Under the pieces are notes generated by a model, which saw only the letters and a list, made by a program, of their open reading frames with translations, was not told where the DNA came from and did no database searches. A program made the translations under genes and the position numbers. A stretch of 64,000 nt of DNA from Nocardioides sp. IC4_145 (GTDB lineage Bacteria > Actinomycetota > Actinomycetes > Propionibacteriales > Nocardioidaceae): contig NZ_JAANMS010000002.1 of assembly GCF_011250565.1 (NCBI RefSeq), positions 124,001-188,000 on the forward strand. Reading direction: 5' to 3'. Shown in pieces: positions 1-64,000 of this stretch; within the stretch, counting starts at the first letter, position 1, and every line of letters starts with the position of its first letter.

Positions 1-1069
1 TGTGCAGCGGCACGCCCCCGGCGCCCGGCTCCGCGCCGTTGCCCAGGAGGACCAGGCATCCCGGCACGTGGGACGCGAGCACGCCGAAGTCTTCACTCGC
101 CATGATCGGGTCCGCGTGGGCGTCGACCTGTTCCCCGCCCAGGGCGGTGGACGCGGCACGCTCGGCGGTGGCCACGCAACCGGGGTCGTTGACGGTCGGT
201 GTGAACTCGTGGGTGTACTGCACGTCCACGGTGGCGCCGTGGGCGGCGGCGACGCCGGCGCTGATCTGCCGGACGCGACGTTCCAGGACTGCTTGGGCGG
301 CTGGGTCGAAGCTGCGGGTGTCGCCGCTGATGGTGACGTGGGTGGGGATGGCGTTGCGGGCGCCATCGGTGACGACGTCGGTGCACGAGAGCACCGCGGT
401 GTCCGTGGGGCTGATGCTGCGGGCGACGACGGTCTGCAGCGCGACGATGATCTCGGCTGCGACGACGAGCGGATCGATGACCAGGTGCGGCGCGGAGGCG
501 TGACCGCCTCGACCGACGACTCGGATGACGAAGTCGTCCTCGCTCGCCATGATCGGGCCGGTGCGGGTGAGCAGCTGCCCGGCGCGGAAGCCAGGTATGT
601 TGTGGATGGCGTACACGCTGTCGACCGGGAACCGGTCGAGGAGCCCGTCGTCGATCATCGCCTGCGCCCCGCGGCCCGGCTCCTCGGCCGGTTGGAAGAG
701 GACTCGCACGGTGCCGTCGAACCCACCTTCCTCGGCCAGCCGCGCGGCAGCGCCGAGGAGCATCGCCATGTGCCCATCGTGACCGCAGGCGTGCATCGCG
801 CCGGGATGCGTGGAGGTGTACTCGACGCCGCTGTGCTCCTCGATCCGGAGGGCGTCGAGCTCGGCGCGCAGCGCGACGGCGCGTCCGGACGCACCGCGGG
901 TCAGCGACCCGACCAGTCCGGTCCCGCCGATGCCGGTCGTCACCCCGTAGCCGAGGCCGGTGAGGACGCCGGCCACGTACGCGCTGGTCCGGTGCTCGGT
1001 GAACGCGGTCTCCGGGATGCGGTGGAGGTGGTGCCGCCAGCGGCGCACCTGTTCTCCGCCCGCGGTCAC
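1..1069 (-). CDS. M20D-family amidohydrolase (hippurate/N-acyl amino acid hydrolase type), 3' end cut by window edge
   Basis: Zinc-dependent hydrolase predicted to release an amino acid from an N-acyl or amide conjugate in the cytoplasm. 356 codons are visible and the frame is still open at the left edge; the family usually has about 390-400 residues, so roughly the last 30-40 are missing. Seen: the metal motif CGHDGH at residues 95-100, QPAEEP with the catalytic glutamates near 130, a dimerisation-domain HNIP motif, and SEDFG near the end. The GTG start (1069-1067) overlaps the TGA of the upstream M20 hydrolase in a GTGA tetramer, so the two are translationally coupled. It is the last gene seen of a lyase - hydrolase - hydrolase operon controlled, by position, from the promoter region near 3350-3430. 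The substrate cannot be read from sequence. Confidence 0.9.
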   Translation of the reverse strand, partial: MTAGGEQVRRWRHHLHRIPETAFTEHRTSAYVAGVLTGLGYGVTTGIGGTGLVGSLTRGASGRAVALRAELDALRIEEHSGVEYTSTHPGAMHACGHDGHMAMLLGAAARLAEEGGFDGTVRVLFQPAEEPGRGAQAMIDDGLLDRFPVDSVYAIHNIPGFRAGQLLTRTGPIMASEDDFVIRVVGRGGHASAPHLVIDPLVVAAEIIVALQTVVARSISPTDTAVLSCTDVVTDGARNAIPTHVTISGDTRSFDPAAQAVLERRVRQISAGVAAAHGATVDVQYTHEFTPTVNDPGCVATAERAASTALGGEQVDAHADPIMASEDFGVLASHVPGCLVLLGNGAEPGAGGVPLH

Positions 1070-2337
1070 GGCTGGTTCGCCAGGCGGAGGACGGCGTTGG
1101 CCAGTACGTCGGTGCCGTTGCCGCAGGCCGCGGGATCGGAGTACTCGCGGGGCGTGTGGCTGATGCCCCCGTGCTCACCCGCCACGAAGACCATGGCGGT
1201 CGGGCAGGTGGCGGCGATCTCCTGAGCGTCGTGCCCCGCGCCCGACATCGCCCGGACGTAAGGGAGGCCGAGGTCGTCCGCGGTCGTGGAGAGCACCTCC
1301 TGGATGCCCCGGTCGAACGGGACCATCGCAGTCTTGGCCATGCGCTCCCACGCGACCTCGACACCGTGCTGGGTCGCCAGCTCGGCGACGTACGCGGCGA
1401 GGTGTCGTTCCGCCGCGCTCATCAGCGTGTCGTCCGGGTTGCGCAGGTCGATGGTGATCACGGCCCGCTGGGGGATGACGTTGGTCTGGCCCTCGCCGAT
1501 GTCGAAGCTGCCGACCGTGGCGCGGAGCTGCCCGAAGTCGCCGCTGTCGCACATGCGCCGCAGCTCGACCACGACCGACGCCGCGACCAATCCGGCGTCG
1601 TGCCGGGAGACGATGGGGGTGGTGCCGGCGTGTGCGGCTTCGCCGTGGATGGTGAGCCGCTGCCAGGAGATCGACTGGACGCCCTCGACGATGCCGATGT
1701 CGACACCGGCGTCGGCCAGGATCGGCCCCTGTTCGATGTGGCACTCGATGTAGGCGTAGGGCACGGGCCGGAGCTCGGGCTCGGGCCCGTCGAAGCCGAT
1801 GCGGACGAGCTCCTCCTCGACGGTCTTGCCCTCGGCGTCGGTGAGCTTGTGGGCGTGGTCGAGCGGGATGCGGCCTGCCGTGACGGCCGAGCCGAGCATG
1901 TCGGTGCCGAAACGGACTCCTTCCTCCTCGGTGAAGAAGGCGACCTCGACGTCGCGCAAGGTCTCGATGCCGGCGTCGTTCAAAGCCCGCATCACCTCGA
2001 TGCCGCCGAGCACGCCGAGCGTCCCGTCGAACGCACCCCCGGTGGCGACCGTGTCGATGTGGGAGCCCATGAGCACGCACGGCAGGGACCGGTCACGGCC
2101 CGGGCGAGTGGCGTAGACGTTGCCGATCCTGTCGACGCGGACCTCGAGCCCGGCCTCGACCATCCACGCGACACAACGCCGTCGGGCCTCGGCGTCGGCG
2201 TCGGTCAGGGCGAGCCGGCGCACGCCACGCAGCCCGGTCGCCTCGTCGTCGTAGGCGCCGATCTCCTTGAGCTCCATGAGCGTGTCCCAGAGCCGCTCTC
2301 GGTCGATGCGGACGAGGTCTCCTCGCAGGTCGGTCAT
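1066..2337 (-). CDS. M20 family Zn-dependent hydrolase, N-carbamoyl-L-amino-acid hydrolase / allantoate amidohydrolase type
   Basis: A 423-residue member of the HyuC/AllC branch of M20 enzymes, which hydrolyse N-carbamoyl amino acids, allantoate or ureidoglycolate to the amino compound, CO2 and ammonia. Metal-binding and catalytic residues are in place: GSHIDT with H93, the GGAFDG aspartate D104, the FTEEEG glutamates at 137-139, a second-metal histidine region at about 200 (ECHIEQGP), and HTPREYS near the end. Length is normal for the family. ATG start overlaps the stop of the PLP lyase gene upstream (ATGA at 2334-2337) and its own stop overlaps the next gene, so all three are one operon. 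The partner genes suggest a substituted diamino acid rather than allantoin as substrate (inference). Confidence 0.9.
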   Translation of the reverse strand: MTDLRGDLVRIDRERLWDTLMELKEIGAYDDEATGLRGVRRLALTDADAEARRRCVAWMVEAGLEVRVDRIGNVYATRPGRDRSLPCVLMGSHIDTVATGGAFDGTLGVLGGIEVMRALNDAGIETLRDVEVAFFTEEEGVRFGTDMLGSAVTAGRIPLDHAHKLTDAEGKTVEEELVRIGFDGPEPELRPVPYAYIECHIEQGPILADAGVDIGIVEGVQSISWQRLTIHGEAAHAGTTPIVSRHDAGLVAASVVVELRRMCDSGDFGQLRATVGSFDIGEGQTNVIPQRAVITIDLRNPDDTLMSAAERHLAAYVAELATQHGVEVAWERMAKTAMVPFDRGIQEVLSTTADDLGLPYVRAMSGAGHDAQEIAATCPTAMVFVAGEHGGISHTPREYSDPAACGNGTDVLANAVLRLANQP

Positions 2338-3365
2338 CGGTCGTTCCCTTCGGTGCTGAGCATGACGACGACGGCGTCAGCGGAAAGGTCGAGATGCCGA
2401 GCGACGCGGCGGACGCCGGCCAGGGTGGCGGCCCCGCTGGGGCCCGAGGAGACGCCCAGGTCGCCGAGGTCCGCGACCGCTTGCTCGGCCTCGAGGTCGC
2501 TGACGGCGACGGCGGCGTCGAGGCCGCTGCGCAGCACCGGCCACGCAGTGGCGGAGACGGTGCCGCAGTTGAGGCCCGCCATGACGGTCCCTGACGTCGG
2601 CACCGTCACCGGTCTGTCGGCTTGCATGCTCCTCAGCACACAGGCGGCGGTTGCCGGTTCCACCGACAGGATGCTCGGATGCGGTGCGCCCGGTCGGCGG
2701 TGATGACGCACAACCGCCTCGAGCAGCGAGCCGACGCCCACCGGAACCGCGATGACGTCGGGGGCGGTGCCCAGTTGCTCGTCGACCTCTTCGAGGAGCG
2801 TGCGGTAGCCGTCGACGATCCACGCAGGCACGTCGGTGTAGCCCTCCCACGCGGTGTCCTGCACGAGTGCTCGGGAGCTCGACTCGGCGGCGTACGCCGC
2901 GGCTGCACGGACTGCGTCGTCGTACCCCACGTCGAGGCGGATCACCTCCGCGCCCTCGTCCTCGATCAGGGCCGCGGTCTGGGGGAGCATCACGTCGGGG
3001 ACGAAGACGGTGGCCGGCACTCCGAAGTGCGCAGCCACACGTGCGACCGCGCGACCGTGGTTCCCGTCCGTCGCGGTCACCAGTCGAACGCCCGGCCGCT
3101 CCTCGAGGATCCGGTGACAGGCCCAGGACGCACCGAGCACCTTGAACGCCGGCAGGCCGAGTCGCGCGGACTCGTCCTTGAGCAGCACCCGAGCCACGCC
3201 GAGCTCGGCCGCGAGCCTCGGCAGCTCGATCAGCGGCGTCCGCTCGTAGCCGGCCAACGTGCGGTGGAACTCGCGGGCCGAGGTCCCCCGGCTCGGCGCG
3301 TCCCACCCGCGTGCGGCAGGGGCCAGGAAGAAGTCCGTCACCCTCTCAATGTCAGGTCCACCCAA
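2334..3365 (-). CDS. PLP-dependent lyase, diaminopropionate ammonia-lyase-like (fold type II)
   Basis: Predicted to eliminate ammonia from an amino acid such as 2,3-diaminopropionate, serine or threonine, giving an alpha-keto acid. Family marks: KDES then AFKVLGAS with the PLP lysine K75, ATDGNHGR phosphate-side asparagine loop, PVGVGSL glycine loop near 215 and SSGPSGAATL. The AFK.LG and TDGNHGRAVA wording matches the diaminopropionate ammonia-lyase branch more than threonine dehydratase, and at about 340 residues it is slightly short. The start is uncertain: TTG at 3365 gives 343 residues, GTG at 3341 gives 335; neither has a good ribosome site. It heads the M20 hydrolase operon and is divergent from a LysR gene; direct repeats lie over its 5' end. 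Confidence 0.85.
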   Translation of the reverse strand: MGGPDIERVTDFFLAPAARGWDAPSRGTSAREFHRTLAGYERTPLIELPRLAAELGVARVLLKDESARLGLPAFKVLGASWACHRILEERPGVRLVTATDGNHGRAVARVAAHFGVPATVFVPDVMLPQTAALIEDEGAEVIRLDVGYDDAVRAAAAYAAESSSRALVQDTAWEGYTDVPAWIVDGYRTLLEEVDEQLGTAPDVIAVPVGVGSLLEAVVRHHRRPGAPHPSILSVEPATAACVLRSMQADRPVTVPTSGTVMAGLNCGTVSATAWPVLRSGLDAAVAVSDLEAEQAVADLGDLGVSSGPSGAATLAGVRRVARHLDLSADAVVVMLSTEGNDR

Positions 3366-3400
3366 TGCTCAGGTCCAGCGCGGAACAATGACCTCGACCG
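3347..3400. promoter_or_regulatory. Three direct CAATG(N)TCAGGTCC-like repeats in the LysR/lyase divergent region
   Basis: CAATGTCAGGTCCACC (from 3347), CAATGCTCAGGTCCAG (from 3363) and a degenerate CAATGACCTCGACC (from 3386) lie between and over the starts of the divergent lyase and LysR genes. Direct repeats here are plausible binding sites for the LysR protein. The first two overlap the proposed TTG start of the lyase, which slightly favours the downstream GTG at 3341. No experimental support. Confidence 0.45.
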
Positions 3401-3430
3401 TGAAGCAGATCTGAAAGGTCGGCGAAGCCC

Positions 3431-4321
3431 GTGCTCGACCTCCATCGCCTTCGCCTCCTCCGCGAGCTGCATCGGCGGGGCACCATCACCGCCGTGGCCG
3501 AGGCGCTCTCGTACAGCGCGTCGGCGGTCTCGCAGCAGCTTGCGACCCTCGAACGCGAGACCGGGGTGCGGCTGCTCGAGCCGGCCGGCAGAAGAGTCCG
3601 GCTCACGGCGCAGGGAGAGATACTGTCCGAGCACGCCGCACTGCTGCTAGAGCAGATGGAGCGCGCCGAGAACGCCCTGGCCAGGTCCGGCCACGAGATA
3701 GCCGGCACCCTGCGGGTCGCGGCGTTCCAGACGGCAGTGATGGCGCTCGTTCCCGGAGCCCTCACGCGCCTGCTCGGCGCGCACCAGGGCCTGCGGGTCG
3801 AGGTGACCGAGCTCGAACCGGAGATCGGCCTGCCCGCGATGGTGACCGGCGAGTTCGACCTCGTCATCGCCGAGGAGTACCCCGGACAGCCACTGCCTCG
3901 ACTTCGCGAGACCGACCGGACCGATCTGCTCGAGGACGAGCTGGTCATGGCGGCGCCGACGTCCTGGGGCGCCCGAAGCCTCGAGGACCTGGCCACCCGG
4001 CCATTCGTCCTGGAACCGGCCAGCACGACCGCCGGTCAGTGGGCACTGGCTGCCTGCCGTGCAGCCGGCTTCGAACCGGATGTGCGGTACACAAGCACCG
4101 ACCTGAACATCCACCTCCGGCTCGTCCAGGAGGGCCTCGCCGGCGCGCTCGTGCCAGAACTGGCCCGCGCCCGAGAGGTCCCGAGGGTCGCGGTCCGCAG
4201 GCTCGCGGGGCGGCCGTCGCGCACCATCTTCTGTGCGGTTCGACGGGGAGCGGCTGACCGTCCGTCCGTGCGCGCATTCGCCGACGCCATCGTCGTCGCG
4301 TCAGCGTCGGGCACGGATTGA
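3431..4321 (+). CDS. LysR-family transcriptional regulator
   Basis: A 296-residue LysR-type regulator. The N-terminal winged helix-turn-helix spans about residues 3-62 (RGTITAVAEALSYSASAVSQ), followed by a linker helix and a periplasmic-binding-like effector domain from about 90 to 290 (beginning GTLRVAAFQTAVMALVPGAL). GTG start at 3431, no strong ribosome site. It is divergent from the lyase/M20 operon with only about 65 bases between starts, the classic arrangement in which a LysR protein controls its neighbour in response to the pathway substrate or product. The ligand is unknown. Confidence 0.93.
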   Translation: MLDLHRLRLLRELHRRGTITAVAEALSYSASAVSQQLATLERETGVRLLEPAGRRVRLTAQGEILSEHAALLLEQMERAENALARSGHEIAGTLRVAAFQTAVMALVPGALTRLLGAHQGLRVEVTELEPEIGLPAMVTGEFDLVIAEEYPGQPLPRLRETDRTDLLEDELVMAAPTSWGARSLEDLATRPFVLEPASTTAGQWALAACRAAGFEPDVRYTSTDLNIHLRLVQEGLAGALVPELARAREVPRVAVRRLAGRPSRTIFCAVRRGAADRPSVRAFADAIVVASASGTD

Positions 4322-4452
4322 TGAGCCCCTCAGTCGCCCCACGGGCCTGCGGGACGGCGGTCCGCCGGCGGCACGGGGCGTCTGCGCCTGTTCGGGACGT
4401 CGGGACCGGCGCGTGCGCGACGGCCGGACGTCGTGTCGAGAGGAGCAGTTCG

Positions 4453-4458
4453 TACCCT
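4453..4458 (+). promoter_or_regulatory. Leaderless -10 element for the 4465 thioesterase gene
   Basis: TACCCT followed by six bases and then the ATG at 4465. This TANNNT-N6/7-RTG layout recurs before many genes in the window and marks transcripts that start at or next to the start codon. It decides the start of this gene over longer upstream in-frame starts. Confidence 0.6.
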
Positions 4459-4464
4459 GCTCGG

Positions 4465-4950
4465 ATGAGTGAACAAGCGGCCTCCCCCGCCCCAGCGGCG
4501 ACGTCCTTGCAGGACCGGTACTTCCCAGAGCTGCCGTGCTTCGGCTGTGGTCCGTCCAACCAGGACGGCCTGCGACTGAAGAGCTTCGCTGCGGATGACG
4601 GCCTCGTCGTGGCTCGGTTCACCCCGTGGCCGCAGCACAACAACGGGCTCGGGTACCTGAACGGCGGCATCATCGCCACCGTCCTCGACTGCCATGCGGC
4701 CGCGGCGGTGACGCACGAGGCGCACCTCCGGGGTTGGCCGCCCTTGCCCGGTGCGCCGCTGCCGTACGTCACCGCCGGGCTGGACGTGCGCTACCTGCGT
4801 CCCACGCCGCTCGACCGGACCATCGCCCTCTGGGCGCGGGTGACCGAAGCGTCCGAACCCGAGATGACGGTCGAGGTCGGGATCGAGTGGGACGGCAAGG
4901 AGCGCAGCAGGGCCGAAGCGCACTGGAAGCGCTGGAGGCCGCGGCCCTAG
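4465..4950 (+). CDS. PaaI-type hotdog-fold thioesterase family protein
   Basis: A 161-residue single-domain hotdog protein predicted to hydrolyse an acyl-CoA thioester in the cytoplasm. Seen: an N-terminal CFGCGPSN motif (residues about 27-34) typical of PaaI-like proteins with a cysteine pair before the fold, the helix GGIIATVLDCHAAAAVT that carries the usual active-site region (normally an aspartate or glutamate), and the strand VRYLRPTPLDR. Earlier in-frame starts exist from 4318, but TACCCT six bases before 4465 and the poor upstream protein sequence make 4465 the likely start. Monocistronic, convergent with 5006; a bidirectional hairpin separates them. Confidence 0.85.
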   Translation: MSEQAASPAPAATSLQDRYFPELPCFGCGPSNQDGLRLKSFAADDGLVVARFTPWPQHNNGLGYLNGGIIATVLDCHAAAAVTHEAHLRGWPPLPGAPLPYVTAGLDVRYLRPTPLDRTIALWARVTEASEPEMTVEVGIEWDGKERSRAEAHWKRWRPRP

Positions 4951-4965
4951 CCCGGACACGCCGAG

Positions 4966-4993
4966 GCCCGACCCGCGGTGTGGCGGGCCGGGC
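4966..4993. terminator. Bidirectional hairpin between convergent genes
   Basis: GCCCG-A-CCCGC, six-base loop, GCGGG-C-CGGGC: a ten-pair stem with one mismatch, sixteen bases after the thioesterase stop and fourteen before the end of the opposing gene. No T-tract, as is usual in these genomes. Confidence 0.6.
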
Positions 4994-5005
4994 GCGACCG
5001 GCCGA

Positions 5006-5533
5006 TCAGCTCCGCTGGGCCGAGCTCCCGGCGCCATCCTGCGAGGTGTCCGGGCTGGAGTCCTGCGTGGTGCCGGGGGAGGTGTCGTCGGGCTGCCCGT
5101 CGCCGTCGAAGTCGGGTGCCTCCCCCGAGGGCGAGCTGCCGTCGCGTTGCCCGTCCTGGCCGGTCAGCGGGCCGCCCATCCGGCCGTCCTGCGGACCGTC
5201 GAAGCCCTCACCGTCCGGGCCGAGGCCCGGCCCCTGGTGGCTGGGGTTCGTCTGCTCCGTGTCGTGGCTCCCGAGGGCGTATCCCGTGCCGAAGCCCGCG
5301 CCACCGACGACCAGGGCAGCAGCCGCGGCCGTGGCCGCCACGGCGACGCGTCCACGCGGGCGGCGGCGCAGGACGCGGGCGAGCCGACCGTTCTTGCCGG
5401 ACGACACGGTGGTCTGCTGGGGGTTGGAGGCGAGCCCGGGGTCCTGCTGGGGGTCCGGGGGCTGCGTGCCCGGGGGCTCGGCGTCGTCGTGCTGAGGGTC
5501 TTGGTGCTGGGTGTCCTGGTGGTGGTTGTCCAT
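5006..5533 (-). CDS. Single-pass membrane protein with His/Gln-rich N-terminus and acidic Gly/Asp/Pro-rich C-terminal tail
   Basis: Unrecognised 175-residue protein. Residues 1-60 are hydrophilic and rich in H, D, Q and P, ending in a basic stretch (RLARVLRRRPRGR); residues about 62-90 form one alanine/valine-rich membrane segment; the rest is an acidic low-complexity tail. Basic residues before the segment put the N-terminus inside and the tail outside. The tail holds DFDGDGQPDD, which resembles a thrombospondin type-3 or dockerin calcium loop. It follows the DUF4353-like lipoprotein gene on the same strand with a 50-base gap, so the two are probably co-transcribed. The low complexity means composition, not homology, drives most database matches. 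Confidence 0.75.
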   Translation of the reverse strand: MDNHHQDTQHQDPQHDDAEPPGTQPPDPQQDPGLASNPQQTTVSSGKNGRLARVLRRRPRGRVAVAATAAAAALVVGGAGFGTGYALGSHDTEQTNPSHQGPGLGPDGEGFDGPQDGRMGGPLTGQDGQRDGSSPSGEAPDFDGDGQPDDTSPGTTQDSSPDTSQDGAGSSAQRS

Positions 5534-5583
5534 GGTCGCTCTCCTGTGAGTGGTGGTTCCGTGCGGGCGGGTCGAGCCGGCGC

Positions 5584-7077
5584 TCAGCGGCCGGCGGGGC
5601 GGTGGCCGGCGGGGGCCTCCCCGGCGGTGACGGTGGTGGAGCCGCCGGCGACGGTGACGGTGTAGTCCTGGCCAGGGCTAATGCCGACGGAGGAGAAGAC
5701 GACGGAGGCGGAGTCCTTCGGGACCGTGTAGGCCGCGAGCTCGGTGCCGTCCTCGTCCGCGATCGTGACTCGTGAGCCGGCAGTGGCGGTCGGTTCGAGG
5801 GTGGTCGCGATCCAGCCCTGGCCCGACTCGGTCGACGGTGCCACCAGCATCCCGGCGCTGCCGACGGCGAAGAGGGTTCCGCCGGTGATCTCGAAGGTGT
5901 CGTTGACGTCGAGGGCTCCGTTGCCGTCGCTGGTAGGGCCGTAGACGATTAGGTCGCCGCCGGTGAGGGTGGCGTTGCCGTTGGAGTCCAGCCCGTCACC
6001 GCTTGCCCAGACCTCGAGGGTTCCGCCGTTGACGACGAGGTTGAGCGAGTCGTCGGCCGCCATGGAGCCGCCGCGACCCGCGTCCGGGGGGCCGCCGGTG
6101 CCGTCGGTGCTGGCGCTGTCGTCGGAGGTGGCGACGTTGACGCCGTCGTCGGCGGAGTGCAGCTCGATGTCGCCGCCGTCGATGATGATCAGCGAGCCCT
6201 CCATGGCTTCGGTGGAGCCGGCGACGTCGATCGTGCCGCCGGCTACGAGGACCTGGACGCCCTTGATGCCGTCGTCCTGGGAGCTGACCTCGACGGAGCC
6301 GTGCTCGACCAGGACGAACCCGGACCCGGGGTCGGTGGTGTTGTCGGACTTGATGCCGTCGTCGACGGCGTCGACCGCGATGTCTCCGCCGCTGATCGCG
6401 AGGTAGTCCTTGCCGATGATGCCGTCGTCGACGGCCGTGACCTCGATGGTTCCGCCGGTGATGACCAGGCCGTCCTTGCCGACGATGCCGTTGTTGGTGT
6501 TGCCGGTGACGGCGAGGGAACCGGTGCCGCCGATGGTCAGGTCAGCGGTCGAGTAGAGGGCTGCGGTGGGGGCGTCCTCGGAGGTGTCGGCGTACGACGT
6601 CGCGTCGGCCAGCATGTTGGTGCTGCCATCGGCCATCACGACCACCACCGACTCGGCGTCCACGATGTCGACGGCTGCGGTCGTCTCGGAGGTGATGGAG
6701 ACGTCGTCGAGGACCAGGCGTACGACGCCGTCGCCCGCGCTGTCGACGACGAGCTGGCCGTCGAGCTCACCACTCACCCGGTAGGTCCCGGGAGCGCCGA
6801 TGGTGACGGTGCCGGCCCGGGAGCTGACAGCCTCGCTGTCGGTCTCCGCGCTCGCCCCGGCGAGGGTCACGTCGACCACCTCCAACCCGTCGTAGGACGT
6901 GTCACCGGTCTCGACGTCGATGTCGTCCGCCAGGGCGTCGGCGACGGTGGTGGCGTCAGTGAGAGCCACGGTGGACGTCGTGGTGGTGTCGGTGGTCGCG
7001 GCGGGCGTGCTGCAGCCGGTCAGGACGGCGGCGGCCGCGGCACCGGCGATCAGCCGCCGGAGGTTCTGGAGTCGCAT
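5584..7077 (-). CDS. Lipoprotein with repetitive beta-solenoid carbohydrate-binding domain (DUF4353 / Cthe_2159-like)
   Basis: A 497-residue exported lipoprotein: signal peptide with lipobox LTGC (C22), a Thr/Asp-rich spacer, then from about residue 80 to 440 many short repeats built on GGxIxVxAxDDGI units (for example TAVDDGIIGKDYL and DAVDDGIKSD), ending in a small beta domain. This is the pattern of the Cthe_2159/DUF4353 family, a right-handed parallel beta-helix first described as a polysaccharide- and calcium-binding protein. Its function here is unknown. It is divergent from the DUF4956 - VTC gene pair, a grouping also seen with CotH kinase-like proteins in other bacteria. The signal peptide (MRLQNLRR) resembles that of the FAS1 lipoprotein at 22559. 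Confidence 0.85.
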   Translation of the reverse strand: MRLQNLRRLIAGAAAAAVLTGCSTPAATTDTTTTSTVALTDATTVADALADDIDVETGDTSYDGLEVVDVTLAGASAETDSEAVSSRAGTVTIGAPGTYRVSGELDGQLVVDSAGDGVVRLVLDDVSITSETTAAVDIVDAESVVVVMADGSTNMLADATSYADTSEDAPTAALYSTADLTIGGTGSLAVTGNTNNGIVGKDGLVITGGTIEVTAVDDGIIGKDYLAISGGDIAVDAVDDGIKSDNTTDPGSGFVLVEHGSVEVSSQDDGIKGVQVLVAGGTIDVAGSTEAMEGSLIIIDGGDIELHSADDGVNVATSDDSASTDGTGGPPDAGRGGSMAADDSLNLVVNGGTLEVWASGDGLDSNGNATLTGGDLIVYGPTSDGNGALDVNDTFEITGGTLFAVGSAGMLVAPSTESGQGWIATTLEPTATAGSRVTIADEDGTELAAYTVPKDSASVVFSSVGISPGQDYTVTVAGGSTTVTAGEAPAGHRPAGR

Positions 7078-7249
7078 GGGGGTGTGCCTCTCGGGACGGG
7101 TTCACGCCGCGCGCGGCGGCCGGTGGGAGGGAGCGTGGCCAGCGCACCTGTCTGCCCGGTGGCGTGGCTCTGTGCGGTCCCTGTGAGATCGGGCCAGGAC
7201 CCGGAACGCCGCTCGCGGTTCGGCGGGTCCCGGGCGACGCGCTCGGCCG

Positions 7250-7271
7250 GGTTCACAGGCTTGGCACAGCG
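7250..7271 (+). promoter_or_regulatory. Two 11-base direct repeat units upstream of DUF4956
   Basis: GGTTCACAGGC is followed directly by TTGGCACAGCG, sharing CACAG at an 11-base pitch, about 70 bases before the DUF4956 start. The first unit resembles the GTTCACC half of actinobacterial PHO boxes, which matters because the operon ends in a VTC-type gene. The second unit is a poor match, so the assignment is weak. Confidence 0.25.
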
Positions 7272-7341
7272 CCGGGGAAGGAGGCGGACAGAAGTCGCGG
7301 CGAGCCTCGGGGGACATCCGAACGACCCGGAGGGACTCCGC

Positions 7342-7941
7342 ATGAACACCTACCTGCTCGCCGGCGCCGACATCGTCGCCGTCCTCGTCCTCTCACTCGC
7401 CGTGTACTTCCAGCGGCACCGCCGCGGTGACCTGGTGACCGCCTTCGTGGCGGTGAACGTGGGTGTCCTGGCGGTGACGATCGCGCTCTCGAGCAGCGCG
7501 GCGACGGTGGGACTGGGGCTGGGACTGTTCGGCGTCTTGTCGATCATCCGGCTCCGGTCTGCCGAGCTCGGGCAGCACGAGATCGCCTACTACTTCGCGG
7601 CGTTGGCGCTCGGCCTGCTCGGCGGGCTGGGCGCCGGGGCACCAGGGCTCGCGGTCACGCTGATGGCGTCGGTGGTCGCGGCCGTCGCTGTCGCGGACAG
7701 CTCCATGCTCCAACGCGGCGCCCGGCAGCAGGTCGTGGTGCTGGACTCGGCCATCACCGACGAGGACGCGTTGGTCGAGCGCCTCGAGCTGGTCCTGGAC
7801 GCGCGAGTCCATCGCGCGGTGCCGCTGCGGGTGGACCTCGTCAACGACGCCACCACGGTCGACGTCCGCTACGTCCACGCTCCCCGCCCCACGATGACGG
7901 CGTCCGAGCGCAGTGCCGCGAACGTCCTCGTCACCCGCTGA
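7342..7941 (+). CDS. DUF4956 family integral membrane protein
   Basis: A 199-residue protein with four hydrophobic segments in its first 120 residues (DIVAVLVLSLAVYF; FVAVNVGVLAVTIALSSS; the glycine-rich GLGLGLFGVLSIIRLRS; AALALGLLGGLGAGAPG and the following VTLMASVVAAVAVAD) and a soluble C-terminal domain of about 75 residues. The IIRLRSAELGQHEIAYYF motif is the conserved DUF4956 signature. ATG at 7342 has GGAGGG about eight bases upstream. The VTC-type gene starts fourteen bases after its stop, so the pair form an operon. DUF4956 proteins have no proven function; their steady link to VTC domains suggests a membrane partner for a polyphosphate-handling enzyme. Confidence 0.9.
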   Translation: MNTYLLAGADIVAVLVLSLAVYFQRHRRGDLVTAFVAVNVGVLAVTIALSSSAATVGLGLGLFGVLSIIRLRSAELGQHEIAYYFAALALGLLGGLGAGAPGLAVTLMASVVAAVAVADSSMLQRGARQQVVVLDSAITDEDALVERLELVLDARVHRAVPLRVDLVNDATTVDVRYVHAPRPTMTASERSAANVLVTR

Positions 7942-7954
7942 CGAGGGCTGCGAG

Positions 7955-8734
7955 ATGGATCCGATCGCACACCTGCCTGCCGTGGGGCTCGACGAGCTCA
8001 ACACGACCTCGCAGCTGCTGATCCGCACCGACCGCAAGTACGTCGTCCCGCTGACCGAGCTGCCTGCGGTGATCACCGGCGTCGATGGACTGCGGGTGCT
8101 CGAGCTGGCCGGCTCCCGACGGGCTCGCTACGAGTCGACCTACTTCGACACCACCACGCTCGCCAGCTGGGCGGCCTCCGCCCACCCGCGCCGGCGCCGC
8201 TGGAAGGTCCGCACCCGCCTCTACGCCGACACCGGCGAGTGCTGGCTGGAGGTGAAGACCCGGGGCGCGCGTGGGGCCACGGTCAAGGAGCGGATCCCGC
8301 ACGACGCCGCGGACCGGGACGACCTCACCGGCCAGGCCGCTGGTTGGGTCGGTGATCGCCTGGCCGCGGCAGGCGCCCCAGACGTCGACGCCCGCGAGCT
8401 GGTCGCCACGCTGCACACCAGCTACCGGCGGACGACCCTGCTGCTGCCCAACGGAGCGGGCCGGGCGACGATCGACGCCGACCTGTCCTGGACCTCGAGC
8501 AACGGTCGCGCCCATGTCGGCGAGGTGCTGGTCATCGAGACGAAGTCAGCGGGCCGCGCGGCCGGGGCACTCGACCGGAGGTTGTGGCAGCTCGGTCACC
8601 GGCCGGCTCGGATCTCCAAGTACGGCACCGGTCTGTGCCTGCTGACCCCGGAGCTTCCGAGGAATCGCTGGCACCGTGTGACGGCCCGCCAGCTGGACCC
8701 GACGCTCTGCATCCTTGTGGGCTCGGCCCTCTGA
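7955..8734 (+). CDS. VTC-domain (polyphosphate polymerase-like) protein
   Basis: A 259-residue single-domain protein of the VTC/CYTH-like triphosphate-tunnel superfamily, which in yeast Vtc4 polymerises ATP phosphate into polyphosphate. Tunnel motifs seen: RTDRKYVV near residue 26, YFDT, RRWKVRTRLY near 75, WLEVKTR near 92, TIDADLSW and VIETKS in the C-terminal half, and ISKYGTGLC at the end. These supply the basic and acidic residues expected inside the tunnel. The ATG at 7955 with GAGGG upstream is preferred over an in-frame ATG at 7913 inside the previous gene. No separate membrane segment, so the adjacent DUF4956 protein may tether it. Enzyme activity is inferred. Confidence 0.88.
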   Translation: MDPIAHLPAVGLDELNTTSQLLIRTDRKYVVPLTELPAVITGVDGLRVLELAGSRRARYESTYFDTTTLASWAASAHPRRRRWKVRTRLYADTGECWLEVKTRGARGATVKERIPHDAADRDDLTGQAAGWVGDRLAAAGAPDVDARELVATLHTSYRRTTLLLPNGAGRATIDADLSWTSSNGRAHVGEVLVIETKSAGRAAGALDRRLWQLGHRPARISKYGTGLCLLTPELPRNRWHRVTARQLDPTLCILVGSAL

Positions 8735-9074
8735 GCGCAACGCCGCGCGGGCTGGGCCGCCCGCGCCGGGGGGTGCCGAGCATCCATCCCGAAACGGTGG
8801 TCGCCGATCGCTCGACATGGCGGGGGCAGTGAAGCCACGATGAACGACTATGTCGTTTCAAAAGGTCGGCGTCCGATATGGCCGCCGCCGAACCGAGCGG
8901 AGAGTGGCGATGGCTGGCGCACAACTGGCGCATAGGTCGTTCCGTCAGGTGCGCTCCGGTGCTGGTCGGTGCAACGCCGCAGTCCGAGCTTGCACAGCGG
9001 CGGGCCCGATCCCGCCTCAACTTGTCCCGAGGTCACGGCTCCGCTCGACAAGCTTGACCTGCGAAAACGTGGCC
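8735..9074. other. 340-base intergenic stretch between convergent genes
   Basis: Apart from the terminator at 8745-8766 and a weak CTTGTC...GACAAG inverted repeat near 9029-9056, I see no gene. Short frames (such as a 31-codon frame from 8840) have no ribosome site or -10 element. Base composition is locally less GC-rich than the neighbours around 8840-8880. Confidence 0.5.
8745..8766 (+). terminator. Hairpin terminator after the VTC gene
   Basis: GCGCGGG, eight-base loop, CCCGCGC: a perfect seven-pair stem ten bases after the VTC stop codon. Confidence 0.55.
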
Positions 9075-10247
9075 TCAGAGGCTCGACTGGACCCCGGCGA
9101 GGAGCTGGCGGGCCATGACGATCCGCTGGACCTGGTTGGTGCCCTCGTAGATCTGGGTGATCTTGGCGTCGCGCATCATCCGCTCGAGCGGGTAGTCGCG
9201 GGTGTAGCCGTAGCCGCCGAGCACCTGCACCGAGTTGGTGGTGACCTCCATCGCGACGTCGGAGGCGAAGCACTTCGCGGCCGCCCCGAAGAAGGTGAGG
9301 TCGGCGTCGCCGCGCTCGGAGCGACCGGCGGCGGCGTACGTCATCTGCCGGGCGGCCTCCACCTTCATGCCCATGTCGGCGAGCATGAACTGCAGGCCCT
9401 GGAAGTCCGCGATCGGTGCGCCGAACTGGCGGCGCTCCTGGGCGTAGGCCAGCGCGTGGTCCAGCGCCCCCTGGGCGACGCCGACGGCCTGGGCGGCGAT
9501 GGTGACGCGGGTGTGGTCGAGCGTCTTCATGGCGGTCGCGAAGCCGGTGCCCTCGGCGCCGACCATCCGGTCGGCGGGGATGCGGACCTTGTCGAGGTAG
9601 ACCTCGCGGGTGGGGGAGCCCTTGATGCCGAGCTTCCGCTCCGGGGCGCCGAAGGAGACGCCCTGGTCGGACTTCTCCACGACGAAGGCGGAGATGCCCT
9701 TCGAGCGCTTGTCGGGGTCGGTGACGGCGAGGACGGTGTAGTACTCCGAGACCCCGGCGTTGGTGATCCACCGCTTCACGCCGTCGAGCACCCACTCGTC
9801 GCCGTCGCGGACCGCGCGGGTGCGCATCGAGACGGCGTCGGAGCCGGCCTCGGGCTCGGAGAGGCAGTAGGAGAAGCCGCCCTCGCCGCGGGCGAGCGCG
9901 CCGAGGTACTGCTTCTTCTGCTCCTCCGACCCCGCGATCTGCACCGGCAACGAGCCGAGCTTGTTGACCGCAGGGATGAGCGAGGCCGACACGTCGGCGC
10001 GCGCGACCTCCTCGATGACGATCACGGTGGCGAGCGCGTCGGCGCCGGCGCCGCCGTACTCCTCCGGCACGTGCGGGGCGTGGAAGTCCGCGGCCAGCAG
10101 CGCGTCGGCCGCCTCCTGCGGGAAGCGGGCCTGCTCGTCGACCTCGGCGGCGTACGGCGCCACCTTGGCGTCGCAGATCGCGCGGACGGCCCCGCGGACC
10201 GCGCGGTGCTCCTCGGACAGGTCGTACAGGGGGAAGTCGTTGCTCAT
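9075..10247 (-). CDS. Acyl-CoA dehydrogenase
   Basis: A 390-residue FAD enzyme oxidising acyl-CoA to trans-2-enoyl-CoA in fatty-acid or branched-chain breakdown. Seen: N-terminal helical domain from residue about 12, the beta-barrel motif CLSEPEAGSD near 128-137, WITNAG flavin loop, and in the C-terminal helical domain the catalytic glutamate in IYEGTNQVQR near residue 368. Full normal length, ATG start. The 3-hydroxyacyl-CoA dehydrogenase gene lies 31 bases upstream on the same strand, so the two likely form an operon under the divergent TetR regulator at 11268. Chain-length preference cannot be told. Confidence 0.95.
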   Translation of the reverse strand: MSNDFPLYDLSEEHRAVRGAVRAICDAKVAPYAAEVDEQARFPQEAADALLAADFHAPHVPEEYGGAGADALATVIVIEEVARADVSASLIPAVNKLGSLPVQIAGSEEQKKQYLGALARGEGGFSYCLSEPEAGSDAVSMRTRAVRDGDEWVLDGVKRWITNAGVSEYYTVLAVTDPDKRSKGISAFVVEKSDQGVSFGAPERKLGIKGSPTREVYLDKVRIPADRMVGAEGTGFATAMKTLDHTRVTIAAQAVGVAQGALDHALAYAQERRQFGAPIADFQGLQFMLADMGMKVEAARQMTYAAAGRSERGDADLTFFGAAAKCFASDVAMEVTTNSVQVLGGYGYTRDYPLERMMRDAKITQIYEGTNQVQRIVMARQLLAGVQSSL

Positions 10248-10278
10248 GCGGGGTGTCTCCAGCGTTGGTGCAGGCGGA

Positions 10279-11124
10279 TCAGTACGTGTAGAAGCCGCGG
10301 CCGCTCTTGCGGCCCAGCAGGCCGGCGTCGACCATCCGCTGGAGGAGCGGCGGGGCGGCGTACAGCGGCTCCTTGAACTCCTCGTAGAGCGACTCGGCGA
10401 CGGCCTTCGTGGTGTCGAGGCCGATCAGGTCGGCGAGCGCGAGGGGGCCCTGCGGGTGGGCCGCGCCGAGCACGAGGCCCTGGTCGATGTCCTCGGCGGA
10501 GGCGAAGCCGGACTCGTACATCCGGATCGCGGAGAGGATGAACGGGACCAGCAGCGCGTTGACGACGAAGCCGGCGCGGTCCTGGCAGTCGATGGCCTGC
10601 TTGCCCAGGCGGTCCTGGACGAAGGCGCGGCTGCGCTCGGTGGTCTCGGGCGCGGTCAGCAGGCTCGGGACGAGCTCGACCAGCTTGAGCACCGGGACCG
10701 GGTTGAAGAAGTGGATGCCGAGCACGTTCTCGGGGCGCTGGGTGACGACGCCGAGCTTCATGATCGGGATGGAGGAGGTGTTGGACGCCAGGATCGCCCG
10801 GTCGTCGGTGAGCGTGCGGTCGAGGGTGCGGAACAGGTCGACCTTGGCCGCCTCGTCCTCGACGATCGCCTCCACGACGAGCTGCCGGTCGGCGAGCGCG
10901 TCGAGGTCGGTGGCCGGAGTGATCCGAGCCAGCACCTCGTCGGCGCTGCCGGTGAGCTTGCCCTTGGCCTCGGCCCGCCGCAGCGACGCCTCCAGCCGCG
11001 AGCGGCCGCGGTCCACCGCCGCCTGGTCGGCGTCGACCACGACGACGTCGAGGCCGGCGCGCGCGCTGACCTCCGCGATGCCGGCTCCCATGAGCCCGAA
11101 CCCGATGACTCCCACGCGCTCCAC
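10279..11124 (-). CDS. 3-hydroxyacyl-CoA / 3-hydroxybutyryl-CoA dehydrogenase
   Basis: A 281-residue NAD-dependent enzyme converting 3-hydroxyacyl-CoA to 3-ketoacyl-CoA (FadB2/PaaH/Hbd type). Rossmann motif GVIGFGLMGAGIAE at residues 4-17, the acidic VDAD that selects NAD, SNTSS near 115, catalytic histidine in HFFNPVP near 138, and the C-terminal domain signature AHPQGPLALADLIGLD. Length fits the short, monofunctional family. It is the first gene of the pair with the acyl-CoA dehydrogenase and is divergent from a TetR gene with a clear operator between them. Confidence 0.95.
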   Translation of the reverse strand: MERVGVIGFGLMGAGIAEVSARAGLDVVVVDADQAAVDRGRSRLEASLRRAEAKGKLTGSADEVLARITPATDLDALADRQLVVEAIVEDEAAKVDLFRTLDRTLTDDRAILASNTSSIPIMKLGVVTQRPENVLGIHFFNPVPVLKLVELVPSLLTAPETTERSRAFVQDRLGKQAIDCQDRAGFVVNALLVPFILSAIRMYESGFASAEDIDQGLVLGAAHPQGPLALADLIGLDTTKAVAESLYEEFKEPLYAAPPLLQRMVDAGLLGRKSGRGFYTY

Positions 11125-11178
11125 GTCTGCGTCCTCCTCCCGGCCGGCCGGGCCAGGGCGGCACCGGATACCGCCTGC

Positions 11179-11195
11179 ACGGTACGCCGTACCGT
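11179..11195. promoter_or_regulatory. TetR operator palindrome
   Basis: ACGGTAC-GCC-GTACCGT, perfect seven-base arms with a three-base centre, midway between the divergent 3-hydroxyacyl-CoA dehydrogenase and TetR genes. Size, symmetry and place are those of a TetR-family operator, likely controlling both directions. Confidence 0.7.
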
Positions 11196-11267
11196 CTAGG
11201 CTGCGGGCGGCAGGTCCGGGTCCCGGGTCGCTGCCGAGGCCGCTCGAGACGACCGGGAGGGACGGAC

Positions 11268-11948
11268 GTGCCAGAGTCCAGCGCGCGCGAGCGCATCGTC
11301 GACGCCGCGTTCGACCTCTTCGCCGAGCGCGGGTACGACGCGACGACGGTCGAGGACATCGCCGCGCGGGCGGGGGTCGGGCGCACGACGTTCTTCCGCC
11401 AGTTCCGCTCCAAGGAGCACGTGGTCTTCCCCGACCACGAGCAGCTGCTGACCGCGATCGCCGCGCGGCTCGCGACCGCCACGCCCCGGACCGCGGTCGT
11501 GGGGGTCTCCGAGGCGGCCGGCCTGGTGCTGCAGCACTACCTCGACGAGGGGGAGCGGGCGCGGCGCCGCTACCGCCTGACCCGCAGCGTGCCGGCGCTG
11601 CAGGAGCGCGAACGCGCGGGGATCCGGCAGTACGAGCGGACCTTCAACCGCCACATCCACGGCTGGCTCGGCGGGGCGCCGGAGAGCCTGCTGCGCGCCG
11701 AGCTGATCGCCAACGCCGTGGTCACCGGCCACAACCACGTGCTCCGGGCCTGGCTGCGCGGGCAGCTGGCGACCGCGTCCGAGGCGCGGCGGGCCTTCCG
11801 CGCGGCGATGGCGGAGGTCGAGTCGCACGTCGACGTGCCCGGCCGCGAGGCCGCCGCGCCGGCCGAGGCGCTGCCTGCGGTGCTGGTGCTCCGCGACGCG
11901 GGCGACCTCGACCGGCTGCTGCCGCAGATCCGCGACCTGCTCGGCTGA
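11268..11948 (+). CDS. TetR-family transcriptional regulator
   Basis: A 226-residue regulator. The N-terminal helix-turn-helix is textbook (RIVDAAFDLFAERGYDATTV then EDIAARAGVGRTTFFRQF, residues about 8-48); the remaining helical domain should bind a ligand, plausibly an acyl-CoA. GTG start with GGGAGG about eight bases upstream. Divergent from the acyl-CoA oxidation genes, with a palindromic operator in the gap, so self-control and control of those genes are likely. The stop lies four bases from the end of the convergent MBL-fold gene. Confidence 0.93.
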   Translation: MPESSARERIVDAAFDLFAERGYDATTVEDIAARAGVGRTTFFRQFRSKEHVVFPDHEQLLTAIAARLATATPRTAVVGVSEAAGLVLQHYLDEGERARRRYRLTRSVPALQERERAGIRQYERTFNRHIHGWLGGAPESLLRAELIANAVVTGHNHVLRAWLRGQLATASEARRAFRAAMAEVESHVDVPGREAAAPAEALPAVLVLRDAGDLDRLLPQIRDLLG

Positions 11949-11952
11949 GCCG

Positions 11953-13044
11953 TCAGAGGCGGAAGGTGAGCCGGCTCGCGTCCAGGTAGTCGCGGGTGTC
12001 GCGGACGAACCGCAGCCGGGGACGGCGCGCGGCCGGCAGCCCGGCGAGCCCCTCGCGCAGCACCCGCTCGTACGCCGACGCCGGCGCGGTGATCGGTGGC
12101 AGCCAGTTGTCGTGGTGGCTGGGCACGAAGACCTGCGCGCGGACGGCAGCGGCGTAGTCGAGCGGGTCGCGCAGGCCGTTGGTGTACTGCCCGAAGCCCT
12201 GGACCGCCCCGACGTGCACGCTCGAGCGCGGCCGACGCCCGAGCACGTCGAGCACCGCGGGCGCGTCCTCGCGCAGCGGACCGGCGGTGTCGTGCCACGT
12301 GAGGGAGAAGTCGGCGGCCTCCAGGCGGTAGAGCAGCGACCCGCCCTCCTCGTCCGCCTGGTGCAGCAGGGTGTGCAGCCCGTCGGCCAGGCTCGGTGGG
12401 GAGGTGAGGACCGGGGTCAGGTCCGGGAGGGGCACGAACGGCGGCGCCTCGCCGGTGGGCGCCCCGACCGCGGAGTGTACGTGGCGCACCACGCTGACCC
12501 GCAGCCCGCGCCCGAGCCGCAGCTCGTCCTCGTCGCCGACGTCCGGCAGTCGCAGCGGGCGGGTGCGGACCGGCCCGAGCCCGAGCGCGGCCGCCTGGGA
12601 ACGCACCTGGGCGCAGTGCTCGGGGGTGCCCACGACGACCGCCCCCGACGCGGCGGCGACGGGGGCGGCGTCCGCGGCGTGGTCGAAGTGGCCGTGCCCG
12701 AGCAGGACGTGGGTCGGCCGGAGCGCCGCCAGGTCGGCGGTGGTGACCGGCACCCGGCGGGCGTAGGTGCCGCGGGGGATCCAGGCGTCGAGCAGGAGCA
12801 CCTGGCCGCGGACCGCGACCGCGAAGCCGGTCACGCCGAACCACGACAGCAGCACGCGGTCGGGCCGCACGCGACCGTCGGCCGCGACGTTCGCGCGACC
12901 GAAGAACATCCGCCGGGCCGCGACCGTCCGGGCCCGGGCGGGGCCGGACGACGGGGCGGCCGCGGCACGCGGCGTACCCCCGAGGGTGAGGGCGGAGGCC
13001 GCCGCGCTGCTGGTCAGCAGCGTCCGGCGGGTGAGGTCGCACAT
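11953..13044 (-). CDS. Tat-exported metallo-beta-lactamase-fold hydrolase
   Basis: A 363-residue secreted protein with twin-arginine leader (TRRTLLTSS, then an alanine-rich core and cleavage around residue 30). The metal motif HGHFDH is at residues 117-122, with further histidines at HVHSA near 190, WHDTAG near 260 and SHHDN near 320. This matches MBL-fold proteins related to UlaG/RomA-like lactonases or N-acyl-phosphatidylethanolamine hydrolases. Tat export fits a metal cofactor loaded in the cytoplasm. It stands alone. Substrate unknown. Confidence 0.88.
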   Translation of the reverse strand: MCDLTRRTLLTSSAAASALTLGGTPRAAAAPSSGPARARTVAARRMFFGRANVAADGRVRPDRVLLSWFGVTGFAVAVRGQVLLLDAWIPRGTYARRVPVTTADLAALRPTHVLLGHGHFDHAADAAPVAAASGAVVVGTPEHCAQVRSQAAALGLGPVRTRPLRLPDVGDEDELRLGRGLRVSVVRHVHSAVGAPTGEAPPFVPLPDLTPVLTSPPSLADGLHTLLHQADEEGGSLLYRLEAADFSLTWHDTAGPLREDAPAVLDVLGRRPRSSVHVGAVQGFGQYTNGLRDPLDYAAAVRAQVFVPSHHDNWLPPITAPASAYERVLREGLAGLPAARRPRLRFVRDTRDYLDASRLTFRL

Positions 13045-13106
13045 GCCCGCGTCAACGACCGGGCCCCCGCGACGTCACCCGCCGGGCGGCCTGGCCGGTC
13101 AGCCGG

Positions 13107-14144
13107 TCAACGCCAGCCGAGGGCGGGAGCGACGTGCTCGACGACCGCCTCGAGGACGTGCGCGTTGTAGTCGACGCCGAGCTGGTTGGGGACGGTGAGC
13201 AGCACGGTGTCGGCCGCCGCGACGGCCTCGTCCTCGGCGAGCTCGCGGACGAGCTGGTCCGGCTCGCCGGCGTAGGTCTTGCCGAACCGGGCGCGACCGC
13301 CGTCGATCATCCCGACCTGGTCCTGGCTGCGGGACTCGTGGCCGAAGTAGGCGCGGTCCATGTCGTTCACGATCGGGAAGATGCTGCGGCTGACCGAGAC
13401 GCGCGGCTCGCGCGGGTGGCCGGCCTCGGCCCACGCGGCGCGGAACCGCTCGATCTGCTCGGCCTGGAGCCGGGAGAACGGCACCCCGGTGTCCTCGGTG
13501 AGGAGCGTGGAGCTCATCAGGTTCATGCCCTGCTGCGCGGTCCACTCGGCGGTCGCGCGGGAGCCCGCGCCCCACCAGATCCGGTCGCGCAGGCCGGGGG
13601 AGTGCGGCTCGAGGCGGAGCAGCCCGGGCGGGTTGGGGAACATCGGTCGCGGGTTCGGCTCGGCGAAGCCCTCGCCGTCGAGCACCTGCAGCAGCACCTC
13701 GGTGTGCCGGCGCGCCATGTCCGCGTGGTCCATGCCCTCCGGCGGCTCGTAGCCGAAGTAGCGGAAGCCGTCGACGACCTGCTCCGGTGACCCGCGGCTG
13801 ATGCCGAGCTGGAGCCTGCCGCCGGAGATGAGGTCGGCCGAGCCGGCGTCCTCGGCCATGTAGAGCGGGTTCTCGTAGCGCATGTCGATGACGCCGGTGC
13901 CGATCTCGATCCGGCTGGTGCGGGCGCCGACGGCCGCCAGCAGCGGGAACGGCGACGCGAGCTGCCGCGCGAAGTGGTGCACGCGGAAGTACGCGCCGTC
14001 GACGCCGAGCTCCTCGGCCGCCACCGCGAGGTCGATCGACTGCAGCAGCGCGTCCGAGGCCGAGCGCGTCTGCGACTGCGGCGACGGCGTCCAGTGGCCG
14101 AAGGAGAGGAAGCCGATGTTCTTCATGACTGGTTGAACATTCAC
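13107..14144 (-). CDS. LLM-class flavin-dependent oxidoreductase
   Basis: A luciferase-like monooxygenase of about 345 residues, F420- or FMN-dependent. Seen: opening strand IGFLSFGHW, HHFARQLASPFPLLAAVGART near residue 60-80, RIEIGTGVIDMRYENPLYMAEDA, and GGRLQLGISRGSP at about 120, all standard for the family. The GTG at 14144 overlaps the TGA of the gene upstream (GTGA); an ATG six codons later (14126) gives the usual MKNIGFLS start and may be the real one. Probably co-transcribed with the small upstream gene. Confidence 0.88.
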   Translation of the reverse strand: MNVQPVMKNIGFLSFGHWTPSPQSQTRSASDALLQSIDLAVAAEELGVDGAYFRVHHFARQLASPFPLLAAVGARTSRIEIGTGVIDMRYENPLYMAEDAGSADLISGGRLQLGISRGSPEQVVDGFRYFGYEPPEGMDHADMARRHTEVLLQVLDGEGFAEPNPRPMFPNPPGLLRLEPHSPGLRDRIWWGAGSRATAEWTAQQGMNLMSSTLLTEDTGVPFSRLQAEQIERFRAAWAEAGHPREPRVSVSRSIFPIVNDMDRAYFGHESRSQDQVGMIDGGRARFGKTYAGEPDQLVRELAEDEAVAAADTVLLTVPNQLGVDYNAHVLEAVVEHVAPALGWR

Positions 14145-14458
14145 TCGTCGGCGGTTGTTCCGCCCTCACGCCGCTCGTGCAGGCGCTGCTGGGCCTCCCC
14201 GAGGAACGCCAGGCAAGGGGCGTCGCTGTCCGGGTGCTTCTCGACCAGGTGGAAGGTCCAGCGGTCCATCGTGCCGAGGTAGCCGTTGTCCTCGCCGGGG
14301 CGGTATGCCGACCAGGGCTTGCCGCTGCGGACGGTGCACGCGGTGCAGGAGATCTTGTAGACCAGCTGGTCCGCGGCGTCGACGTCGACCTTCACCCGGG
14401 CGAGCGGCCCGGCCTGGGTGGCCGCACGGCGGCCGCGCGCGGATCGGCTAGCAGTCAT
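14141..14458 (-). CDS. Conserved hypothetical protein, 105 residues, with a CTAC cysteine pair
   Basis: Unrecognised small soluble protein. It has a basic N-terminus, a SCTACTVRSG cysteine pair near residues 38-41, a WSAYRPGEDNGY segment and a HPDSDAPCLAF segment near the end; three cysteines and several histidines could bind a metal, but no zinc-finger spacing is complete. The ATG at 14458 has TAGCCT seven bases upstream and no ribosome site, so it is probably leaderless; longer in-frame extension to 14674 is rejected because its sequence is low quality. Its stop overlaps the start of the LLM oxidoreductase gene. Confidence 0.75.
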   Translation of the reverse strand: MTASRSARGRRAATQAGPLARVKVDVDAADQLVYKISCTACTVRSGKPWSAYRPGEDNGYLGTMDRWTFHLVEKHPDSDAPCLAFLGEAQQRLHERREGGTTADE

Positions 14459-14796
14459 CCCGCAGAGGCTACGCGCCGCTCGGCCGCGTCCCCGGCAGGG
14501 GAGCCCGGGGACGTCCGGCAGGGCGGGACGTCCAGCACGGCGGCGGTGACGCACACGAGCCGTTCCACCCGACGAACCAGCCGCTGCGCGGGTCCGGGTC
14601 GGACGGCACGTGTGCGCTCCGCCGTGCCGGTCACCGTCGCCGGCCGCTGCTCCGGGTGGGTGACCAGGAGCCACGCTAGGGCGCCGACGCGCCGAAGCAC
14701 GACGAAACGGCGGGTACTAGGACCATCGGGCACGCGCGGCTGGCACCCGGCGTACCGTGTCCGCACCCGCCGACCTGCCAGCACGAGAGACCCGCC
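14459..14796. other. 338-base divergent intergenic region
   Basis: Contains the leaderless -10 of the 105-residue gene (14466-14471) on one side and the SGNH esterase leader on the other. I see no further gene, clear operator or hairpin of note. Confidence 0.5.
14466..14471 (-). promoter_or_regulatory. Leaderless -10 element for the 14458 gene
   Basis: TAGCCT on the minus strand, seven bases before the ATG at 14458. Confidence 0.6.
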
Positions 14797-15957
14797 ATGC
14801 CCCGTCTGACCACCGCCGTCGCCGGTCTCGCCGTGCTCGCCGGCACCCTCGTCGCGACCCCCGCCGCCGCGGCCGAGCCGATCACCGGGCCGGGCGCCGC
14901 CCGGGCCACCGGTCCGGCGTACGTCGCCCTCGGCGACTCCTACGCCTCGGCCGCGGGTGTGCAGCCGGTCGACCCGACGGCGCCGGCCGAGTGCCAGCGG
15001 TCGACGCGCAACTACGCCCACGTGATCGCGGAGCGCACCGGCGCGACGCTCACCGACGTGACGTGCGGCGGCGCGCAGACCCGCGACCTCCGCGCCGCCC
15101 AGCACCCGGGGGTCGCCCCGCAGCTCGACGCGCTGTCGGCGTCGACCGAGCTGGTGACGGTGACGATCGGCGGCAACGACGGCAGCGTCTTCGGCGGCGC
15201 GATCCGCGACTGCAGCCTCGCCGGCTTCTCCACCGGTGGCACCGGCAGCCCGTGCCGCGACCAGCAGGGCTCGCGGTACAAGGACGTCGTCCGCGGCACG
15301 ACGTACCCCGCGCTCGTCCAGGCGTTCACCGACGTGCGTGAGCGCGCGCCGCGGGCGACGGTGGCCGCGCTCGGCTACCCGTGGATCCTGCCACCCGCGG
15401 GCGGCTGCTTCGGCAGCATGCCGGTGGCCGACGGCGACGTGCCCTACCTCCGCAGCCTCCAGCACACGCTCAACGACGCGGTCCGCCGCGCGGCCGAGGA
15501 GGCCGGGGCGACCTACGTCGACCTCGAGCAGGTCTCGGAGGGCCACGACGCCTGCCAGCCGGCCGGCACCCGCTGGATCGAGCCGGTCTTCGGCGGCACC
15601 AACCCCGTCGTCGTCCACCCGAACGCCCTCGGCGAGCAGCGGATGGCGGAGGCCGTCATCCGCACGTTGGGGCTGACGGTGCTGCCGGAGGAGACGCGCG
15701 GGGACAAGGTGCTGCGCCGCTGGGCCGGCCTCGTCGCCCACCAGGAGCTCCCCGCCGCCCGGGCCCGGGCGCTGCGCAAGCACGTCCAGGCGGTGGTGCG
15801 GTACGCCGCCCTCGGCCTCGACTCCGACGCCCGGTTGCGCCTCCAGCTGCTCCGCGAGCGGGTGACCCGCCACCAGCAGGCCGGCCACGTCACCCGGCAG
15901 CAGGCGAAGGCGCTGAAGCGGTTCACCCGGCGCGCCGCGGTCCTGCTCGACCTGTGA
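14797..15957 (+). CDS. Secreted SGNH/GDSL-family esterase or lipase with C-terminal helical extension
   Basis: A 386-residue exported hydrolase. Signal peptide with an AAAAE cleavage region near 25; block I GDSY with nucleophile S48; block III GGND near 123; block V HPNALG histidine near 280. Paired cysteines around the active site (CGGAQT, DCSL, PCRD, GGCFG, DACQP) suggest disulfides, as in the Streptomyces lipases of this family. After about residue 300 there is an unusual 85-residue basic, helical tail (LRKHVQAVVRYAALGL and so on) that is not part of the SGNH fold and might bind the cell surface. ATG start; monocistronic. Confidence 0.88.
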   Translation: MPRLTTAVAGLAVLAGTLVATPAAAAEPITGPGAARATGPAYVALGDSYASAAGVQPVDPTAPAECQRSTRNYAHVIAERTGATLTDVTCGGAQTRDLRAAQHPGVAPQLDALSASTELVTVTIGGNDGSVFGGAIRDCSLAGFSTGGTGSPCRDQQGSRYKDVVRGTTYPALVQAFTDVRERAPRATVAALGYPWILPPAGGCFGSMPVADGDVPYLRSLQHTLNDAVRRAAEEAGATYVDLEQVSEGHDACQPAGTRWIEPVFGGTNPVVVHPNALGEQRMAEAVIRTLGLTVLPEETRGDKVLRRWAGLVAHQELPAARARALRKHVQAVVRYAALGLDSDARLRLQLLRERVTRHQQAGHVTRQQAKALKRFTRRAAVLLDL

Positions 15958-15993
15958 GGGTTGGGCTGTGAGGGCGCGCGTGAGGGGGCAGGC

Positions 15994-16791
15994 GTGACGT
16001 CCGGGCTGCGCACCGACGAGGTGCTCGCGATGCTCCAGGAGGTGGCGGCGGAGGTGATCACGCCCCGCTTCCGCAGCCTGGCCGAGGGGGACGTGACCTC
16101 CAAGAGCCACCCGGGTGACCTGGTGACCGTCGCCGACCGCGAGGCGGAGGTGCTCATCACCCGGCGGCTGCGGGCGGCCTACCCGGACGCGCTCGTGCTC
16201 GGCGAGGAGGCGGCGTCCGCGGACGCCTCGGTGCTCGACCGCTTCCGGTCCGCCGACCACGCCTTCACCGTCGACCCGGTCGACGGCACCCGGAACTTCG
16301 TCAAGGGCTCGCCCGACCACGCGGTGATGGTGGCCGAGCTGCGCGGGGGCGAGGTCGTGCGCAGCTGGATCTGGCAGCCGCAGCACGACGCGGCCTACGT
16401 CGCCGAGCGCGGCGCCGGCGCGTGGCGCAATGGCGAGCGGGTGCGGCGACCGCCGGTCGGCGACGGGCTGCTCGGCGTCACCTCGCGCCACGGCTGGATC
16501 GGCCGCGCGCTCGGCACGCTGCGGACCCTCGAGCTGTCGTGGCGGTGCTGCGGCGTGGACTACCCCGCGGTGGTCGACGGTCGCGCGGACTACGCGCTCT
16601 ACAAGAAGACCAAGCCGTGGGACCACGCGCCGGGCTCGCTGCTCGTCACGGAGGCCGGCGGCCACGTCGGGACGTTCCGGGGACAGCCGTACCGGCCCCA
16701 GGGCCCGCCGCCCTCCGGCCTGGTGGTGGCGGCCGACCGGGCGACGTACGACGTCGTGCGCGGGCTGGTGCCGGCCCTTCCCGGACGCTGA
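15994..16791 (+). CDS. Inositol monophosphatase-family phosphatase (possibly histidinol-phosphatase type)
   Basis: A 265-residue Mg2+-dependent phosphatase. The lithium-sensitive phosphatase signatures are present: GEEAA near 70-74, DPVDGTRNF at 94-102 and WDHAPGSLLVTEAGG near 205-219. Family members act on inositol-1-phosphate, histidinol phosphate or 3'-phosphoadenosine compounds; sequence alone does not decide. GTG at 15994 is preceded by GAGGGG at good spacing and is preferred to the in-frame ATG/TTG near 15961, which overlaps poor sequence just after the esterase stop. Confidence 0.88.
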   Translation: MTSGLRTDEVLAMLQEVAAEVITPRFRSLAEGDVTSKSHPGDLVTVADREAEVLITRRLRAAYPDALVLGEEAASADASVLDRFRSADHAFTVDPVDGTRNFVKGSPDHAVMVAELRGGEVVRSWIWQPQHDAAYVAERGAGAWRNGERVRRPPVGDGLLGVTSRHGWIGRALGTLRTLELSWRCCGVDYPAVVDGRADYALYKKTKPWDHAPGSLLVTEAGGHVGTFRGQPYRPQGPPPSGLVVAADRATYDVVRGLVPALPGR

Positions 16792-16815
16792 GGACGGGCG
16801 CATCCTGGGAAGGCA

Positions 16816-16833
16816 ACCGGACGGCCGTCCGGT
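16816..16833. terminator. 18-base perfect palindrome between two genes
   Basis: ACCGGACGG-CCGTCCGGT lies 24 bases after the phosphatase stop and 42 before the next start. It may act as a terminator hairpin or as a protein site for the secreted protein gene. Confidence 0.45.
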
Positions 16834-16875
16834 GCGTCCCTTGAGGAGAACCGTCCCCCGACCCGAGGAGCTCCC

Positions 16876-17427
16876 GTGCTCAAGTCCATCTCCGCGGCGG
16901 CCGCGGCAGCCACCGCCGCCGCACTCGTCCTGACCGCCCCCGGCCCGGCCCACGCCGCCACGTCGACCTTCGCCGACAAGGCCGGCGACGTCGGCCCCGG
17001 CGTCGACCTCCGCTCGGTGAAGGTCGTCAACGGCAAGCAGAACCTGCGGGTCGTCACGACCCACCGCAACCTGGTCCCCGGCTTCAGGTCCCAGGCCGGC
17101 GGCAAGGTCTTCCTCGACACCGACCCGGACGACAAGGGGCCGGAGTACGTCCTGGTCGGCGGCTACTTCGAGGGCACCGACTACGCGCTCGTCGAGGTCG
17201 ACGGCTGGGCCGACCGGGACGGCGACCGCGTCGAGTGCTCCTACGTCAGCAAGCTGGACTACGAGGCCGAGACCGTGCGCTCGCGCTTCGCCCAGGACTG
17301 CTTCGACGACGACGGCACCGACGTCCGGATGGAGGTCCGGGTGAGCGGCGCGAAGAAGGGCGGCGGCACCGCCGTCGACTGGTTGGGCACGCCGCGCACC
17401 TTCAGCGCCGTCGTCCCGCGAGGCTGA
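16876..17427 (+). CDS. Secreted hypothetical protein, 183 residues
   Basis: Exported protein with a clear signal peptide (MLKS, then an Ala/Thr-rich core, cleavage near AHAA at residue 28). The mature part is hydrophilic and mostly beta, with an acidic DTDPDDKGPEYV segment, two cysteines (CSYVSK, DCFDDDGTD) likely forming a disulfide, and FADKAGDVGPGVDLRSVKV near its start. Similar small exported proteins are common in Nocardioides-type genomes; I do not know the function. GTG start, GAGGAG nine bases upstream. Confidence 0.8.
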   Translation: MLKSISAAAAAATAAALVLTAPGPAHAATSTFADKAGDVGPGVDLRSVKVVNGKQNLRVVTTHRNLVPGFRSQAGGKVFLDTDPDDKGPEYVLVGGYFEGTDYALVEVDGWADRDGDRVECSYVSKLDYEAETVRSRFAQDCFDDDGTDVRMEVRVSGAKKGGGTAVDWLGTPRTFSAVVPRG

Positions 17428-17440
17428 GCCCCTCGGGCTC
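17426..17440. terminator. Small hairpin overlapping the stop codon
   Basis: GAGCCC-CTC-GGGCTC begins inside the stop codon of the secreted protein gene and lies ten bases from the end of the convergent MFS gene; likely shared. Confidence 0.45.
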
Positions 17441-17449
17441 GCGCTCGAC

Positions 17450-18898
17450 TCAGGCGGCCGGGGCCTCGACAGGGGCGGCCGGCCGCCGCACGAGCAGCGC
17501 GACGAGCACGGCGATCGCGGAGATGACGCCGCCGTAGAACAGCGCGGCGTGGACGCCCGCGGCGGTCGCGTCGACGACCGACGCGCCGGAGGAGACCTCG
17601 CTGACGGAGCGCTTGGTCATTACCGTGACGAACAGCGCCGTGCCGGCGGCGCCGGCGACCTGCTGCAGGGTGGAGACCGTGGCGCTGCCGTGGGAGTAGA
17701 GGTGCGGCGGGAGCGAGCCCAGCGCCGAGGTCATCAGCGGCGTGAACATCAGCGCCAGGCCGATGCTCATCACGACGTGGATGGCCACGACCGTGCCCTG
17801 GCCGGTGGTGGTGTCCAGCATCGACATCGACCACAGGGCGACCGAGGTGATCGCCGCGCCCGGAGCCACGAGCGGGCGGGGGCCGACCCGGTCGAAGAGG
17901 CGGCCGACGAACGGCGCCAGCAGGCCCATGGTCAGCCCGCCGGGCAGCAGCACCAGGCCGGTCTCGAGCGTGGTGAGCCCGAGGACGTCCTGCAGGTAGA
18001 TCGGCAGCAGGATCAGCGTGCCGAAGAGCGCCATCATGCTGACCGCGACCAGGGCGACGGCGACGGTGAAGGTGCTGGTGGCGAAGGTGCGCAGGTCCAG
18101 CAGGGCGCGCTCGCGCAGCGACAGCTGGCGCACGACGAAGGCCGCCAGCGCGGCGGCGCCGACCACGAGGGGCAGCCAGACGGGCAGGGGGGTGTCGCCG
18201 GCCGCGGCCTCGCCGATGCTGCTCAGCCCGTAGATCAGGCCGCCGAACGCGAACGCGGAGAGCACCACGGAGAGCACGTCGATCGGGATCTGGCGGGGCT
18301 CGGTGACGTTGCGGACCCAGGCCGTGCCGAGGGCGAGGGAGACGGCCGCGATCGGCAGCACCAGCCAGAACATCCAGCGCCAGTCGAGCTGGTCGAGCAC
18401 GATGCCGGAGATCGTCGGGCCGATGGCCGGGGCGACCGAGATGACGATCGAGATCGTGCCCATCATCCGGCCACGTCGCTCCGCGGGGACGATCGTGAGG
18501 ATCGTGGTGATCAGCAGCGGCATCATCAGCGCGGTGCCGACCGCCTGGACCACCCGGGCGCCGACGAGCACGGCGAAGGTCGGCGCGAGCGCGGCCAGCA
18601 GCGTGCCGAGCGTGAACGAGATCATCGCCGCCATGAAGACCCGGCGCAGCGGGAAGCGGGTCAGCAGGAAGCCGGTGATCGGGATGACCACCGCCATGGT
18701 CAGCAGGAACGCCGTGGTCAGCCACTGGGCCGTCGCCGCCGGCACGTCGAACTCGCGCATGAGCTCGGGGAGCGCGACGCCCATGATCGTCTCGTTGAGG
18801 ATCACGACGAACGCCGAGCCGACCAGCAGCGCGATGAGGCGACCCGGCCGCTCCACGACGGGGGCGGACAGGGTGGGCGGAGCGGCGGTGGTGGTCAC
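17450..18898 (-). CDS. MFS exporter, DHA2 (EmrB/QacA) family, 14 transmembrane type
   Basis: Proton-driven multidrug-type exporter in the inner membrane, about 482 residues. It has the motif C region of antiporters (VISVAPAIGPTISGIVLD near 150), the motif A-like FLLTRFPLRRVFMAA, and about fourteen hydrophobic segments; the segment order and QWLTTAFLLTMAVVIPITGFL are typical of EmrB/LfrA relatives. The start is unclear: GTG at 18898 is taken here; a TTG at 18940 would add fourteen residues. No adjacent repressor gene. It follows a tyrosine phosphatase gene on the same strand. Confidence 0.9.
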   Translation of the reverse strand: MTTTAAPPTLSAPVVERPGRLIALLVGSAFVVILNETIMGVALPELMREFDVPAATAQWLTTAFLLTMAVVIPITGFLLTRFPLRRVFMAAMISFTLGTLLAALAPTFAVLVGARVVQAVGTALMMPLLITTILTIVPAERRGRMMGTISIVISVAPAIGPTISGIVLDQLDWRWMFWLVLPIAAVSLALGTAWVRNVTEPRQIPIDVLSVVLSAFAFGGLIYGLSSIGEAAAGDTPLPVWLPLVVGAAALAAFVVRQLSLRERALLDLRTFATSTFTVAVALVAVSMMALFGTLILLPIYLQDVLGLTTLETGLVLLPGGLTMGLLAPFVGRLFDRVGPRPLVAPGAAITSVALWSMSMLDTTTGQGTVVAIHVVMSIGLALMFTPLMTSALGSLPPHLYSHGSATVSTLQQVAGAAGTALFVTVMTKRSVSEVSSGASVVDATAAGVHAALFYGGVISAIAVLVALLVRRPAAPVEAPAA

Positions 18899-18967
18899 GA
18901 GGGGTAGGAACGCCCGCCGCGACCCGGTTGTTCCCGTCAACCAGTCGGCGCGGGTGTGACTCGGGCG

Positions 18968-19735
18968 TCAGTCGCGCAGGCGGCGCACCAGCGCGCCGAC
19001 GTCGTCCGGCGCGACGCCGAGCCCGTCGACCACGTAGGTGCGGAGGTCGCCGTACGCCGCCGCGACGGCGTCCCACGCGGTGCGGAGGTAGGCCTGGTCG
19101 GCGACCATGACCGCCTCGTAGACCGCGACCTTCTCGGGTCCGAGGTGCTCGGCGATCTGGCCGAGGTACTTCTCGCGGGTGGCCGTGGAGAAGGTGTTGG
19201 TGAGCAGGTAGTCGGCCAGGATCACGTCGTCGGCCACACCGGCGAGCCCGAGCACGACCGCCGCCGCCCAGCCGGTCCGGTCCTTGCCGGCGGTGCAGTG
19301 GAACAGCTGCGGGCCGTCGGTGGTCGCCATCGCGGTGAGCAGCTCGCCGAAGGCGGACCGGGCGGCCGGGTGCTCGACGAACCCGCGGTAGACGTCGAGC
19401 ATCGCGGCCAGGGAGTCCTCCCCGGACTCGAGCGCGGCGACCCGGTCCATCGGGATGCCGCCGACGGGCAGGTGGCGCCAGGTCGCGCCCGGCACGGGCA
19501 CGTCCGGGTGCGCCTCCACCTCCTGGTCGCCGCGCAGGTCGTAGACCGCCGTGACGCCGAGGTCGCGCAGCGCGTGCGCGTCGGCGTCGGTCAGCTGCAG
19601 CTCGTTGGAGCGGAACAGCACGCCGCGGCGCACCCGTCCGCCGTCCGTCGTCGGGTGGCCGTCCCCCGCGACGTCGCGGAAGTTGTCCGCCGACGCGAGC
19701 CGGACCAGCTCCTCGCCGACCTGCGGTTCGCTCAC
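18968..19735 (-). CDS. Tyrosine/serine protein phosphatase (PtpB-like)
   Basis: A 255-residue dual-specificity-type phosphatase related to mycobacterial PtpB and IphP. The P-loop HCTAGKDRTG puts the nucleophile at C147 and the arginine at R153; N-terminal NFRDVAG (about residues 18-24) and YDLRGDQE are also family marks. No signal peptide. GTG at 19735 follows TATCCT by six bases, so it is leaderless. Upstream lie four GGTTsGC direct repeats, which could place it under a two-component regulator. The MFS gene follows. Confidence 0.9.
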   Translation of the reverse strand: MSEPQVGEELVRLASADNFRDVAGDGHPTTDGGRVRRGVLFRSNELQLTDADAHALRDLGVTAVYDLRGDQEVEAHPDVPVPGATWRHLPVGGIPMDRVAALESGEDSLAAMLDVYRGFVEHPAARSAFGELLTAMATTDGPQLFHCTAGKDRTGWAAAVVLGLAGVADDVILADYLLTNTFSTATREKYLGQIAEHLGPEKVAVYEAVMVADQAYLRTAWDAVAAAYGDLRTYVVDGLGVAPDDVGALVRRLRD

Positions 19736-19741
19736 CCGCGC

Positions 19742-19747
19742 AGGATA
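19742..19747 (-). promoter_or_regulatory. Leaderless -10 element for the tyrosine phosphatase gene
   Basis: TATCCT on the minus strand, six bases before the GTG at 19735. Confidence 0.65.
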
Positions 19748-19771
19748 GGGGCCGTCGGCGACCGGTCGGCG

Positions 19772-19808
19772 GCGAACCGGCGAACCAGCCGCGAACCACC
19801 TGCCAACC
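19772..19808 (-). repeat. Four GGTTsGC direct repeats with 11-base pitch upstream of the phosphatase promoter
   Basis: On the plus strand GCGAACC occurs at 19772, 19780 and 19791 and GCCAACC at 19802; spacing 8, 11 and 11. On the minus strand this reads GGTTGGC, GGTTCGC, GGTTCGC, GGTTCGC, located about 30-60 bases upstream of the -10 element. That is the place and helical phasing of an OmpR/PhoP-type activator site. Confidence 0.5.
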
Positions 19809-19816
19809 GGTGGCGC

Positions 19817-20398
19817 TCAGACCAGCGGCACGAAGCGGTAGTGGCCCTCGCGTCGCACGGAGGCGCGCTCCCCGTCGCGGTCCACGACCAGCATGACGCC
19901 GGCGACCGGCAGCACCATGCGGCCGCCGTCGACGAGCTGGTCGACCAGGCTGCGGGGCAGCTCGGGGGCGTCAGCGGAGACGAGGATGCGGTCGTACGGC
20001 GCGTGGCCGGGGTCGCCGAGCACGTCACGGTCGGCCGCCACGAGCGAGGCCCAGGGCCGGTCGGTCCGCGCCAGGTTGGCCGCGCCGAAGGACACCAGCT
20101 CCGGGACCACCTCGGTGCCGCGGACCCGGCCGGTGGGGCCGACGAGGTGTGCCAGCAGGGCGGTCGTCCAGCCCGAGCCCGCGCCCACGTCCAGCACGTG
20201 CTGCCCCGGGCGCACGTCGAGCAGGCGCAGCATGGCCGCCACCGTGCTCGGCTGGGAGCTGGTCTGCCCGTGGCCGAGCGCGAGCGGTCCGTCGTGCGCC
20301 GCGCGGTCCCGCACCTCCGGCGGCAGGAAGCCGGAGCGCGGTGTGGCGGCGAAGGCCGCGGCCACAGCGTCGGCACCGGTCGGCTGCTCGGGGACCAC
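19817..20398 (-). CDS. Protein-L-isoaspartate O-methyltransferase-like (PCMT family) methyltransferase
   Basis: A 193-residue SAM-dependent methyltransferase of the PCMT fold, normally repairing isoaspartyl residues. Seen: PRSGFLPPEVR at the N-terminus, HGQTSSQPSTVAAML (substrate loop), VLDVGAGSGWTTALLAHLVG (SAM motif I, near residue 70) and RILVSADAPELP in place of the usual VTAA motif. Slightly short for the family. Start taken at GTG 20398; longer in-frame extension to 20512 overlaps the RskA gene end and looks meaningless. It follows rskA on the same strand with a 55-base gap. Confidence 0.82.
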   Translation of the reverse strand: MVPEQPTGADAVAAAFAATPRSGFLPPEVRDRAAHDGPLALGHGQTSSQPSTVAAMLRLLDVRPGQHVLDVGAGSGWTTALLAHLVGPTGRVRGTEVVPELVSFGAANLARTDRPWASLVAADRDVLGDPGHAPYDRILVSADAPELPRSLVDQLVDGGRMVLPVAGVMLVVDRDGERASVRREGHYRFVPLV

Positions 20399-20453
20399 CC
20401 CGGACCGGTGCCCGGCCCTGCGGGGAGCAGACCCCCGAGGGCCGGGCCCGACG

Positions 20454-21254
20454 TCAGGCGTCGGCGAACTGCACGACCAGGACGGGCGTCTCGGACGGCA
20501 CGACCGACCCACCGGCGGGCTCGACGGTGATGCCGAAGCCGTCCGCGGTGGCCGGGTCGCCCTCCAGCGGGACGACGTTGTCCGGTCCCTCGGGCATCAG
20601 CCCGGCCGAGACCATCGTGTCGTCGTGCTGCAGCCAGGCCTGGAAGACCTTGCCCTCCGGCGCCGGACCCATGTCGCTGGTGACCACGACCGCCTCGTTG
20701 AGCGAGGCCGAGCGGTAGAGGACCGCCTCGGCGCCGTCGGGGAAGCGGTGGCGGAAGGTCTGCACGTCCGACGCCTGCTGGATCCGCTCGACGGCGGACA
20801 GGCGCGGCGCCTGGCTGGTGTCGTCGTCGGCCCACGGCTGCTGGGCCACCACGGTGCCGCCGACGCCGACCGCGACCACCGCGGCGGCTGCGACGAGCAG
20901 GGTCCGCAGGCGGCGCGTGCCGGGCGCCGACGTGGAGCCGGTGGACGTCCCGGCATCCGGCGCGGAGCGCGGCGCGGCCTTCGTCCCGGGCCCGTCGGGG
21001 GCATCGGTCCCGACGGGTACGACGGGGGGCAGCGGCCGCACGGTGGCGATCTGGGCGAGCACGCGGTCGCGGAGGTCGGCGCCGGGCGGCGTCATCGTGG
21101 TCTCGGCGAGCAGCGCGCTCGCCTCCTGGAGGCTCGCGACCTCCTCGCGGCAGGTCTCGCAGCCGGCCAGGTGCCGCTCGAACTGGGCGCGCTCGATGTC
21201 GTCCAGCGCGTCGACGGCGTAGGCGCCGGACAGGGCGTGGATGTCGTCGCTCAT
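20454..21254 (-). CDS. rskA: Anti-sigma-K factor, RskA family
   Basis: A 266-residue membrane anti-sigma factor. The cytoplasmic N-terminal domain carries the zinc-binding motif H28-x3-C32-x2-C35; one membrane segment lies at about 117-137; the extracellular domain of about 125 residues has the RskA C-terminal pattern (VYRSASLNEAV, VFQAWLQ, SAGLMP). It holds the sigma factor inactive until cut by membrane proteases. It begins one base after the sigma factor stop, so the two are co-translated. Confidence 0.93.
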   Translation of the reverse strand: MSDDIHALSGAYAVDALDDIERAQFERHLAGCETCREEVASLQEASALLAETTMTPPGADLRDRVLAQIATVRPLPPVVPVGTDAPDGPGTKAAPRSAPDAGTSTGSTSAPGTRRLRTLLVAAAAVVAVGVGGTVVAQQPWADDDTSQAPRLSAVERIQQASDVQTFRHRFPDGAEAVLYRSASLNEAVVVTSDMGPAPEGKVFQAWLQHDDTMVSAGLMPEGPDNVVPLEGDPATADGFGITVEPAGGSVVPSETPVLVVQFADA

Positions 21255-21255
21255 G

Positions 21256-21855
21256 TCAGCTCCCTACTCCCATCGTGTCTCGTAGTCGGATCAGCCCGTC
21301 GCGGATCCGGGTCTTCGCCGTGCCCACCGGAAGGTCGAGCATGGAGGCCACCTCGGTGTGGGTGTACCCCCCGAAGTACGCCAGCTCCAACGCCTGGCGC
21401 TGGACCGGGGTGAGGCTCTGGAGCGCGTGGCGCACCCGGTGGGCCTCCAGCGAGGCGTGGGCGGCCTCGGCGGTGACGTCGTGCGGCACCGGCTGGTTCT
21501 GGTGGTGGTAGCCCTGGTCGCGCCGCGTGGCCGCCTCCGCCGAGCGGACCCGGTCGACGGCCTTGCGGTGCGTGATCGTCATCAACCACGACAGCGGGCT
21601 GCCGCGGTCGGGGTCGTACCGGCTCGCCGTGCGCCAGATCTCGAGGAACGCCTCCTGGGCGACCTCCTCGGCCTGGGCCGGGTCGCGCACGACCCGGACG
21701 GCCAGTCCGACGACCCGCGAGCACGTGGCGTCGTACAGCTGCGCGAAGGCTTGCTGGTCCCCCCGCCCCGCCGACCGCAGCAGGTCGGCGAGGTCGGGTG
21801 CGACGGGCGTCCCCTCGTCGGGGCCGCCCGTCGCGACGGGTCTCAGGTGTTCCAC
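21256..21855 (-). CDS. sigK: ECF RNA polymerase sigma factor SigK
   Basis: A 199-residue ECF sigma factor. Region 2 spans about residues 20-95 (AFAQLYDATCSRVVGLAVRV, QEAFLEIWRTASRYDP, SWLMTITHRKAVDRVR) and region 4 about 130-190 (QALELAYFGGYTHTEVASML then DLPVGTAKTRIRDGLIRLR). The sequence is that of the SigK group, and partnership with RskA supports it. Start GTG 21855 has AGGA eight bases upstream; it overlaps nothing. A FAS1 lipoprotein gene of the MPT70/MPT83 type, the known SigK target in mycobacteria, lies just upstream. Confidence 0.93.
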   Translation of the reverse strand: MEHLRPVATGGPDEGTPVAPDLADLLRSAGRGDQQAFAQLYDATCSRVVGLAVRVVRDPAQAEEVAQEAFLEIWRTASRYDPDRGSPLSWLMTITHRKAVDRVRSAEAATRRDQGYHHQNQPVPHDVTAEAAHASLEAHRVRHALQSLTPVQRQALELAYFGGYTHTEVASMLDLPVGTAKTRIRDGLIRLRDTMGVGS

Positions 21856-21882
21856 CCGATGAATCCTGTCAGTCGCCCGAAG

Positions 21883-21899
21883 CCGGTGGGTGCCACCGG
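21883..21899. terminator. Hairpin between the FAS1 gene and sigK
   Basis: CCGGTGG-GTG-CCACCGG, seven perfect pairs, directly after the FAS1 stop codon. It may partly terminate so that sigK is made in smaller amount than the FAS1 protein. Confidence 0.5.
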
Positions 21900-22559
21900 T
21901 CAGGCCGGGGGCATGAGGACCTGGTCGATGACGTACACGGTCGCGTTCGCGGTCGGGATGTTGCCGCAGAGCACGTTCGCGTCGTCGACGGTCATGCCCG
22001 AGGTGTCGCCCTCGACGGTGACCATGTCCTTGTTCAGCGTCTCCTGCTCGCCGGCGACCGACTCCGGGTCGAGCTGGCCGGCGACGACGTGGTGGGAGAG
22101 GATCGCGGCGAGCTGCTTCTGGTCCTTGAGGACCGCCTGCAGCTGCTTCTCCGGGATCGCGGCGAACGCGTCGTTGGTCGGCGCGAAGACGGTGAGCGCC
22201 TCGGCGGAGTTGAGGGTGTCGGCGAGGCCGTCGACGGCGCCGACGGCGGTGACGAGGGTCTCGAGCAGCGGGTTGTTGGACGCCGCGGTCGCGACCGGGT
22301 CCTGGACCATGCCGTCGAAGGAGCCGGGGCCGTCGGTGGGCACCGCGGAGCACGCGTCGCCGAAGGTCTGTCCCTCCGCGCCGGCCGCGGCCTCGGTCGT
22401 GCCCTCCTCGGCGGGAGCGCTGGTCTCGGCGCTGCTCGAGGAGGTGCTGTCGGAGGCGGTGTCGCTGCTGTCGTCCTCGCTGCTGCAGGCCGCCAGGCCG
22501 AGGGAGAGCGAGATCGCGGCGGCCGCGACACCGGTGCGGCGCAGGGTCTGGAGCTTCAT
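21900..22559 (-). CDS. FAS1 (fasciclin) domain lipoprotein, MPT70/MPT83-like
   Basis: A 219-residue cell-surface lipoprotein: signal peptide with lipobox LAAC (C25), a Ser/Asp/Glu-rich spacer to about residue 65, then one FAS1 domain. Its motifs are LTVFAPTNDAFAAIP (H1) near 140 and HHVVAGQLD (H2 region), ending in YVIDQVLMPPA. Related proteins MPT70 and MPT83 are the main SigK-controlled antigens of tuberculous mycobacteria. Directly upstream of sigK-rskA on the same strand, with a candidate SigK promoter at 22615-22642. Exact role unknown, probably adhesion or surface sensing. Confidence 0.92.
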   Translation of the reverse strand: MKLQTLRRTGVAAAAISLSLGLAACSSEDDSSDTASDSTSSSSAETSAPAEEGTTEAAAGAEGQTFGDACSAVPTDGPGSFDGMVQDPVATAASNNPLLETLVTAVGAVDGLADTLNSAEALTVFAPTNDAFAAIPEKQLQAVLKDQKQLAAILSHHVVAGQLDPESVAGEQETLNKDMVTVEGDTSGMTVDDANVLCGNIPTANATVYVIDQVLMPPA

Positions 22560-22614
22560 GGTGGAGCCTTCCTGGAGGGGCCGTGCGCACCGTGTCGGTG
22601 CGCTGTCGGGGGTT

Positions 22615-22642
22615 GTTCGGCCCCGCGGCCCCGGCGGATTGG
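22615..22642 (-). promoter_or_regulatory. Candidate SigK promoter of the FAS1 - sigK - rskA operon
   Basis: On the minus strand CCAATCC (-35) and CCGAAC (-10) are 15 bases apart, about 56 bases before the FAS1 ATG. From memory the mycobacterial SigK consensus is CCATCC-N16/17-CCGAAT, so this is close but not exact. Confidence 0.4.
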
Positions 22643-22858
22643 TCCGTCCCTGTGACGCGGGCAACGGCGTTCCTCAACGTTGGTGCAAGGAACGTCGCCG
22701 GGCCGCTCGATCAGCCGGGTGCGCGGCGCGGCGGAGGTAGCGTCGGTGGCGACCGCGACGGTCTCGTGACCACGACCGCGCGAGCCGGTGCCGAGCATCC
22801 GTCGGGCCGGAGGATCGATCCGCCTGCGGTGCAGGCGCACGGCTGGGGGGCCGCACAC

Positions 22859-23014
22859 ATGTCCTCGTCCTGGCGCGCGTTCCTCGCGTTCCTCGCCTTC
22901 CTCGTGCTGGCGGTGACCGTCACCGTCGTCTCGTTCCTGGTCCCGGCGCTCGCCGGGACGGCCGGCAGCTCGGCGGCCACGTGCAGCGTCGGGGTGACCT
23001 GCTCGCCGGAGTGA
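22859..23014 (+). CDS. Small single-TM protein, 51 residues
   Basis: Short frame beginning MSSSWRAF with one strong hydrophobic segment (residues about 6-32), then a 19-residue outside tail ending with two cysteines (TCSVGVTCSPE). ATG is preceded by a GGGGGG run ten bases upstream. It sits alone between the divergent FAS1 gene and the molybdoenzyme; a 17-base tandem repeat runs over its stop. Composition and a plausible membrane segment support it, but a protein this small could be chance. Confidence 0.45.
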   Translation: MSSSWRAFLAFLAFLVLAVTVTVVSFLVPALAGTAGSSAATCSVGVTCSPE

Positions 23015-23027
23015 CCTGCTCGCCGGA
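22994..23027. repeat. 17-base perfect tandem duplication with a third partial copy
   Basis: GTGACCTGCTCGCCGGA occurs at 22994-23010 and again at 23011-23027, followed by GTGACCTG with a diverged end. The first copy codes for the end of the 51-residue protein; the second puts a new stop in frame. It looks like a recent slippage event. Confidence 0.85.
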
Positions 23028-23050
23028 GTGACCTGTCCGCGGGGGCTGAC

Positions 23051-24625
23051 GTGGCAGTCCACGGGGGTGGTCCGCTCCGAACCACCCCCGTGAACCGACT
23101 CCTCGCCGCCCTCGCCGGCGTCCTCGCCACCCTCGCCGGCGTCGCCGCCGGGCACCTGGTCGCCGCCCTCCTCGACCCGGCGACCTCGCCCGTCCTCACG
23201 GTCGGCTCGCAGGTCATCGACCTCACGCCCACGCCCGTGAAGGAGTGGGCGATCAGCCAGTTCGGCGACCGCGACAAGCCGATCCTGATCGGGTCGGTGC
23301 TCGTCGGGGTCGTGCTGCTCTCCGCGGTCGCCGGGCTGGTGGCCCGGCGGCGGTTCGCGTACGGCGCCGGCGTGCTCGTGCTGCTGGTCGCGGTCCCGGC
23401 CACGATCGCCCTGACCCGGCCGGCGGCGGACCCGTCCGCGGTGGTGCCGAGCCTGGTCGCGCTCGTCGTCGGCGTCGCCGCGTTGGGGTGGCTGGTGCGG
23501 TCGGCCCGGCCCGCCTCCCCCTCTTCCTCCCCCTCTTCCTCGGGCGCTAGCGCCGCAGGTTCCGGGCCGTCCCGCCGCGGACTGCTCGTGGCGTTCGGCG
23601 TCGTGGCCGGCGCCGCGGCCGTCCTCGGCGGCGCGGGCCGGTGGGTGGCGTCGTACCGCTCCCGTGGTGTGGACGTCGACCTGCCCGCGGCTGCGGACCC
23701 GCTGGCGCCGCTGCCGCGCGGGCTGGAGGAGCGGTTCCCGGGGATCACGCCGCTGCAGGTGCCGAACGACGAGTTCTACCGCGTCGACACCCGTCTCGAC
23801 GTGCCGATCGTCGACCACGAGAGCTGGACGCTGACGATCGACGGCGACGTGGAGCGCGAGGTGACGTTCACCTTCGACGACCTGCTGGCGATGGACCTGG
23901 TCGAGAAGGACATCACCCTGACCTGCGTCTCCAACAGCGTCGGCGGCAAGTACGTCGGCGGCGCCCGCTGGCTCGGCGTACCGCTCGTCGCGCTGCTCGA
24001 CCGGGCCGGCGTCGGCTCACGCGCGGACCAGATCCTCTCCACCGACGTCGACGGCATGACGATCTCCACGCCGCTGGCGCTGGCCACCGACGGCCGCGAC
24101 GCGTTGCTCGCGGTCGGCATGAACGGCGAGCCGCTGCCGCGCGAGCACGGCTTCCCCGCGCGGATGGTCATCCCCGGTCTCTACGGGTTCATCAGCGCCA
24201 CCAAGTGGGTCACCCGGATGACGCTCACGACGTATGCCGACCAGGACGCCTACTGGACCGAGCGGGACTGGGCCACCGACGCCCCCATCAAGCCGTCGAG
24301 CCGCATCGACACCCCGCGTGCCCTCGCCGACCTCGACGCCGGCGAGAACGTCATCGGCGGCGTCGCCTGGGCGCAGTTCGACGGCGGCGTCGGCCGGGTG
24401 CAGGTCCGCGTCGACGGCGGCCCCTGGCAGGACGCCGAGCTCGGCGCCGACGTCGGCAACGACTACTGGCGCCAGTGGTTCCTCCGCTGGGACGCCACCC
24501 CCGGCCAGCACCGGATCGCCTCCCGCGTCGTCGACGGCGACGGCGACCCCCAGTCCCCCGCCCGCGCCAACCCCTTTCCCTCCGGCTCTAGCGGCATCCA
24601 GGAGCTCCTCGTCACCGTCTCCTGA
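23051..24625 (+). CDS. Five-TM molybdopterin-dependent oxidoreductase (sulfite oxidase family) with internal Tat-type segment
   Basis: Up to 524 residues. Four membrane helices (about 16-40, 78-98, 103-121, 130-149), a Ser-rich linker, then a twin arginine at 175-176 (SRRGLL) before a fifth helix (about 178-198) that exports a sulfite-oxidase-fold domain. C292 in TCVSNSVGG is the molybdenum ligand; DGMTISTPLALA and GFPARMVIPGLYGF are cofactor-site motifs; a dimerisation beta domain ends the protein. Actinobacterial proteins of this design are known to use Sec for the first helices and Tat for the last. Start may be GTG 23051 or GTG 23090; the second lies in a strong hairpin. Near sigK and FAS1. 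Confidence 0.9.
   Translation: MAVHGGGPLRTTPVNRLLAALAGVLATLAGVAAGHLVAALLDPATSPVLTVGSQVIDLTPTPVKEWAISQFGDRDKPILIGSVLVGVVLLSAVAGLVARRRFAYGAGVLVLLVAVPATIALTRPAADPSAVVPSLVALVVGVAALGWLVRSARPASPSSSPSSSGASAAGSGPSRRGLLVAFGVVAGAAAVLGGAGRWVASYRSRGVDVDLPAAADPLAPLPRGLEERFPGITPLQVPNDEFYRVDTRLDVPIVDHESWTLTIDGDVEREVTFTFDDLLAMDLVEKDITLTCVSNSVGGKYVGGARWLGVPLVALLDRAGVGSRADQILSTDVDGMTISTPLALATDGRDALLAVGMNGEPLPREHGFPARMVIPGLYGFISATKWVTRMTLTTYADQDAYWTERDWATDAPIKPSSRIDTPRALADLDAGENVIGGVAWAQFDGGVGRVQVRVDGGPWQDAELGADVGNDYWRQWFLRWDATPGQHRIASRVVDGDGDPQSPARANPFPSGSSGIQELLVTVS
23060..23092. terminator. 12-pair perfect hairpin over the molybdoenzyme 5' end
   Basis: CACGGGGGTGGT, nine-base loop, ACCACCCCCGTG. If GTG 23090 is the start codon it is inside the stem, so the hairpin could also limit translation rather than only end the 51-residue gene transcript. 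Confidence 0.6.
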
Positions 24626-24627
24626 GC

Positions 24628-24648
24628 CTCGTCGATCTCGTCGACGAG
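24628..24648. terminator. Hairpin after the molybdoenzyme gene
   Basis: CTCGTCGA, five-base loop, TCGACGAG: eight perfect pairs beginning three bases after the stop codon. Confidence 0.6.
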
Positions 24649-24800
24649 CGACCACAAGTCTCGATGCGGCCCCCGCCCACCTGCGAGAACGGACGCCGCG
24701 GCGGAGTTCTGGTAGTTCGCCGACGGCCGACCGGTCCCGCCGCGACCACCCACGGCCCGTGGGCCGAGAGCGCCCAGCAGGGGTCCGGCAGGATGACGGC

Positions 24801-25550
24801 ATGGCTGATGAGCTGGTCCACTACGCGGTCGCCGACGAGGTCGCGACCATCACCCTCGACTCTCCGCACAACCGCAACGCGCTGTCGGCGCAGCTGGTGC
24901 GCGAGCTCGGCGAGTGCCTGGAGCGGGCGGAGGCGGACGAGGCGGCGAAGGTGGTGCTGCTGCGGGCGGAGGGGACGGTGTTCTGCTCCGGCGCAGACCT
25001 GTCCGAGGCGTCGACGGGGGCGCCGGAGGACGCTCCGCGGGGGATCGTCCGGCTGCAGCGGACGATCGTGGGCTCGAGCAAGCCGGTGGTGCTGCGCCTG
25101 CAGGGGGCGGTGCGCGCCGGCGGGATCGGGCTGGTCGCGGCGGCGGACGTGGTGGTGGCGAAGGAGGACGCGACGTTCGCGCTCACCGAGGTCAAGCTCG
25201 GGCTCGCCCCGGCGGTGATCTCGCTGACGGTGCTGCCGCGGCTGACGTCGCGCGCGGCGGCGTACACGTTCCTGACCGGCGAGACGTTCACCGGCGCGGA
25301 GGCCGAGCGGATGGGCCTGGTGACCCGGGCGGTGCCGGCGGAAGGGCTGGACGCGGAGGTCGAGCGGGTGTGCGCGTCGCTGGCGACCGGCGCGGTGCAG
25401 GGGCTGCGCGAGACCAAGGCGCTCCTCGCGCACGACCTGCTCGAGCGGATCGACCGGCTCGGGGACGACGTGGCGGCGCAGAGCGCCCGGCTGTTCGGCT
25501 CGGCGGAGGCGCGCGGGGCGATGTCGGCGTTCCTGTCACGCAGGAGGTAG
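24801..25550 (+). CDS. Enoyl-CoA hydratase/isomerase family protein
   Basis: A 249-residue crotonase-fold enzyme acting on acyl-CoA. Seen: ITLDSPHNRNALSAQL near residue 17, FCSGADLSE oxyanion loop near 66 (the AxxF/GADL signature), LQGAVRAGGIGLVAAADVVVA, with the second oxyanion glycine, and FALTEVKLGLAP near 135. The catalytic glutamate pair of hydratases is only partly conserved (the second position reads as EVKLGLAPA), so hydratase, isomerase or decarboxylase activity are all possible. ATG 24801 with AGGA seven bases upstream. Monocistronic, between two hairpins. Confidence 0.92.
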   Translation: MADELVHYAVADEVATITLDSPHNRNALSAQLVRELGECLERAEADEAAKVVLLRAEGTVFCSGADLSEASTGAPEDAPRGIVRLQRTIVGSSKPVVLRLQGAVRAGGIGLVAAADVVVAKEDATFALTEVKLGLAPAVISLTVLPRLTSRAAAYTFLTGETFTGAEAERMGLVTRAVPAEGLDAEVERVCASLATGAVQGLRETKALLAHDLLERIDRLGDDVAAQSARLFGSAEARGAMSAFLSRRR

Positions 25551-25576
25551 CGGCCCGCGCGGGAGCGCAGAAATGA

Positions 25577-25620
25577 CGAGACCCGTCCGGCGGTCCCCCA
25601 AAGGCGCCGGACGGGTCTCG
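25577..25620. terminator. 16-pair perfect hairpin between convergent genes
   Basis: CGAGACCCGTCCGGCG, twelve-base loop, CGCCGGACGGGTCTCG. One of the strongest terminators in the window, 26 bases after the enoyl-CoA hydratase stop. Confidence 0.8.
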
Positions 25621-25654
25621 ACGGACGAGGACGCTCGGCGCCCCCCGACGCCGC

Positions 25655-25683
25655 ACGCGAGCCATCCCCCCGGTGGCTCGTGT
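25655..25683. terminator. Second hairpin facing the convergent gene
   Basis: ACGCGAGCCA ... TGGCTCGTGT, ten pairs including one G-T, pyrimidine-rich loop. Probably serves the minus-strand gene ending at 25805. Confidence 0.6.
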
Positions 25684-25804
25684 CGTTCCTCGTTCCCTGG
25701 CAGGTCACCCTGCCGATGAAAAGAAAACTACGCGGGCGCCATCCACACGACGTCCACGGCAAAGTCAGCGTTCGGTAACAGATCGTGACCACGGGCGAGG
25801 GACG

Positions 25805-26770
25805 TCACGAATCGGTCCCGCCTGCGAGCCCCGCGAGCGCGGTGGCCAGGGCCGGCGACACGCCGATCCGTTGGTCGTCGAGGTGCACGGCGTCGCACTC
25901 GGCGCCCGCCAGCCCGACGTCGTAGGTCGTCCCGTCCCGCCCGACGAGCCTCGCGAGGTACGCCGCGGCGCCGGGGTCGGGCGTGCACCGCGGCGGGGTC
26001 GGGTCGAAGGCGCCCAGCGCGAGCACCCGGACCCGCTCGGCGTCGCTCGGCCGCAGGGGCGCGGCGACCGGACGCGCACCCGGACCGTCGTACCGGCACA
26101 CGACCGCCGCGGCCACGCCGGTCCCCACGAGGTCGGTGGTCGGCCGGCGGGTGATGCCGGCCGGCAGGTCGGGCGGCGAGGCCGGGCAGCCCGGCTCGAC
26201 CGTCGAGGGGGCGTCGGCGGCGCCCGCCTCGAGCGCGAGGGCGGTCATCAGGTCGCGGAAGACGCGACCGCCGGCGACGACGCGGACCGCGGAGCCGGGC
26301 CGGGTGTAGGCCGGGCACTCCGAGGTCTCCCCGAACACCTCGGCGACGGTGCCGTCGTCGAAGCCGACCTGCACCGCGAACTTGGTCGCCGACAGGGTCG
26401 GCCGGCACGGGCCGCCCTGCCCGTCGGCGCGCTGCCAGCCGCGCACCAGTGACGCCGCGCCCTCCGCGAGGACCGCATCGGGGACGAGCGCGGAGCCGAT
26501 CTTCAGGGGATAGGAGCCGCCGACCACGCAGAAGCGAGCCCACGCGGCGTCGCCGAGCAGGAAGTCCGGATGGTCGAGCTCGCCCTCCGCGCGGGACCGG
26601 CACTCGGTGGAGACCTCGACGACCTCGGGCGCGGACAGGTCGGGGCCCGGCCGGGACGCCTCCACCCAGCGGGGCGCGAGCGGCACGACGATCGCGGCCG
26701 TGACGACCACGGCGCCGGCCGCGGCGACGCGGGCGCGGCGCACCCAGCGCGCGCTCCGCCACCCCGGCAT
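25805..26770 (-). CDS. Membrane-anchored or secreted hypothetical protein, 321 residues
   Basis: Unrecognised. A basic N-terminus (RRARVA) and one hydrophobic segment at about 13-31 act as signal or anchor; the remainder is outside and rich in Ala, Pro and Asp. Cysteines at regular intervals (STECRSR, WARFCVVGG, GGPCRPTL, TSECPAY, EPGCPAS, VVCRYDG, PPRCTPD, GAECDAV) suggest four disulfides and two similar halves (CPAY...; CRYDG...). Start ATG 26770 has GAGGAG nine bases upstream. Monocistronic, divergent from helR. Confidence 0.82.
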   Translation of the reverse strand: MPGWRSARWVRRARVAAAGAVVVTAAIVVPLAPRWVEASRPGPDLSAPEVVEVSTECRSRAEGELDHPDFLLGDAAWARFCVVGGSYPLKIGSALVPDAVLAEGAASLVRGWQRADGQGGPCRPTLSATKFAVQVGFDDGTVAEVFGETSECPAYTRPGSAVRVVAGGRVFRDLMTALALEAGAADAPSTVEPGCPASPPDLPAGITRRPTTDLVGTGVAAAVVCRYDGPGARPVAAPLRPSDAERVRVLALGAFDPTPPRCTPDPGAAAYLARLVGRDGTTYDVGLAGAECDAVHLDDQRIGVSPALATALAGLAGGTDS

Positions 26771-26817
26771 CAGCGTCGACTCCTCGGCATGGTGCGCAGG
26801 ATCCCACAGGCGGCGGT

Positions 26818-26823
26818 TAGGCT
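26818..26823 (+). promoter_or_regulatory. Candidate -10 of helR
   Basis: TAGGCT about 77 bases before the TTG start of the helicase gene, leaving a leader of roughly 70 bases. Confidence 0.4.
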
Positions 26824-26899
26824 TGAGGACTTGCCGATCCGGGCGCGACGACCGGGCGGCGCAAGCCCGCAGGGACGTCGCACGAGTGGAGAACGAGCG

Positions 26900-29122
26900 T
26901 TGTCCGGAGCATCGAATGACCAGCAGGACCAGCACGACCAGCAGCTCGCGGACCGGGAGGTCGCGGGCGAGCAGGCGTTCGTCGACCGCGTCTACCGCCA
27001 GCTGAAGGAGTCGGCCACCGCCGCGCGCCAGCTGGCCGCGGAGGGTCACGAGCGCGGTCGGCTCGGCCACGAGGGCGGTCTCGTCGAGCGCGACGCGATG
27101 GTCTTCCAGGCCGCGAAGCGGATCGCGCAGCTCGACGCCGCGCACGAGGGCCTGGTGTTCGGCCGCCTGGACATGCGGCCCGAGCTCGACCCCGCGCCGC
27201 GGTACGTCGGCCGGATCGGCCTGCGCGACGCCGACCGCGACTCGCTGCTCATCGACTGGCGCGCGCCCGCAGCCGCGGTGTTCTACCAGGCCACGGCGGC
27301 CGAGCCGCACGCCGTGATCCGCCGCCGCGTGCTGCGCTGCGCCGGGCCGGAGGTCGTCGGCGTCGAGGACGAGCTGCTGGACGCCGAGGCGCTCGAGGAG
27401 GCAGGCCTCGACCTGCCGATCGTCGGCGAGGGCGCGCTCATGGCGCAGCTCTCGCGGGCCCGCGACCGGTCGATGCACTCGATCGTCGCCACGATCCAGG
27501 CCGAGCAGGACAAGGCGATCCGCGCGCCCAGCAAGGGTGTCGTCACCATCTCCGGCGGCCCCGGCACCGGCAAGACGGTCGTCGCGCTGCACCGCGCGGC
27601 GTACCTCCTCTACACCGACCGCCGCCGCTACGAGACCGGTGGCGTGCTCGTCGTCGGCCCGAGCGGCGTCTTCATGCGCTACATCGAGCGCGTGCTGCCC
27701 AGCCTCGGCGAGACCGCGGTCGCGCTGCGCTCGCTGGGCGAGGTCGTCGACGGCGTCCGCGCGACCCGGCACGACGAGCCGGCGGTCGCCGACGTCAAGG
27801 GCGCGGCGCGGATGGCGGAGCTCGTGCGGCGCACGGCGCGGCAGCAGGCTCCGGGCAGCCCGACGGAGTTCCGGATCTTCTGGCGCGACGACACGATCGT
27901 CCTCGACCGCGGCCTGCTCGGCCGGCTGCGTCGCCAGCTGATGTCGCAGGGCCGCCGCAACAAGCAGCTGCCGCGGGTCGCCCCGACGTTGCTCGACGCG
28001 ATGTGGCGGCAGGTGCGGGGCGAGCGCGGGCGCGACCGAGGGCGCGAGGCGTTCGACGAGGAGATGCTCTCGGACCAGCGGTTCGTGGACTTCGCGGTGG
28101 CCTGGTGGCCGCCGCTGGACGCGCCGACCGTGCTCGGCTGGCTGCGCGACCCCGAGTTCCTCGCCCGGGTCGGCGAGGGCGTCGTGACGCCCGAGGAGCA
28201 GCGGCTGCTGCTCAAGTCGTGGGCCGGCGCCACCGACCTGTCGGTCGCCGACGTCGCGCTGCTCGACGAGCTGCGCTACGCGCTCGGCGACGTGCCCGCC
28301 AAGCCCGACGACGACCGCGACGACCCGCTCTCGGCCATCGAGGGCTCGGTCGACCTGCAGGAGCTGACCACGGCCGCCGACCGGGAGTACGCGCCCTCCG
28401 GCCGTGCGTGGGCGCCCCCGCAGCACCGCATCGAGGACGACGGCTTCGCCCACGTGCTCGTCGACGAGGCGCAGGACCTCACCCCCATGCAGTGGCGGAT
28501 GGTCGGCCGCCGCGGCCGCGCCGCCTCGTGGACGATCGTCGGCGACCCGGCGCAGTCGTCCTGGCCGGTGCGCGAGGAGGCCGAGGCCGCCCGCGCCGAG
28601 GCGCTCGAGGGCAAGCGGATCCACGCCTTCCACCTCTCGACGAACTACCGCAACTCGGCCGAGATCTACGCGTACGCCGAGGCGTACGCCCGGCGCGTCG
28701 GGCTCGACGCCGACCTCCCCACCGCCGTCCGCTCCACCGGCGTGGACCCGGTCGAGGTCACCGGCGTCACCGACCTCGAGGCGGCCACCCGCGAGGCCGT
28801 CGTCGACATCGCCGGGAAGGTCGGCGGCACCGTCGGCATCGTCGTCCCGGTCGCCCGCCGCTCCGAGGTCAACTCCTGGCTGGCCTCCTGGCCCGAGCTC
28901 GCCGACGACGCCCCCGGTGCCCGTGCGGCGGTCGACTCCTCGGTCACGCCGTCCGGGGAGGACCGGGTCGTCGTGCTCACCGGCCTCGACACCAAGGGCC
29001 TGGAGTTCGACGGCATCGTCGTCGTCCGCCCCCAGGAGATCGAGGACGAGTCGCTCACCGGCCGCGCCACGCTGTACGTCGTCCTCACCCGCGCCACCCA
29101 GCTGCTGACCACCATCAGCTGA
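26900..29122 (+). CDS. helR: UvrD/HelD-like ATPase, HelR-type RNA polymerase recycling motor
   Basis: A 740-residue SF1 motor ATPase. The N-terminal coiled-coil arm (residues about 5-60, rich in Gln, Glu and Arg) resembles the HelD/HelR arm that enters the RNA polymerase channels; Walker A GGPGTGKT starts at 219; LVDEAQDLTPMQW (motif II) is near 520; IVGDPAQSSWPVR and LSTNYRNSAEIY are motifs III-IV, and the last motifs are VLTGLDTKGLEFDGIV and YVVLTRATQ. Actinobacterial HelR removes stalled or rifampicin-bound RNA polymerase from DNA. TTG start with GGAGA eight bases upstream. Monocistronic. No complete rifampicin-associated element seen upstream. Confidence 0.88.
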   Translation: MSGASNDQQDQHDQQLADREVAGEQAFVDRVYRQLKESATAARQLAAEGHERGRLGHEGGLVERDAMVFQAAKRIAQLDAAHEGLVFGRLDMRPELDPAPRYVGRIGLRDADRDSLLIDWRAPAAAVFYQATAAEPHAVIRRRVLRCAGPEVVGVEDELLDAEALEEAGLDLPIVGEGALMAQLSRARDRSMHSIVATIQAEQDKAIRAPSKGVVTISGGPGTGKTVVALHRAAYLLYTDRRRYETGGVLVVGPSGVFMRYIERVLPSLGETAVALRSLGEVVDGVRATRHDEPAVADVKGAARMAELVRRTARQQAPGSPTEFRIFWRDDTIVLDRGLLGRLRRQLMSQGRRNKQLPRVAPTLLDAMWRQVRGERGRDRGREAFDEEMLSDQRFVDFAVAWWPPLDAPTVLGWLRDPEFLARVGEGVVTPEEQRLLLKSWAGATDLSVADVALLDELRYALGDVPAKPDDDRDDPLSAIEGSVDLQELTTAADREYAPSGRAWAPPQHRIEDDGFAHVLVDEAQDLTPMQWRMVGRRGRAASWTIVGDPAQSSWPVREEAEAARAEALEGKRIHAFHLSTNYRNSAEIYAYAEAYARRVGLDADLPTAVRSTGVDPVEVTGVTDLEAATREAVVDIAGKVGGTVGIVVPVARRSEVNSWLASWPELADDAPGARAAVDSSVTPSGEDRVVVLTGLDTKGLEFDGIVVVRPQEIEDESLTGRATLYVVLTRATQLLTTIS

Positions 29123-29171
29123 GCGCGGGGCGGAGCGGTGGAACCGGGAGGAACCGGCGGCGGGTGACAAC

Positions 29172-29177
29172 TAGAGT
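29172..29177 (+). promoter_or_regulatory. Leaderless -10 element for the PhzE-like gene
   Basis: TAGAGT, seven bases before the ATG at 29185. Confidence 0.6.
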
Positions 29178-29184
29178 TCGCGCC

Positions 29185-31110
29185 ATGACGAGCACGCCGA
29201 ACGCCCGGGACGCCATCGCCGCGCTCCAGGGGCACGAGGCGTGGGCGATCATCCGGCGGTCGACGCGGGCGGGGGACCGCGACAGCGTCGGGCTCGTCGG
29301 CGGCAGGCGCTCCGTGGTCGAGTCGCTGCTCGACGTACCGCTGGAGCAGGGGCCGCCGCGCGACGGCCACATCGCCGACCGGCTGCTCGCGGTGCCGTTC
29401 CGGCAGGTCGCCGAGCGTGGGTTCGAGGCGCACGACGACGGCACCCCGCTGGTGGTTGTCGACGTGGAGACCGAGCTGGAGTTCTCGGTCGCCGAGGTGG
29501 TCGAGGCGATCGACGACGTCGAGGTGACGTTCGCGGACCGCGGCGGCTTCGAGACCGACGACGAGGAGTACGGCAAGCTCGTCGACGCGATCATCCGCGA
29601 CGAGATCGGCCAGGGCGAGGGCGCGAACCTCGTCGTCGGCCGGCACTACCGCGCGCAGGTCGCCGACTGGGGCGCCGACAAGGCGCTGGCCGTCCTCCGC
29701 CGGCTGCTGGAGCGCGAGCGCGGGGCGTACTGGACGTTCCTGTTCTTCACCGGCGACCGCTACCTCGTCGGCGCCAGCCCCGAGCGGCACGTGTCGATCC
29801 ACGGCGGCGACGTGCGGATGAACCCGATCAGCGGCACCTTCCGCATCCCCCGCGACCCGCACGCCGACGTCAAGGGCGACCTCCTGGAGTTCCTGCGCGA
29901 CGAGAAGGAGATCTACGAGCTCTTCATGGTCGTCGACGAGGAGCTGAAGATGATGTGCGACATCTGCAACCAGGGCGGCCAGGTGCTCGGGCCGTTCCTG
30001 AAGCCGATGAGCCGCCTCGTCCACACCGAGTACCTCCTCGCCGGCCGCACCGACCGCGACCCCCGCGAGGTGCTGCGCGACACGATGTACGCCGCGACCG
30101 TCACCGGCAGCCCGGTGGAGAACGCCTGCCGGCTGATCAAGCAGTACGAGACCGAGGGCCGCGGCTACTACGGCGCCGCGCTGGCCGTGCTCGGCCGCGA
30201 CGCCGAGGGCGGGCCGGTCGTCGACAGCCCGATCGTCATCCGCACCGCCGACGTCGACCTCGAGGGCAACCTCAAGGTGACCGCCGGCGCGACGCTCGTG
30301 CGCGACTCCGACGCGGCCTACGAGGTCGCCGAGACCCACGCCAAGGCCGGCGGCATCCTCAGCGCCTTCGGCCTGGTGCCGCCCGCGCCGACCCCGGACG
30401 TGAACGTCGCCGAGCTGGTCAGCGACGAGGACGTCCTGCTCGCGCTCAACGCCCGCAACCGCCGGCTGTCGTCGTTCTGGCTGACCGACCAGGGCGGCTC
30501 CACCCCCGACCCGCGGCTCGCCGGCCGCAGCGCGGTGATCCTCGACGGCGAGGACGACTTCGTGAACATGCTGCGCCACGTCCTCGGCGTGCTCGGCATG
30601 ACCAGCGAGGTCGTGCGCCACGAGGAGTACGTCGCCGGGTGCCTCGACGGCTACGACCTGGTGATCGTCGGGCCGGGCCCGGGCGACCCGCGCGACGACG
30701 CGGACCCGAAGATGGTGAACCTGCGCGGCGCCGTCGCGGAGCTGATGGCCCAGGAGCAGCCGTTCCTCGCGGTGTGCCTCGGCCACCAGGCGCTCTGCCA
30801 CCAGCTCGGCATCCCGCTGACCTACAAGGACATCGTCTTCCAGGGCACCCAGTCGCCGGTGCCGCTCGGGGGCCGCACGGAGCGGGTCGGCTTCTACAAC
30901 ACCTTCGTCGCCCGGGTCGGCGACGACGACGCGCTCCCGGACGGCGTCCGCGTCGACACCGACCCGGAGTCCGGCGACGTGCACCACCTGGCCGGGCCGC
31001 ACTACCGGGGCATCCAGTTCCACGCCGAGTCGATCCTCACCGAGCGCGGCTACGACCTGCTCCACGACTACGTGGTCTCGTTGCTGCTCGACACCCCCAC
31101 GACGCGCTAG
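29185..31110 (+). CDS. Fused chorismate aminotransferring enzyme, PhzE/anthranilate-synthase type
   Basis: A 641-residue fusion. Residues about 1-420 are the chorismate-binding domain (RMNPISGTFR, TGSPVENACRLIKQYE, GRGYYGAALAVLG, GNLKVTAGATLV); about 435-641 are a class I glutamine amidotransferase with VIVGPGPGDP, nucleophile cysteine in VCLGHQA near 531 and histidine in QFHAESI near 613. The one-chain order and PISGTFR wording match PhzE (2-amino-2-deoxyisochorismate synthase) better than TrpE. No other phenazine genes are near. It is leaderless. The downstream pabA-pabB pair is a separate, ordinary system. Confidence 0.85.
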   Translation: MTSTPNARDAIAALQGHEAWAIIRRSTRAGDRDSVGLVGGRRSVVESLLDVPLEQGPPRDGHIADRLLAVPFRQVAERGFEAHDDGTPLVVVDVETELEFSVAEVVEAIDDVEVTFADRGGFETDDEEYGKLVDAIIRDEIGQGEGANLVVGRHYRAQVADWGADKALAVLRRLLERERGAYWTFLFFTGDRYLVGASPERHVSIHGGDVRMNPISGTFRIPRDPHADVKGDLLEFLRDEKEIYELFMVVDEELKMMCDICNQGGQVLGPFLKPMSRLVHTEYLLAGRTDRDPREVLRDTMYAATVTGSPVENACRLIKQYETEGRGYYGAALAVLGRDAEGGPVVDSPIVIRTADVDLEGNLKVTAGATLVRDSDAAYEVAETHAKAGGILSAFGLVPPAPTPDVNVAELVSDEDVLLALNARNRRLSSFWLTDQGGSTPDPRLAGRSAVILDGEDDFVNMLRHVLGVLGMTSEVVRHEEYVAGCLDGYDLVIVGPGPGDPRDDADPKMVNLRGAVAELMAQEQPFLAVCLGHQALCHQLGIPLTYKDIVFQGTQSPVPLGGRTERVGFYNTFVARVGDDDALPDGVRVDTDPESGDVHHLAGPHYRGIQFHAESILTERGYDLLHDYVVSLLLDTPTTR

Positions 31111-31255
31111 CGCGCACGCGCCGACGACGTCCGGCGAGCACCCCCCAAGTGTTCGTCGGGTCGTCGGCTGACGTACAGGTGGTCCACACCCGGGCCCAGC
31201 GCCGTGCTCCGAGACTGCTCCGGCCAGTCCACGACTCGAACGGAGCACGACAGCC

Positions 31256-34200
31256 ATGCCCCCACGCCCGCCCAGGTGGAGCAGACTGACCGGCCTGATC
31301 GCCGCCGCGACGCTGGGAGGTGGGGCGCTCGTCGGCACGGGAGCGACCACCGCCCACGCCGCCCCCGCCGCACCGGAGGTCGCGGTCCCGGTGGCCGACG
31401 TCCTCGACGTCGACTTCCGCGACGGGACCACCGCCGACCACGCGCGCGCGGTCTCCCCCCGCAACCTCGGCCAGCCGAGGCTCGTCGGCGACCTCGACCG
31501 CGGCCGCACGTCGCTCACCGTCGACGGGGACGACGCCGTCGCCTACGACATCCGGAACGCGTACCCCTCCCTCGCCGGTGGCTTCTCGCTGGAGTGCTCC
31601 TTCCGGTACGACGGTGCCCGCACCGCCGCCAGCGGCGAGGCCTCGGTCTGCTCGAACAAGAACTCGGGCGGGTTCGCGACCGTCGTCGTCGGCACGAACG
31701 TGCGGTTCATGGCCCACCTCGGCGGTGCCTACCGCCAGATCGACGCCCCGATCCGCACCGGCGAGTGGGTGCACACGGTCGGCACCTGGGACGGCACGGC
31801 CGCCCACTTCTACGTCAACGGCACCCTGGTCGGCTCGGTCGACGCGGCGGCCCCGCTCCGCACGCCGGCGGGCGGAGCCCGGAGCCTCCTGCTGGGCGCG
31901 GACAGCAACACCACCGACGGTGGGGAGTTCTGGTCGCTCGCCACGATCCGTGGCGCGCGGATCTTCGGCGACGCCCTGAGCCTCGAGCAGGTCCAGGCCC
32001 TGCAGGCCGCCGAGCAGACCTCGCCGGTCGCCCCGGTGGCCGACGTCCTCGACGTGGACTTCGCCGACGGCACCCCGGCCGACGCCGCCCAGGCGATCGC
32101 ACCCCGCACCTTCGGCGAGCCGCGGATCGGCACGCACGCGCCGCTGGGCAAGCAGGTCGCCACCTTCGACGGCACGTCCGCGGCGTACCTCTACCCCTTC
32201 GAGGAGCAGTTCCCCAAGCTCCGCTCGGCGCTCACGGTGGAGTGCTTCTTCAAGTACGACGCCGACTTCCAGGCCGGTCGCGAGGAGTCCCGGGGCAACG
32301 TCTGCGGCGCGAAGGAGTCAGGCGGCTTCTCGATCACGATGTACGGCAACAACCTGTCGTTCAACCCCTACGTCGGCGGCTCCTACCGGAGCACCGAGAC
32401 GGTCATCGAGCCGGGCCGCTGGTACCACGTCGTCGGCAGCTGGGACGGCACCACCAGCCGGCTCTACGTCGACGGCACCCTGGCTGCCGAGCGCGCCGCC
32501 GCCGGCACGCTGGGCACGCCGACCGCGGGTGCCCGCAACTTCGTGGTCGGCGGTGACGCCGCCGCGCGCAACCTCCCGCAGTTCTACTCGCCGTCGACCG
32601 TCTCGGCCGCCCGGGTGTTCAGCCGGGGCCTGACCGCCAGCGAGGTGCTGGCCCTCGGGCACCACGCCTACGCCGGTCGTCCCAACGACTACCGGCCCGG
32701 CGTCCTCTCCTCCACCCCCGCCGACGGCGGGGTGCTGACGCGTGCCACCCGGTTCGAGGTGGAGCTGCGCAACCCCGAGGCGCTCGGCTACGACGTCGCC
32801 TACACCCTCGACGGCGACGAGATCCGGCCCGGGCAGCGCATCGGCGTCGGCATGAAGGCCGGCCAGCACGTCATCCGGATCTCCGGCCACGACGTCTTCG
32901 GTGGTCTCGTGGACGAGACCATCGAGTTCACCTCGGCCGACATCCCGTCCCCCGGCGGCACCCAGACCGACCAGGGCGCGGGCTCGGCCACGCTCTCGGC
33001 CATCGCGACCAACCCGAGCGGACGCGACGTCACGACGACCTTCTCCGAGGCCCGCGTGGTCGTCGCCGAGGGCGGGCGCCAGGGCGTGCTCGCCGACCTG
33101 CCGACCACCCGCGACTTCACCGGCCGGACCGAGGAGCCCGTCACCGACGCGCTGCGCCCCGGGGACGGCTCGCTCCTCGAGAGCCCCGCCACCGACGGCA
33201 TCCCGTTCCAGCAGCTCGACGTGCCGGCCGCCGACGTCGCCGACCAGCAGCTGATCTGGACCGGCGTCGTCGACCCGGCCCGGGAGGCCGTCCTGCGGGC
33301 ATGGAACGGTCAGGCCTGGGAGGAGCTCGGACGCACCCGCGGCAACGCCCAGGGCGAGGTCCGGCTGGCCGCCGAGGTCACGGCGCGCCACCGTGACCAG
33401 GGCGTCGTACCGGTCCTGGTCACCGGCGAGGACCCCTTCGCCGACGACCTGGAGAACCCGGTCCGCGACGCCTTCGAGGACCCCGACGACTACGACTTCG
33501 CGCTCGCCCACCTCACCGACACCCAGTACCTCGTCGAGGGCGCGGTCGAGCAGGAGACGCAGGCCGAGCGCGACACCTGGCGGCGCGCCTACGAGGACAC
33601 CGCCCGGTGGATCGCCGCGAACTGGAAGGACCGCAAGATCGCCTACGCGGCCCACACCGGCGACATCATCGAGAACTGGCACAACGCCACCGACGACGAG
33701 GCCAACGCCCGCAAGGAGTACGAGGTCGCCTCCGCGGCGCAGAAGATCATCGAGGACTCCGGCATCCCCAACGGGACGCTCCCGGGCAACCACGACAACG
33801 TCTACGGCGCCGACAACAGGCTCTACAACGAGTACTTCCCGGCGTCCCGCTACCAGGCGCAGGCCACCCAGCAGACCTGGCAGGACGCCCAGGTGAGCTA
33901 CCACCCCTGGAAGGCCGACGACAACAGCAACCACTACTCGCTGATGACGGCGGGAGGCCTGGACTTCGTGATCGTCGCGCTCGGCTTCGGCGTGAGCGCC
34001 GAGGAGGCCGCGTGGGCCGACGGTGTGCTGCAGCAGTACGCCGACCGCAACGCGATCGTCCTCACCCACGCCTACATCACCCCGAGCTCGAACCCCGACG
34101 GGCGCGGCGGCGGGTTCTCCTACGACGGCCGGCAGGTCCTCGACGGCGTGATCCGCGGCAACCCCAACGTCGCCCTCGTCCTGTCCGGCCACGAGCACGG

Positions 34201-35614
34201 CGTCAACATCGAGCTGCGCCGCGACGTCGGGCGGACCGGCAACCACGTGGTGGAGCTGCTCGCCGACTACCAGTTCTACAAGGTGACCGCGGGCGAGCTC
34301 GGGCTGACCGAGGTGGGCGGCTACCAGCCGAGCACGCCGCTGCAGTTCGGCGCCGCGTTCTTCCGGATGCTGCAGTTCGACGTCGACCGCGGCGAGGTCG
34401 CGGTCGACACCTACTCACCGTTCCTCGACAACTTCGGCGCCACCGAGTACGACGACCGCCGGCGCTACAACGGCATGGAGGACGACACCCGCCTGCCGAT
34501 CCAGCTCGAGACGCGCCGGACCAGCGTCGCGACCGACTCGCTGGTCGTCGTGGAGCCGACCGACACGGTGATCGGCACGGACACGGCACGCTCGGGCTGG
34601 CCGACGTCGGTCACGTGGTCGGGCCTGGAGGCCGGACGCACCTACGGCTGGTACGCCGTGAGCCGCGACGCCCGGACCGGCGAGCCCATCGAGGCCGGCG
34701 AGGTCGGCCAGCTCTCGCTGTTCACCGCCGAGGCCACCGACCCGGGCACCGACCCGGGCACCGACCCCGAGCCGGGTCCGGGCCCGGGTCCCGGCCCGGT
34801 CACCCCCGGTGACACCGTGGCCCCGCGCCTGCAGGTGCCGGCCGGCGGCCGCGTGGTCGCGGGTGGGTCCTTCGACCCGCTCGCTGGCGTCACCGCGGTC
34901 GACGACGTCGACGGGGGCGTGCTGGCCTCGATCCAGGTGGTCGGCGCGGTCGACACCACCGTCCCGGGTCGCTACGCGCTGACCTACGTCGTCCGCGACC
35001 GTGCGGGCAACCAGGCCGTGGCCAGCCGGGTGGTCGACGTGGTGGCGCCCCCGGCGCCGGTGAACCGCGTCGCCCCGACCGTCGGTGGCTCGCCGCGGGT
35101 CGGCGGGGTCCTGACCGCCGACGTCGGCGGGTGGGACAACGTCGACGGCGTGGTCTTCGAGGTCCAGTGGCTGCGGGACGGCGCACCGGTCCCGGGCGCG
35201 ACCGGCTCGGACTACCGGGTCGGCGCCGCGGACGCGGGCGCCCGGCTCGCGGTGCGGGTGACGGCCACCGTGCCCGGGCGGGAGGCGGTGACCGCCGCCT
35301 CGACCGGCACGGCGGTCAAGCGGTACCGCCCCGCGGTCGCGCTGAAGCTGGTGAAGGCCGCTGTGCGGCCCGGCCAGCGCGCCAAGGCGGTCGTCGTCGT
35401 GGCGGCGCCCGACCTGCGGATCAACGGCCGGCTGCTCGTCCGGGTGGGCGACCGGGTGGTGACGGCCCGGGCCGGCGGCAGCGACCGCAGCCGGGTCGTC
35501 GTCCGGCTGCCGAAGATGCCGCGGGGCGCGCACCGCGTCGTGGCGGTCTTCGACGGCTCCGACGTGCTGACCTCGGCCCGGTCCGGCGTCCAGCGCCTCA
35601 AGGTCCGGCGCTAG
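31256..35614 (+). CDS. Large secreted protein: two LamG-type domains, metallophosphoesterase, Ig-like/DUF5011 domains
   Basis: 1452 residues. Signal peptide (cleavage near AHAA, about 35); two homologous concanavalin/LamG modules at about 45-258 and 262-470 (each beginning VADVLDVDF and containing the SRLYVDGTL-type strand); a linker; a calcineurin-like metallophosphoesterase at about 745-1010 with DTQ near 755, TGDIIENW near 801, PGNHDN near 843, LTHAY near 937 and SGHEHG near 978; a Pro/Gly/Asp repeat linker near 1165-1185; then a DUF5011-like and Ig-like tail. No LPXTG motif. Probably cleaves an extracellular phosphodiester while the LamG parts bind glycans. ATG start; monocistronic, ended by a very strong hairpin. 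Confidence 0.9.
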   Translation: MPPRPPRWSRLTGLIAAATLGGGALVGTGATTAHAAPAAPEVAVPVADVLDVDFRDGTTADHARAVSPRNLGQPRLVGDLDRGRTSLTVDGDDAVAYDIRNAYPSLAGGFSLECSFRYDGARTAASGEASVCSNKNSGGFATVVVGTNVRFMAHLGGAYRQIDAPIRTGEWVHTVGTWDGTAAHFYVNGTLVGSVDAAAPLRTPAGGARSLLLGADSNTTDGGEFWSLATIRGARIFGDALSLEQVQALQAAEQTSPVAPVADVLDVDFADGTPADAAQAIAPRTFGEPRIGTHAPLGKQVATFDGTSAAYLYPFEEQFPKLRSALTVECFFKYDADFQAGREESRGNVCGAKESGGFSITMYGNNLSFNPYVGGSYRSTETVIEPGRWYHVVGSWDGTTSRLYVDGTLAAERAAAGTLGTPTAGARNFVVGGDAAARNLPQFYSPSTVSAARVFSRGLTASEVLALGHHAYAGRPNDYRPGVLSSTPADGGVLTRATRFEVELRNPEALGYDVAYTLDGDEIRPGQRIGVGMKAGQHVIRISGHDVFGGLVDETIEFTSADIPSPGGTQTDQGAGSATLSAIATNPSGRDVTTTFSEARVVVAEGGRQGVLADLPTTRDFTGRTEEPVTDALRPGDGSLLESPATDGIPFQQLDVPAADVADQQLIWTGVVDPAREAVLRAWNGQAWEELGRTRGNAQGEVRLAAEVTARHRDQGVVPVLVTGEDPFADDLENPVRDAFEDPDDYDFALAHLTDTQYLVEGAVEQETQAERDTWRRAYEDTARWIAANWKDRKIAYAAHTGDIIENWHNATDDEANARKEYEVASAAQKIIEDSGIPNGTLPGNHDNVYGADNRLYNEYFPASRYQAQATQQTWQDAQVSYHPWKADDNSNHYSLMTAGGLDFVIVALGFGVSAEEAAWADGVLQQYADRNAIVLTHAYITPSSNPDGRGGGFSYDGRQVLDGVIRGNPNVALVLSGHEHGVNIELRRDVGRTGNHVVELLADYQFYKVTAGELGLTEVGGYQPSTPLQFGAAFFRMLQFDVDRGEVAVDTYSPFLDNFGATEYDDRRRYNGMEDDTRLPIQLETRRTSVATDSLVVVEPTDTVIGTDTARSGWPTSVTWSGLEAGRTYGWYAVSRDARTGEPIEAGEVGQLSLFTAEATDPGTDPGTDPEPGPGPGPGPVTPGDTVAPRLQVPAGGRVVAGGSFDPLAGVTAVDDVDGGVLASIQVVGAVDTTVPGRYALTYVVRDRAGNQAVASRVVDVVAPPAPVNRVAPTVGGSPRVGGVLTADVGGWDNVDGVVFEVQWLRDGAPVPGATGSDYRVGAADAGARLAVRVTATVPGREAVTAASTGTAVKRYRPAVALKLVKAAVRPGQRAKAVVVVAAPDLRINGRLLVRVGDRVVTARAGGSDRSRVVVRLPKMPRGAHRVVAVFDGSDVLTSARSGVQRLKVRR

Positions 35615-35624
35615 CACGATGACC

Positions 35625-35666
35625 GCTCGGCCCCCGTTCCCCACCACCGGGGAGCGGGGGCCGAGC
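35625..35666 (+). terminator. Very strong hairpin after the LamG-phosphoesterase gene
   Basis: GCTCGGCCCCCGTTCCCC, six-base loop, GGGGAGCGGGGGCCGAGC: eighteen pairs with one T-G. Confidence 0.85.
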
Positions 35667-35680
35667 CGTTCTGCACCCAC

Positions 35681-35686
35681 TAGCCT
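35681..35686 (+). promoter_or_regulatory. Leaderless -10 element for pabA
   Basis: TAGCCT, six bases before GTG 35693; this favours that GTG over the ATG at 35699. Confidence 0.6.
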
Positions 35687-35692
35687 GAACCG

Positions 35693-36262
35693 GTGGTCAT
35701 GGACGTGGTGGTGGTCGACCACCACGACTCCTACACCTGGAACCTCGTCCACCTCGTCGCCCGGGTCACCGGCGTCCTCCCGACGGTCGTGCAGCACGAC
35801 GAGGTGACGGCCGCCGACGTGCTCGCCCACGACCACGTGGTGCTCTCGCCGGGCCCCGGTCGCCCGGACGAACCCGCGGACTTCGCGGTCGGGCGCGGGG
35901 TGCTCGAGGCCGCGACCCGGCCGGTGCTGGGCGTGTGCCTGGGCATGCAGGGGCTGGTGACGGCGTACGGCGGTCGCGTCGAGCGGGTGGAGCCGGCCCA
36001 CGGCACGGTCTCGCGGGTGACGCACGACGGCCGCGGGGTGCTGGCCGGCCTGCCGCAGGGGTTCGCGGCGGTGCGCTACCACTCGCTCGCAGCGACGGTC
36101 GTGCCCGACTGCCTCGAGGTGACCGCCCGCGCGGAGGACGGCGTGGTGATGGGCGTGCGGCACCGGTCGCTCCCGCTCGAGGGCGTGCAGTTCCACCCCG
36201 AGTCGGTGCTCTCCGAGCACGGGCTGCGGATCGTCGCGGCCTTCCTGGGGGTGGACCGATGA
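35693..36262 (+). CDS. pabA: Aminodeoxychorismate synthase glutaminase component
   Basis: A 189-residue class I glutamine amidotransferase giving ammonia to PabB for 4-aminobenzoate (folate) synthesis. Seen: DHHDSYTWNLVH at the N-terminus, LSPGPGRPDE oxyanion loop, nucleophile in GVCLGMQG near residue 82, and FHPESVLSEHG near 168. GTG start is leaderless. Its stop overlaps the ATG of pabB (ATGA), which fixes its identity as the PabB partner rather than a TrpG. Confidence 0.9.
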   Translation: MVMDVVVVDHHDSYTWNLVHLVARVTGVLPTVVQHDEVTAADVLAHDHVVLSPGPGRPDEPADFAVGRGVLEAATRPVLGVCLGMQGLVTAYGGRVERVEPAHGTVSRVTHDGRGVLAGLPQGFAAVRYHSLAATVVPDCLEVTARAEDGVVMGVRHRSLPLEGVQFHPESVLSEHGLRIVAAFLGVDR

Positions 36263-37560
36263 GCGCCGCCCACGACGTCGAGGAGGCGTTCGCCGAGGTC
36301 GCGGCCACCCACGCCCGCTGCTTCTGGCTCGACGGCGGCGGCGCGCGGGAGTGGTCGGGGCGCCGCTCGCTGCTCGGCTGGCTGACCGACGACGACGTCT
36401 CGATCTCGTACGACGCCGCCACCCGGACCGTCACTCGGCACGTCGGCGGCCGCTCGGACGTGGTGGCCGAGGGCGCGGACGTCTTCGCGGTCCTCGAGGC
36501 GGAGCTGGCCGCGGGTGGGCTCGACGACCAGTGGTTCGGCTACCTGGGCTACGCGTGCCGCCCCGACCTCCCGGCCCGCCCCTCGCCGGGGCTGCCCGAC
36601 GCGGTGTGGATGCGGCCGTCGCACCTGCGGCTGTTCACCCACGACGACCCCGGACGTCATGCGGACGGAGCACCCGCTGCCACGGACCGCCTGACGTCGG
36701 CGCCCGACCAGCTGCCGGAGGAGTACGCCGCGGCGTTCGCCCGCGTGCAGGAGGCGCTGCACGCCGGCGACTCCTACGAGGTGAACCTGACCCACCGCGA
36801 GCGGGCGACGAGCGACCTCGAGCCCGTGGCGGCGTACCTCCGCCTCCGCGACCTCAACCCCGCGCCGTACGCCGGCTTCCTCCAGCACGACGTGCCCGGC
36901 GCGCGCGCCTGGCTGCTCTCCAGCAGCCCCGAGCGCTACGCCACCGTCTCCCGCGAGCCCGACGGCGGCCGAGCGCTGGAGACCAAGCCGATCAAGGGCA
37001 CCACGCCCCGCGGCGCGACCCCCGCCGAGGACGCGGCGGCGGCCGAGCGGCTGCGCACCGAGCAGCGCTACCGCGCCGAGAACCTCATGGTCGTCGACCT
37101 GCTCCGCAACGACCTGGCCACCGTCTGCGAGCCGGGCTCGGTCGAGGTGCCGGTGCTGATGGACGTGGAGTCCTACGCGAGCGTGCACCAGCTGGTCTCG
37201 ACCGTCCGCGGCCGGCTGCGCGAGGGCGTCACGACGGTCGCGGCGCTGCGCTCGCTCTTCCCGGCCGGCTCGATGACCGGCGCGCCGAAGCTGCGGACGA
37301 TGGAGGTCATCGACGCGGTCGAGACCACGCCGCGCGGGGCGTACGCCGGCGCGTTCGGCTGGGTCGCGGCCGACGGGCGGGCGGACCTCGGCGTGGTCAT
37401 CCGGAGCCTGGTGACCGCGGGTGACGGGCGGTGGGAGCTGGGTACCGGAGGCGGCATCACCGTCCACTCCGACGCCGCCTCCGAGCACGCCGAGGCACGA
37501 TGGAAGGCGGAGCGGCTGCTCGCCGTCTTCGCGAGACCCGTTCACGACCCCAGGAGGTAA
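36259..37560 (+). CDS. pabB: Aminodeoxychorismate synthase component I
   Basis: A 433-residue chorismate-binding enzyme. Seen: SYEVNLTHRERA near 175, SSSPERY near 220, the ETKPIKGTTPRG signature near 240 (lysine typical of PabB), ENLMVVDLLRNDL, GSMTGAPKLRTME near 340 and GTGGGITVHSDA near 395. Length normal. Together with PabA it makes 4-amino-4-deoxychorismate from chorismate and glutamine. The AGGAGG ribosome site of the next gene, zwf, lies in its last codons, so all three genes are probably one transcript. Confidence 0.92.
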   Translation: MSAAHDVEEAFAEVAATHARCFWLDGGGAREWSGRRSLLGWLTDDDVSISYDAATRTVTRHVGGRSDVVAEGADVFAVLEAELAAGGLDDQWFGYLGYACRPDLPARPSPGLPDAVWMRPSHLRLFTHDDPGRHADGAPAATDRLTSAPDQLPEEYAAAFARVQEALHAGDSYEVNLTHRERATSDLEPVAAYLRLRDLNPAPYAGFLQHDVPGARAWLLSSSPERYATVSREPDGGRALETKPIKGTTPRGATPAEDAAAAERLRTEQRYRAENLMVVDLLRNDLATVCEPGSVEVPVLMDVESYASVHQLVSTVRGRLREGVTTVAALRSLFPAGSMTGAPKLRTMEVIDAVETTPRGAYAGAFGWVAADGRADLGVVIRSLVTAGDGRWELGTGGGITVHSDAASEHAEARWKAERLLAVFARPVHDPRR

Positions 37561-37566
37561 CCCCGC

Positions 37567-39036
37567 GTGAGCACCGTCGAGAGCCTGGCCAAGCCGCACG
37601 TGATCGTGCTGTTCGGCGCCACGGGCGACCTGTCCCGCCGCAAGCTGCTGCCGGGCCTGCTGCACCTGTTCGAGGCGGGGCTGCTCGCGGACACACGCAT
37701 CGTCGGCACCTCCCTGGAGGACGTCGACAGCGCGCACTTCGAGTCGTTCGCGCGCGAGGCCTGCGAGGAGTTCGGCGAGGGCACGATCGACGACGCTCGG
37801 TGGGCGCCGTTCGGCAACCTGCTCAGCTACCTCCCGCAGTCCGCGGGGCCGCAGGCGCTGGCCGACGAGGTCGCCCGCGCGGAGGAGACGCTGCCCGGGC
37901 CCGACGAGCGCAAGCGCCGGCTGCACTACCTCAGCGTGCCGCCGAAGGCCGCGCTCGACGTCGTCCACCAGCTCGACAAGGCCGGGCTCGTCGAGCGGTC
38001 GCGGATCGTCATGGAGAAGCCGTTCGGCACCGACCTGGCCTCGGCGGTCAACCTCAACGCCGAGCTGCACGAGGTCTTCGACGAGCAGCAGATCTTCCGC
38101 ATCGACCACTTCCTCGGCAAGGAGGCGGCGCAGAACATCCTGGCCTTCCGCTTCGCCAATGGCCTCTTCGAGCCGATCTGGAACCGCAACTTCATCGACC
38201 ACGTGCAGATCGACGTCCCCGAGACGCTCGGGCTCGAGGGCCGCACCAAGTTCTACGAGTCGACCGGCGCCTACCGCGACATGGTCGTCACCCACCTGAT
38301 GCAGGTGCTGGCGTTCATGGCGATGGAGCCGCCGACCTCGCTGGAGCCGGGCCCGATCGGCGACGAGAAGAACAAGGTGTTCCGGTCGATGAAGGCGATC
38401 GACCCGCACGACGTGGTGCGCGGGCAGTACGACGGCTACCGCGGCAAGGAGGAGGTCGCCGACGACTCCGACACCGAGACCTTCATCGCGCTCAAGGTCG
38501 AGATCGACAACTGGCGGTGGGCCGGGGTGCCGATCTACCTGCGGACCGGCAAGAAGCTGGCCGAGAGCGCGCGGATCATCTCGATCGCGTTCAAGGAGCC
38601 GCCGCTGTCGATGTTCCCGGCCGGCTCGCAGGCGGGGATGCAGGGGCCGGACCACCTGACCTTCGACCTGGCCGACCAGTCGCGGATGTCGCTGTCCTTC
38701 TACGGCAAGAAGCCCGGGCCGGGCATGAAGCTGGAGAAGCTCTCGATGCAGTTCGCCACGCACGAGACGTCCTCGTCGACGGCCGTGCTGGCGGCGTACG
38801 AGCGGCTCATCCACGACGCGATGCGCGGCGACCACACGCTGTTCACGACCGCCGAGGGCATCGAGACGCTGTGGGAGAAGTCGAGCGCGCTGCTCGAGAC
38901 GCCACCGCCGGTGCGGACCTACCAGCCCGGCACCTGGGGGCCGAACGCGATCCACCAGCTCGTCGCGCCGAACGCGTGGCGGCTGCCCTTCGAGCGCGCC
39001 TGGCGGATGCCGGCCCCGGACGGCACGTACGCCTGA
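37567..39036 (+). CDS. zwf: Glucose-6-phosphate 1-dehydrogenase
   Basis: A 489-residue NADP-dependent first enzyme of the oxidative pentose phosphate pathway. GATGDLSRRK near residues 18-27 is the dinucleotide motif; MEKPFGTD; RIDHFLGKE near 178 is the active-site block (the usual tyrosine is phenylalanine here, a common variant); YRDMVVTHLMQ and RTGKKL follow. GTG start with a near-perfect AGGAGGT ribosome site, overlapping the pabB stop TAA. It is not in the usual tkt-tal-zwf-opcA block, so it may be a second copy. Confidence 0.95.
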   Translation: MSTVESLAKPHVIVLFGATGDLSRRKLLPGLLHLFEAGLLADTRIVGTSLEDVDSAHFESFAREACEEFGEGTIDDARWAPFGNLLSYLPQSAGPQALADEVARAEETLPGPDERKRRLHYLSVPPKAALDVVHQLDKAGLVERSRIVMEKPFGTDLASAVNLNAELHEVFDEQQIFRIDHFLGKEAAQNILAFRFANGLFEPIWNRNFIDHVQIDVPETLGLEGRTKFYESTGAYRDMVVTHLMQVLAFMAMEPPTSLEPGPIGDEKNKVFRSMKAIDPHDVVRGQYDGYRGKEEVADDSDTETFIALKVEIDNWRWAGVPIYLRTGKKLAESARIISIAFKEPPLSMFPAGSQAGMQGPDHLTFDLADQSRMSLSFYGKKPGPGMKLEKLSMQFATHETSSSTAVLAAYERLIHDAMRGDHTLFTTAEGIETLWEKSSALLETPPPVRTYQPGTWGPNAIHQLVAPNAWRLPFERAWRMPAPDGTYA

Positions 39037-39064
39037 CGCCGACAGGTGTGAGCCGGCTCAGGCG
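39030..39064. terminator. Shared hairpin built from both stop codons
   Basis: CGCCTGA ... TCAGGCG, seven pairs around a 21-base loop that itself holds GAGCCGGCTC. The arms contain the stop codons of the convergent zwf and thioesterase genes. Confidence 0.5.
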
Positions 39065-39906
39065 CCCGACGTCGTACGCCGTCCGTCGTCCTCCCACTGC
39101 TCCTTGCCGAGGTCGACGGTGCGGCGGGCGTTGGCGAGCGAGGTGACCACGATGGTGCCGAGCGCGCCCTCGCGGTCGAAGACGGTCGCGGTGCCGACGG
39201 CGATGCCGTCCTGCTCGAGGCGGTCCACGGCCTGCAGCCCGATCTCGGTGCCGGCGGGGCGGCGCACCAGCGTGAGCGTGATGTCGGTGTTGATGTGCTC
39301 GACGCCGTTGGTGCCCCAGTTGGTGACCAGGCTGGCACCGTCGGCGATGGCGGCGACCGCCTGGAACGGCGTCAGCGGCTCGCCGGCGACGATGGGGACG
39401 CCGCTGTTCCACGACGTCTTGCGCGAGGCGTTCTGGTGCTCGCGGAAGTCCTGCGACCAGCCGGCGTCGCTGTGGAGGTACGGCACGTGCGGCTCGGTCG
39501 TCGGCGGCGCGACGTCGACCGGGGGCGGCGACGGGGCGGTGCCGGGGGACCACACCTCGCCCTCGGTGTCGGCGGTCGGCTTGAGGAACAGCCCGCTCGC
39601 CCGCGAGACCGCCCTGCCGTCCTGGAGTGCGGTCACGTCGACCAGCGCGAGCCGGGGCCCGGCGCGGACGACCTCGGTCGCGAACGTCAGGGGCTGCCGG
39701 CTCGCCGGGCGGAACAGGTCGACGGTGTAGCGCGCCGGCCGCAGGTCGGTCCGGCCCTCCTGCTCCAGCCGCGACTCGAGCGCGCGGGCCATCCCGCCGC
39801 TGACGGCCACGCCGTGCAGGTGGTCCTTGCCCCAGCTGCTGACCGCCAGGTCGGTGGCGACGAGGCTCGCGCCGCCGTCGTCGGACGTGAAGAACGCCAG
39901 CTCCAT
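39058..39906 (-). CDS. Thioesterase family protein (double hotdog, TesB-like)
   Basis: A 282-residue acyl-CoA thioesterase-like protein with two hotdog halves. N-terminal half: WGKDHLHGVAVSGGMARALE at about 27-46 and RYTVDLFRPASRQPL; C-terminal half: LTPFQAVAAIADGASLVTNWG near 175 and NTDITLTLVRRPAG. This is the layout of actinobacterial TesB-type proteins acting on fatty acyl-CoA. ATG at 39906 has CAGGAT six bases upstream, readable either as AGGA ribosome site or a leaderless -10. It follows the DUF3558 lipoprotein gene by 20 bases. Confidence 0.85.
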   Translation of the reverse strand: MELAFFTSDDGGASLVATDLAVSSWGKDHLHGVAVSGGMARALESRLEQEGRTDLRPARYTVDLFRPASRQPLTFATEVVRAGPRLALVDVTALQDGRAVSRASGLFLKPTADTEGEVWSPGTAPSPPPVDVAPPTTEPHVPYLHSDAGWSQDFREHQNASRKTSWNSGVPIVAGEPLTPFQAVAAIADGASLVTNWGTNGVEHINTDITLTLVRRPAGTEIGLQAVDRLEQDGIAVGTATVFDREGALGTIVVTSLANARRTVDLGKEQWEDDGRRTTSGA

Positions 39907-39926
39907 GCCGGCATCCTGGCAGGCGG

Positions 39927-40478
39927 TCAGCCGGCGGCGCGCTCCGGTGCCCGCTCCGAGAGCAGCCGCAGCAGGCCACGGGTCGCGCGGAGGAGGCTGT
40001 CGCGCTGCCCGGGGTCGAGGACGATCGCGTTGACCGACTCGATCAGCCCGCCGGTCTGCACGAAGCCCGTGACCACGACCGCGTCGTCGGTGACCTGCAC
40101 GACGGTGCGGGCGGCATCGGCCGTGGGCAGGTCGAGGTCGCTCACCCGGCCGGTGATGTCGCCGCCGATCGTCTCCCAGGCGTCGGCGAACGAGCCGTCG
40201 AACCACAGGTAGTTGACGTCGAGCGTCGGCCCGCCCTCCTCGACCGGCAGGTAGGCGCAGCGCATCGCGCCGGGCTCGCCGTCCTCCTCGGTGACCGCCG
40301 AGCCGAGCAGCTCGCCGACCTCCTCGGGCTCGACGTCGTCGCACGGGTTCCACGGGACGGCCGCGGGCGTGCTGGCGCCGCCGTGCGGGGATCCGCCGGA
40401 CCGGTCGCCCTCGTCGTCCCCTCCGCCGGAGCAGCCGGCGAGGAGCAGGAGGGGTACGAGGAGCAGCGTGCGCCTCAC
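39927..40478 (-). CDS. DUF3558-like lipoprotein, third gene of a two-component operon
   Basis: A 183-residue lipoprotein: short signal peptide with lipobox LAGC (C16), a Gly/Ser/Asp-rich spacer, then a domain beginning WNPCDDVEPEEVGELLG near residue 44, the opening used by DUF3558 proteins (CDxLxxxEVxxLLG), with a second cysteine at MRCAYL. Function unknown. GTG start overlaps the histidine kinase stop (GTGA), so it is co-translated and may be a sensor accessory or a target of the system. Confidence 0.82.
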   Translation of the reverse strand: MRRTLLLVPLLLLAGCSGGGDDEGDRSGGSPHGGASTPAAVPWNPCDDVEPEEVGELLGSAVTEEDGEPGAMRCAYLPVEEGGPTLDVNYLWFDGSFADAWETIGGDITGRVSDLDLPTADAARTVVQVTDDAVVVTGFVQTGGLIESVNAIVLDPGQRDSLLRATRGLLRLLSERAPERAAG

Positions 40479-41902
40479 GGGCGGCCTCCGGGGATCCAGG
40501 TGGGCGGGGGGCCGGTGGGGCCGCCGGGCGTCGGTACGCCGGCGGGCAGGGTGAGCACGAGCCGTGCGCCACCGGCGGGGGACTCCGCGACGTCGACCCG
40601 CCCCGCGTGGCGGTCGGCGACCTGGCGGACGATGGAGAGGCCCAGGCCGGAGCCGGGCATGCCGCGGGACTCGTCGGCCCGCCAGAACCGGTCGAACACG
40701 TGGCCGCGGTCCTCCTCGGCGATGCCCGGCCCCTCGTCGTCGACGGTCAGCACGCCGTCGACCAGCCGGACCGTGACCGTGCCGCCGGGCGGGCTCCACT
40801 TGGCGGCGTTGTCGAGCAGGTTGGTCACCGCGCGCTCGAGCGCTGCCGAGTCGCCCACGACCTCGTGCGGCTCGACGGCGGTGTCGAAGACGAGGCCGGG
40901 CGCGCGGCGGCGTACGCGCGAGAGCGCCTGGTCGACGACCTCGGCCAGGTCGACGGGGGCGACCAGGTGGGCGGCCGGCTCGTCGCGGGAGAGCTCCATG
41001 AGGTCGCCGATGAGGGTGGTCAGCTCCTCGATCTGGGCGCGGACGTCGTCGAGGAGCTCGGCGCGGGCGCCCTCGGGGAGCGCCGCGGCGCCGGGGGTGT
41101 CGGCCTGCGTGTCGGCCTGGGTGAGCAGTTCGATGTTGGTGCGCAGCGAGGTCAGCGGCGTGCGCAGCTCGTGGCCGGCGTCGGCGACGAGCTGGCGCTG
41201 CCGGTCGCGGGAGGCGGCGAGGGCGGTGAGCATCTCGTTGAAGGCGGCGGCCAGGCGGGCGACCTCGTCGTCGCCCTCGACGCGGATCGGGGTGAGGTCC
41301 TCGGTGCGGGCGATCGCCTCGACGTCGGTGGTCAACCGCCGGACGGGCCGCAGGCCGTTGCGGGCGACCGCCCAGCCCGCGGCTCCCGCGGCGGCCACGC
41401 CGAGCAGCCCGAAGAGCAGCATGACGACCCCGAGCCGGGCCAGCACCTGCTTCTGCGGCTCCAGCGACTGCGCCACGACGAGGGCCTGGCCCGGGGTGGC
41501 GACCGGCACGCTCACGACGCGGTAGTCGGTGCCGCCGGCCGCGATGGTGCGGATGCTGAAGCGACGCTCCCGCTGCGCCACCGCGAACTCGGGCTCGCCG
41601 ATGTAGAGCCGCGGACCCTGGTCGGGGGTCATCACCTTGCCGTCGGGGTAGACGAACGCCACCCGGATGTCGCCCGCACCGAGCATCCACGACGGGATCT
41701 CCAGGCGGGTGCTGAGCTGGGAGAGCGCCGAGGTCCGGGCCGCCTGCTGGGCGCGGTCGAGCAGGGAGTTGTCGAGGGTCGACTGCATCTGCACCCGCAC
41801 CGTCACGAACGCGCCGGCCGCCACGAACGCCACGGCCAGGCCGACCGCGATGGTGGTGAGGAGGGTGACCCGGCCGGCGAGCGAGCGCAGCAGCCGGCTC
41901 AT
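40475..41902 (-). CDS. Sensor histidine kinase, MprB-like
   Basis: A 475-residue membrane kinase: first TM about 10-35, extracellular sensor about 36-160, second TM about 165-187, HAMP about 188-240, phosphoacceptor [10 protein letters not shown] near 250, then catalytic domain with N box [14 protein letters not shown] and GSGLGLSIV. This matches MprB, the envelope-stress kinase of mycobacteria. It is translationally coupled to the response regulator (ATGA) and to the DUF3558 lipoprotein (GTGA). Confidence 0.92.
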
Positions 41903-42597
41903 GCTTCCTTCAGCACGTAGCCCACACCGCGCACGGTGTGGATCAGCCGCGGCTCGCCCTCCGCCTCGGTCTTGCGGCGCAGGTACCCGACGTACACCTC
42001 GAGCGAGTTGGCTGTCGTCGGGAAGTCGTAGCCCCAGACCTCCTCGAGGATGAACGAGCGCTCCAGCACGCGGCGCGGGCGGCGCAGGAACATCTCCAGC
42101 AGCGTGAACTCCGTGCGCGTCAGCTCGATCAGGCGCTCGCCGCGCCGGACCTCGCGGGTCGCCACGTCCATGGAGAGGTCGGAGAACGACAGCACCTCGT
42201 CCGGCGCGTCCTCGGCCGGCACCACCCGGCGCAGCAGGGCGCGCAGCCGCGCGAGCAGCTCGGCCAGCGCGAACGGCTTGGTCAGGTAGTCGTCCGCCCC
42301 CGCGTCCAGGCCCTCCACCCGGTCGCCGACGGCGTCGCGGGCGGTCAGGACGAGGACGGGTACGTCGTTGCCCGCCGCGCGCAGCGCCCGGGTCGCCTCG
42401 ATCCCGTCGAGCCGCGGCATCATCACGTCCATCACCACCACGTCGGGGGCGACCCTGCCGATCGCGGCCAGCGCCTCCGCGCCGTCGACGGCGACGTGCA
42501 CGTCGTACCCGTTGAACTCCAGCGACCGCCGCAGCGACTCCCGCACCGCCTTGTCGTCGTCGACGACGAGGGCGCGGGGCTTGGCGGACGCTGGCAC
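41899..42597 (-). CDS. OmpR-family response regulator, MprA-like
   Basis: A 232-residue DNA-binding regulator. Receiver domain with acidic pocket VDDD near 12-15, phosphoaspartate in [12 protein letters not shown] near 57, LTAR and TKPF; winged helix from about 135 ([45 protein letters not shown]). GTG start; CACCAT lies six bases upstream, a possible leaderless promoter. First gene of the three-gene two-component operon. Confidence 0.93.
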
Positions 42598-42682
42598 GAC
42601 GACATGGTGCCAGTCGGTCCTGAGCCACCGCTGAGAAGCACTCCCGCGCAGCCACGGCTCCCCTGGGGTGGGCGGGTCGGCG

Positions 42683-43555
42683 TCAGCGGTAGCGGGCGGC
42701 GGCGGCCGCGGCGCGCGCGCCGTACCCGCCGCCGAAGAGGCACGCGTGCACGAGCAGCGGGAAGAGCTGGTGCAGCGCGAGCCGGTCGGCCCAGCCGTCG
42801 GCGAGCGGGGCGGCCTCGGCGTACGCCTCGAGCACCTTGGGCAGGTGCGGCAGCCCGAACAGCGAGAGCATCGCGAGGTCCGCCTCGCGGTGCCCGCCGT
42901 ACGCCGCGGGGTCGACGAGGTGGACGCGGTCGACGCCCCAGACCACGTTGCCGTTCCACAGGTCGCCGTGCAGCCGGGCCGGGCCCTCCTCGGGCAGCAG
43001 CGACGGCAGCCGGCCGATGACCGACTCGACCGTCGTCGCCTGCTCGGGGGTCACCGCGCCGCGGTCGCGGGCGAGCTTGAGGTAGGGCAGCACCCGCCGG
43101 ACGGCGAAGAACTCCGCCCAGGTCGGCGCCGCCCGGTTCGGCAGCGGGAGCCGGGCGATGTAGCCGTCGCGGTGCTTGCCGTCCGGGCCCGCGCCGTACG
43201 CCGCGGCGCCGGCGGCGTGGGTCGCGGCCAGCGCCCGGCCCAGCTCGGCGGCCGCCTCCGCGGTCTGCTTGCCCGGCTCGACCCAGCGGACCACGAGGCA
43301 CTCGGCGTCGACGGCCAGCACCTCCGCGACGGCGGCCCCTCCCTCGGCGGCCGCCAGCCAGCGCAGCCCGCGCGCCTCGGTCTCGAAGAAGTCGGCCGGC
43401 GCGTGCGGCATCGTCTTCATCAGGGCGGTGGTGCCGTCGCTGAGCCGCAGCTTGGTCGCGGTTGCGGTGTCGCCACCCGCGACGGGGGCCGTGGCCACCA
43501 CCGCGGCGCCGAGGAGCTCCTCGGCGCGGCGGGCGACCAGCGGCTGGCGGGCCAT
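42683..43555 (-). CDS. Fructosamine kinase family protein
   Basis: A 290-residue kinase that phosphorylates ketosamine (glycated) amines or proteins so that they break down spontaneously, a form of deglycation. Protein-kinase-like motifs: ALMKTMP lysine near 45, [11 protein letters not shown] catalytic loop near 195, and [18 protein letters not shown] (metal-binding DPA) near 213. Start ATG one base after the stop of the tyrosine phosphatase gene upstream. Length matches the bacterial family. Confidence 0.9.
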
Positions 43556-43556
43556 G

Positions 43557-44066
43557 TCAGGGGCGGCCCAGCAGGCGCTGGAGGGCCGCGGTGATCGCGT
43601 CGGCGGTCCGCTCCACCATGTCCAGCACCTCCTCGAAGCCGTCGTCGCCACCGTAGTACGGGTCCGGTACCTCGCTGCCCGGGGCGACCGGGTCCAGGTC
43701 GCGGAAGAGCCGGACGCGCTCGGAGGCGCCGCCGACGTCGGCGAGGTTCGAGCGGTCCATCGCCAGCACGAGGTCGTGCTCGTCCAGCCACGTCGGCGCG
43801 AACTGCTGCGCGCGGTGCCGCGTCGCGTCGTACCCGGCCGCGGCCAGCGTGGCCGCCGCCCGCTCGTCCATCGGGTTGCCGACGTGCCAGCCGCCGGTGC
43901 CGGAGCTGACGACGCGGACCCGGCCGGCCAGGCCGGCCCCCTCGAGGCGGGCGGAGAGGACCACGTCGGCCATGGGGGAGCGGCAGATGTTGCCCAGGCA
44001 CACCAGGGCGACCGAGTAGCGACCGGGCGTGCGCGGGGCGGGCAGCACGGTCTCGGCCGTCGTCAT
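43557..44066 (-). CDS. Low-molecular-weight protein tyrosine phosphatase
   Basis: A 169-residue cytosolic phosphatase. P-loop CLGNICRSP with nucleophile C23 and R29; the general acid is in DPYYGGDDGF near 136. These enzymes act on tyrosine kinases of polysaccharide export or arginine phosphate. It has about ten more N-terminal residues than usual. ATG start overlaps the stop of the holin-fold gene (ATGA); the fructosamine kinase gene follows after one base. Confidence 0.92.
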   Translation of the reverse strand: MTTAETVLPAPRTPGRYSVALVCLGNICRSPMADVVLSARLEGAGLAGRVRVVSSGTGGWHVGNPMDERAAATLAAAGYDATRHRAQQFAPTWLDEHDLVLAMDRSNLADVGGASERVRLFRDLDPVAPGSEVPDPYYGGDDGFEEVLDMVERTADAITAALQRLLGRP

Positions 44067-44455
44067 CGACGGTCGTCCCCGATGAGCCGGTCGACGATCC
44101 AGGTCATGACGGTGATGACGACGGCGCCGAGCACCGCCGCCCAGAAGCCGTCGACCCGGAAGCCGAGGTCGAGCTGCTCGGCCAGCCAGCCGGTGAGCGC
44201 GAGCATCGCGGCATTGATGACCAGCAGGAACAGGCCGAGCGTGACGACGATGAACGGGATCGACAGGACCGTCAGCACCGGCTTCACGAACGACGTGACC
44301 ACGCCGAGGATCAACGCCACGACCAGCAGCGTCGGCCACTTGTGCTCGAGCTCGGCGGTGCCGCTCGAGGGGCCGGTGAACCGCACGCCGTCGACGAGCC
44401 ACGCCGCCGTCGCGAGGGCGACCGCGTTGGTCAGGAGCCAGGAGAGGAAGCGCAC
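44063..44455 (-). CDS. Four-TM membrane protein, phage-holin-4 (DUF/Pfam PF04020-type) family
   Basis: A 130-residue protein with four hydrophobic segments (about 4-21, 43-60, 64-88, 101-121), pattern RFLSWLLTNAVALATAAWLVDG and LGVVTSFVKPVL in the first half, typical of the YvlD/phage holin family of small cell-envelope proteins. The family name is misleading; members are ordinary bacterial membrane proteins of unknown function and no prophage is present. GTG start, six bases after the GntR gene end. Confidence 0.85.
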   Translation of the reverse strand: MRFLSWLLTNAVALATAAWLVDGVRFTGPSSGTAELEHKWPTLLVVALILGVVTSFVKPVLTVLSIPFIVVTLGLFLLVINAAMLALTGWLAEQLDLGFRVDGFWAAVLGAVVITVMTWIVDRLIGDDRR

Positions 44456-44460
44456 GCGGC

Positions 44461-45168
44461 TCAGTCTCCCAGGCGGGTGTCCTCAGGCCCCGGCGCGTCC
44501 TCCAGGCCCAGCGCCTCGATGATCGCCCCCTCCGCGTCGGCGAGGTGCCGGTCGAGGAAGGCCGACGCGCCGGGGAGGTCGCCGGCCTCGAGGAGGTCGA
44601 GCAGCGCCTGGTGGGAGTCGGCCTGGTCGTGGGCGTTGCGACGGATCCGGTCGACCTGCGCCAGGGCCAGCTTGAGCTCGGTGACCAGCTGCTCGGCCAT
44701 GTGCACCAGCCGCGGGGAGCCGGTGAGGCCGACGAGGGAGACGTGGAAGGCGAGGTGGCGCTCGTTCAGCAGCTGGTACGACGCGCCGTCCGCCATCGCG
44801 GTCGTGTAGGCCACGAGCGTCGTCCGCACGCGGTCCCGCAGCGCCTCGTCGGCCTCGGCCCAGCGGCGTACGCCCGCTCCCTCGAGGACCGCCCGGGCCC
44901 GGCACACGTCGCGGACCGAGTCGGGGTCCGGGCTCGTCACGCTCACGCCGCGATGGGGCTCGCGGGTGGCTAGGCCCTCGGCGACCAGCAGCGTGAGCGC
45001 CTCGCGCACGGTAGGTCGGGAGACGCCGAGCGACGAGGCCAGCGCCACCTCGCGCAGGGCCGTGCCGCTCTCCAGCTCGCCCTCGAAGACCGCGCGGCGC
45101 AGCTCCTGGGCGACCCGGTCGACGGTCGAGGAGTGGTCGAGGCTCAGCGTGCCGAACGGCTCGGACAT
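44461..45168 (-). CDS. GntR-family transcriptional regulator (FadR/FCD subgroup)
   Basis: About 235 residues: winged helix at about 8-75 (ELRRAVFEGELESGTALREV, LGVSRPTVREAL, HRGVSVTS) and an all-helical FCD ligand domain (HLAFHVSLVGLTGS, with metal-type histidines, ending SHQALLDLLEAGD). ATG 45168 has GGGAGGA eight bases upstream and is preferred to the ATG three codons earlier. Divergent from the dimethylargininase-like gene with a matching TNGTNNNACNA site between. Also starts the run of genes through holin, phosphatase and kinase. Confidence 0.92.
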   Translation of the reverse strand: MSEPFGTLSLDHSSTVDRVAQELRRAVFEGELESGTALREVALASSLGVSRPTVREALTLLVAEGLATREPHRGVSVTSPDPDSVRDVCRARAVLEGAGVRRWAEADEALRDRVRTTLVAYTTAMADGASYQLLNERHLAFHVSLVGLTGSPRLVHMAEQLVTELKLALAQVDRIRRNAHDQADSHQALLDLLEAGDLPGASAFLDRHLADAEGAIIEALGLEDAPGPEDTRLGD

Positions 45169-45237
45169 GCGTCCCATCCTCCCCCATGCGCGGCGACTTG
45201 TGCTCAGGAGCGGTGGTGCCCCACACTCGGCTCGGTC

Positions 45238-45256
45238 TTGTCAGGTTGTCTGACAA
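45238..45256. promoter_or_regulatory. GntR/FadR-type operator
   Basis: TTGTCTGACAA at 45246-45256 fits the FadR-subgroup consensus TNGTNNNACNA exactly and is part of a longer repeat, TTGTCAG-GTTGT-CTGACAA, starting at 45238. It lies between the divergent GntR and dimethylargininase-like genes, about 48 bases before the latter. Confidence 0.7.
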
Positions 45257-45303
45257 TCATTGATGGCCCCGGACCGGGCCGGAACGAACGGGGAGGTGCT
45301 CGG

Positions 45304-46197
45304 GTGGAGCAGCTGCAGTGGGGTCGTCACTACGTCGCGGTGGAGCCGACGCACTTCCGCGTCGACTACGTCATCAACCCGTTCATGGATCCCGCCGTCC
45401 AGCCGGACCCCGAACGGGCGATGGCGCAGTGGCGGGAGATGGTCGCGGTGCTCGAGCGGCTGGGCGCGACCGTCGACGTGCTGCCGCAGCGCCCGGACGC
45501 GCCGGACATGGTCTACGCGATGAACCTCGGCCTCGGCCTGGTCCGTGCGGACGGCTCGCGCCACGTCGTGCTGTCGCACATGCGGTACGCCGAGCGGCGG
45601 ATGGAGACGCTCACCGCGGCGCCGTGGTTCGCGGCGAGCGGGGCCACGACGTCGTACGTCGGTCGCGACGGCGTCGGCGCGCACCTCGAGGCGGGCGACG
45701 CGTTCGCCTTCCGCGGCGACCTGGTCGTCGGCCACGGGCCGCGCACCGAGGAGCTCGCGCTCAAGCACCTCGCGACGGAGCTGGGCGTGCGGGTGCGTGG
45801 CCTGCGGATCACCCACCCGGGGATGTACCACCTCGACCTGGCCTTCTGCCCGCTCGACGACCGCCGTGCCCTGGTCTGCCCGGCCGCCCTCGACGAGGCC
45901 TCCGCGGCGGCGCTGCTCGACCTGGTGCCCGAACCGCTCGTGGTGACCGAGGACGAGGCGCTCACGACGTTCTGCGCCAACTCGGTCGTCGTCGGCCGCA
46001 CGGTCGTCATGCCGGCCTGCCCGCCTCGGGTGCGCGCGCAGCTCGAGGAGTGGGGCTTCGAGGTGCTGCTCGTCGACGTCTCGGAGTTCCACAAGGGCGG
46101 CGGCTCGATCCGCTGCCTCACCAACCCCGTCGACCTCACCCTCGGCCGCGACCTGGCCGTCGTCCCCGGCGGCGAGGTGCTCCTCCCCACCAGCTGA
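45304..46197 (+). CDS. Dimethylargininase / amidinotransferase superfamily protein
   Basis: A 297-residue protein of the guanidino-modifying (GME) superfamily. Motifs: INPFMDP near the N-terminus, MVYAMNLGLG, GAHLEAGDAF, YHLDLAF with the catalytic histidine, TFCANSV, and nucleophile C271 in GGSIRCLTNP. Related actinobacterial genes sit next to ornithine aminotransferase; the likely reaction is removal of methylamines or urea from a substituted arginine, giving citrulline or ornithine. GTG start with GGGGAGG eight bases upstream. Under likely control of the adjacent GntR protein. Confidence 0.88.
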   Translation: MEQLQWGRHYVAVEPTHFRVDYVINPFMDPAVQPDPERAMAQWREMVAVLERLGATVDVLPQRPDAPDMVYAMNLGLGLVRADGSRHVVLSHMRYAERRMETLTAAPWFAASGATTSYVGRDGVGAHLEAGDAFAFRGDLVVGHGPRTEELALKHLATELGVRVRGLRITHPGMYHLDLAFCPLDDRRALVCPAALDEASAAALLDLVPEPLVVTEDEALTTFCANSVVVGRTVVMPACPPRVRAQLEEWGFEVLLVDVSEFHKGGGSIRCLTNPVDLTLGRDLAVVPGGEVLLPTS

Positions 46198-46243
46198 GGA
46201 CCTCGGTCGGGCGAGGAAGGCGCGGCGCGTCGAAGGCGGCGGG

Positions 46244-46366
46244 TCAGCGGCAGGTGGGGGTCGCGCAGCTCGTGGTGGTCAGCTCCGCCTGCGGCGCGTG
46301 GCCGACGGCCAGCACGGCGAGGCTGGTGAGCAGCAGGCCGAGGCCGAGGTTGCGGGCGACAAGCAC
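46244..46366 (-). CDS. Leaderless small membrane protein, 40 residues
   Basis: A 40-codon frame starting at GTG 46366, with TACGGT six bases upstream in the same leaderless layout as well-supported genes. It encodes one hydrophobic segment (about residues 5-25) and an outside tail with two cysteines (TTSCATPTCR). Longer in-frame extension is implausible. No homology is claimed. Its design (one TM, cysteine-pair end) resembles the 51-residue frame at 22859. Confidence 0.5.
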   Translation of the reverse strand: MLVARNLGLGLLLTSLAVLAVGHAPQAELTTTSCATPTCR

Positions 46367-46372
46367 GGAGCA

Positions 46373-46378
46373 ACCGTA
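46373..46378 (-). promoter_or_regulatory. Leaderless -10 element for the 40-residue gene
   Basis: TACGGT on the minus strand, six bases before GTG 46366. Confidence 0.5.
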
Positions 46379-46571
46379 GGCGCTGACCGGATCCGGGCGT
46401 GGCGGTTCACGCGAGGATCGTCCGTTCGGCGGCGCCGGACCACCCCGCTGGACGGTCGCTGGTCGTCGTCGAACGGGAACAACCCCCGTCCGGGGCCGCA
46501 TCGTCGCAGGTCGGCGTCCTCGGCGGGGCCGTTGCGCCCGTCCGTCGACGACGGGCCTCGGGTCGTCCGGC

Positions 46572-46577
46572 TAACGT
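46572..46577 (+). promoter_or_regulatory. Leaderless -10 element for the VanZ gene
   Basis: TAACGT, seven bases before GTG 46585. Confidence 0.55.
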
Positions 46578-46584
46578 CCCGCAC

Positions 46585-47139
46585 GTGTTCCCGGTCGGCG
46601 GCGTGGGCGTGATGCTCCTGGGCATCCTGCTGTCCGCGGGCGCCTGCCTGCTGCTCCACCTGGCGCTGCGCGGGCGGCTCGGGTCGTTCACGTCGGGCTC
46701 GGTCGCGGCGTTCCTGTGGTCGCTGACCATCATCGGCTTCATCACGCTCATCCCCGCCAACGGCGCGCCCGGGATCGTCCCCGCCGAGGGGCGGATGGAG
46801 ACCTGCTCCTGGGACATCGGCGGCCCGGCGCCCGATGGGTTCTGGATCTTCTCCGGCGGCCAGCGGCTGCTCAACACGGTGGTGTTCGTGCCCTCGGGTG
46901 CGCTGCTGGTGCTCGCCGCGGCCCGGCGCACGCGCGGCGCGTTCCTGGCCGCGCCGATCGGGCTGGCGTTCCTGGCGGCGTACTCCGTCGCCATCGAGGT
47001 CACCCAGCTCGTCCTGGCCCGCCTCGACCGCGCCTGCGACGTCACCGACGTCGTCGACAACGTGCTCGGTGCGGCGATCGGCGTCGGCATCGGGTTCCTG
47101 CTGGCGCTCGTCCTGCGGCCCTGGCGGCGGTCCGCCTAG
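46585..47139 (+). CDS. VanZ-like family membrane protein
   Basis: A 184-residue integral membrane protein with five hydrophobic segments and the VanZ signature NTVVFVPSGALLVL, SVAIEVTQLVLARLDRACDVTDVVDNVLGAAIG (Q and RxxDxxDxxxNxxG positions). VanZ proteins give low-level glycopeptide tolerance in some enterococci; most actinobacterial members have no known function. GTG start is leaderless. The -10 of the next gene overlaps its stop codon. Confidence 0.88.
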   Translation: MFPVGGVGVMLLGILLSAGACLLLHLALRGRLGSFTSGSVAAFLWSLTIIGFITLIPANGAPGIVPAEGRMETCSWDIGGPAPDGFWIFSGGQRLLNTVVFVPSGALLVLAAARRTRGAFLAAPIGLAFLAAYSVAIEVTQLVLARLDRACDVTDVVDNVLGAAIGVGIGFLLALVLRPWRRSA

Positions 47140-47142
47140 CCT
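47137..47142 (+). promoter_or_regulatory. Leaderless -10 element for the HisC-like gene
   Basis: TAGCCT, seven bases before GTG 47150; its TAG is the stop codon of the VanZ gene. Confidence 0.55.
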
Positions 47143-47149
47143 GACCCCC

Positions 47150-48220
47150 GTGAGCAGCCCGCAGCCCCGCCCGAACGTCGCCGACATCCCGCCGTACGTC
47201 GCCGGGAAGCCGCCGACGGTGCGGCCGGGGATGGTGTCCTACAAGCTCTCCAGCAACGAGAACCCCTACCCGCCGCTGCCGGGCGTCGTCGAGGCCGTGC
47301 AGGACGCGGTCGGCCAGATGAACCGCTACCCCGACATGGGCTCGGCCTCCCTCTACGCCAAGCTCGCGGAGACCTTCGACGTGCCGGCCGACCACCTGTC
47401 GGTGGCGACGGGGTCGGTGGGGCTGATCTACCAGCTGGTGCAGGCCTTCTGCGACCCCGGCGACGAGGTCGTCTTCGCGTGGCGCTCCTTCGAGGCCTAC
47501 CCGATCGCGGTGACGGCGGCCGGCGCGACCAGCGTGCGGGTGCCGGTGCTACCCGACGGCCGCCACGACCTCGATGCGATGGCGGCCGCGGTGACGGACC
47601 GCACCAGGATCGTGCTGGTCTGCACGCCGAACAACCCGACCGGGCCGGCGGTGACCCAGGCCGAGGTCGACGCGTTCCTCGCGAAGGTGCCGGAGCACGT
47701 GCTGGTCGTCGTGGACGAGGCCTACGTGGAGTTCGTGCGGATGGCCGACCCGGTCGACGGCATCGCGACGTACCGCCGCCACGCCAACGTCGTCCTCTCC
47801 CGCACCTTCTCCAAGGCCTACGGGCTCGCCGGCTTCCGCGTGGGGTACGCCGTGGGGCCGGCGCCGATCGCCGCCGCGCTGCGGGCGGTGTCCCTGCCGT
47901 TCGGGGTCTCGACGGTGGCGCAGGCCGCTGCGATCGCGAGCCTGGAACGCCGCGAGGAGCTGCTCGAGCGGGTGGAGGCGCTGGTCGCCGAGCGGACCCG
48001 CGTGGTCGACGGCCTGCGGGAGCGCGGGTGGGCGGTGCCGGAGGCGCAGGGCAACTTCGTCTGGTTCGGGCTGGGCGCGCGTACGGCCGACTTCGCGCTG
48101 GCCGCGGACGAGCTCGGCATCGTCGTCCGCCCCTTCGCGGGGGAGGGTGCGCGGGTGTCGATCGGCGAGCCCGAGGCCAACGACCGGCTCCTCGATCTCG
48201 CGACCACGTTCCCGCACTGA
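47150..48220 (+). CDS. hisC: Histidinol-phosphate / aromatic aminotransferase (fold type I)
   Basis: A 356-residue PLP aminotransferase of the HisC/Pat group. Seen: KLSSNENPYPP, the LATGSVGLIYQL cofactor loop, VCTPNNPTGPAVT near 160, VVDEAYVEF near 188 and RTFSKAYGLAGFRVGYA with PLP lysine near 223. A stand-alone copy away from the his operon is more likely to be the aromatic amino acid aminotransferase variant (Pat) than the histidine enzyme, so the symbol is tentative. Leaderless GTG start. Confidence 0.85.
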   Translation: MSSPQPRPNVADIPPYVAGKPPTVRPGMVSYKLSSNENPYPPLPGVVEAVQDAVGQMNRYPDMGSASLYAKLAETFDVPADHLSVATGSVGLIYQLVQAFCDPGDEVVFAWRSFEAYPIAVTAAGATSVRVPVLPDGRHDLDAMAAAVTDRTRIVLVCTPNNPTGPAVTQAEVDAFLAKVPEHVLVVVDEAYVEFVRMADPVDGIATYRRHANVVLSRTFSKAYGLAGFRVGYAVGPAPIAAALRAVSLPFGVSTVAQAAAIASLERREELLERVEALVAERTRVVDGLRERGWAVPEAQGNFVWFGLGARTADFALAADELGIVVRPFAGEGARVSIGEPEANDRLLDLATTFPH

Positions 48221-48224
48221 CACC

Positions 48225-48298
48225 ATGGGGCCCACCATGGGACCCGCCCCACGCGTCGGTCCCGACGTGCGACACCGCAACCCGAACGGAACCACCTC

Positions 48299-48302
<4 letters not shown>
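48225..48302 (+). CDS. Possible 25-codon leader ORF coupled to RNase J
   Basis: ATG at 48225, four bases after the aminotransferase stop, opens a 25-codon frame (begins MGPTMGPAPR) whose TGA overlaps the GTG start of the RNase J gene (GTGA at 48299-48302). RNase J itself has no good ribosome site, so translational coupling through this frame is plausible. A 9-base direct repeat CACCATGGG (48221 and 48233) surrounds two in-frame ATGs. It may instead be chance. Confidence 0.35.
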
Positions 48303-49984
<1,682 letters not shown>

Positions 49985-50007
49985 CCCGGGCCCGAGCCGG
50001 GCCCGGG
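49985..50007 (+). terminator. Hairpin after RNase J
   Basis: CCCGGGCCCG-AGC-CGGGCCCGGG: ten perfect pairs with a three-base loop, starting right after the stop codon. Confidence 0.75.
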
Positions 50008-50046
50008 CCGGGCCCGGCGGGGGACGGCGCTGGTTGAGCCTTCACC

Positions 50047-50052
50047 TACGCT
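50047..50052 (+). promoter_or_regulatory. Leaderless -10 element for the 50059 gene
   Basis: TACGCT, six bases before ATG 50059. Confidence 0.6.
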
Positions 50053-50058
50053 GGGGGA

Positions 50059-51081
50059 ATGGCGCCTGACGAGAACGACGCGGCCGACGACAAGCCGACG
50101 TACACCGAGAAGGGCAAGGCGTTCGACCGGGACATGTCCTACATCCCGGACCGGATCACCAAGGTCGTCGACGGCGCGCCCCGCCGACCCGAGCACGGCC
50201 CGGTCGAGGGTGAGCTGTGGCCGGTCGAGCCCGGCCGCTACCGCCTCGTCGCGGCCAAGGCCTGCCCGTGGGCGAATCGCTCGATCATCGTGCGCCGCCT
50301 GCTCGGCCTCGAGGACGTCATCTCCCTCGGCATGCCCGGCCCGACGCACGACAAGCGCAGCTGGACCTTCGACCTCGACCCCGACGGCAAGGACCCGGTG
50401 CTCGGGATCGAGCGGCTCCAGGAGGCCTACCTCACCCGCTTCCCCGACTACCCCAAGGGCATCACGGTGCCCGCGGTGGTCGAGGTCGAGAGCGGGAAGG
50501 TCGTGACCAACGACTTCCCGTGGATCACCCATGACCTGTTCTCCGAGTGGCGCGACCACCACCGCCCCGGTGCCCCCGACCTCTGGCCGGACGACGTCCG
50601 CGACGAGATGGAGGCCGTGATGAAGCGGATCTTCACCGAGGTCAACAACGGCGTCTACCGCTGCGGGTTCGCCGGCTCCCAGGAGGCGTACGACGACGCC
50701 TACGACCGGCTCTGGACCGCGATGGACTGGCTCGAGGAGCGCCTCGCCGACCGCCGCTTCCTCATGGGCGACACCGTCACCGAGGCCGACGTCCGGCTGT
50801 TCACGACGCTGGCCCGCTTCGACGCGGTCTACCACGGCCACTTCAAGTGCAACCGCAACAAGCTCAGCGAGATGCCGGTGCTGTGGGCCTATGCCCGCGA
50901 CCTGTTCCAGATGCCGGGCTTCGGCGAGACGATCGACTTCGACCAGATCAAGGCGCACTACTACGTCGTCCACACCGACATCAATCCCACCGGCATCGTG
51001 CCGAAGGGGCCCGACCCGGACGCGTGGCTGACCCCGCACGGCCGTGAGGCGCTCGGCGGGGAGCCGATCCGCCCCTGGTGA
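50059..51081 (+). CDS. Glutathionyl-hydroquinone reductase-like (GST omega/xi, EcM4 type) protein
   Basis: A 340-residue member of the YqjG/PcpF/ECM4 group. The active-site cysteine is in KACPWANR near residue 72; the GST C-terminal domain has WLEERLADRRFLMGDTVTEADVRLF near 250. Classic members reduce glutathionyl- or mycothiolyl-hydroquinones; actinobacteria make mycothiol instead of glutathione, so mycothiol is the likely partner (inference). Leaderless ATG start. Monocistronic, after RNase J. Confidence 0.9.
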   Translation: MAPDENDAADDKPTYTEKGKAFDRDMSYIPDRITKVVDGAPRRPEHGPVEGELWPVEPGRYRLVAAKACPWANRSIIVRRLLGLEDVISLGMPGPTHDKRSWTFDLDPDGKDPVLGIERLQEAYLTRFPDYPKGITVPAVVEVESGKVVTNDFPWITHDLFSEWRDHHRPGAPDLWPDDVRDEMEAVMKRIFTEVNNGVYRCGFAGSQEAYDDAYDRLWTAMDWLEERLADRRFLMGDTVTEADVRLFTTLARFDAVYHGHFKCNRNKLSEMPVLWAYARDLFQMPGFGETIDFDQIKAHYYVVHTDINPTGIVPKGPDPDAWLTPHGREALGGEPIRPW

Positions 51082-51097
51082 CCGCCCGCGGGGCAGG

Positions 51098-52027
51098 ATG
51101 AGCCCCGTGGGACACGGGCACGCGCACGCGGCCGGCCGGGCGGAGGACCGTCGCCGGCTGCGGGTCGTGCTCGCGATCACCGCGACCGTGCTGGTCGTCG
51201 AGCTGGTCGGGGCCTGGCTGACCGGGTCGCTCGCGCTGCTGGCCGACGCGGGCCACATGGCCACCGACGCGGCCGCCGTCCTGCTCGCGCTCGGGGCGTC
51301 GTACGTCGCGGCGCGCGGCGGCGGCCCGCGGTCGACGTTCGGGCTGCACCGCGCCGAGATCCTGGCGGCCCTCCTGAACGCGCTGGTGCTGCTCGGGGTC
51401 TGCGCCTACCTGGCCTACGCCGGCATCGCCCGGCTGCTCGACGACGGCGACAGCCACCTCGAGGCCGGGCCGATGGTCGCCTTCGCGGCGGTCGGCCTGG
51501 CCGCGAACCTCGTCGCCGTGCTGGTCCTGCGCGGCTCCACCAGCGGCTCGCTCAACATGCGCGGCGCGACCAACGAGGTCCTCGCCGACACCCTCGGCTC
51601 GGTGCTCGCCCTCCTCGCCGGCGTGGTGGCCTGGGCGACCGGGTTCGACCGGGCCGACCCGATCGCGTCGCTGCTCATCGCCGTCCTCATCGCCCCGCGG
51701 TCGTGGGTGCTGCTGCGCGACAGCGTCGTGGTGCTGCTCGAGTTCGCGCCGGCCGGGCTCGACCTCGACGACGTGCGCCACCACCTCGGCCACGTGCCCG
51801 GCGTCGTCGACGTCCACGACCTGCACGCCTGGACGATCACCAGCGGCATCCCCAGCCTCTCGGCCCACGTGACCGTCACCGACGAGGCGCTCGCGGCGCG
51901 CGGCGTCGGGGCGGTGCTCGACGACCTGTGCGCCTGCATGAGCGAGCACTTCGACGTCCGCCACGCGACGTTCCAGGTCGAGCCGGTCTCCCACGGCGCG
52001 CACGAGGACCTCGGCGAGGTGCACTGA
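51098..52027 (+). CDS. Cation diffusion facilitator (CzcD-type zinc/cobalt exporter)
   Basis: About 309 residues with six TM segments and a cytoplasmic metal-binding domain. The N-terminus is histidine-rich (VGHGHAHAAG). TM2 LLADAGHMATDAAAVLLAL (H/D metal site) and TM5 RGATNEVLADTLGSVLALLAG carry the HxxxD/DxxxD zinc ligands; the C-terminal domain has HDLHAWTITSG. It exports Zn2+ or similar ions using the proton gradient. ATG at 51098, or GTG at 51107 (CAGGAT seven bases upstream) if leaderless. Confidence 0.9.
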   Translation: MSPVGHGHAHAAGRAEDRRRLRVVLAITATVLVVELVGAWLTGSLALLADAGHMATDAAAVLLALGASYVAARGGGPRSTFGLHRAEILAALLNALVLLGVCAYLAYAGIARLLDDGDSHLEAGPMVAFAAVGLAANLVAVLVLRGSTSGSLNMRGATNEVLADTLGSVLALLAGVVAWATGFDRADPIASLLIAVLIAPRSWVLLRDSVVVLLEFAPAGLDLDDVRHHLGHVPGVVDVHDLHAWTITSGIPSLSAHVTVTDEALAARGVGAVLDDLCACMSEHFDVRHATFQVEPVSHGAHEDLGEVH

Positions 52028-52103
52028 GGCCGGCGCCCGCGGGCGGCCCGGTTCACCCCGTCGGGGGCGTCTGGGACGCGCCTACGGTGGACAACGGGGA
52101 CCC

Positions 52104-52619
52104 ATGACCTCCACGCACGCGCACGCGCACCCCGTCGGCCGACTCGTCGACGGCTACGACCCCGACGGGGAGGTCGCCCTCGGCGGGTACGCCGGGAGCC
52201 TGACGACCTACGGCCTCGTCCTTGCCGGCATCGCCGCCGCCGGCTCGGCCTCGGGCCACCAGCTCGTCGAGCGCTACGACCTGGCCGACATCGCACTGGG
52301 CGGCCTGGCGGTCCACAAGTTCACCCGGCTGGTCTCGAAGTCGTCGGTGGCCGCGCCGGTGCGCGCGCCGTTCACGGAGTTCGAGGGCGCCGCGGGCTCG
52401 GGGGAGCACGTCGAGAAGGCGCGGGAGGACGGTGGCATCCGCAGCACGGTCGGCAAGCTGATCACCTGCCCGTTCTGCCTCGGCGTCTGGATCGGCACCG
52501 CCTACATCGCGGCGCTCAACCTCGCCCCGCGCCCGGCCCGCACCTGGGCCGCGCTCTTCGCCGTCACCGCCCTCTCCGACTCGCTCCAGCACGTCTACGC
52601 GCGGCTGCGCGGCGACTGA
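52104..52619 (+). CDS. DUF1360 family membrane protein
   Basis: A 171-residue protein with hydrophobic segments at about 33-49 and in the C-terminal half, and the DUF1360 pattern ALGGLAVHKFTRLVSKSSVAAPVRAPFTEF followed by LITCPFCLGVWIGTAY with its cysteine pair. Function unknown; similar proteins are common in Firmicutes and actinobacteria, often near spore or envelope genes. A histidine-rich N-terminus (THAHAH) resembles that of the preceding cation exporter. ATG start with GGGGA upstream; TACGGT promoter-like at 52083. Confidence 0.85.
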   Translation: MTSTHAHAHPVGRLVDGYDPDGEVALGGYAGSLTTYGLVLAGIAAAGSASGHQLVERYDLADIALGGLAVHKFTRLVSKSSVAAPVRAPFTEFEGAAGSGEHVEKAREDGGIRSTVGKLITCPFCLGVWIGTAYIAALNLAPRPARTWAALFAVTALSDSLQHVYARLRGD

Positions 52620-52629
52620 GCCGGGCCCA

Positions 52630-52645
52630 GCCGGCGCACGCCGGC
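52630..52645 (+). terminator. Small hairpin between convergent genes
   Basis: GCCGGCG-CA-CGCCGGC, seven perfect arms (tight loop), between the DUF1360 and SRPBCC genes. Confidence 0.4.
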
Positions 52646-52648
52646 GGG

Positions 52649-53122
52649 TCAGCCGGCGTCGGCCTCGGCGGCCGCCTTGAGCTTGGGCAGGGTGCCCTCG
52701 ATGCCGCGGCGGTTCTTCTCCGGGACCCCGAGCCGGCGGAGCACGGTCTGGCCGAGGCCGGGGTAGTACGTCGCGTCCCAGGTCTCGGTGACGCGGGTGC
52801 CCGGGGTGCCGGCGAGGTCGACCGGCTCGAGCTCGTAGCGCCAGCGGTGCGGGCCGAGGTGCTTCCAGGCGATCAGCCGGCCCTCCTCGAACTCCACGAC
52901 CTTGTTGCGGATGCGGTACGGCGCACCCATCTTCATGCTCATCCCGAACGTCGAGCCGAGCCCGAGCCGCTCCGGGCCGGAGATCGAGTCGCGCACCGTG
53001 CCTGAGCCGTCGATCCGCGGGTGCTGTCGCGGGTCGACCAGGATCGCGAAGACCGCCTCGGGTGGGGCGGCGATGAGCTCGGTGGCGGAGACGCGCATGT
53101 CGGTGTCGGCATCGGTGCTCAT
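52649..53122 (-). CDS. SRPBCC (START/polyketide cyclase-like) family protein
   Basis: A 157-residue single-domain lipid- or ligand-binding protein of the Bet v1-like fold. Marks are the opening VSATELIAAPPEAVFAILVDPRQH and a central IAWKHLGPHRWRYELEPVD. Members act as lipid carriers, cyclases or hydrolases; none can be chosen here. ATG start with TACGTT six bases upstream (leaderless). Confidence 0.85.
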   Translation of the reverse strand: MSTDADTDMRVSATELIAAPPEAVFAILVDPRQHPRIDGSGTVRDSISGPERLGLGSTFGMSMKMGAPYRIRNKVVEFEEGRLIAWKHLGPHRWRYELEPVDLAGTPGTRVTETWDATYYPGLGQTVLRRLGVPEKNRRGIEGTLPKLKAAAEADAG

Positions 53123-53128
53123 GGCCCG

Positions 53129-53134
53129 AACGTA
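53129..53134 (-). promoter_or_regulatory. Leaderless -10 element for the SRPBCC gene
   Basis: TACGTT on the minus strand, six bases before ATG 53122. Confidence 0.6.
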
Positions 53135-53313
53135 GCCGGGAGCGCCAGCAGGGCGACCGGGTTGGCGCGGCGGCGGCCGCCCCCGGTACCTTCGGTCCCA
53201 CCACGCATGTGGTCCCGGTCACAAGGCGCACCACCCCCGCGCCCGAGCGTCCGGGGACCCACCGCCCGGCGACCGGAGACCCCGGAGGCCGGTGACCACG
53301 AAGGAGTGCGCCC

Positions 53314-54480
53314 GTGAGCCAGACGTCCGGATTCGGCCCCGACCTCGCGGAGGTGTTCGGCCCCTCCCAGCAGGACGGCGGGCCCGAGCTCGTCCAGCTG
53401 CTGACGCCCGAGGGCGAGCGCGTCCACAACCTCCCCCCTGAATTTGCACAGTTCGACCTCGACTTCTCCGCCGAGCAGCTGCGCGGCTTCTACCGCGACA
53501 TGGTGCTGACCCGGCGGATCGACACCGAGGCCACCGCCCTGCAGCGCCACGGCGAGCTCGGCATCTGGGCCCAGCTGCTCGGCCAGGAGGCCGCGCAGGT
53601 CGGCGCCGGCCGCGCGCTGCGCCCGCAGGACCACGTCTTCCCGACCTACCGCGAGCACGGCGTCGCGTGGTGCCGCGGGCTCGACCCCCTCCGGCTGCTC
53701 GGCCTCTTCCGCGGTGTCGACCAGGGCTCGTGGGACCCCGAGGAGTTCCACTTCGGGCTCTACACGATCGTCATCGGCGCGCAGACGCTCCACGCGACCG
53801 GCTACGCGATGGGCATGCAGCGCGACGGCGTCGTCGGCACCGGCGACCCCGACCGGGACGCCGCGGTCGTCGCGCACTTCGGCGACGGCGCCAGCAGCCA
53901 GGGCGACGTCAACGAAGCGTTCATCTTCGCGGCGTCGTACAACGCGCCGGTCGTCTTCTTCTGCCAGAACAACCAGTGGGCCATCTCCGAGCCGATCGAG
54001 CGGCAGACGCGGATCCCGCTCTACCAGCGCGCGCTCGGGTTCGGCTTCCCCGGCGTGCGGGTCGACGGCAACGACGTGCTCGCGACGTACGCCGTGACGC
54101 AGGCGGCGCTGCAGCGTGCGCGCGACGGCCAGGGCCCGACGTTCGTGGAGGCCTACACCTATCGGATGGGCGCGCACACCACGACCGACGACCCGACCCG
54201 CTACCGGCTCTCCGACGACGTGGAGCACTGGAAGCTCAAGGACCCGATCGCGCGGCTGGAGGTCTACCTCAAGCGCAACGGCCTCGCGGAGGGCTCGTTC
54301 TTCGGCGACATCAAGGACGAGGCCGACCAGCTCGGCGCGACGCTGCGCGAGGGCTGCAAGGCGATGCCGGACCCGCGGCCGTTGAGCATGTTCGACCACG
54401 TCTACGCGGAGCTGACCGACGAGCTCGCCGCCCAGCGCGACGGGTTCGCGGCGTACCTCGCCCAGTTCGAGGAGGCCTGA
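53314..54480 (+). CDS. 2-oxo acid dehydrogenase E1 alpha subunit (branched-chain or pyruvate type)
   Basis: A 388-residue thiamine-diphosphate subunit that decarboxylates a branched-chain 2-oxo acid or pyruvate. Cofactor motif GDGASSQGDVNEAFIFAA near 190, HDVFPTYREHG-type loop and YRMGAHTTTDDPTRYR phosphorylation-loop region near 285 are present. First gene of the E1a-E1b-E2 operon (next start one base after its stop). No E3 gene follows; it is supplied elsewhere. An AT-rich codon patch (GAATTTGCA) occurs near residue 43 in otherwise GC-only third positions. GTG start. Confidence 0.9.
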   Translation: MSQTSGFGPDLAEVFGPSQQDGGPELVQLLTPEGERVHNLPPEFAQFDLDFSAEQLRGFYRDMVLTRRIDTEATALQRHGELGIWAQLLGQEAAQVGAGRALRPQDHVFPTYREHGVAWCRGLDPLRLLGLFRGVDQGSWDPEEFHFGLYTIVIGAQTLHATGYAMGMQRDGVVGTGDPDRDAAVVAHFGDGASSQGDVNEAFIFAASYNAPVVFFCQNNQWAISEPIERQTRIPLYQRALGFGFPGVRVDGNDVLATYAVTQAALQRARDGQGPTFVEAYTYRMGAHTTTDDPTRYRLSDDVEHWKLKDPIARLEVYLKRNGLAEGSFFGDIKDEADQLGATLREGCKAMPDPRPLSMFDHVYAELTDELAAQRDGFAAYLAQFEEA

Positions 54481-54481
54481 G

Positions 54482-55486
54482 ATGAGCGCAGCGACCAGCA
54501 CCCAGGGCGGCCAGAAGGTCACCCTCGCCAAGGCCCTCAACATGAGCCTGCGCGCCGCGATGGAGCACGACGACAAGGTCCTGGTCATGGGCGAGGACGT
54601 CGGCAAGCTCGGCGGCGTCTTCCGGATCACCGACGGGCTGCAGAAGGACTTCGGCGAGGACCGCGTCATCGACTCCCCGCTCGCGGAGTCCGGCATCGTC
54701 GGCACCGCCGTCGGTCTGGCGCTGCGCGGCTACCGGCCCGTGGTGGAGATCCAGTTCGACGGGTTCGTCTACCCCGCCTACGACCAGATCGTCTGCCAGG
54801 TCGCGAAGATGCACTTCCGCAGCCAGGGCCGCTCGAAGATGCCGATGGTCATCCGGATCCCGTTCGGCGGCGGCATCGGCGCGGTCGAGCACCACAGCGA
54901 GTCGCCCGAGGCGCAGTTCGCGCACACCCCGGGCCTCAAGGTGGTGGCCTGCTCGAACCCCGTCGACGGCTACTGGATGCTCCAGCAGGCCATCGCCTGC
55001 GACGACCCCGTGATCTTCCTCGAGCCCAAGCGGCAGTACCACGCCGACAAGGCCGACCTCGACGTCGACGCCACCCCCGAGCCGCTCTTCAGCTCCCGGG
55101 TCGTCCGCCGCGGCACCGACGTGACGGTGCTGGCCTACGGGCCGACGGTCAAGACCGCGCTCAAGGCGGCCGAGGCCGCCTCCAACGAGGGCCGCTCGCT
55201 CGAGGTCATCGACCTGCGCACGCTCTCGCCGCTGGACATGGGGCCGGTCTACGAGTCGGTGCGCCGCACCGGCCGCGCCGTCGTCTGCCACGAGGCGCAC
55301 GTCAACCTCGGCATGGGCGCGGAGCTCGCCGCCCGGATCGCCGAGGAGTGCTTCTACTCCCTCGAGGCGCCGGTGCTGCGGGTCGGCGGGTTCGACACGC
55401 CGTACCCGCCCTCGCGCATCGAGGAGGACTTCCTGCCCGACCTCGACCGCGTCCTCGACGCCGTCGACCGCTCGCTCGCGATCTGA
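54482..55486 (+). CDS. 2-oxo acid dehydrogenase E1 beta subunit
   Basis: A 334-residue transketolase-like partner of the E1 alpha subunit. Seen: VLVMGEDVGKLGGVFRIT near 30, DSPLAESGIVGTAVGLALRG near 57 and EHHSESPEAQFAHTPGLKV near 138 (thiamine-binding side), with the C-terminal transketolase domain VIDLRTLSPLDM near 240. Translationally linked to E1 alpha. Which keto acid is used cannot be fixed, but the SPLAESGIVG and EHHSES wording is more branched-chain-like. Confidence 0.9.
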   Translation: MSAATSTQGGQKVTLAKALNMSLRAAMEHDDKVLVMGEDVGKLGGVFRITDGLQKDFGEDRVIDSPLAESGIVGTAVGLALRGYRPVVEIQFDGFVYPAYDQIVCQVAKMHFRSQGRSKMPMVIRIPFGGGIGAVEHHSESPEAQFAHTPGLKVVACSNPVDGYWMLQQAIACDDPVIFLEPKRQYHADKADLDVDATPEPLFSSRVVRRGTDVTVLAYGPTVKTALKAAEAASNEGRSLEVIDLRTLSPLDMGPVYESVRRTGRAVVCHEAHVNLGMGAELAARIAEECFYSLEAPVLRVGGFDTPYPPSRIEEDFLPDLDRVLDAVDRSLAI

Positions 55487-55495
55487 GGAGGACGC

Positions 55496-56926
55496 ATGCC
55501 CGAGTACCTCCTGCCCGACGTCGGCGAGGGCCTGACCGAGGCCGAGATCGTCTCCTGGAAGGTCAAGGTCGGCGACGTCATCGACGTCAACGACGTGGTC
55601 GTCGAGATCGAGACCGCCAAGTCCCTGGTCGAGCTGCCGTCGCCGTACGCCGGCACCGTCACCGGCCTGCTCGTCCCCGAGGGCGAGACCGTGCCGGTCG
55701 GCACGCCGATCATCGTCATCGGTGACCCCTCCGAGCCGCTGCCCGACGCGGGCACCGGCCCCGGCGACATGGTCATCGACCTCTCCAACCCCGCGGCCAG
55801 CGGCAGCGGCGAGGGGGAGAGCCTCGTCGGTCGGATGAAGGCCGACCGCGGCCCGATGCGCCGCCCGCGCAAGGGGTCGGCCTCGCCGTCGACCGAGTCC
55901 GCCGCGGCGACGCAGATGCAGGTCCAGGGTGCGTTCGCCCCCGGCGGCGCCCAGTCCGACCCGGTCGTCGAGGCCGACGAGCCGGCCGTCCCGGCCACGC
56001 CCGCCCCTCCCCTCCCGGCCGACGAGCGGGTGCTCGCCAAGCCGCCGGTCCGCAAGCTGGCCAAGGAGCTCGGCGTCGACCTGGCCTCCTGCACCGCCTC
56101 CGGCCCGTACGGCACCGTCACCCGCGACGACGTCCTCGCCCAGGGCCGGCTGTCCGAGCACCGGCCGGTCGAGGAAGGCGCGCTGGCGCCTGTCTCGAGA
56201 CCTGCCGCGCGACCTGCCGGCACCCGCGAGACCCGCGAACCCATCAAGGGCGTGCGCAAGATGATGGGCGCGGCGATGGTGGAGTCGGCGTTCACGATCC
56301 CGCACGTCACGGAGTGGGTGACGCTCGACGTCACCCGCACGACCGAGCTGGTCGAGCGGCTCAGGGACCACCGCGAGCTGCGCGACGTGAAGGTGTCCCC
56401 GCTGCTGGTCATCGTCCGCGCGGTGCTGCTGGCGATGCGGCGCACGCCGGAGATCAACTCCCTGTGGGACGAGGCGGCGGGCGAGGTGGTGCTCAAGCAC
56501 TACGTCAACCTCGGCATCGCCGCGGCCACCCCGCGCGGGCTGGTCGTGCCGAACGTCAAGGACGCCCAGGACCTCACCCTGCGCGAGCTGGCCGAGGCGC
56601 TGGGCCAGCTCACCGCGACCGCGCGCGAGGGCCGGACGCAGCCGGCGGAGATGAGCGGCGGGACGTTCACGATCACCAACGTCGGCGTCTTCGGCGTCGA
56701 CGCGGGCACGCCGATCATCAACCCGGGTGAGTCGGCGATCCTGTGCGTCGGCGCGATCTCCAAGCGGCCCTGGGTCGACGAGGTCACCGGCGAGATCGTC
56801 GCCCGCGACGTGACGACGTTGGCGCTGTCCTTCGACCACCGCCACATCGACGGGGAGAAGGGCTCGCGGTTCCTCGCCGACGTCGCCTCGATCCTCCGCG
56901 ACCCGGCCTCGGCGCTGCTCTTCTAG
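55496..56926 (+). CDS. Dihydrolipoamide acyltransferase E2 (branched-chain type)
   Basis: A 476-residue E2 core protein. One lipoyl domain (residues about 3-75, lipoyl lysine K42 in EIETAKSL), a Pro/Ala/Ser-rich linker, an E3/E1-binding domain at about 180-215 (PPVRKLAKELGVDLASC), and the catalytic domain from about 245, ending with the active-site motif HRHIDG (H448, D452). One lipoyl domain and sequence favour branched-chain or mixed specificity. Its stop overlaps the opposite-strand peptidase stop in the tetramer CTAG. Confidence 0.92.
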   Translation: MPEYLLPDVGEGLTEAEIVSWKVKVGDVIDVNDVVVEIETAKSLVELPSPYAGTVTGLLVPEGETVPVGTPIIVIGDPSEPLPDAGTGPGDMVIDLSNPAASGSGEGESLVGRMKADRGPMRRPRKGSASPSTESAAATQMQVQGAFAPGGAQSDPVVEADEPAVPATPAPPLPADERVLAKPPVRKLAKELGVDLASCTASGPYGTVTRDDVLAQGRLSEHRPVEEGALAPVSRPAARPAGTRETREPIKGVRKMMGAAMVESAFTIPHVTEWVTLDVTRTTELVERLRDHRELRDVKVSPLLVIVRAVLLAMRRTPEINSLWDEAAGEVVLKHYVNLGIAAATPRGLVVPNVKDAQDLTLRELAEALGQLTATAREGRTQPAEMSGGTFTITNVGVFGVDAGTPIINPGESAILCVGAISKRPWVDEVTGEIVARDVTTLALSFDHRHIDGEKGSRFLADVASILRDPASALLF

Positions 56927-58212
56927 CCGCAGGCGCGGAGCAGGGCCAGCACGAGCGTCTCGGTGACGGCGGTCAGCTCGGAGACCGGGACGGCCTCGTG
57001 CGGGCTGTGCGCGAGCCGGACGTCGCCGGGGCCGTAGTGCAGCGTGGGGGTGCCGGCGGCGGCATACAGCCGGAGGTCGGAGCCGTACGGCGCGCCCCGC
57101 TCGCGCGGCCGGGGCCCGCCGGTGACGTCGACGTGCGCGGCCGCGACCAGGTCGTGCAGGGCGCCGGCGTCCCCGGCGTACTGCCCGGCGCCGAACTGCC
57201 CGCCGGTCCACGCCACGGTCGGCGGGTGGTCGCGCAGCCACGGGTCGCGGGCGGCGGCATCGGCGACCGCCTCCTCGAGCGCGGCGCGGGCGTCGGCGGC
57301 GTCCTCGCCGAGAGCGACGCCGAGCCGGCCCTCGGCGACCAGCAGGTCGGGCACGGTGCTGGCCCAGTCGCCGGCGCGGAGCGTGCCGACGGAGATGGGG
57401 TAGGCGACCGGGTACTCCGCCATCAGCGGGTGCACGTCGGCGTTGCGGCGCCGCTCGAGGTCGGCGAGCGCGGCGTGGAGCGGGAGGTAGGCGTCGATCG
57501 CGCTGCGGCCGACGTACGCCGTGCTGCCGTGCGTCGCCGCGCCCGGCACGCGCAGCTCGAAGGTGAGCGCGCCGGCGTTGGCGGTGGTGATCGTGCCGCT
57601 GGTCGGCTCGGTGATGACGCACGCCTTCGCGCGGTGGCCGCGGGCGAGGGTCGCGAACGCGCCGAGGCCGCCGTCCTCCTCGCCGACGACGAGGTGGAGG
57701 GCGTAGGGCTTGGTGAGCTCGATGCCGGCGGCGCGGATCGCGCGGACCGCGGCCAGGTTGGCGACGACGCCCGCCTTCATGTCGCAGGCGCCGCGGCCGT
57801 GGAGGTTGCCGGCCGCGTCGACGTACGGGTGGAACGGCGCGGTGCGCCACTGCGCCGGGTCGCCCTCGGGGACGACGTCGACGTGGCCCTGGAGGACGAG
57901 CTCCGGCTCGGGGCCCTCGCCGCCCGCGACCGGGCCGCTGCCTGCGACCAGGCCCCAGGCCTCGACGCGCGGCACCTCCATGCCGGGGAAGTCCGGGTCG
58001 GCGGTGAGGGCGGGCAGGTCCAGCTGCCACAGGTCGACGTCCAGGTCGAGCTCGCGCAGCTGCTTGGCGAGCAGGTGCTGGACGTCGCACTCGGCGTCGG
58101 AGCCGACGACGCTCGGCACGGCGACGAGGTCGAGGAGGTCACGGGCCAGCTCGCGCTCGTCGACGAAGGCGAGGGCGCGCAGCTCCGTGTCGGAGAGGTC
58201 GCGGTGGGTCAT
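56923..58212 (-). CDS. M20 family zinc peptidase / deacylase (ArgE-DapE-CPG2 type)
   Basis: A 429-residue enzyme releasing an acetyl, succinyl or amino acid group. Motifs: VLQGHVDVVPEG metal histidine near 108, GRGACDMKAG near 138, VVGEEDGGLGA catalytic glutamates near 174, EPTSGT near 200, and HYGPGDVRLAHSPHE near 390. The wide substrate scope of the group leaves function open. Leaderless ATG (TAGCGT six bases upstream). Confidence 0.9.
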   Translation of the reverse strand: MTHRDLSDTELRALAFVDERELARDLLDLVAVPSVVGSDAECDVQHLLAKQLRELDLDVDLWQLDLPALTADPDFPGMEVPRVEAWGLVAGSGPVAGGEGPEPELVLQGHVDVVPEGDPAQWRTAPFHPYVDAAGNLHGRGACDMKAGVVANLAAVRAIRAAGIELTKPYALHLVVGEEDGGLGAFATLARGHRAKACVITEPTSGTITTANAGALTFELRVPGAATHGSTAYVGRSAIDAYLPLHAALADLERRRNADVHPLMAEYPVAYPISVGTLRAGDWASTVPDLLVAEGRLGVALGEDAADARAALEEAVADAAARDPWLRDHPPTVAWTGGQFGAGQYAGDAGALHDLVAAAHVDVTGGPRPRERGAPYGSDLRLYAAAGTPTLHYGPGDVRLAHSPHEAVPVSELTAVTETLVLALLRACG

Positions 58213-58218
58213 GAGCAG

Positions 58219-58224
58219 ACGCTA
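58219..58224 (-). promoter_or_regulatory. Leaderless -10 element for the M20 peptidase gene
   Basis: TAGCGT on the minus strand, six bases before ATG 58212. Confidence 0.65.
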
Positions 58225-58319
58225 GGGAGGCGGGCCGCCGTCGCGCCGCCGATTTACCCGCTTGTTACCGCTGCTCCGGCGCCCGACTAGACGGGGCCGC
58301 CGGCGGGTAGACGGAACCC

Positions 58320-59624
58320 GTGACGGATGAGGGGCAGGACGACGGCTACCCCGAGCTGGGGGACCGGCTCGGGCCGTACAGCATCGGCGCGCGGATCGGT
58401 GCCGGCGGCATGGGCTGGGTCTTCGAGGCGCTGGACTCGCGGCTGCACCGGCAGGTCGCGATCAAGGTCATCGCGCCGCGGCTGGCCGACGACGACGACT
58501 TCCGCGCCCGGTTCGTGCGCGAGGCGCAGGCCCAGGCCTCGCTGGACTCCCCGCACGTCGTCCACGTCTACGACCACGGCGAGGCCGACGGCCGGCTCTA
58601 CCTCGTCACGCAGCACGTCCCCGACGGCGACCTGGCCGAGCAGCTGCGCGCCCGCGGGGTCCCGCCGCGCGAGGCAGCGGTCGACATCGCCGCGCAGGTC
58701 GCGACGGGGCTCGCCGACGTCCACGCCGCCGGGTTCGTGCACCGCGACGTCAAGCCGTCCAACGTCCTGCTCCGGCGCCGCGACGGTGGCGTCACGGCGT
58801 ACCTCGGCGACTTCGGGATCGTCCGCCCCGCCGCCGGCGACCACACCGCGACGGCGCCGGGCACGCCCGACTACATGGCGCCCGAGCTGCACAGCGGCGC
58901 CCCGGCCGACCCGCGCAGCGACGTCTACTCCCTCGGCTGCCTGCTGTGGACCACGCTCGCCGGCGCCCCGCCGTACTCCGGCTCCTCGGAGTGGGAGCTG
59001 GTCACCGCCCACCGCGAGCAGCCGGTGCCGCAGCTGACCGGCGACGGCTCGCTGGTCGAGGGCATCAACCGGGTGCTGGCGCGTGCGATGGCCAAGGACC
59101 CGGCCGAGCGGTACGCCGACGCGAGGCCGCTGCGCGACGACCTGCGCGACCTGCTGCGGCTGCCGGCCGAGGGGCACGTGGTGCCGGTCGAGGCGGTCGA
59201 CCCACCTCCGGCGGCCCCCCTCCCGGCGCCGCCGCACGCCCGCCGGCGGATCGCCGTCGTCGTCGCGGCGCTGCTGGCGCTCGCCGTCGCCGGAGTCGTC
59301 CTGTGGGCGCTGACCTGGGGCGACGACGAGCCGACGGACGACCCGGCGACGGGTGCGACCGCAGTCGGGACGCTCGACCGGGCGACGGCGGTGGCGAGCG
59401 TGTCTGCGGCCTTCGCGGAGCAGGGGATCGACGACGAGGCGCTCGCGACCTGCATGGCCGAGCACTGGGTCGACGGGACCGGGATGGAGCGGATGCGCGA
59501 GGAGGGGTTCCTCGACGACGACTCGTCGTTCGTGGACCTGCCGTCCTCGGAGATGCCCGAGGAGATGCGCACCGCGTTCGGCACGGCCCTCGCCGCGTGC
59601 TCGGGCGGCGTCGTCGAGGAGTGA
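58320..59624 (+). CDS. Serine/threonine protein kinase with one TM and short extracellular domain
   Basis: A 434-residue Hanks-type (PknA/PknB-like) kinase. Gly-rich loop GAGGMGWVFEA near 28, VAIKVIAPRLA lysine near 50, HRDVKPSNVLL near 141, GDFGIV near 161, TAPGTPDYMAPEL near 177. One membrane helix lies near 310-332; the outside domain (about 340-434) is acidic, has two cysteines (ATCMAEHW and LAACSGG) and no PASTA repeats, so the signal it senses is unknown. GTG start. Monocistronic. Confidence 0.93.
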   Translation: MTDEGQDDGYPELGDRLGPYSIGARIGAGGMGWVFEALDSRLHRQVAIKVIAPRLADDDDFRARFVREAQAQASLDSPHVVHVYDHGEADGRLYLVTQHVPDGDLAEQLRARGVPPREAAVDIAAQVATGLADVHAAGFVHRDVKPSNVLLRRRDGGVTAYLGDFGIVRPAAGDHTATAPGTPDYMAPELHSGAPADPRSDVYSLGCLLWTTLAGAPPYSGSSEWELVTAHREQPVPQLTGDGSLVEGINRVLARAMAKDPAERYADARPLRDDLRDLLRLPAEGHVVPVEAVDPPPAAPLPAPPHARRRIAVVVAALLALAVAGVVLWALTWGDDEPTDDPATGATAVGTLDRATAVASVSAAFAEQGIDDEALATCMAEHWVDGTGMERMREEGFLDDDSSFVDLPSSEMPEEMRTAFGTALAACSGGVVEE

Positions 59625-59642
59625 CCCGGGCCTGACCTTGCC

Positions 59643-61133
59643 CTAGACGTACCGGCGGGCGCGGTCGGCCGGGCTGCCGGGGCCGCGGTCCAGCAGCGCG
59701 GCGAGCTCGTGCTCCAGCACCGCCCCGACCCGGCGGCAGAACGCCTCCGCCTCGTCGGCCGCGTCGGGCCGCTCGGCGACGATCCGGTCGACGATGCCGA
59801 GCCGGTGCAGGTCGAGCGCCCGCACCTGCTGCTTGCGCGCCATCTCCGGGGCGTGGTCGAGGTCGCGGTGCACGATCGCGCTCGCGCCCTCGGGCGGCAG
59901 CGGGGAGAGCCAGGCGTGCTGGGCTGCGACGACGCGGTCCGCGGGGAGGAGCGCCAGCGCGCCGCCGCCGTTGCCCTCGCCGAGCATCAGGCACAGGGTC
60001 GGTGCGTCGAGGGTGACCAGGTCGGCGAGCGAGCGGGCGATCTCGCCGGCGAGGCCGCCGTTCTCGGCGTCGGCCGACAGGGCCGCGCCGCGGGTGTCGA
60101 TGACGGTGACCAGCGGCAGGCCGAGCTCGGAGGCGAGCCGCATGCCGCGGCGGGCCTCCCGCAGCGCGCCCGGACCCATCGGCTGCTCGGCGGTCTGGCC
60201 GCGGCGGTCCTGGCCGAGGAACACGCAGGGTGCCTCGCCGAACCGGACCAGCCCGATGAACAGCCCCGGGTCCTGCTCGCCCTGGCCGGTGCCGTTGAGC
60301 GGCACGACCTCGTCGGCGGCGTACCGCAGCAGCCGGCGCACGCCGGGCCGGTCCGGGCGCCGCGAGCGGGTGACCGCGTCCCAGGTCTCGACGTCCGGCG
60401 CGGTGCCGGGGTCGTCGTACGTCGCCTGGGCGTCGAGCGTCGTGGGCGTGATGCCGCGGCGCGGGGCGAGGATGACGGTCAGCGCGCGGTCGAGGATCTC
60501 CGCGATGTCCTCGGGGGCGACGACGGCGTCGATGATGCCGCGGGAGTAGAGGTTCTCCGCGGTCTGGACGCCCTCGGGGAACGTCTTGCCGTAGAGCGCC
60601 TCGTAGACCCGCGGTCCGAGGAAGCCGAGCAGCGCGCCCGGCTCGCCGACGGTCACGTGGCCCAGCGAGCCCCACGACGCCATCACGCCGCCGGTGGTGG
60701 GGTGGCGGAGGTAGACGAGGTACGGCAGCTCGGCTGCCTTGTGCGCGGCGACGGCCTCGCTGATGCGGACCATCTGCACGAACGCCGGCGTGCCCTCCTG
60801 CATGCGGGTGCCGCCGCTGACCGGCGCCGCGAGCAGCGGGAGACCCTCGCGGGTCGCGCGCTCGATGCCGGCCACGATCCGGTCGGCGCTGGCGCGGCCG
60901 ATCGACCCGGCCAGGAAGCCGAACTCGCCCACGATGACCGCCACGCGACGCCCGCGCATCAGGCCCTCGCCGGTCAGCACCGACTCGTCGACGCCGCTCT
61001 TCTCCTCGGCGCGGGCCAGCTCGGCGGCGTACTCCTCGGAGATGCCGGCCCGCTCCGGCCGGGTGTCCCAGGAGACCCACGACCCCTCGTCGAGCACCAG
61101 GTCGATCAGCGCGGCAGCATTCGGTCGGCCCAT
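59643..61133 (-). CDS. Acyl-CoA carboxylase carboxyltransferase subunit, fused AccD-AccA halves (AccD3-like)
   Basis: A 496-residue carboxyltransferase, same size as mycobacterial AccD3. N-half crotonase-fold: SGGTRMQEGTPAF and GSLGHVTVGEPGALLGFLG near 145-160; C-half: GLVRFGEAPCVFLGQDRRG near 300 and MLGEGNGGGALALLPADRVV near 395. It moves carboxyl groups from biotin carrier to an acyl-CoA such as acetyl-CoA. The biotin carboxylase subunit is not nearby. Leaderless ATG (TAGGTT six bases upstream). Confidence 0.9.
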   Translation of the reverse strand: MGRPNAAALIDLVLDEGSWVSWDTRPERAGISEEYAAELARAEEKSGVDESVLTGEGLMRGRRVAVIVGEFGFLAGSIGRASADRIVAGIERATREGLPLLAAPVSGGTRMQEGTPAFVQMVRISEAVAAHKAAELPYLVYLRHPTTGGVMASWGSLGHVTVGEPGALLGFLGPRVYEALYGKTFPEGVQTAENLYSRGIIDAVVAPEDIAEILDRALTVILAPRRGITPTTLDAQATYDDPGTAPDVETWDAVTRSRRPDRPGVRRLLRYAADEVVPLNGTGQGEQDPGLFIGLVRFGEAPCVFLGQDRRGQTAEQPMGPGALREARRGMRLASELGLPLVTVIDTRGAALSADAENGGLAGEIARSLADLVTLDAPTLCLMLGEGNGGGALALLPADRVVAAQHAWLSPLPPEGASAIVHRDLDHAPEMARKQQVRALDLHRLGIVDRIVAERPDAADEAEAFCRRVGAVLEHELAALLDRGPGSPADRARRYV

Positions 61134-61139
61134 GCTGCG

Positions 61140-61145
61140 AACCTA
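61140..61145 (-). promoter_or_regulatory. Leaderless -10 element for the carboxyltransferase gene
   Basis: TAGGTT on the minus strand, six bases before ATG 61133. Confidence 0.6.
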
Positions 61146-61228
61146 ACCGCTCCTGCCGGCCACGCCCCCAGCGACCGTTGACGAAGGTTCCCCCGCCCGC
61201 GGGCAACCCCTGCCGAAGGCCCGGACGG

Positions 61229-62227
61229 TCAGCCGGTCAGCGAGGTGAGGACAGCGGCCTCCTCGGCGCGGGTGAGGCCGGTGACGGGGGCGTCGGGGCT
61301 GGCTCGGAGCCAGGCGAGGGTGTCGCGGGCGGTGTCCTCGACGGGGCGGAGGGTGAGGCCGGCGGCAAGGGACGGCTCGACGTCGTGGGCGAGGAGGCCG
61401 TCGTGGGCGGGGCGCGGCAGCCACAGCGGCAACGACCGGTCGCCGGCCCACGGCTGCACGTCGTGCGCCTCGAGGTCGGCCGCGGGGGTCCACCGCAGCA
61501 GGGCGTCGCCGCCGCCGGAGCCGAGCGCGACGGCGGCGAGGAGGTCGCGGATCGAGGTGGGCTCCCCGACCCCGTCGAAGTCGCCGACGGTCCGCTGCTC
61601 GGCCAGGGTGACGAGCCACGCCGCGAGGTCGCGCACGTCGACGACCTGCACGACGTCCTCCGGGTCGCCGGGCGCGAGCACGGTCGGGGCGGAGGCGACG
61701 TCGGCGAAGCGCGCCGGCCAGTAGGGGAACCGCCCCGTCGGGTCGCCCGGGCCGACGATCAGCCCCGGCCGGACGACCGCGGCGGACGCCGCGCCGTCGC
61801 GGACGATCGACTCGCAGGCGACCTTCATCGGGCCGTACGCCTCCGGGTCGGCGGCGAGGTCGGTGTCGTCCCGGAGCGGTTCGCGCAGCGGCAGGGTGCC
61901 GGGCCGTCCGCCGGGCGTCGACTCGTCGGCGTACACGTTGATCGTCGACACGAAGACCCAGTGCGCGTCCGGCACGGCGGCCACCGCGGCACGCACCCAG
62001 GACGGCTGCCGCGCGACGTCCACGACCGCGTCGTACGCCGCGCCGAGCGCCTCGGCCACCGCCTGCGGCGACGACTGCGCACGGTCGAGCTCGACGTGGG
62101 CGACCCCGTCCGGCAACGAGCCGGACGTGCCGCGGCACGCGCAGGTCACCTCGTGACCCCGGGCGACGGCCTCCTCGGCCACCGCACGCGAGAGGAACAC
62201 CGAGCCGCCGAGCACGAGGAGCCGCAT
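61229..62227 (-). CDS. NAD-dependent epimerase/dehydratase family protein
   Basis: A 332-residue extended SDR. The glycine motif GGSVFLSRAV at about 7-16 has Ser in place of the usual third Gly (GGTxFLGR in relatives); VSTINVYAD near 95 and YGPMKVACE (Tyr-x3-Lys) near 130 are the catalytic site. The group includes sugar epimerases and NADPH reductases. Function unassigned. ATG start, fourteen bases after the M1 peptidase stop, so probably co-transcribed. Confidence 0.85.
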   Translation of the reverse strand: MRLLVLGGSVFLSRAVAEEAVARGHEVTCACRGTSGSLPDGVAHVELDRAQSSPQAVAEALGAAYDAVVDVARQPSWVRAAVAAVPDAHWVFVSTINVYADESTPGGRPGTLPLREPLRDDTDLAADPEAYGPMKVACESIVRDGAASAAVVRPGLIVGPGDPTGRFPYWPARFADVASAPTVLAPGDPEDVVQVVDVRDLAAWLVTLAEQRTVGDFDGVGEPTSIRDLLAAVALGSGGGDALLRWTPAADLEAHDVQPWAGDRSLPLWLPRPAHDGLLAHDVEPSLAAGLTLRPVEDTARDTLAWLRASPDAPVTGLTRAEEAAVLTSLTG

Positions 62228-62241
62228 GCCGACAGCGTGCC

Positions 62242-63702
62242 TCAGGACCGCGGCGGCGTGGTGGAACCCATCAGCCACGCGTCGAAGAAGGACGTCAGCT
62301 CCAGGCCGGTGTGGTCCTCGACCCAGGCGAGGTACTCCTCGCGGTCGGCGGTGCCGTTGTCGCGCGACGCGGGCCACGCGCGGACCATCGTCCAGAACGC
62401 GTCGTCGTCCCCGTCGCGGGCGGCGAGCCGCTCGCGCAGCTCGTGCCACATGAGCATCGGGCCGTAGTAGATGTTCGACTCCCCGAACGCCCGCGGGTCG
62501 AAGGCGCCCGGCGGGCCGGCCTCGGCGCGCTCCACCACCTCGCGCTCGGCGTAGGCGTCGAGGAGCCGGTCGAGGCCGGGGCCCTCGTGCTCGGCCTGCC
62601 AGAGGACCTGGAGGTACATCGCCATGCCCTCGTTCATCCACACGTCGCGCCAGTCCTCGGGCGTGACCTGGTTGCCGTACCAGTGGTGCGCCAGCTCGTG
62701 CACGACCACCGGCGCCGAGAGCGTGTAGTCGCTGATGCCGAGCGTGATCATCGTCTGGGTCTCCATGCCGCTGAGCGACTCGACCAGCACGGCACCGGCG
62801 GTGTCGTACGGGTAGGGCCCGAGCCGCTCCTCCAGCCACGCCAGCTCGCGGGCCATGGTCCGGGCGCCGCGGCCCAGCTGCGGCCGGTCGCGCGGGACCC
62901 ACCAGGTGACGGGCACGCCGCTCGCCGACGTCGCCTCGGTGCTGGTGTAGTCGCCGGTCGCGACCGTCACGAGGTATGCCGCCGCCGGCTCGGCCAGGTG
63001 CCACCGGGTGACCGTCCGGCCGTCGCGCTCCTCGCGGGAGACCAGCTCGCCGCCGGCCACCCCGGTCCAGGGGCTCGGCACGCTGACCGTGATGTCGTAG
63101 AGGGCCTTGTCGGAGGGGTGGTCGTTGACGGCGTACCAGGTGTGGGCGCCGTACGGCTCCTGCATCGTCCAGGTCCAGCCCTCGTCGGTGGTGGTCCACC
63201 CGGTCGTGCTGAAGTCGCCGCGGGTCGTGGGTGCGGCGGTGGGGCGGGGCGTGCCGGCGTACGCCACGACCACCTCGTGGCGCTGGTCCTCGACGACCTC
63301 GTGCTCGAGCACCAGGTCCTTGCCGTCGTGCCGCCACTCGACCTCCTCGCCGTCGAGGGTCACCGACCGCACCGTGAGCTCGGGGGACAGGTCGAGCTGC
63401 ACGCTGTCGTCGTTCGCGGTGGCGCGGAACGTCAGCCGCTCCCGCCCGTCGAGCACCCGTCGCTCGGGGTCCCAGTCCAGCGAGAGGTCGTAGTGCAGCG
63501 CGTCGACGCCCGGGTCGCCGACCTCGGGGTAGACCGAGTCCTCCTGCGGCTCGTTGACCGCCAGGTCCAGCGCGTCCGCGGGCGCCTCGACCGGCGGCGG
63601 GTGGGCCGCCGGCTCCCGCGGCCCGTCCGGCTGGTCGGCGGTGCAGCCCGCGAGGAGCGCGGCGACCAGCAGGCCGCACCCGAGCGGCGTACGCCGCGTC
63701 AC
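62242..63702 (-). CDS. M1-family lipoprotein metallopeptidase
   Basis: A 486-residue gluzincin aminopeptidase-like enzyme at the outer membrane face. Lipobox LAGC (C20). Catalytic: HELAHHWYGNQV with H335, E336, H339 and second ligand E358 (NEGMAMY); the GxMEN-type site reads SGMETQ at about 311-316. The C-terminal ERAP-like domain of longer M1 enzymes is lacking, as in short bacterial members. GTG start ten bases after the sigma factor stop, so part of the sigma operon. Confidence 0.9.
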   Translation of the reverse strand: MTRRTPLGCGLLVAALLAGCTADQPDGPREPAAHPPPVEAPADALDLAVNEPQEDSVYPEVGDPGVDALHYDLSLDWDPERRVLDGRERLTFRATANDDSVQLDLSPELTVRSVTLDGEEVEWRHDGKDLVLEHEVVEDQRHEVVVAYAGTPRPTAAPTTRGDFSTTGWTTTDEGWTWTMQEPYGAHTWYAVNDHPSDKALYDITVSVPSPWTGVAGGELVSREERDGRTVTRWHLAEPAAAYLVTVATGDYTSTEATSASGVPVTWWVPRDRPQLGRGARTMARELAWLEERLGPYPYDTAGAVLVESLSGMETQTMITLGISDYTLSAPVVVHELAHHWYGNQVTPEDWRDVWMNEGMAMYLQVLWQAEHEGPGLDRLLDAYAEREVVERAEAGPPGAFDPRAFGESNIYYGPMLMWHELRERLAARDGDDDAFWTMVRAWPASRDNGTADREEYLAWVEDHTGLELTSFFDAWLMGSTTPPRS

Positions 63703-63711
63703 CCGCGCACC

Positions 63712-64000
63712 TCACTCATCGGGGCGCAGCATCGGCCGCACGAGCTTGCGGCCGTGGTGGACCTGGGCCTTGACGGTGCCCGTCGGCAGCCCGAGCAGCC
63801 CGGCGATGTCGTCGTACGCCATGCCGTAGACGTCGCGCAGCAGCAGCGGCTCGACCATCTGCGGGTGGTCGCGCTCGAGGGTCTCCATCGCCTCGAGCAG
63901 GTCCAGGCGCGTGCCGGCGATGACCGAGGTGGTGCGCGGGTCGGGCCGCTCGGCGGGCAGCACGTCGCTGGCGACGGCCTGGTTCTTCATCCGGCGGTAC
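63712..64000 (-). CDS. RNA polymerase sigma-70 family factor (ECF type), N-terminal part off the window
   Basis: Only the last 95 or so codons are visible; the frame is open at the right edge (the ATG at 63990 is internal, preceded by YRR). Seen: region 4.2 helix-turn-helix DVYGMAYDDIAGLLGLPTGTVKAQVHHGRKLV, typical of ECF factors. No anti-sigma gene is seen downstream; the M1 peptidase lipoprotein follows and may be its partner or target. Confidence 0.88.
   Translation of the reverse strand, partial: YRRMKNQAVASDVLPAERPDPRTTSVIAGTRLDLLEAMETLERDHPQMVEPLLLRDVYGMAYDDIAGLLGLPTGTVKAQVHHGRKLVRPMLRPDE

Follow-up and report, generated by a model that had tools for sequence, protein, structure and literature searches.

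Sequence comparisons revealed that the VTC-domain gene in the 64-kb stretch of Nocardioides DNA analysed here (the window) is paired with a gene for a DUF4956 membrane protein. This pairing recurs across Actinomycetota, the VTC proteins keep the tunnel residues of VTC4, the surface partners of the pair are swapped between loci, and a CACAG repeat, newly found here, is common to promoters of the module. On balance, we favour the interpretation that the module couples polyphosphate synthesis to the membrane and feeds surface proteins under two-component control.

According to this model, the soluble VTC protein would turn ATP into polyphosphate in a VTC4-type tunnel and would dock on DUF4956, whose conserved charged residues (above all R70 and R72, and also R25, R28, D30 and E80) are predicted by the positive-inside rule to lie at the cytosolic face. 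DUF4956 would take up the chain and either insert it into the membrane or carry it to the other side. There, the product would be used or held by the Cthe_2159 protein and its acidic membrane companion, or by CotH, a secreted kinase. Control in Nocardioides would fall to a linked OmpR-type two-component system, which would bind the 11-bp-phased CACAG repeat and thereby activate its own genes, the DUF4956-VTC(-CotH) genes and the Cthe_2159-acidic genes.

All four open reading frames of the locus are present between 5006 and 8734 in the ORF list of the window (Table 1). The neighbourhood of four genes described in an earlier note was therefore found, not as a single block but as two divergent pairs separated by an intergenic region of 264 bp: the acidic protein and Cthe_2159 on the minus strand, and DUF4956 and VTC on the plus strand. 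This orientation rules out a single four-gene operon. Genes were called with a custom script, which gave 7342 (DUF4956) and 7955 (VTC) as likely starts; start positions, like some of the short genes, are therefore uncertain. No sigma-70 promoters or terminators were found in the region 6900-8900.

Table 1. Features of the locus, with positions in the 64-kb window.
Feature	Position	Strand	Basis
Acidic one-TM protein, 175 aa, next after Cthe_2159	5006..5533	-	ORF; no Pfam family over cut-off
DFDGDGQPDD motif of the acidic protein	5084..5113	-	PDFDGDGQPD or PDYNGDGQPD in 7/8 proteins
Cthe_2159 (PF14262) beta-helix protein, 497 aa, lipobox-like LTGC at N-terminus	5584..7077	-	Pfam, PDB 4peu
Operator-like direct repeat TCACAG-N5-GCACAG, ~93-109 bp upstream of Cthe_2159 start	7170..7186	-	
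Operator-like direct repeat TCACAG-N5-GCACAG, ~73-89 bp upstream of DUF4956 start	7253..7269	+	
DUF4956 membrane protein, 199 aa, five helices and ferredoxin-like C-terminal domain	7342..7941	+	Pfam, AF2 model
VTC-domain tunnel enzyme, 259 aa, likely cytosolic	7955..8734	+	Pfam, model, residues, hydropathy

The VTC-domain protein and its membrane partner

The VTC domain (PF09359) was recognised with an E-value of 6e-19 (69.1 bits against a cut-off of 23) and is the sole Pfam domain in the chain at E 0.1. SPX and TM domains were not found, and the top 19-residue hydropathy value of 1.15 indicates no TM segment. The structure model (pLDDT 92.7) is that of a VTC4-type tunnel enzyme. VTC4 was also the top PDB profile match (E 2.8e-11), and 3g3r was the top fold match in Foldseek (E 4.6e-13, TM 0.64). 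When the proteins were aligned to VTC4 chains, the equivalents of R264, R266, K281, K294, R373, E426, K428 and K458 (8i6v numbering), which include the metal Glu, were kept in all 125 distinct proteins, and that of K200 in all 122 proteins reaching this position. The earlier note had made its interpretation depend in part on triphosphate tunnel residues; since those of VTC4 are kept, it came through this half of its test.

In the fold and residues of a tunnel polymerase, and in the pairing of a cytosolic enzyme with a membrane part, the system resembles the eukaryotic VTC complex (Vtc4/Vtc3/Vtc1), whose channel is described as lined by basic residues (PMC9911596). Unlike in that complex, the window chain consists of the VTC domain without TM segments, its membrane partner DUF4956 is separately encoded, and the module is apparently controlled by a two-component system rather than by inositol pyrophosphate. 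We infer that the VTC protein synthesizes polyphosphate; a literature search by title found no assay of a bacterial VTC-domain protein among the matches listed.

Phosphatases and cyclases belong to the same fold family. In an alternative that we consider unlikely, the VTC protein would be a triphosphatase subject to regulation, or some other TTM enzyme, and DUF4956 would resemble MgtC in regulating the balance of ATP, phosphate or magnesium from within the membrane, forming no pore. TTM phosphatases and cyclases are described as having an acidic second metal site that is absent from Vtc4 (PMC4641920). By our own alignment to AtTTM3, two of the three site-2 positions are basic in the window protein (R24 and K197), as in Vtc4, which argues against a triphosphatase, whereas position 26 (D26, aligned with Glu-4 of AtTTM3) fits one, being acidic in 117 of 122 VTC proteins. 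In a plant tripolyphosphatase, mutating the equivalent of the catalytic K458 is reported to matter little (PMC4641920); that this residue is retained in 125/125 proteins speaks for a polymerase instead. So do the 13 best Foldseek rows for the model, all of them Vtc4, Vtc3 or Vtc2 chains, ahead of any phosphatase.

The DUF4956 domain (PF16316) was matched with an E-value of 5e-52. In its AF2 model, five helices are followed by a ferredoxin-like tail (pLDDT 81.7, pTM 0.63), and R70 and R72 are invariant in 126/126 aligned rows, one of which is a duplicate. Foldseek gave no match in the PDB at E 0.001 or better, VIA gave a best Z of 5.8 with unrelated rows, and a profile of 26 DUF4956 proteins gave a single PDB match, at E 0.8. 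Because no confident PDB fold match was obtained, a pore in DUF4956 is put forward as a proposal.

The regulator alternative draws on a distant likeness to MgtC, a protein linked to ATP, phosphate and magnesium. Four of the 26 DUF4956 members matched MgtC in Pfam (best E 2.5e-4), and hhalign assigned 96% (E 2e-9) to four divergent DUF4956 proteins, 68-71% to mixed sets and 43% to the type found in the window, with unrelated controls at 0.1% or less. The window protein itself had no match to Pfam MgtC (PF02308) up to E 5, and MgtC was not found in the genome of this strain. DUF4956 appears to be a distantly MgtC-like membrane protein, with profile similarity over the TM helices and the C-terminal domain; unlike the MgtC family, the window protein has no GIGFLGAG-type motif, the motif used to pick MgtC proteins.

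Coupling of VTC and DUF4956, as claimed earlier, was confirmed. Of the 148 genomes in a class sample, 20 carry VTC, and exactly these 20 carry DUF4956; within a phylum sample, the 32 of 296 genomes with VTC all fell among the 33 carrying DUF4956. A same-strand DUF4956 gene lies beside 55 of the 56 sampled Actinomycetota VTC matches, with 93-360 bases between matches, and genome G095 has one VTC without DUF4956. VTC matches were lacking in five of 80 named DUF4956 loci, namely L093 (cut by the contig end), L102, L108, L122 and L151; in L108 and L122, Cthe_2159 directly follows DUF4956. L074 and L098 are one locus, and L098 was left out of the counts. VTC and DUF4956 distances co-vary (r 0.96, 125 pairs), as expected of any co-inherited pair. 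A plasmid-borne module was rejected, as DUF4956 matches occurred in just 2 of 72,556 plasmid records (E 1e-3).

Surface partners of the pair

The Cthe_2159 protein of the window matched PF14262 with an E-value of 4e-67 (226.7 bits against a cut-off of 25.8) and PDB 4peu with 2.9e-35, aligned over residues 78-302. It had been described as a divergent solenoid lipoprotein of this type: the family is right, but with such a match to 4peu the protein is not very divergent. It belongs to the same family as Cthe_2159 (PDB 4peu, 4phb) and, unlike it, is tied to VTC-DUF4956 and an acidic TM protein.

The acidic protein had no Pfam family above cut-off and agrees with its earlier description, with one hydrophobic segment from residue 63, a pI of 4.4 and DFDGDGQPDD at residues 141-150. 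Among eight such proteins, the window's included, PDFDGDGQPD occurs in six, PDYNGDGQPD in one and neither in one. We take the motif to be calcium-loop-like (D-x-D-x-D-G-x-x-D). The surface partner may bind calcium; a calcium role resting on this motif alone was not adopted. In the fetched loci, all eight acidic proteins adjoin a Cthe_2159 gene, and they are confined to Nocardioides and one Nocardioidaceae genome without a VTC match. The acidic protein goes with Cthe_2159, even without VTC.

The partner differs between loci, being Cthe_2159 in some, the secreted kinase CotH or the two together in others, and different proteins elsewhere. Cthe_2159 lies near 18 of the 56 sampled VTC-DUF4956 cores and CotH near 23, and neither was found within four genes in 18. 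At least seven changes between Cthe_2159 and CotH were counted among 94 rows of one FastTree tree, with branch support unweighed and labels unshuffled. Extracytoplasmic partners thus do adjoin the pair, as the earlier note had it; the consistent co-occurrence of all four families that it envisaged was not observed, given Cthe_2159 at 18/56 cores and the acidic protein beside Cthe_2159 only.

We regard it as very unlikely that the Cthe_2159-acidic pair is a separate surface system merely adjoining VTC-DUF4956. The two pairs are divergent in the window, and G104 and G136 have the Cthe_2159-acidic pair without VTC beside it. However, the class sample has 11 Cthe_2159 genes, nine of which adjoin VTC-DUF4956 (compared by eye), and one and the same rare repeat is shared by the two pairs of the window. 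Moreover, all module genes of locus L078 lie on one strand, with HtrA, DUF4956, VTC, CotH, Cthe_2159 and the acidic protein in a row and HK and response-regulator genes beyond one further gene.

It is also quite unlikely that the module serves to decorate or export a polysaccharide of the cell surface, with VTC-DUF4956-CotH as an exopolysaccharide accessory and Cthe_2159 binding sugar. CotH, a polyphosphate polymerase and DUF4956 are reported beside pelDEADAFG in streptococci, clostridia and bifidobacteria (PMC7112168), an association common to these Gram-positive clusters and our loci, and Cthe_2159 is reported to bind cellulose and polygalacturonate (PMC6712302). Unlike in the pel clusters, no pel or glycosyltransferase genes were recognised among the neighbours of the window block (translations were read, few were profile-scanned), and Cthe_2159 can replace CotH. 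The largest neighbour clusters in 30 loci were instead response regulators (17), HK (12) and Cthe_2159 (11), the smaller ones being partly identified. For the cotH-PPP-DUF4956 pel clusters, the available text of PMC7112168 describes no operator or two-component system.

Within the polyphosphate model, the use of the product admits a doubtful, tentative reading. Outside the membrane, where ATP would be unavailable, exported polyphosphate might serve CotH as phosphate donor for surface-protein phosphorylation, or might be a calcium-bridged ligand of the Cthe_2159/acidic layer; it may also feed back on the linked HK, as reported for MprB.

The CACAG repeat and the linked two-component system

Of 17 distinct Nocardioides loci, 14 have CACAG-N6-CACAG upstream of DUF4956, whereas it precedes 9 of 209 other genes there; in other genera, 21 of 88 DUF4956 genes and 6 of 903 other genes have it. 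Fisher tests on these counts ignore relatedness, and Arthrobacter contributes 12 of the 18 named loci outside Nocardioides that have the repeat. The repeat is absent before the remaining 67 of the 88, before 29/29 DUF4956 genes of a later phylum sample, and before a third DUF4956 copy (L009) of this strain. It was also found before response-regulator genes and separate CotH genes. A stricter form has four matches across the 4.27-Mb genome, none of them outside these loci: before the window Cthe_2159 and DUF4956 genes, a paralogous DUF4956 gene and the linked response-regulator gene, so that they appear to form a small regulon. The response regulator would be the candidate to bind the repeat. 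Regulator-kinase pairs lie near 21 of the 56 sampled cores, as counted with general profiles without a chance control. Neither the two-component system with its operator-like repeat nor CotH had appeared in the earlier note.

PPK enzymes have been the focus of research on bacterial polyphosphate (see also PMC10657179). In the present module, an enzyme resembling VTC4 is linked to a membrane protein, secreted kinases, binding proteins and an apparently dedicated sensor with a findable operator. Through this linkage, the role of VTC-DUF4956 and the phosphate donor of CotH become testable in soil bacteria that are harmless; the source of ATP for CotH in the spore coat has been called unanswered (PMC7821199). 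The operator would offer a means to switch the module on and a reporter for its signal, and the module itself a way to study why, and by what mechanism, some bacteria may build chains of phosphate at the membrane.

A Trypsin_2 and PDZ (HtrA-like) protein adjoins the response-regulator gene in both loci of this strain. In gene layout, this resembles mycobacterial MprAB-PepD, a two-component system beside an HtrA-like protease, for which polyphosphate is reported as phosphate donor of MprB and the mprAB promoter as bound by its own regulator (PMC2258413, PMC3062566). Unlike in MprAB, the HtrA gene is divergent from the response-regulator gene here, and PPK1 is the enzyme named for mycobacteria in these sources. 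Compared as written, the CACAG-N6-CACAG repeat also differs from the published MprA motif of C. glutamicum, TKTTAAGAAM.

The VTC enzyme and its membrane partner

The four neighbouring genes recognised in the earlier note were confirmed in place. They form two divergent pairs, acidic protein/Cthe_2159 and DUF4956/VTC, with a 264-bp gap between them. The proposed interpretation, a membrane system making polyphosphate or another anion for a calcium- or sugar-binding surface partner, was supported in part: our best reading keeps a polymerase resembling VTC4, couples it to a membrane protein with a distant likeness to MgtC, and would replace the fixed partner by swappable surface proteins within a small two-component regulon. 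The pairing, the residues and the repeat are seen in the sequence itself, and from them enzyme activity, export, binding of the regulator and a role outside the cell are inferred. A DUF3500 protein (PF12006) is encoded immediately before and at the window start (C33:122497-123813, on the window contig).

Genes of the module in the window
Feature	Coordinates	Strand
Acidic one-TM protein	5006-5533	minus
Cthe_2159 lipoprotein	5584-7077	minus
DUF4956	7342-7941	plus
VTC	7955-8734	plus

The linkage of VTC and DUF4956, which had been called widespread, was borne out. In the class sample, 20 of 148 genomes have VTC, and the same 20 have DUF4956; in the phylum sample, which has four positive genomes in common with it, 32 of 296 genomes have VTC and 33 have DUF4956, the additional match falling below the cut-off. 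Across the sampled genomes, DUF4956 adjoins 55/56 VTC places and VTC 55/56 DUF4956 places, with DUF4956 first in 31 pairs and VTC first in 24. A six-frame HMM search detected VTC beside DUF4956 in 75 of 80 named loci; these are the best 80 of at least 559, were chosen by DUF4956 similarity and are rich in Arthrobacter, Nocardioides and Micromonospora, those closest to the window being from Nocardioides. No VTC match was found in the other five of these 80 (L093, L102, L108, L122 and L151); L093 is cut by a contig end, and a short VTC fragment was called there. On two MAG contigs (L108:8013-10582 and L122:8007-10100), Cthe_2159 directly follows DUF4956, with no VTC match between them.

Yeast VTC4 was the first PDB match of the VTC family profile (E 2.8e-11) and the first fold match of the window VTC model (pLDDT 92.7). 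The tunnel residues, whose absence would have counted against the reading in the earlier note, are kept: the equivalents of R264, R266, K281, K294, R373, E426, K428 and K458 (8i6v numbering) are the same in all of 125 distinct proteins, that of R361 is kept in 124, and those of R196 and K200 are kept in all 122 proteins reaching there. A passage of PMC4641920 describes an acidic second metal patch in TTM phosphatases and cyclases that is absent from Vtc4. By our own mapping, two of the three patch positions are basic in these proteins and one is acidic, which at the sequence level points to a polymerase, short of proof.

The predicted model of DUF4956 (pLDDT 81.7, pTM 0.63) has five helices and, at the C-terminus, a ferredoxin-like domain. 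R70 and R72 are kept in 126/126 DUF4956 rows, and R25, R28, D30 and E80 in 102-109 of them. By the positive-inside rule, these charges would lie on the cytosolic side, where the polymerase may dock, with its product presumably exported. Translocation by yeast VTC needs basic channel residues, according to a section of PMC9911596. Comparison of the families suggests that DUF4956 is distantly related to MgtC, with a strong signal only for the divergent DUF4956 type.

Surface partners and further copies

At a distance of up to four genes from the 56 sampled cores (VTC-DUF4956 pairs, counting one VTC without DUF4956, L056), we found Cthe_2159 at 18, the secreted kinase CotH at 23, both at 3 and neither at 18; the corresponding figures for the best 80 of at least 559 named loci were 40, 38, 6 and 8. 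VTC adjoins 9/11 Cthe_2159 genes and 7/16 CotH matches of the class sample, positions being compared by eye. Hydrophobic segments at the N-terminus were seen in 57/64 Cthe_2159 and 62/69 CotH proteins versus 11/128 VTC proteins, consistent with a cytosolic enzyme and surface partners that would function outside the cell.

The acidic protein was found eight times in the fetched loci, always adjoining Cthe_2159, in Nocardioides or in G104, a genome of the same family. Because it stays beside Cthe_2159 even in G104, where no VTC match was found, and in G136 (same genus as the window), where VTC lies 40 kb from the pair, we assign it to Cthe_2159. In L078, a Nocardioides MAG, one strand carries HtrA, DUF4956, VTC, CotH, Cthe_2159 and the acidic protein, followed by one further gene and then a histidine kinase and a response regulator on the opposite strand. 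Long acidic inserts rich in Pro, Glu, Gly and Met, like the acidic-protein tail, occur in CotH of L078 (gene 13), L051 (gene 13) and L010 (gene 9). In the VTC-linked CotH of L057 (gene 10, 731 aa), a long serine-proline linker is accompanied by an additional C-terminal domain, which we take to resemble a cellulose-binding module.

The Nocardioides assembly carrying the window (4.27 Mb, 103 contigs) contains three VTC-DUF4956 pairs. On contig C37 the window layout recurs (acidic protein, Cthe_2159, DUF4956, VTC), with CotH, a histidine kinase, a response regulator and an HtrA-like protease in addition. The frame of this paralogous VTC is broken near its start and split over two frames (L010:8602-9415, C37 about 15.6-16.4 kb), as a result of decay or of an error in the draft; the neighbouring CotH has an open frame. 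The third pair, on C65 (L009:6638-13908), stands between genes for a 1640-aa PKD protein, on the DUF4956 side, and a response regulator, on the VTC side. This layout is also found in G063, another sampled genome (L061:3289-10509), and both lack the CACAG repeat described below. Both Cthe_2159 copies of the window's genome adjoin VTC-DUF4956.

The association of CotH, PPP and DUF4956 was noted earlier at pel clusters, where a passage of PMC7112168 suggests that CotH regulates Pel synthesis through phosphorylation; an excerpt of PMC11677781 places polyphosphate-polymerase-domain and CotH genes in C. perfringens NELoc-2.

A direct repeat and two-component genes

Inspection of the upstream regions brought out a direct repeat whose period is 11 bp. 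Of 17 distinct Nocardioides loci, 14 have its loose form, CACAG-N6-CACAG, in the 200 bp ahead of DUF4956, compared with 9 of 209 other genes there; in other genera it precedes 21/88 DUF4956 versus 6/903 other genes; the control genes include divergent neighbours sharing a site. In a later phylum sample it preceded 0/29 DUF4956 and 0/237 other genes. Across seven aligned Nocardioides upstream regions, neither CACAG block varies, nor do the AG and the CAG that come after them in the same phase.

The 64-kb window holds two matches to the loose form, both in the gap between the divergent pairs (chance mean 0.09; two reached in 2/100 shuffles). The strict form, YCACAG-N5-BCACAG, was shaped on DUF4956 sites and has four matches in the whole genome, two of them already known then, compared with one for a control pattern. 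The other two lie before the window Cthe_2159 and ahead of the response-regulator gene on C37, within the gap that this gene shares with HtrA. The loose repeat also stands 86 bp before both regulator genes of this genome, one on C37 and the other, at C33:117484-118161, some 6 kb ahead of the window start; the kinase on the window contig (C33:118245-119699) is 62% identical to that on C37. Elsewhere, the repeat precedes regulator genes in L068, L078, L116 and L130, and, in L106, L118 and L145, CotH genes that lie apart from the core. General profiles placed a regulator-kinase pair within four genes of 21/56 sampled cores and at 7 of the best 80 of at least 559 named loci, raw counts that may include chance neighbours. 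We propose that the regulator binds the repeat, so that an OmpR-type two-component system would control both divergent window promoters as well as its own genes.

According to sections of PMC2258413 and PMC3062566, mycobacterial MprAB adjoins an HtrA-like protease, and MprB is reported to receive phosphate from polyphosphate. The two-component system here likewise lies beside an HtrA-like gene, and also a VTC module, but the published C. glutamicum MprA motif differs from our repeat; we regard the likeness as no more than a resemblance. In the open-access papers searched, three of which mention DUF4956 and at most one of which combines VTC with CotH, neither the operator nor the regulon nor a DUF4956-MgtC link was found described.

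L130, from a record titled Sporosarcina beigongshangi (Bacillota), has the module layout and repeat of Arthrobacter L116; this assembly is possibly mislabelled or contaminated.
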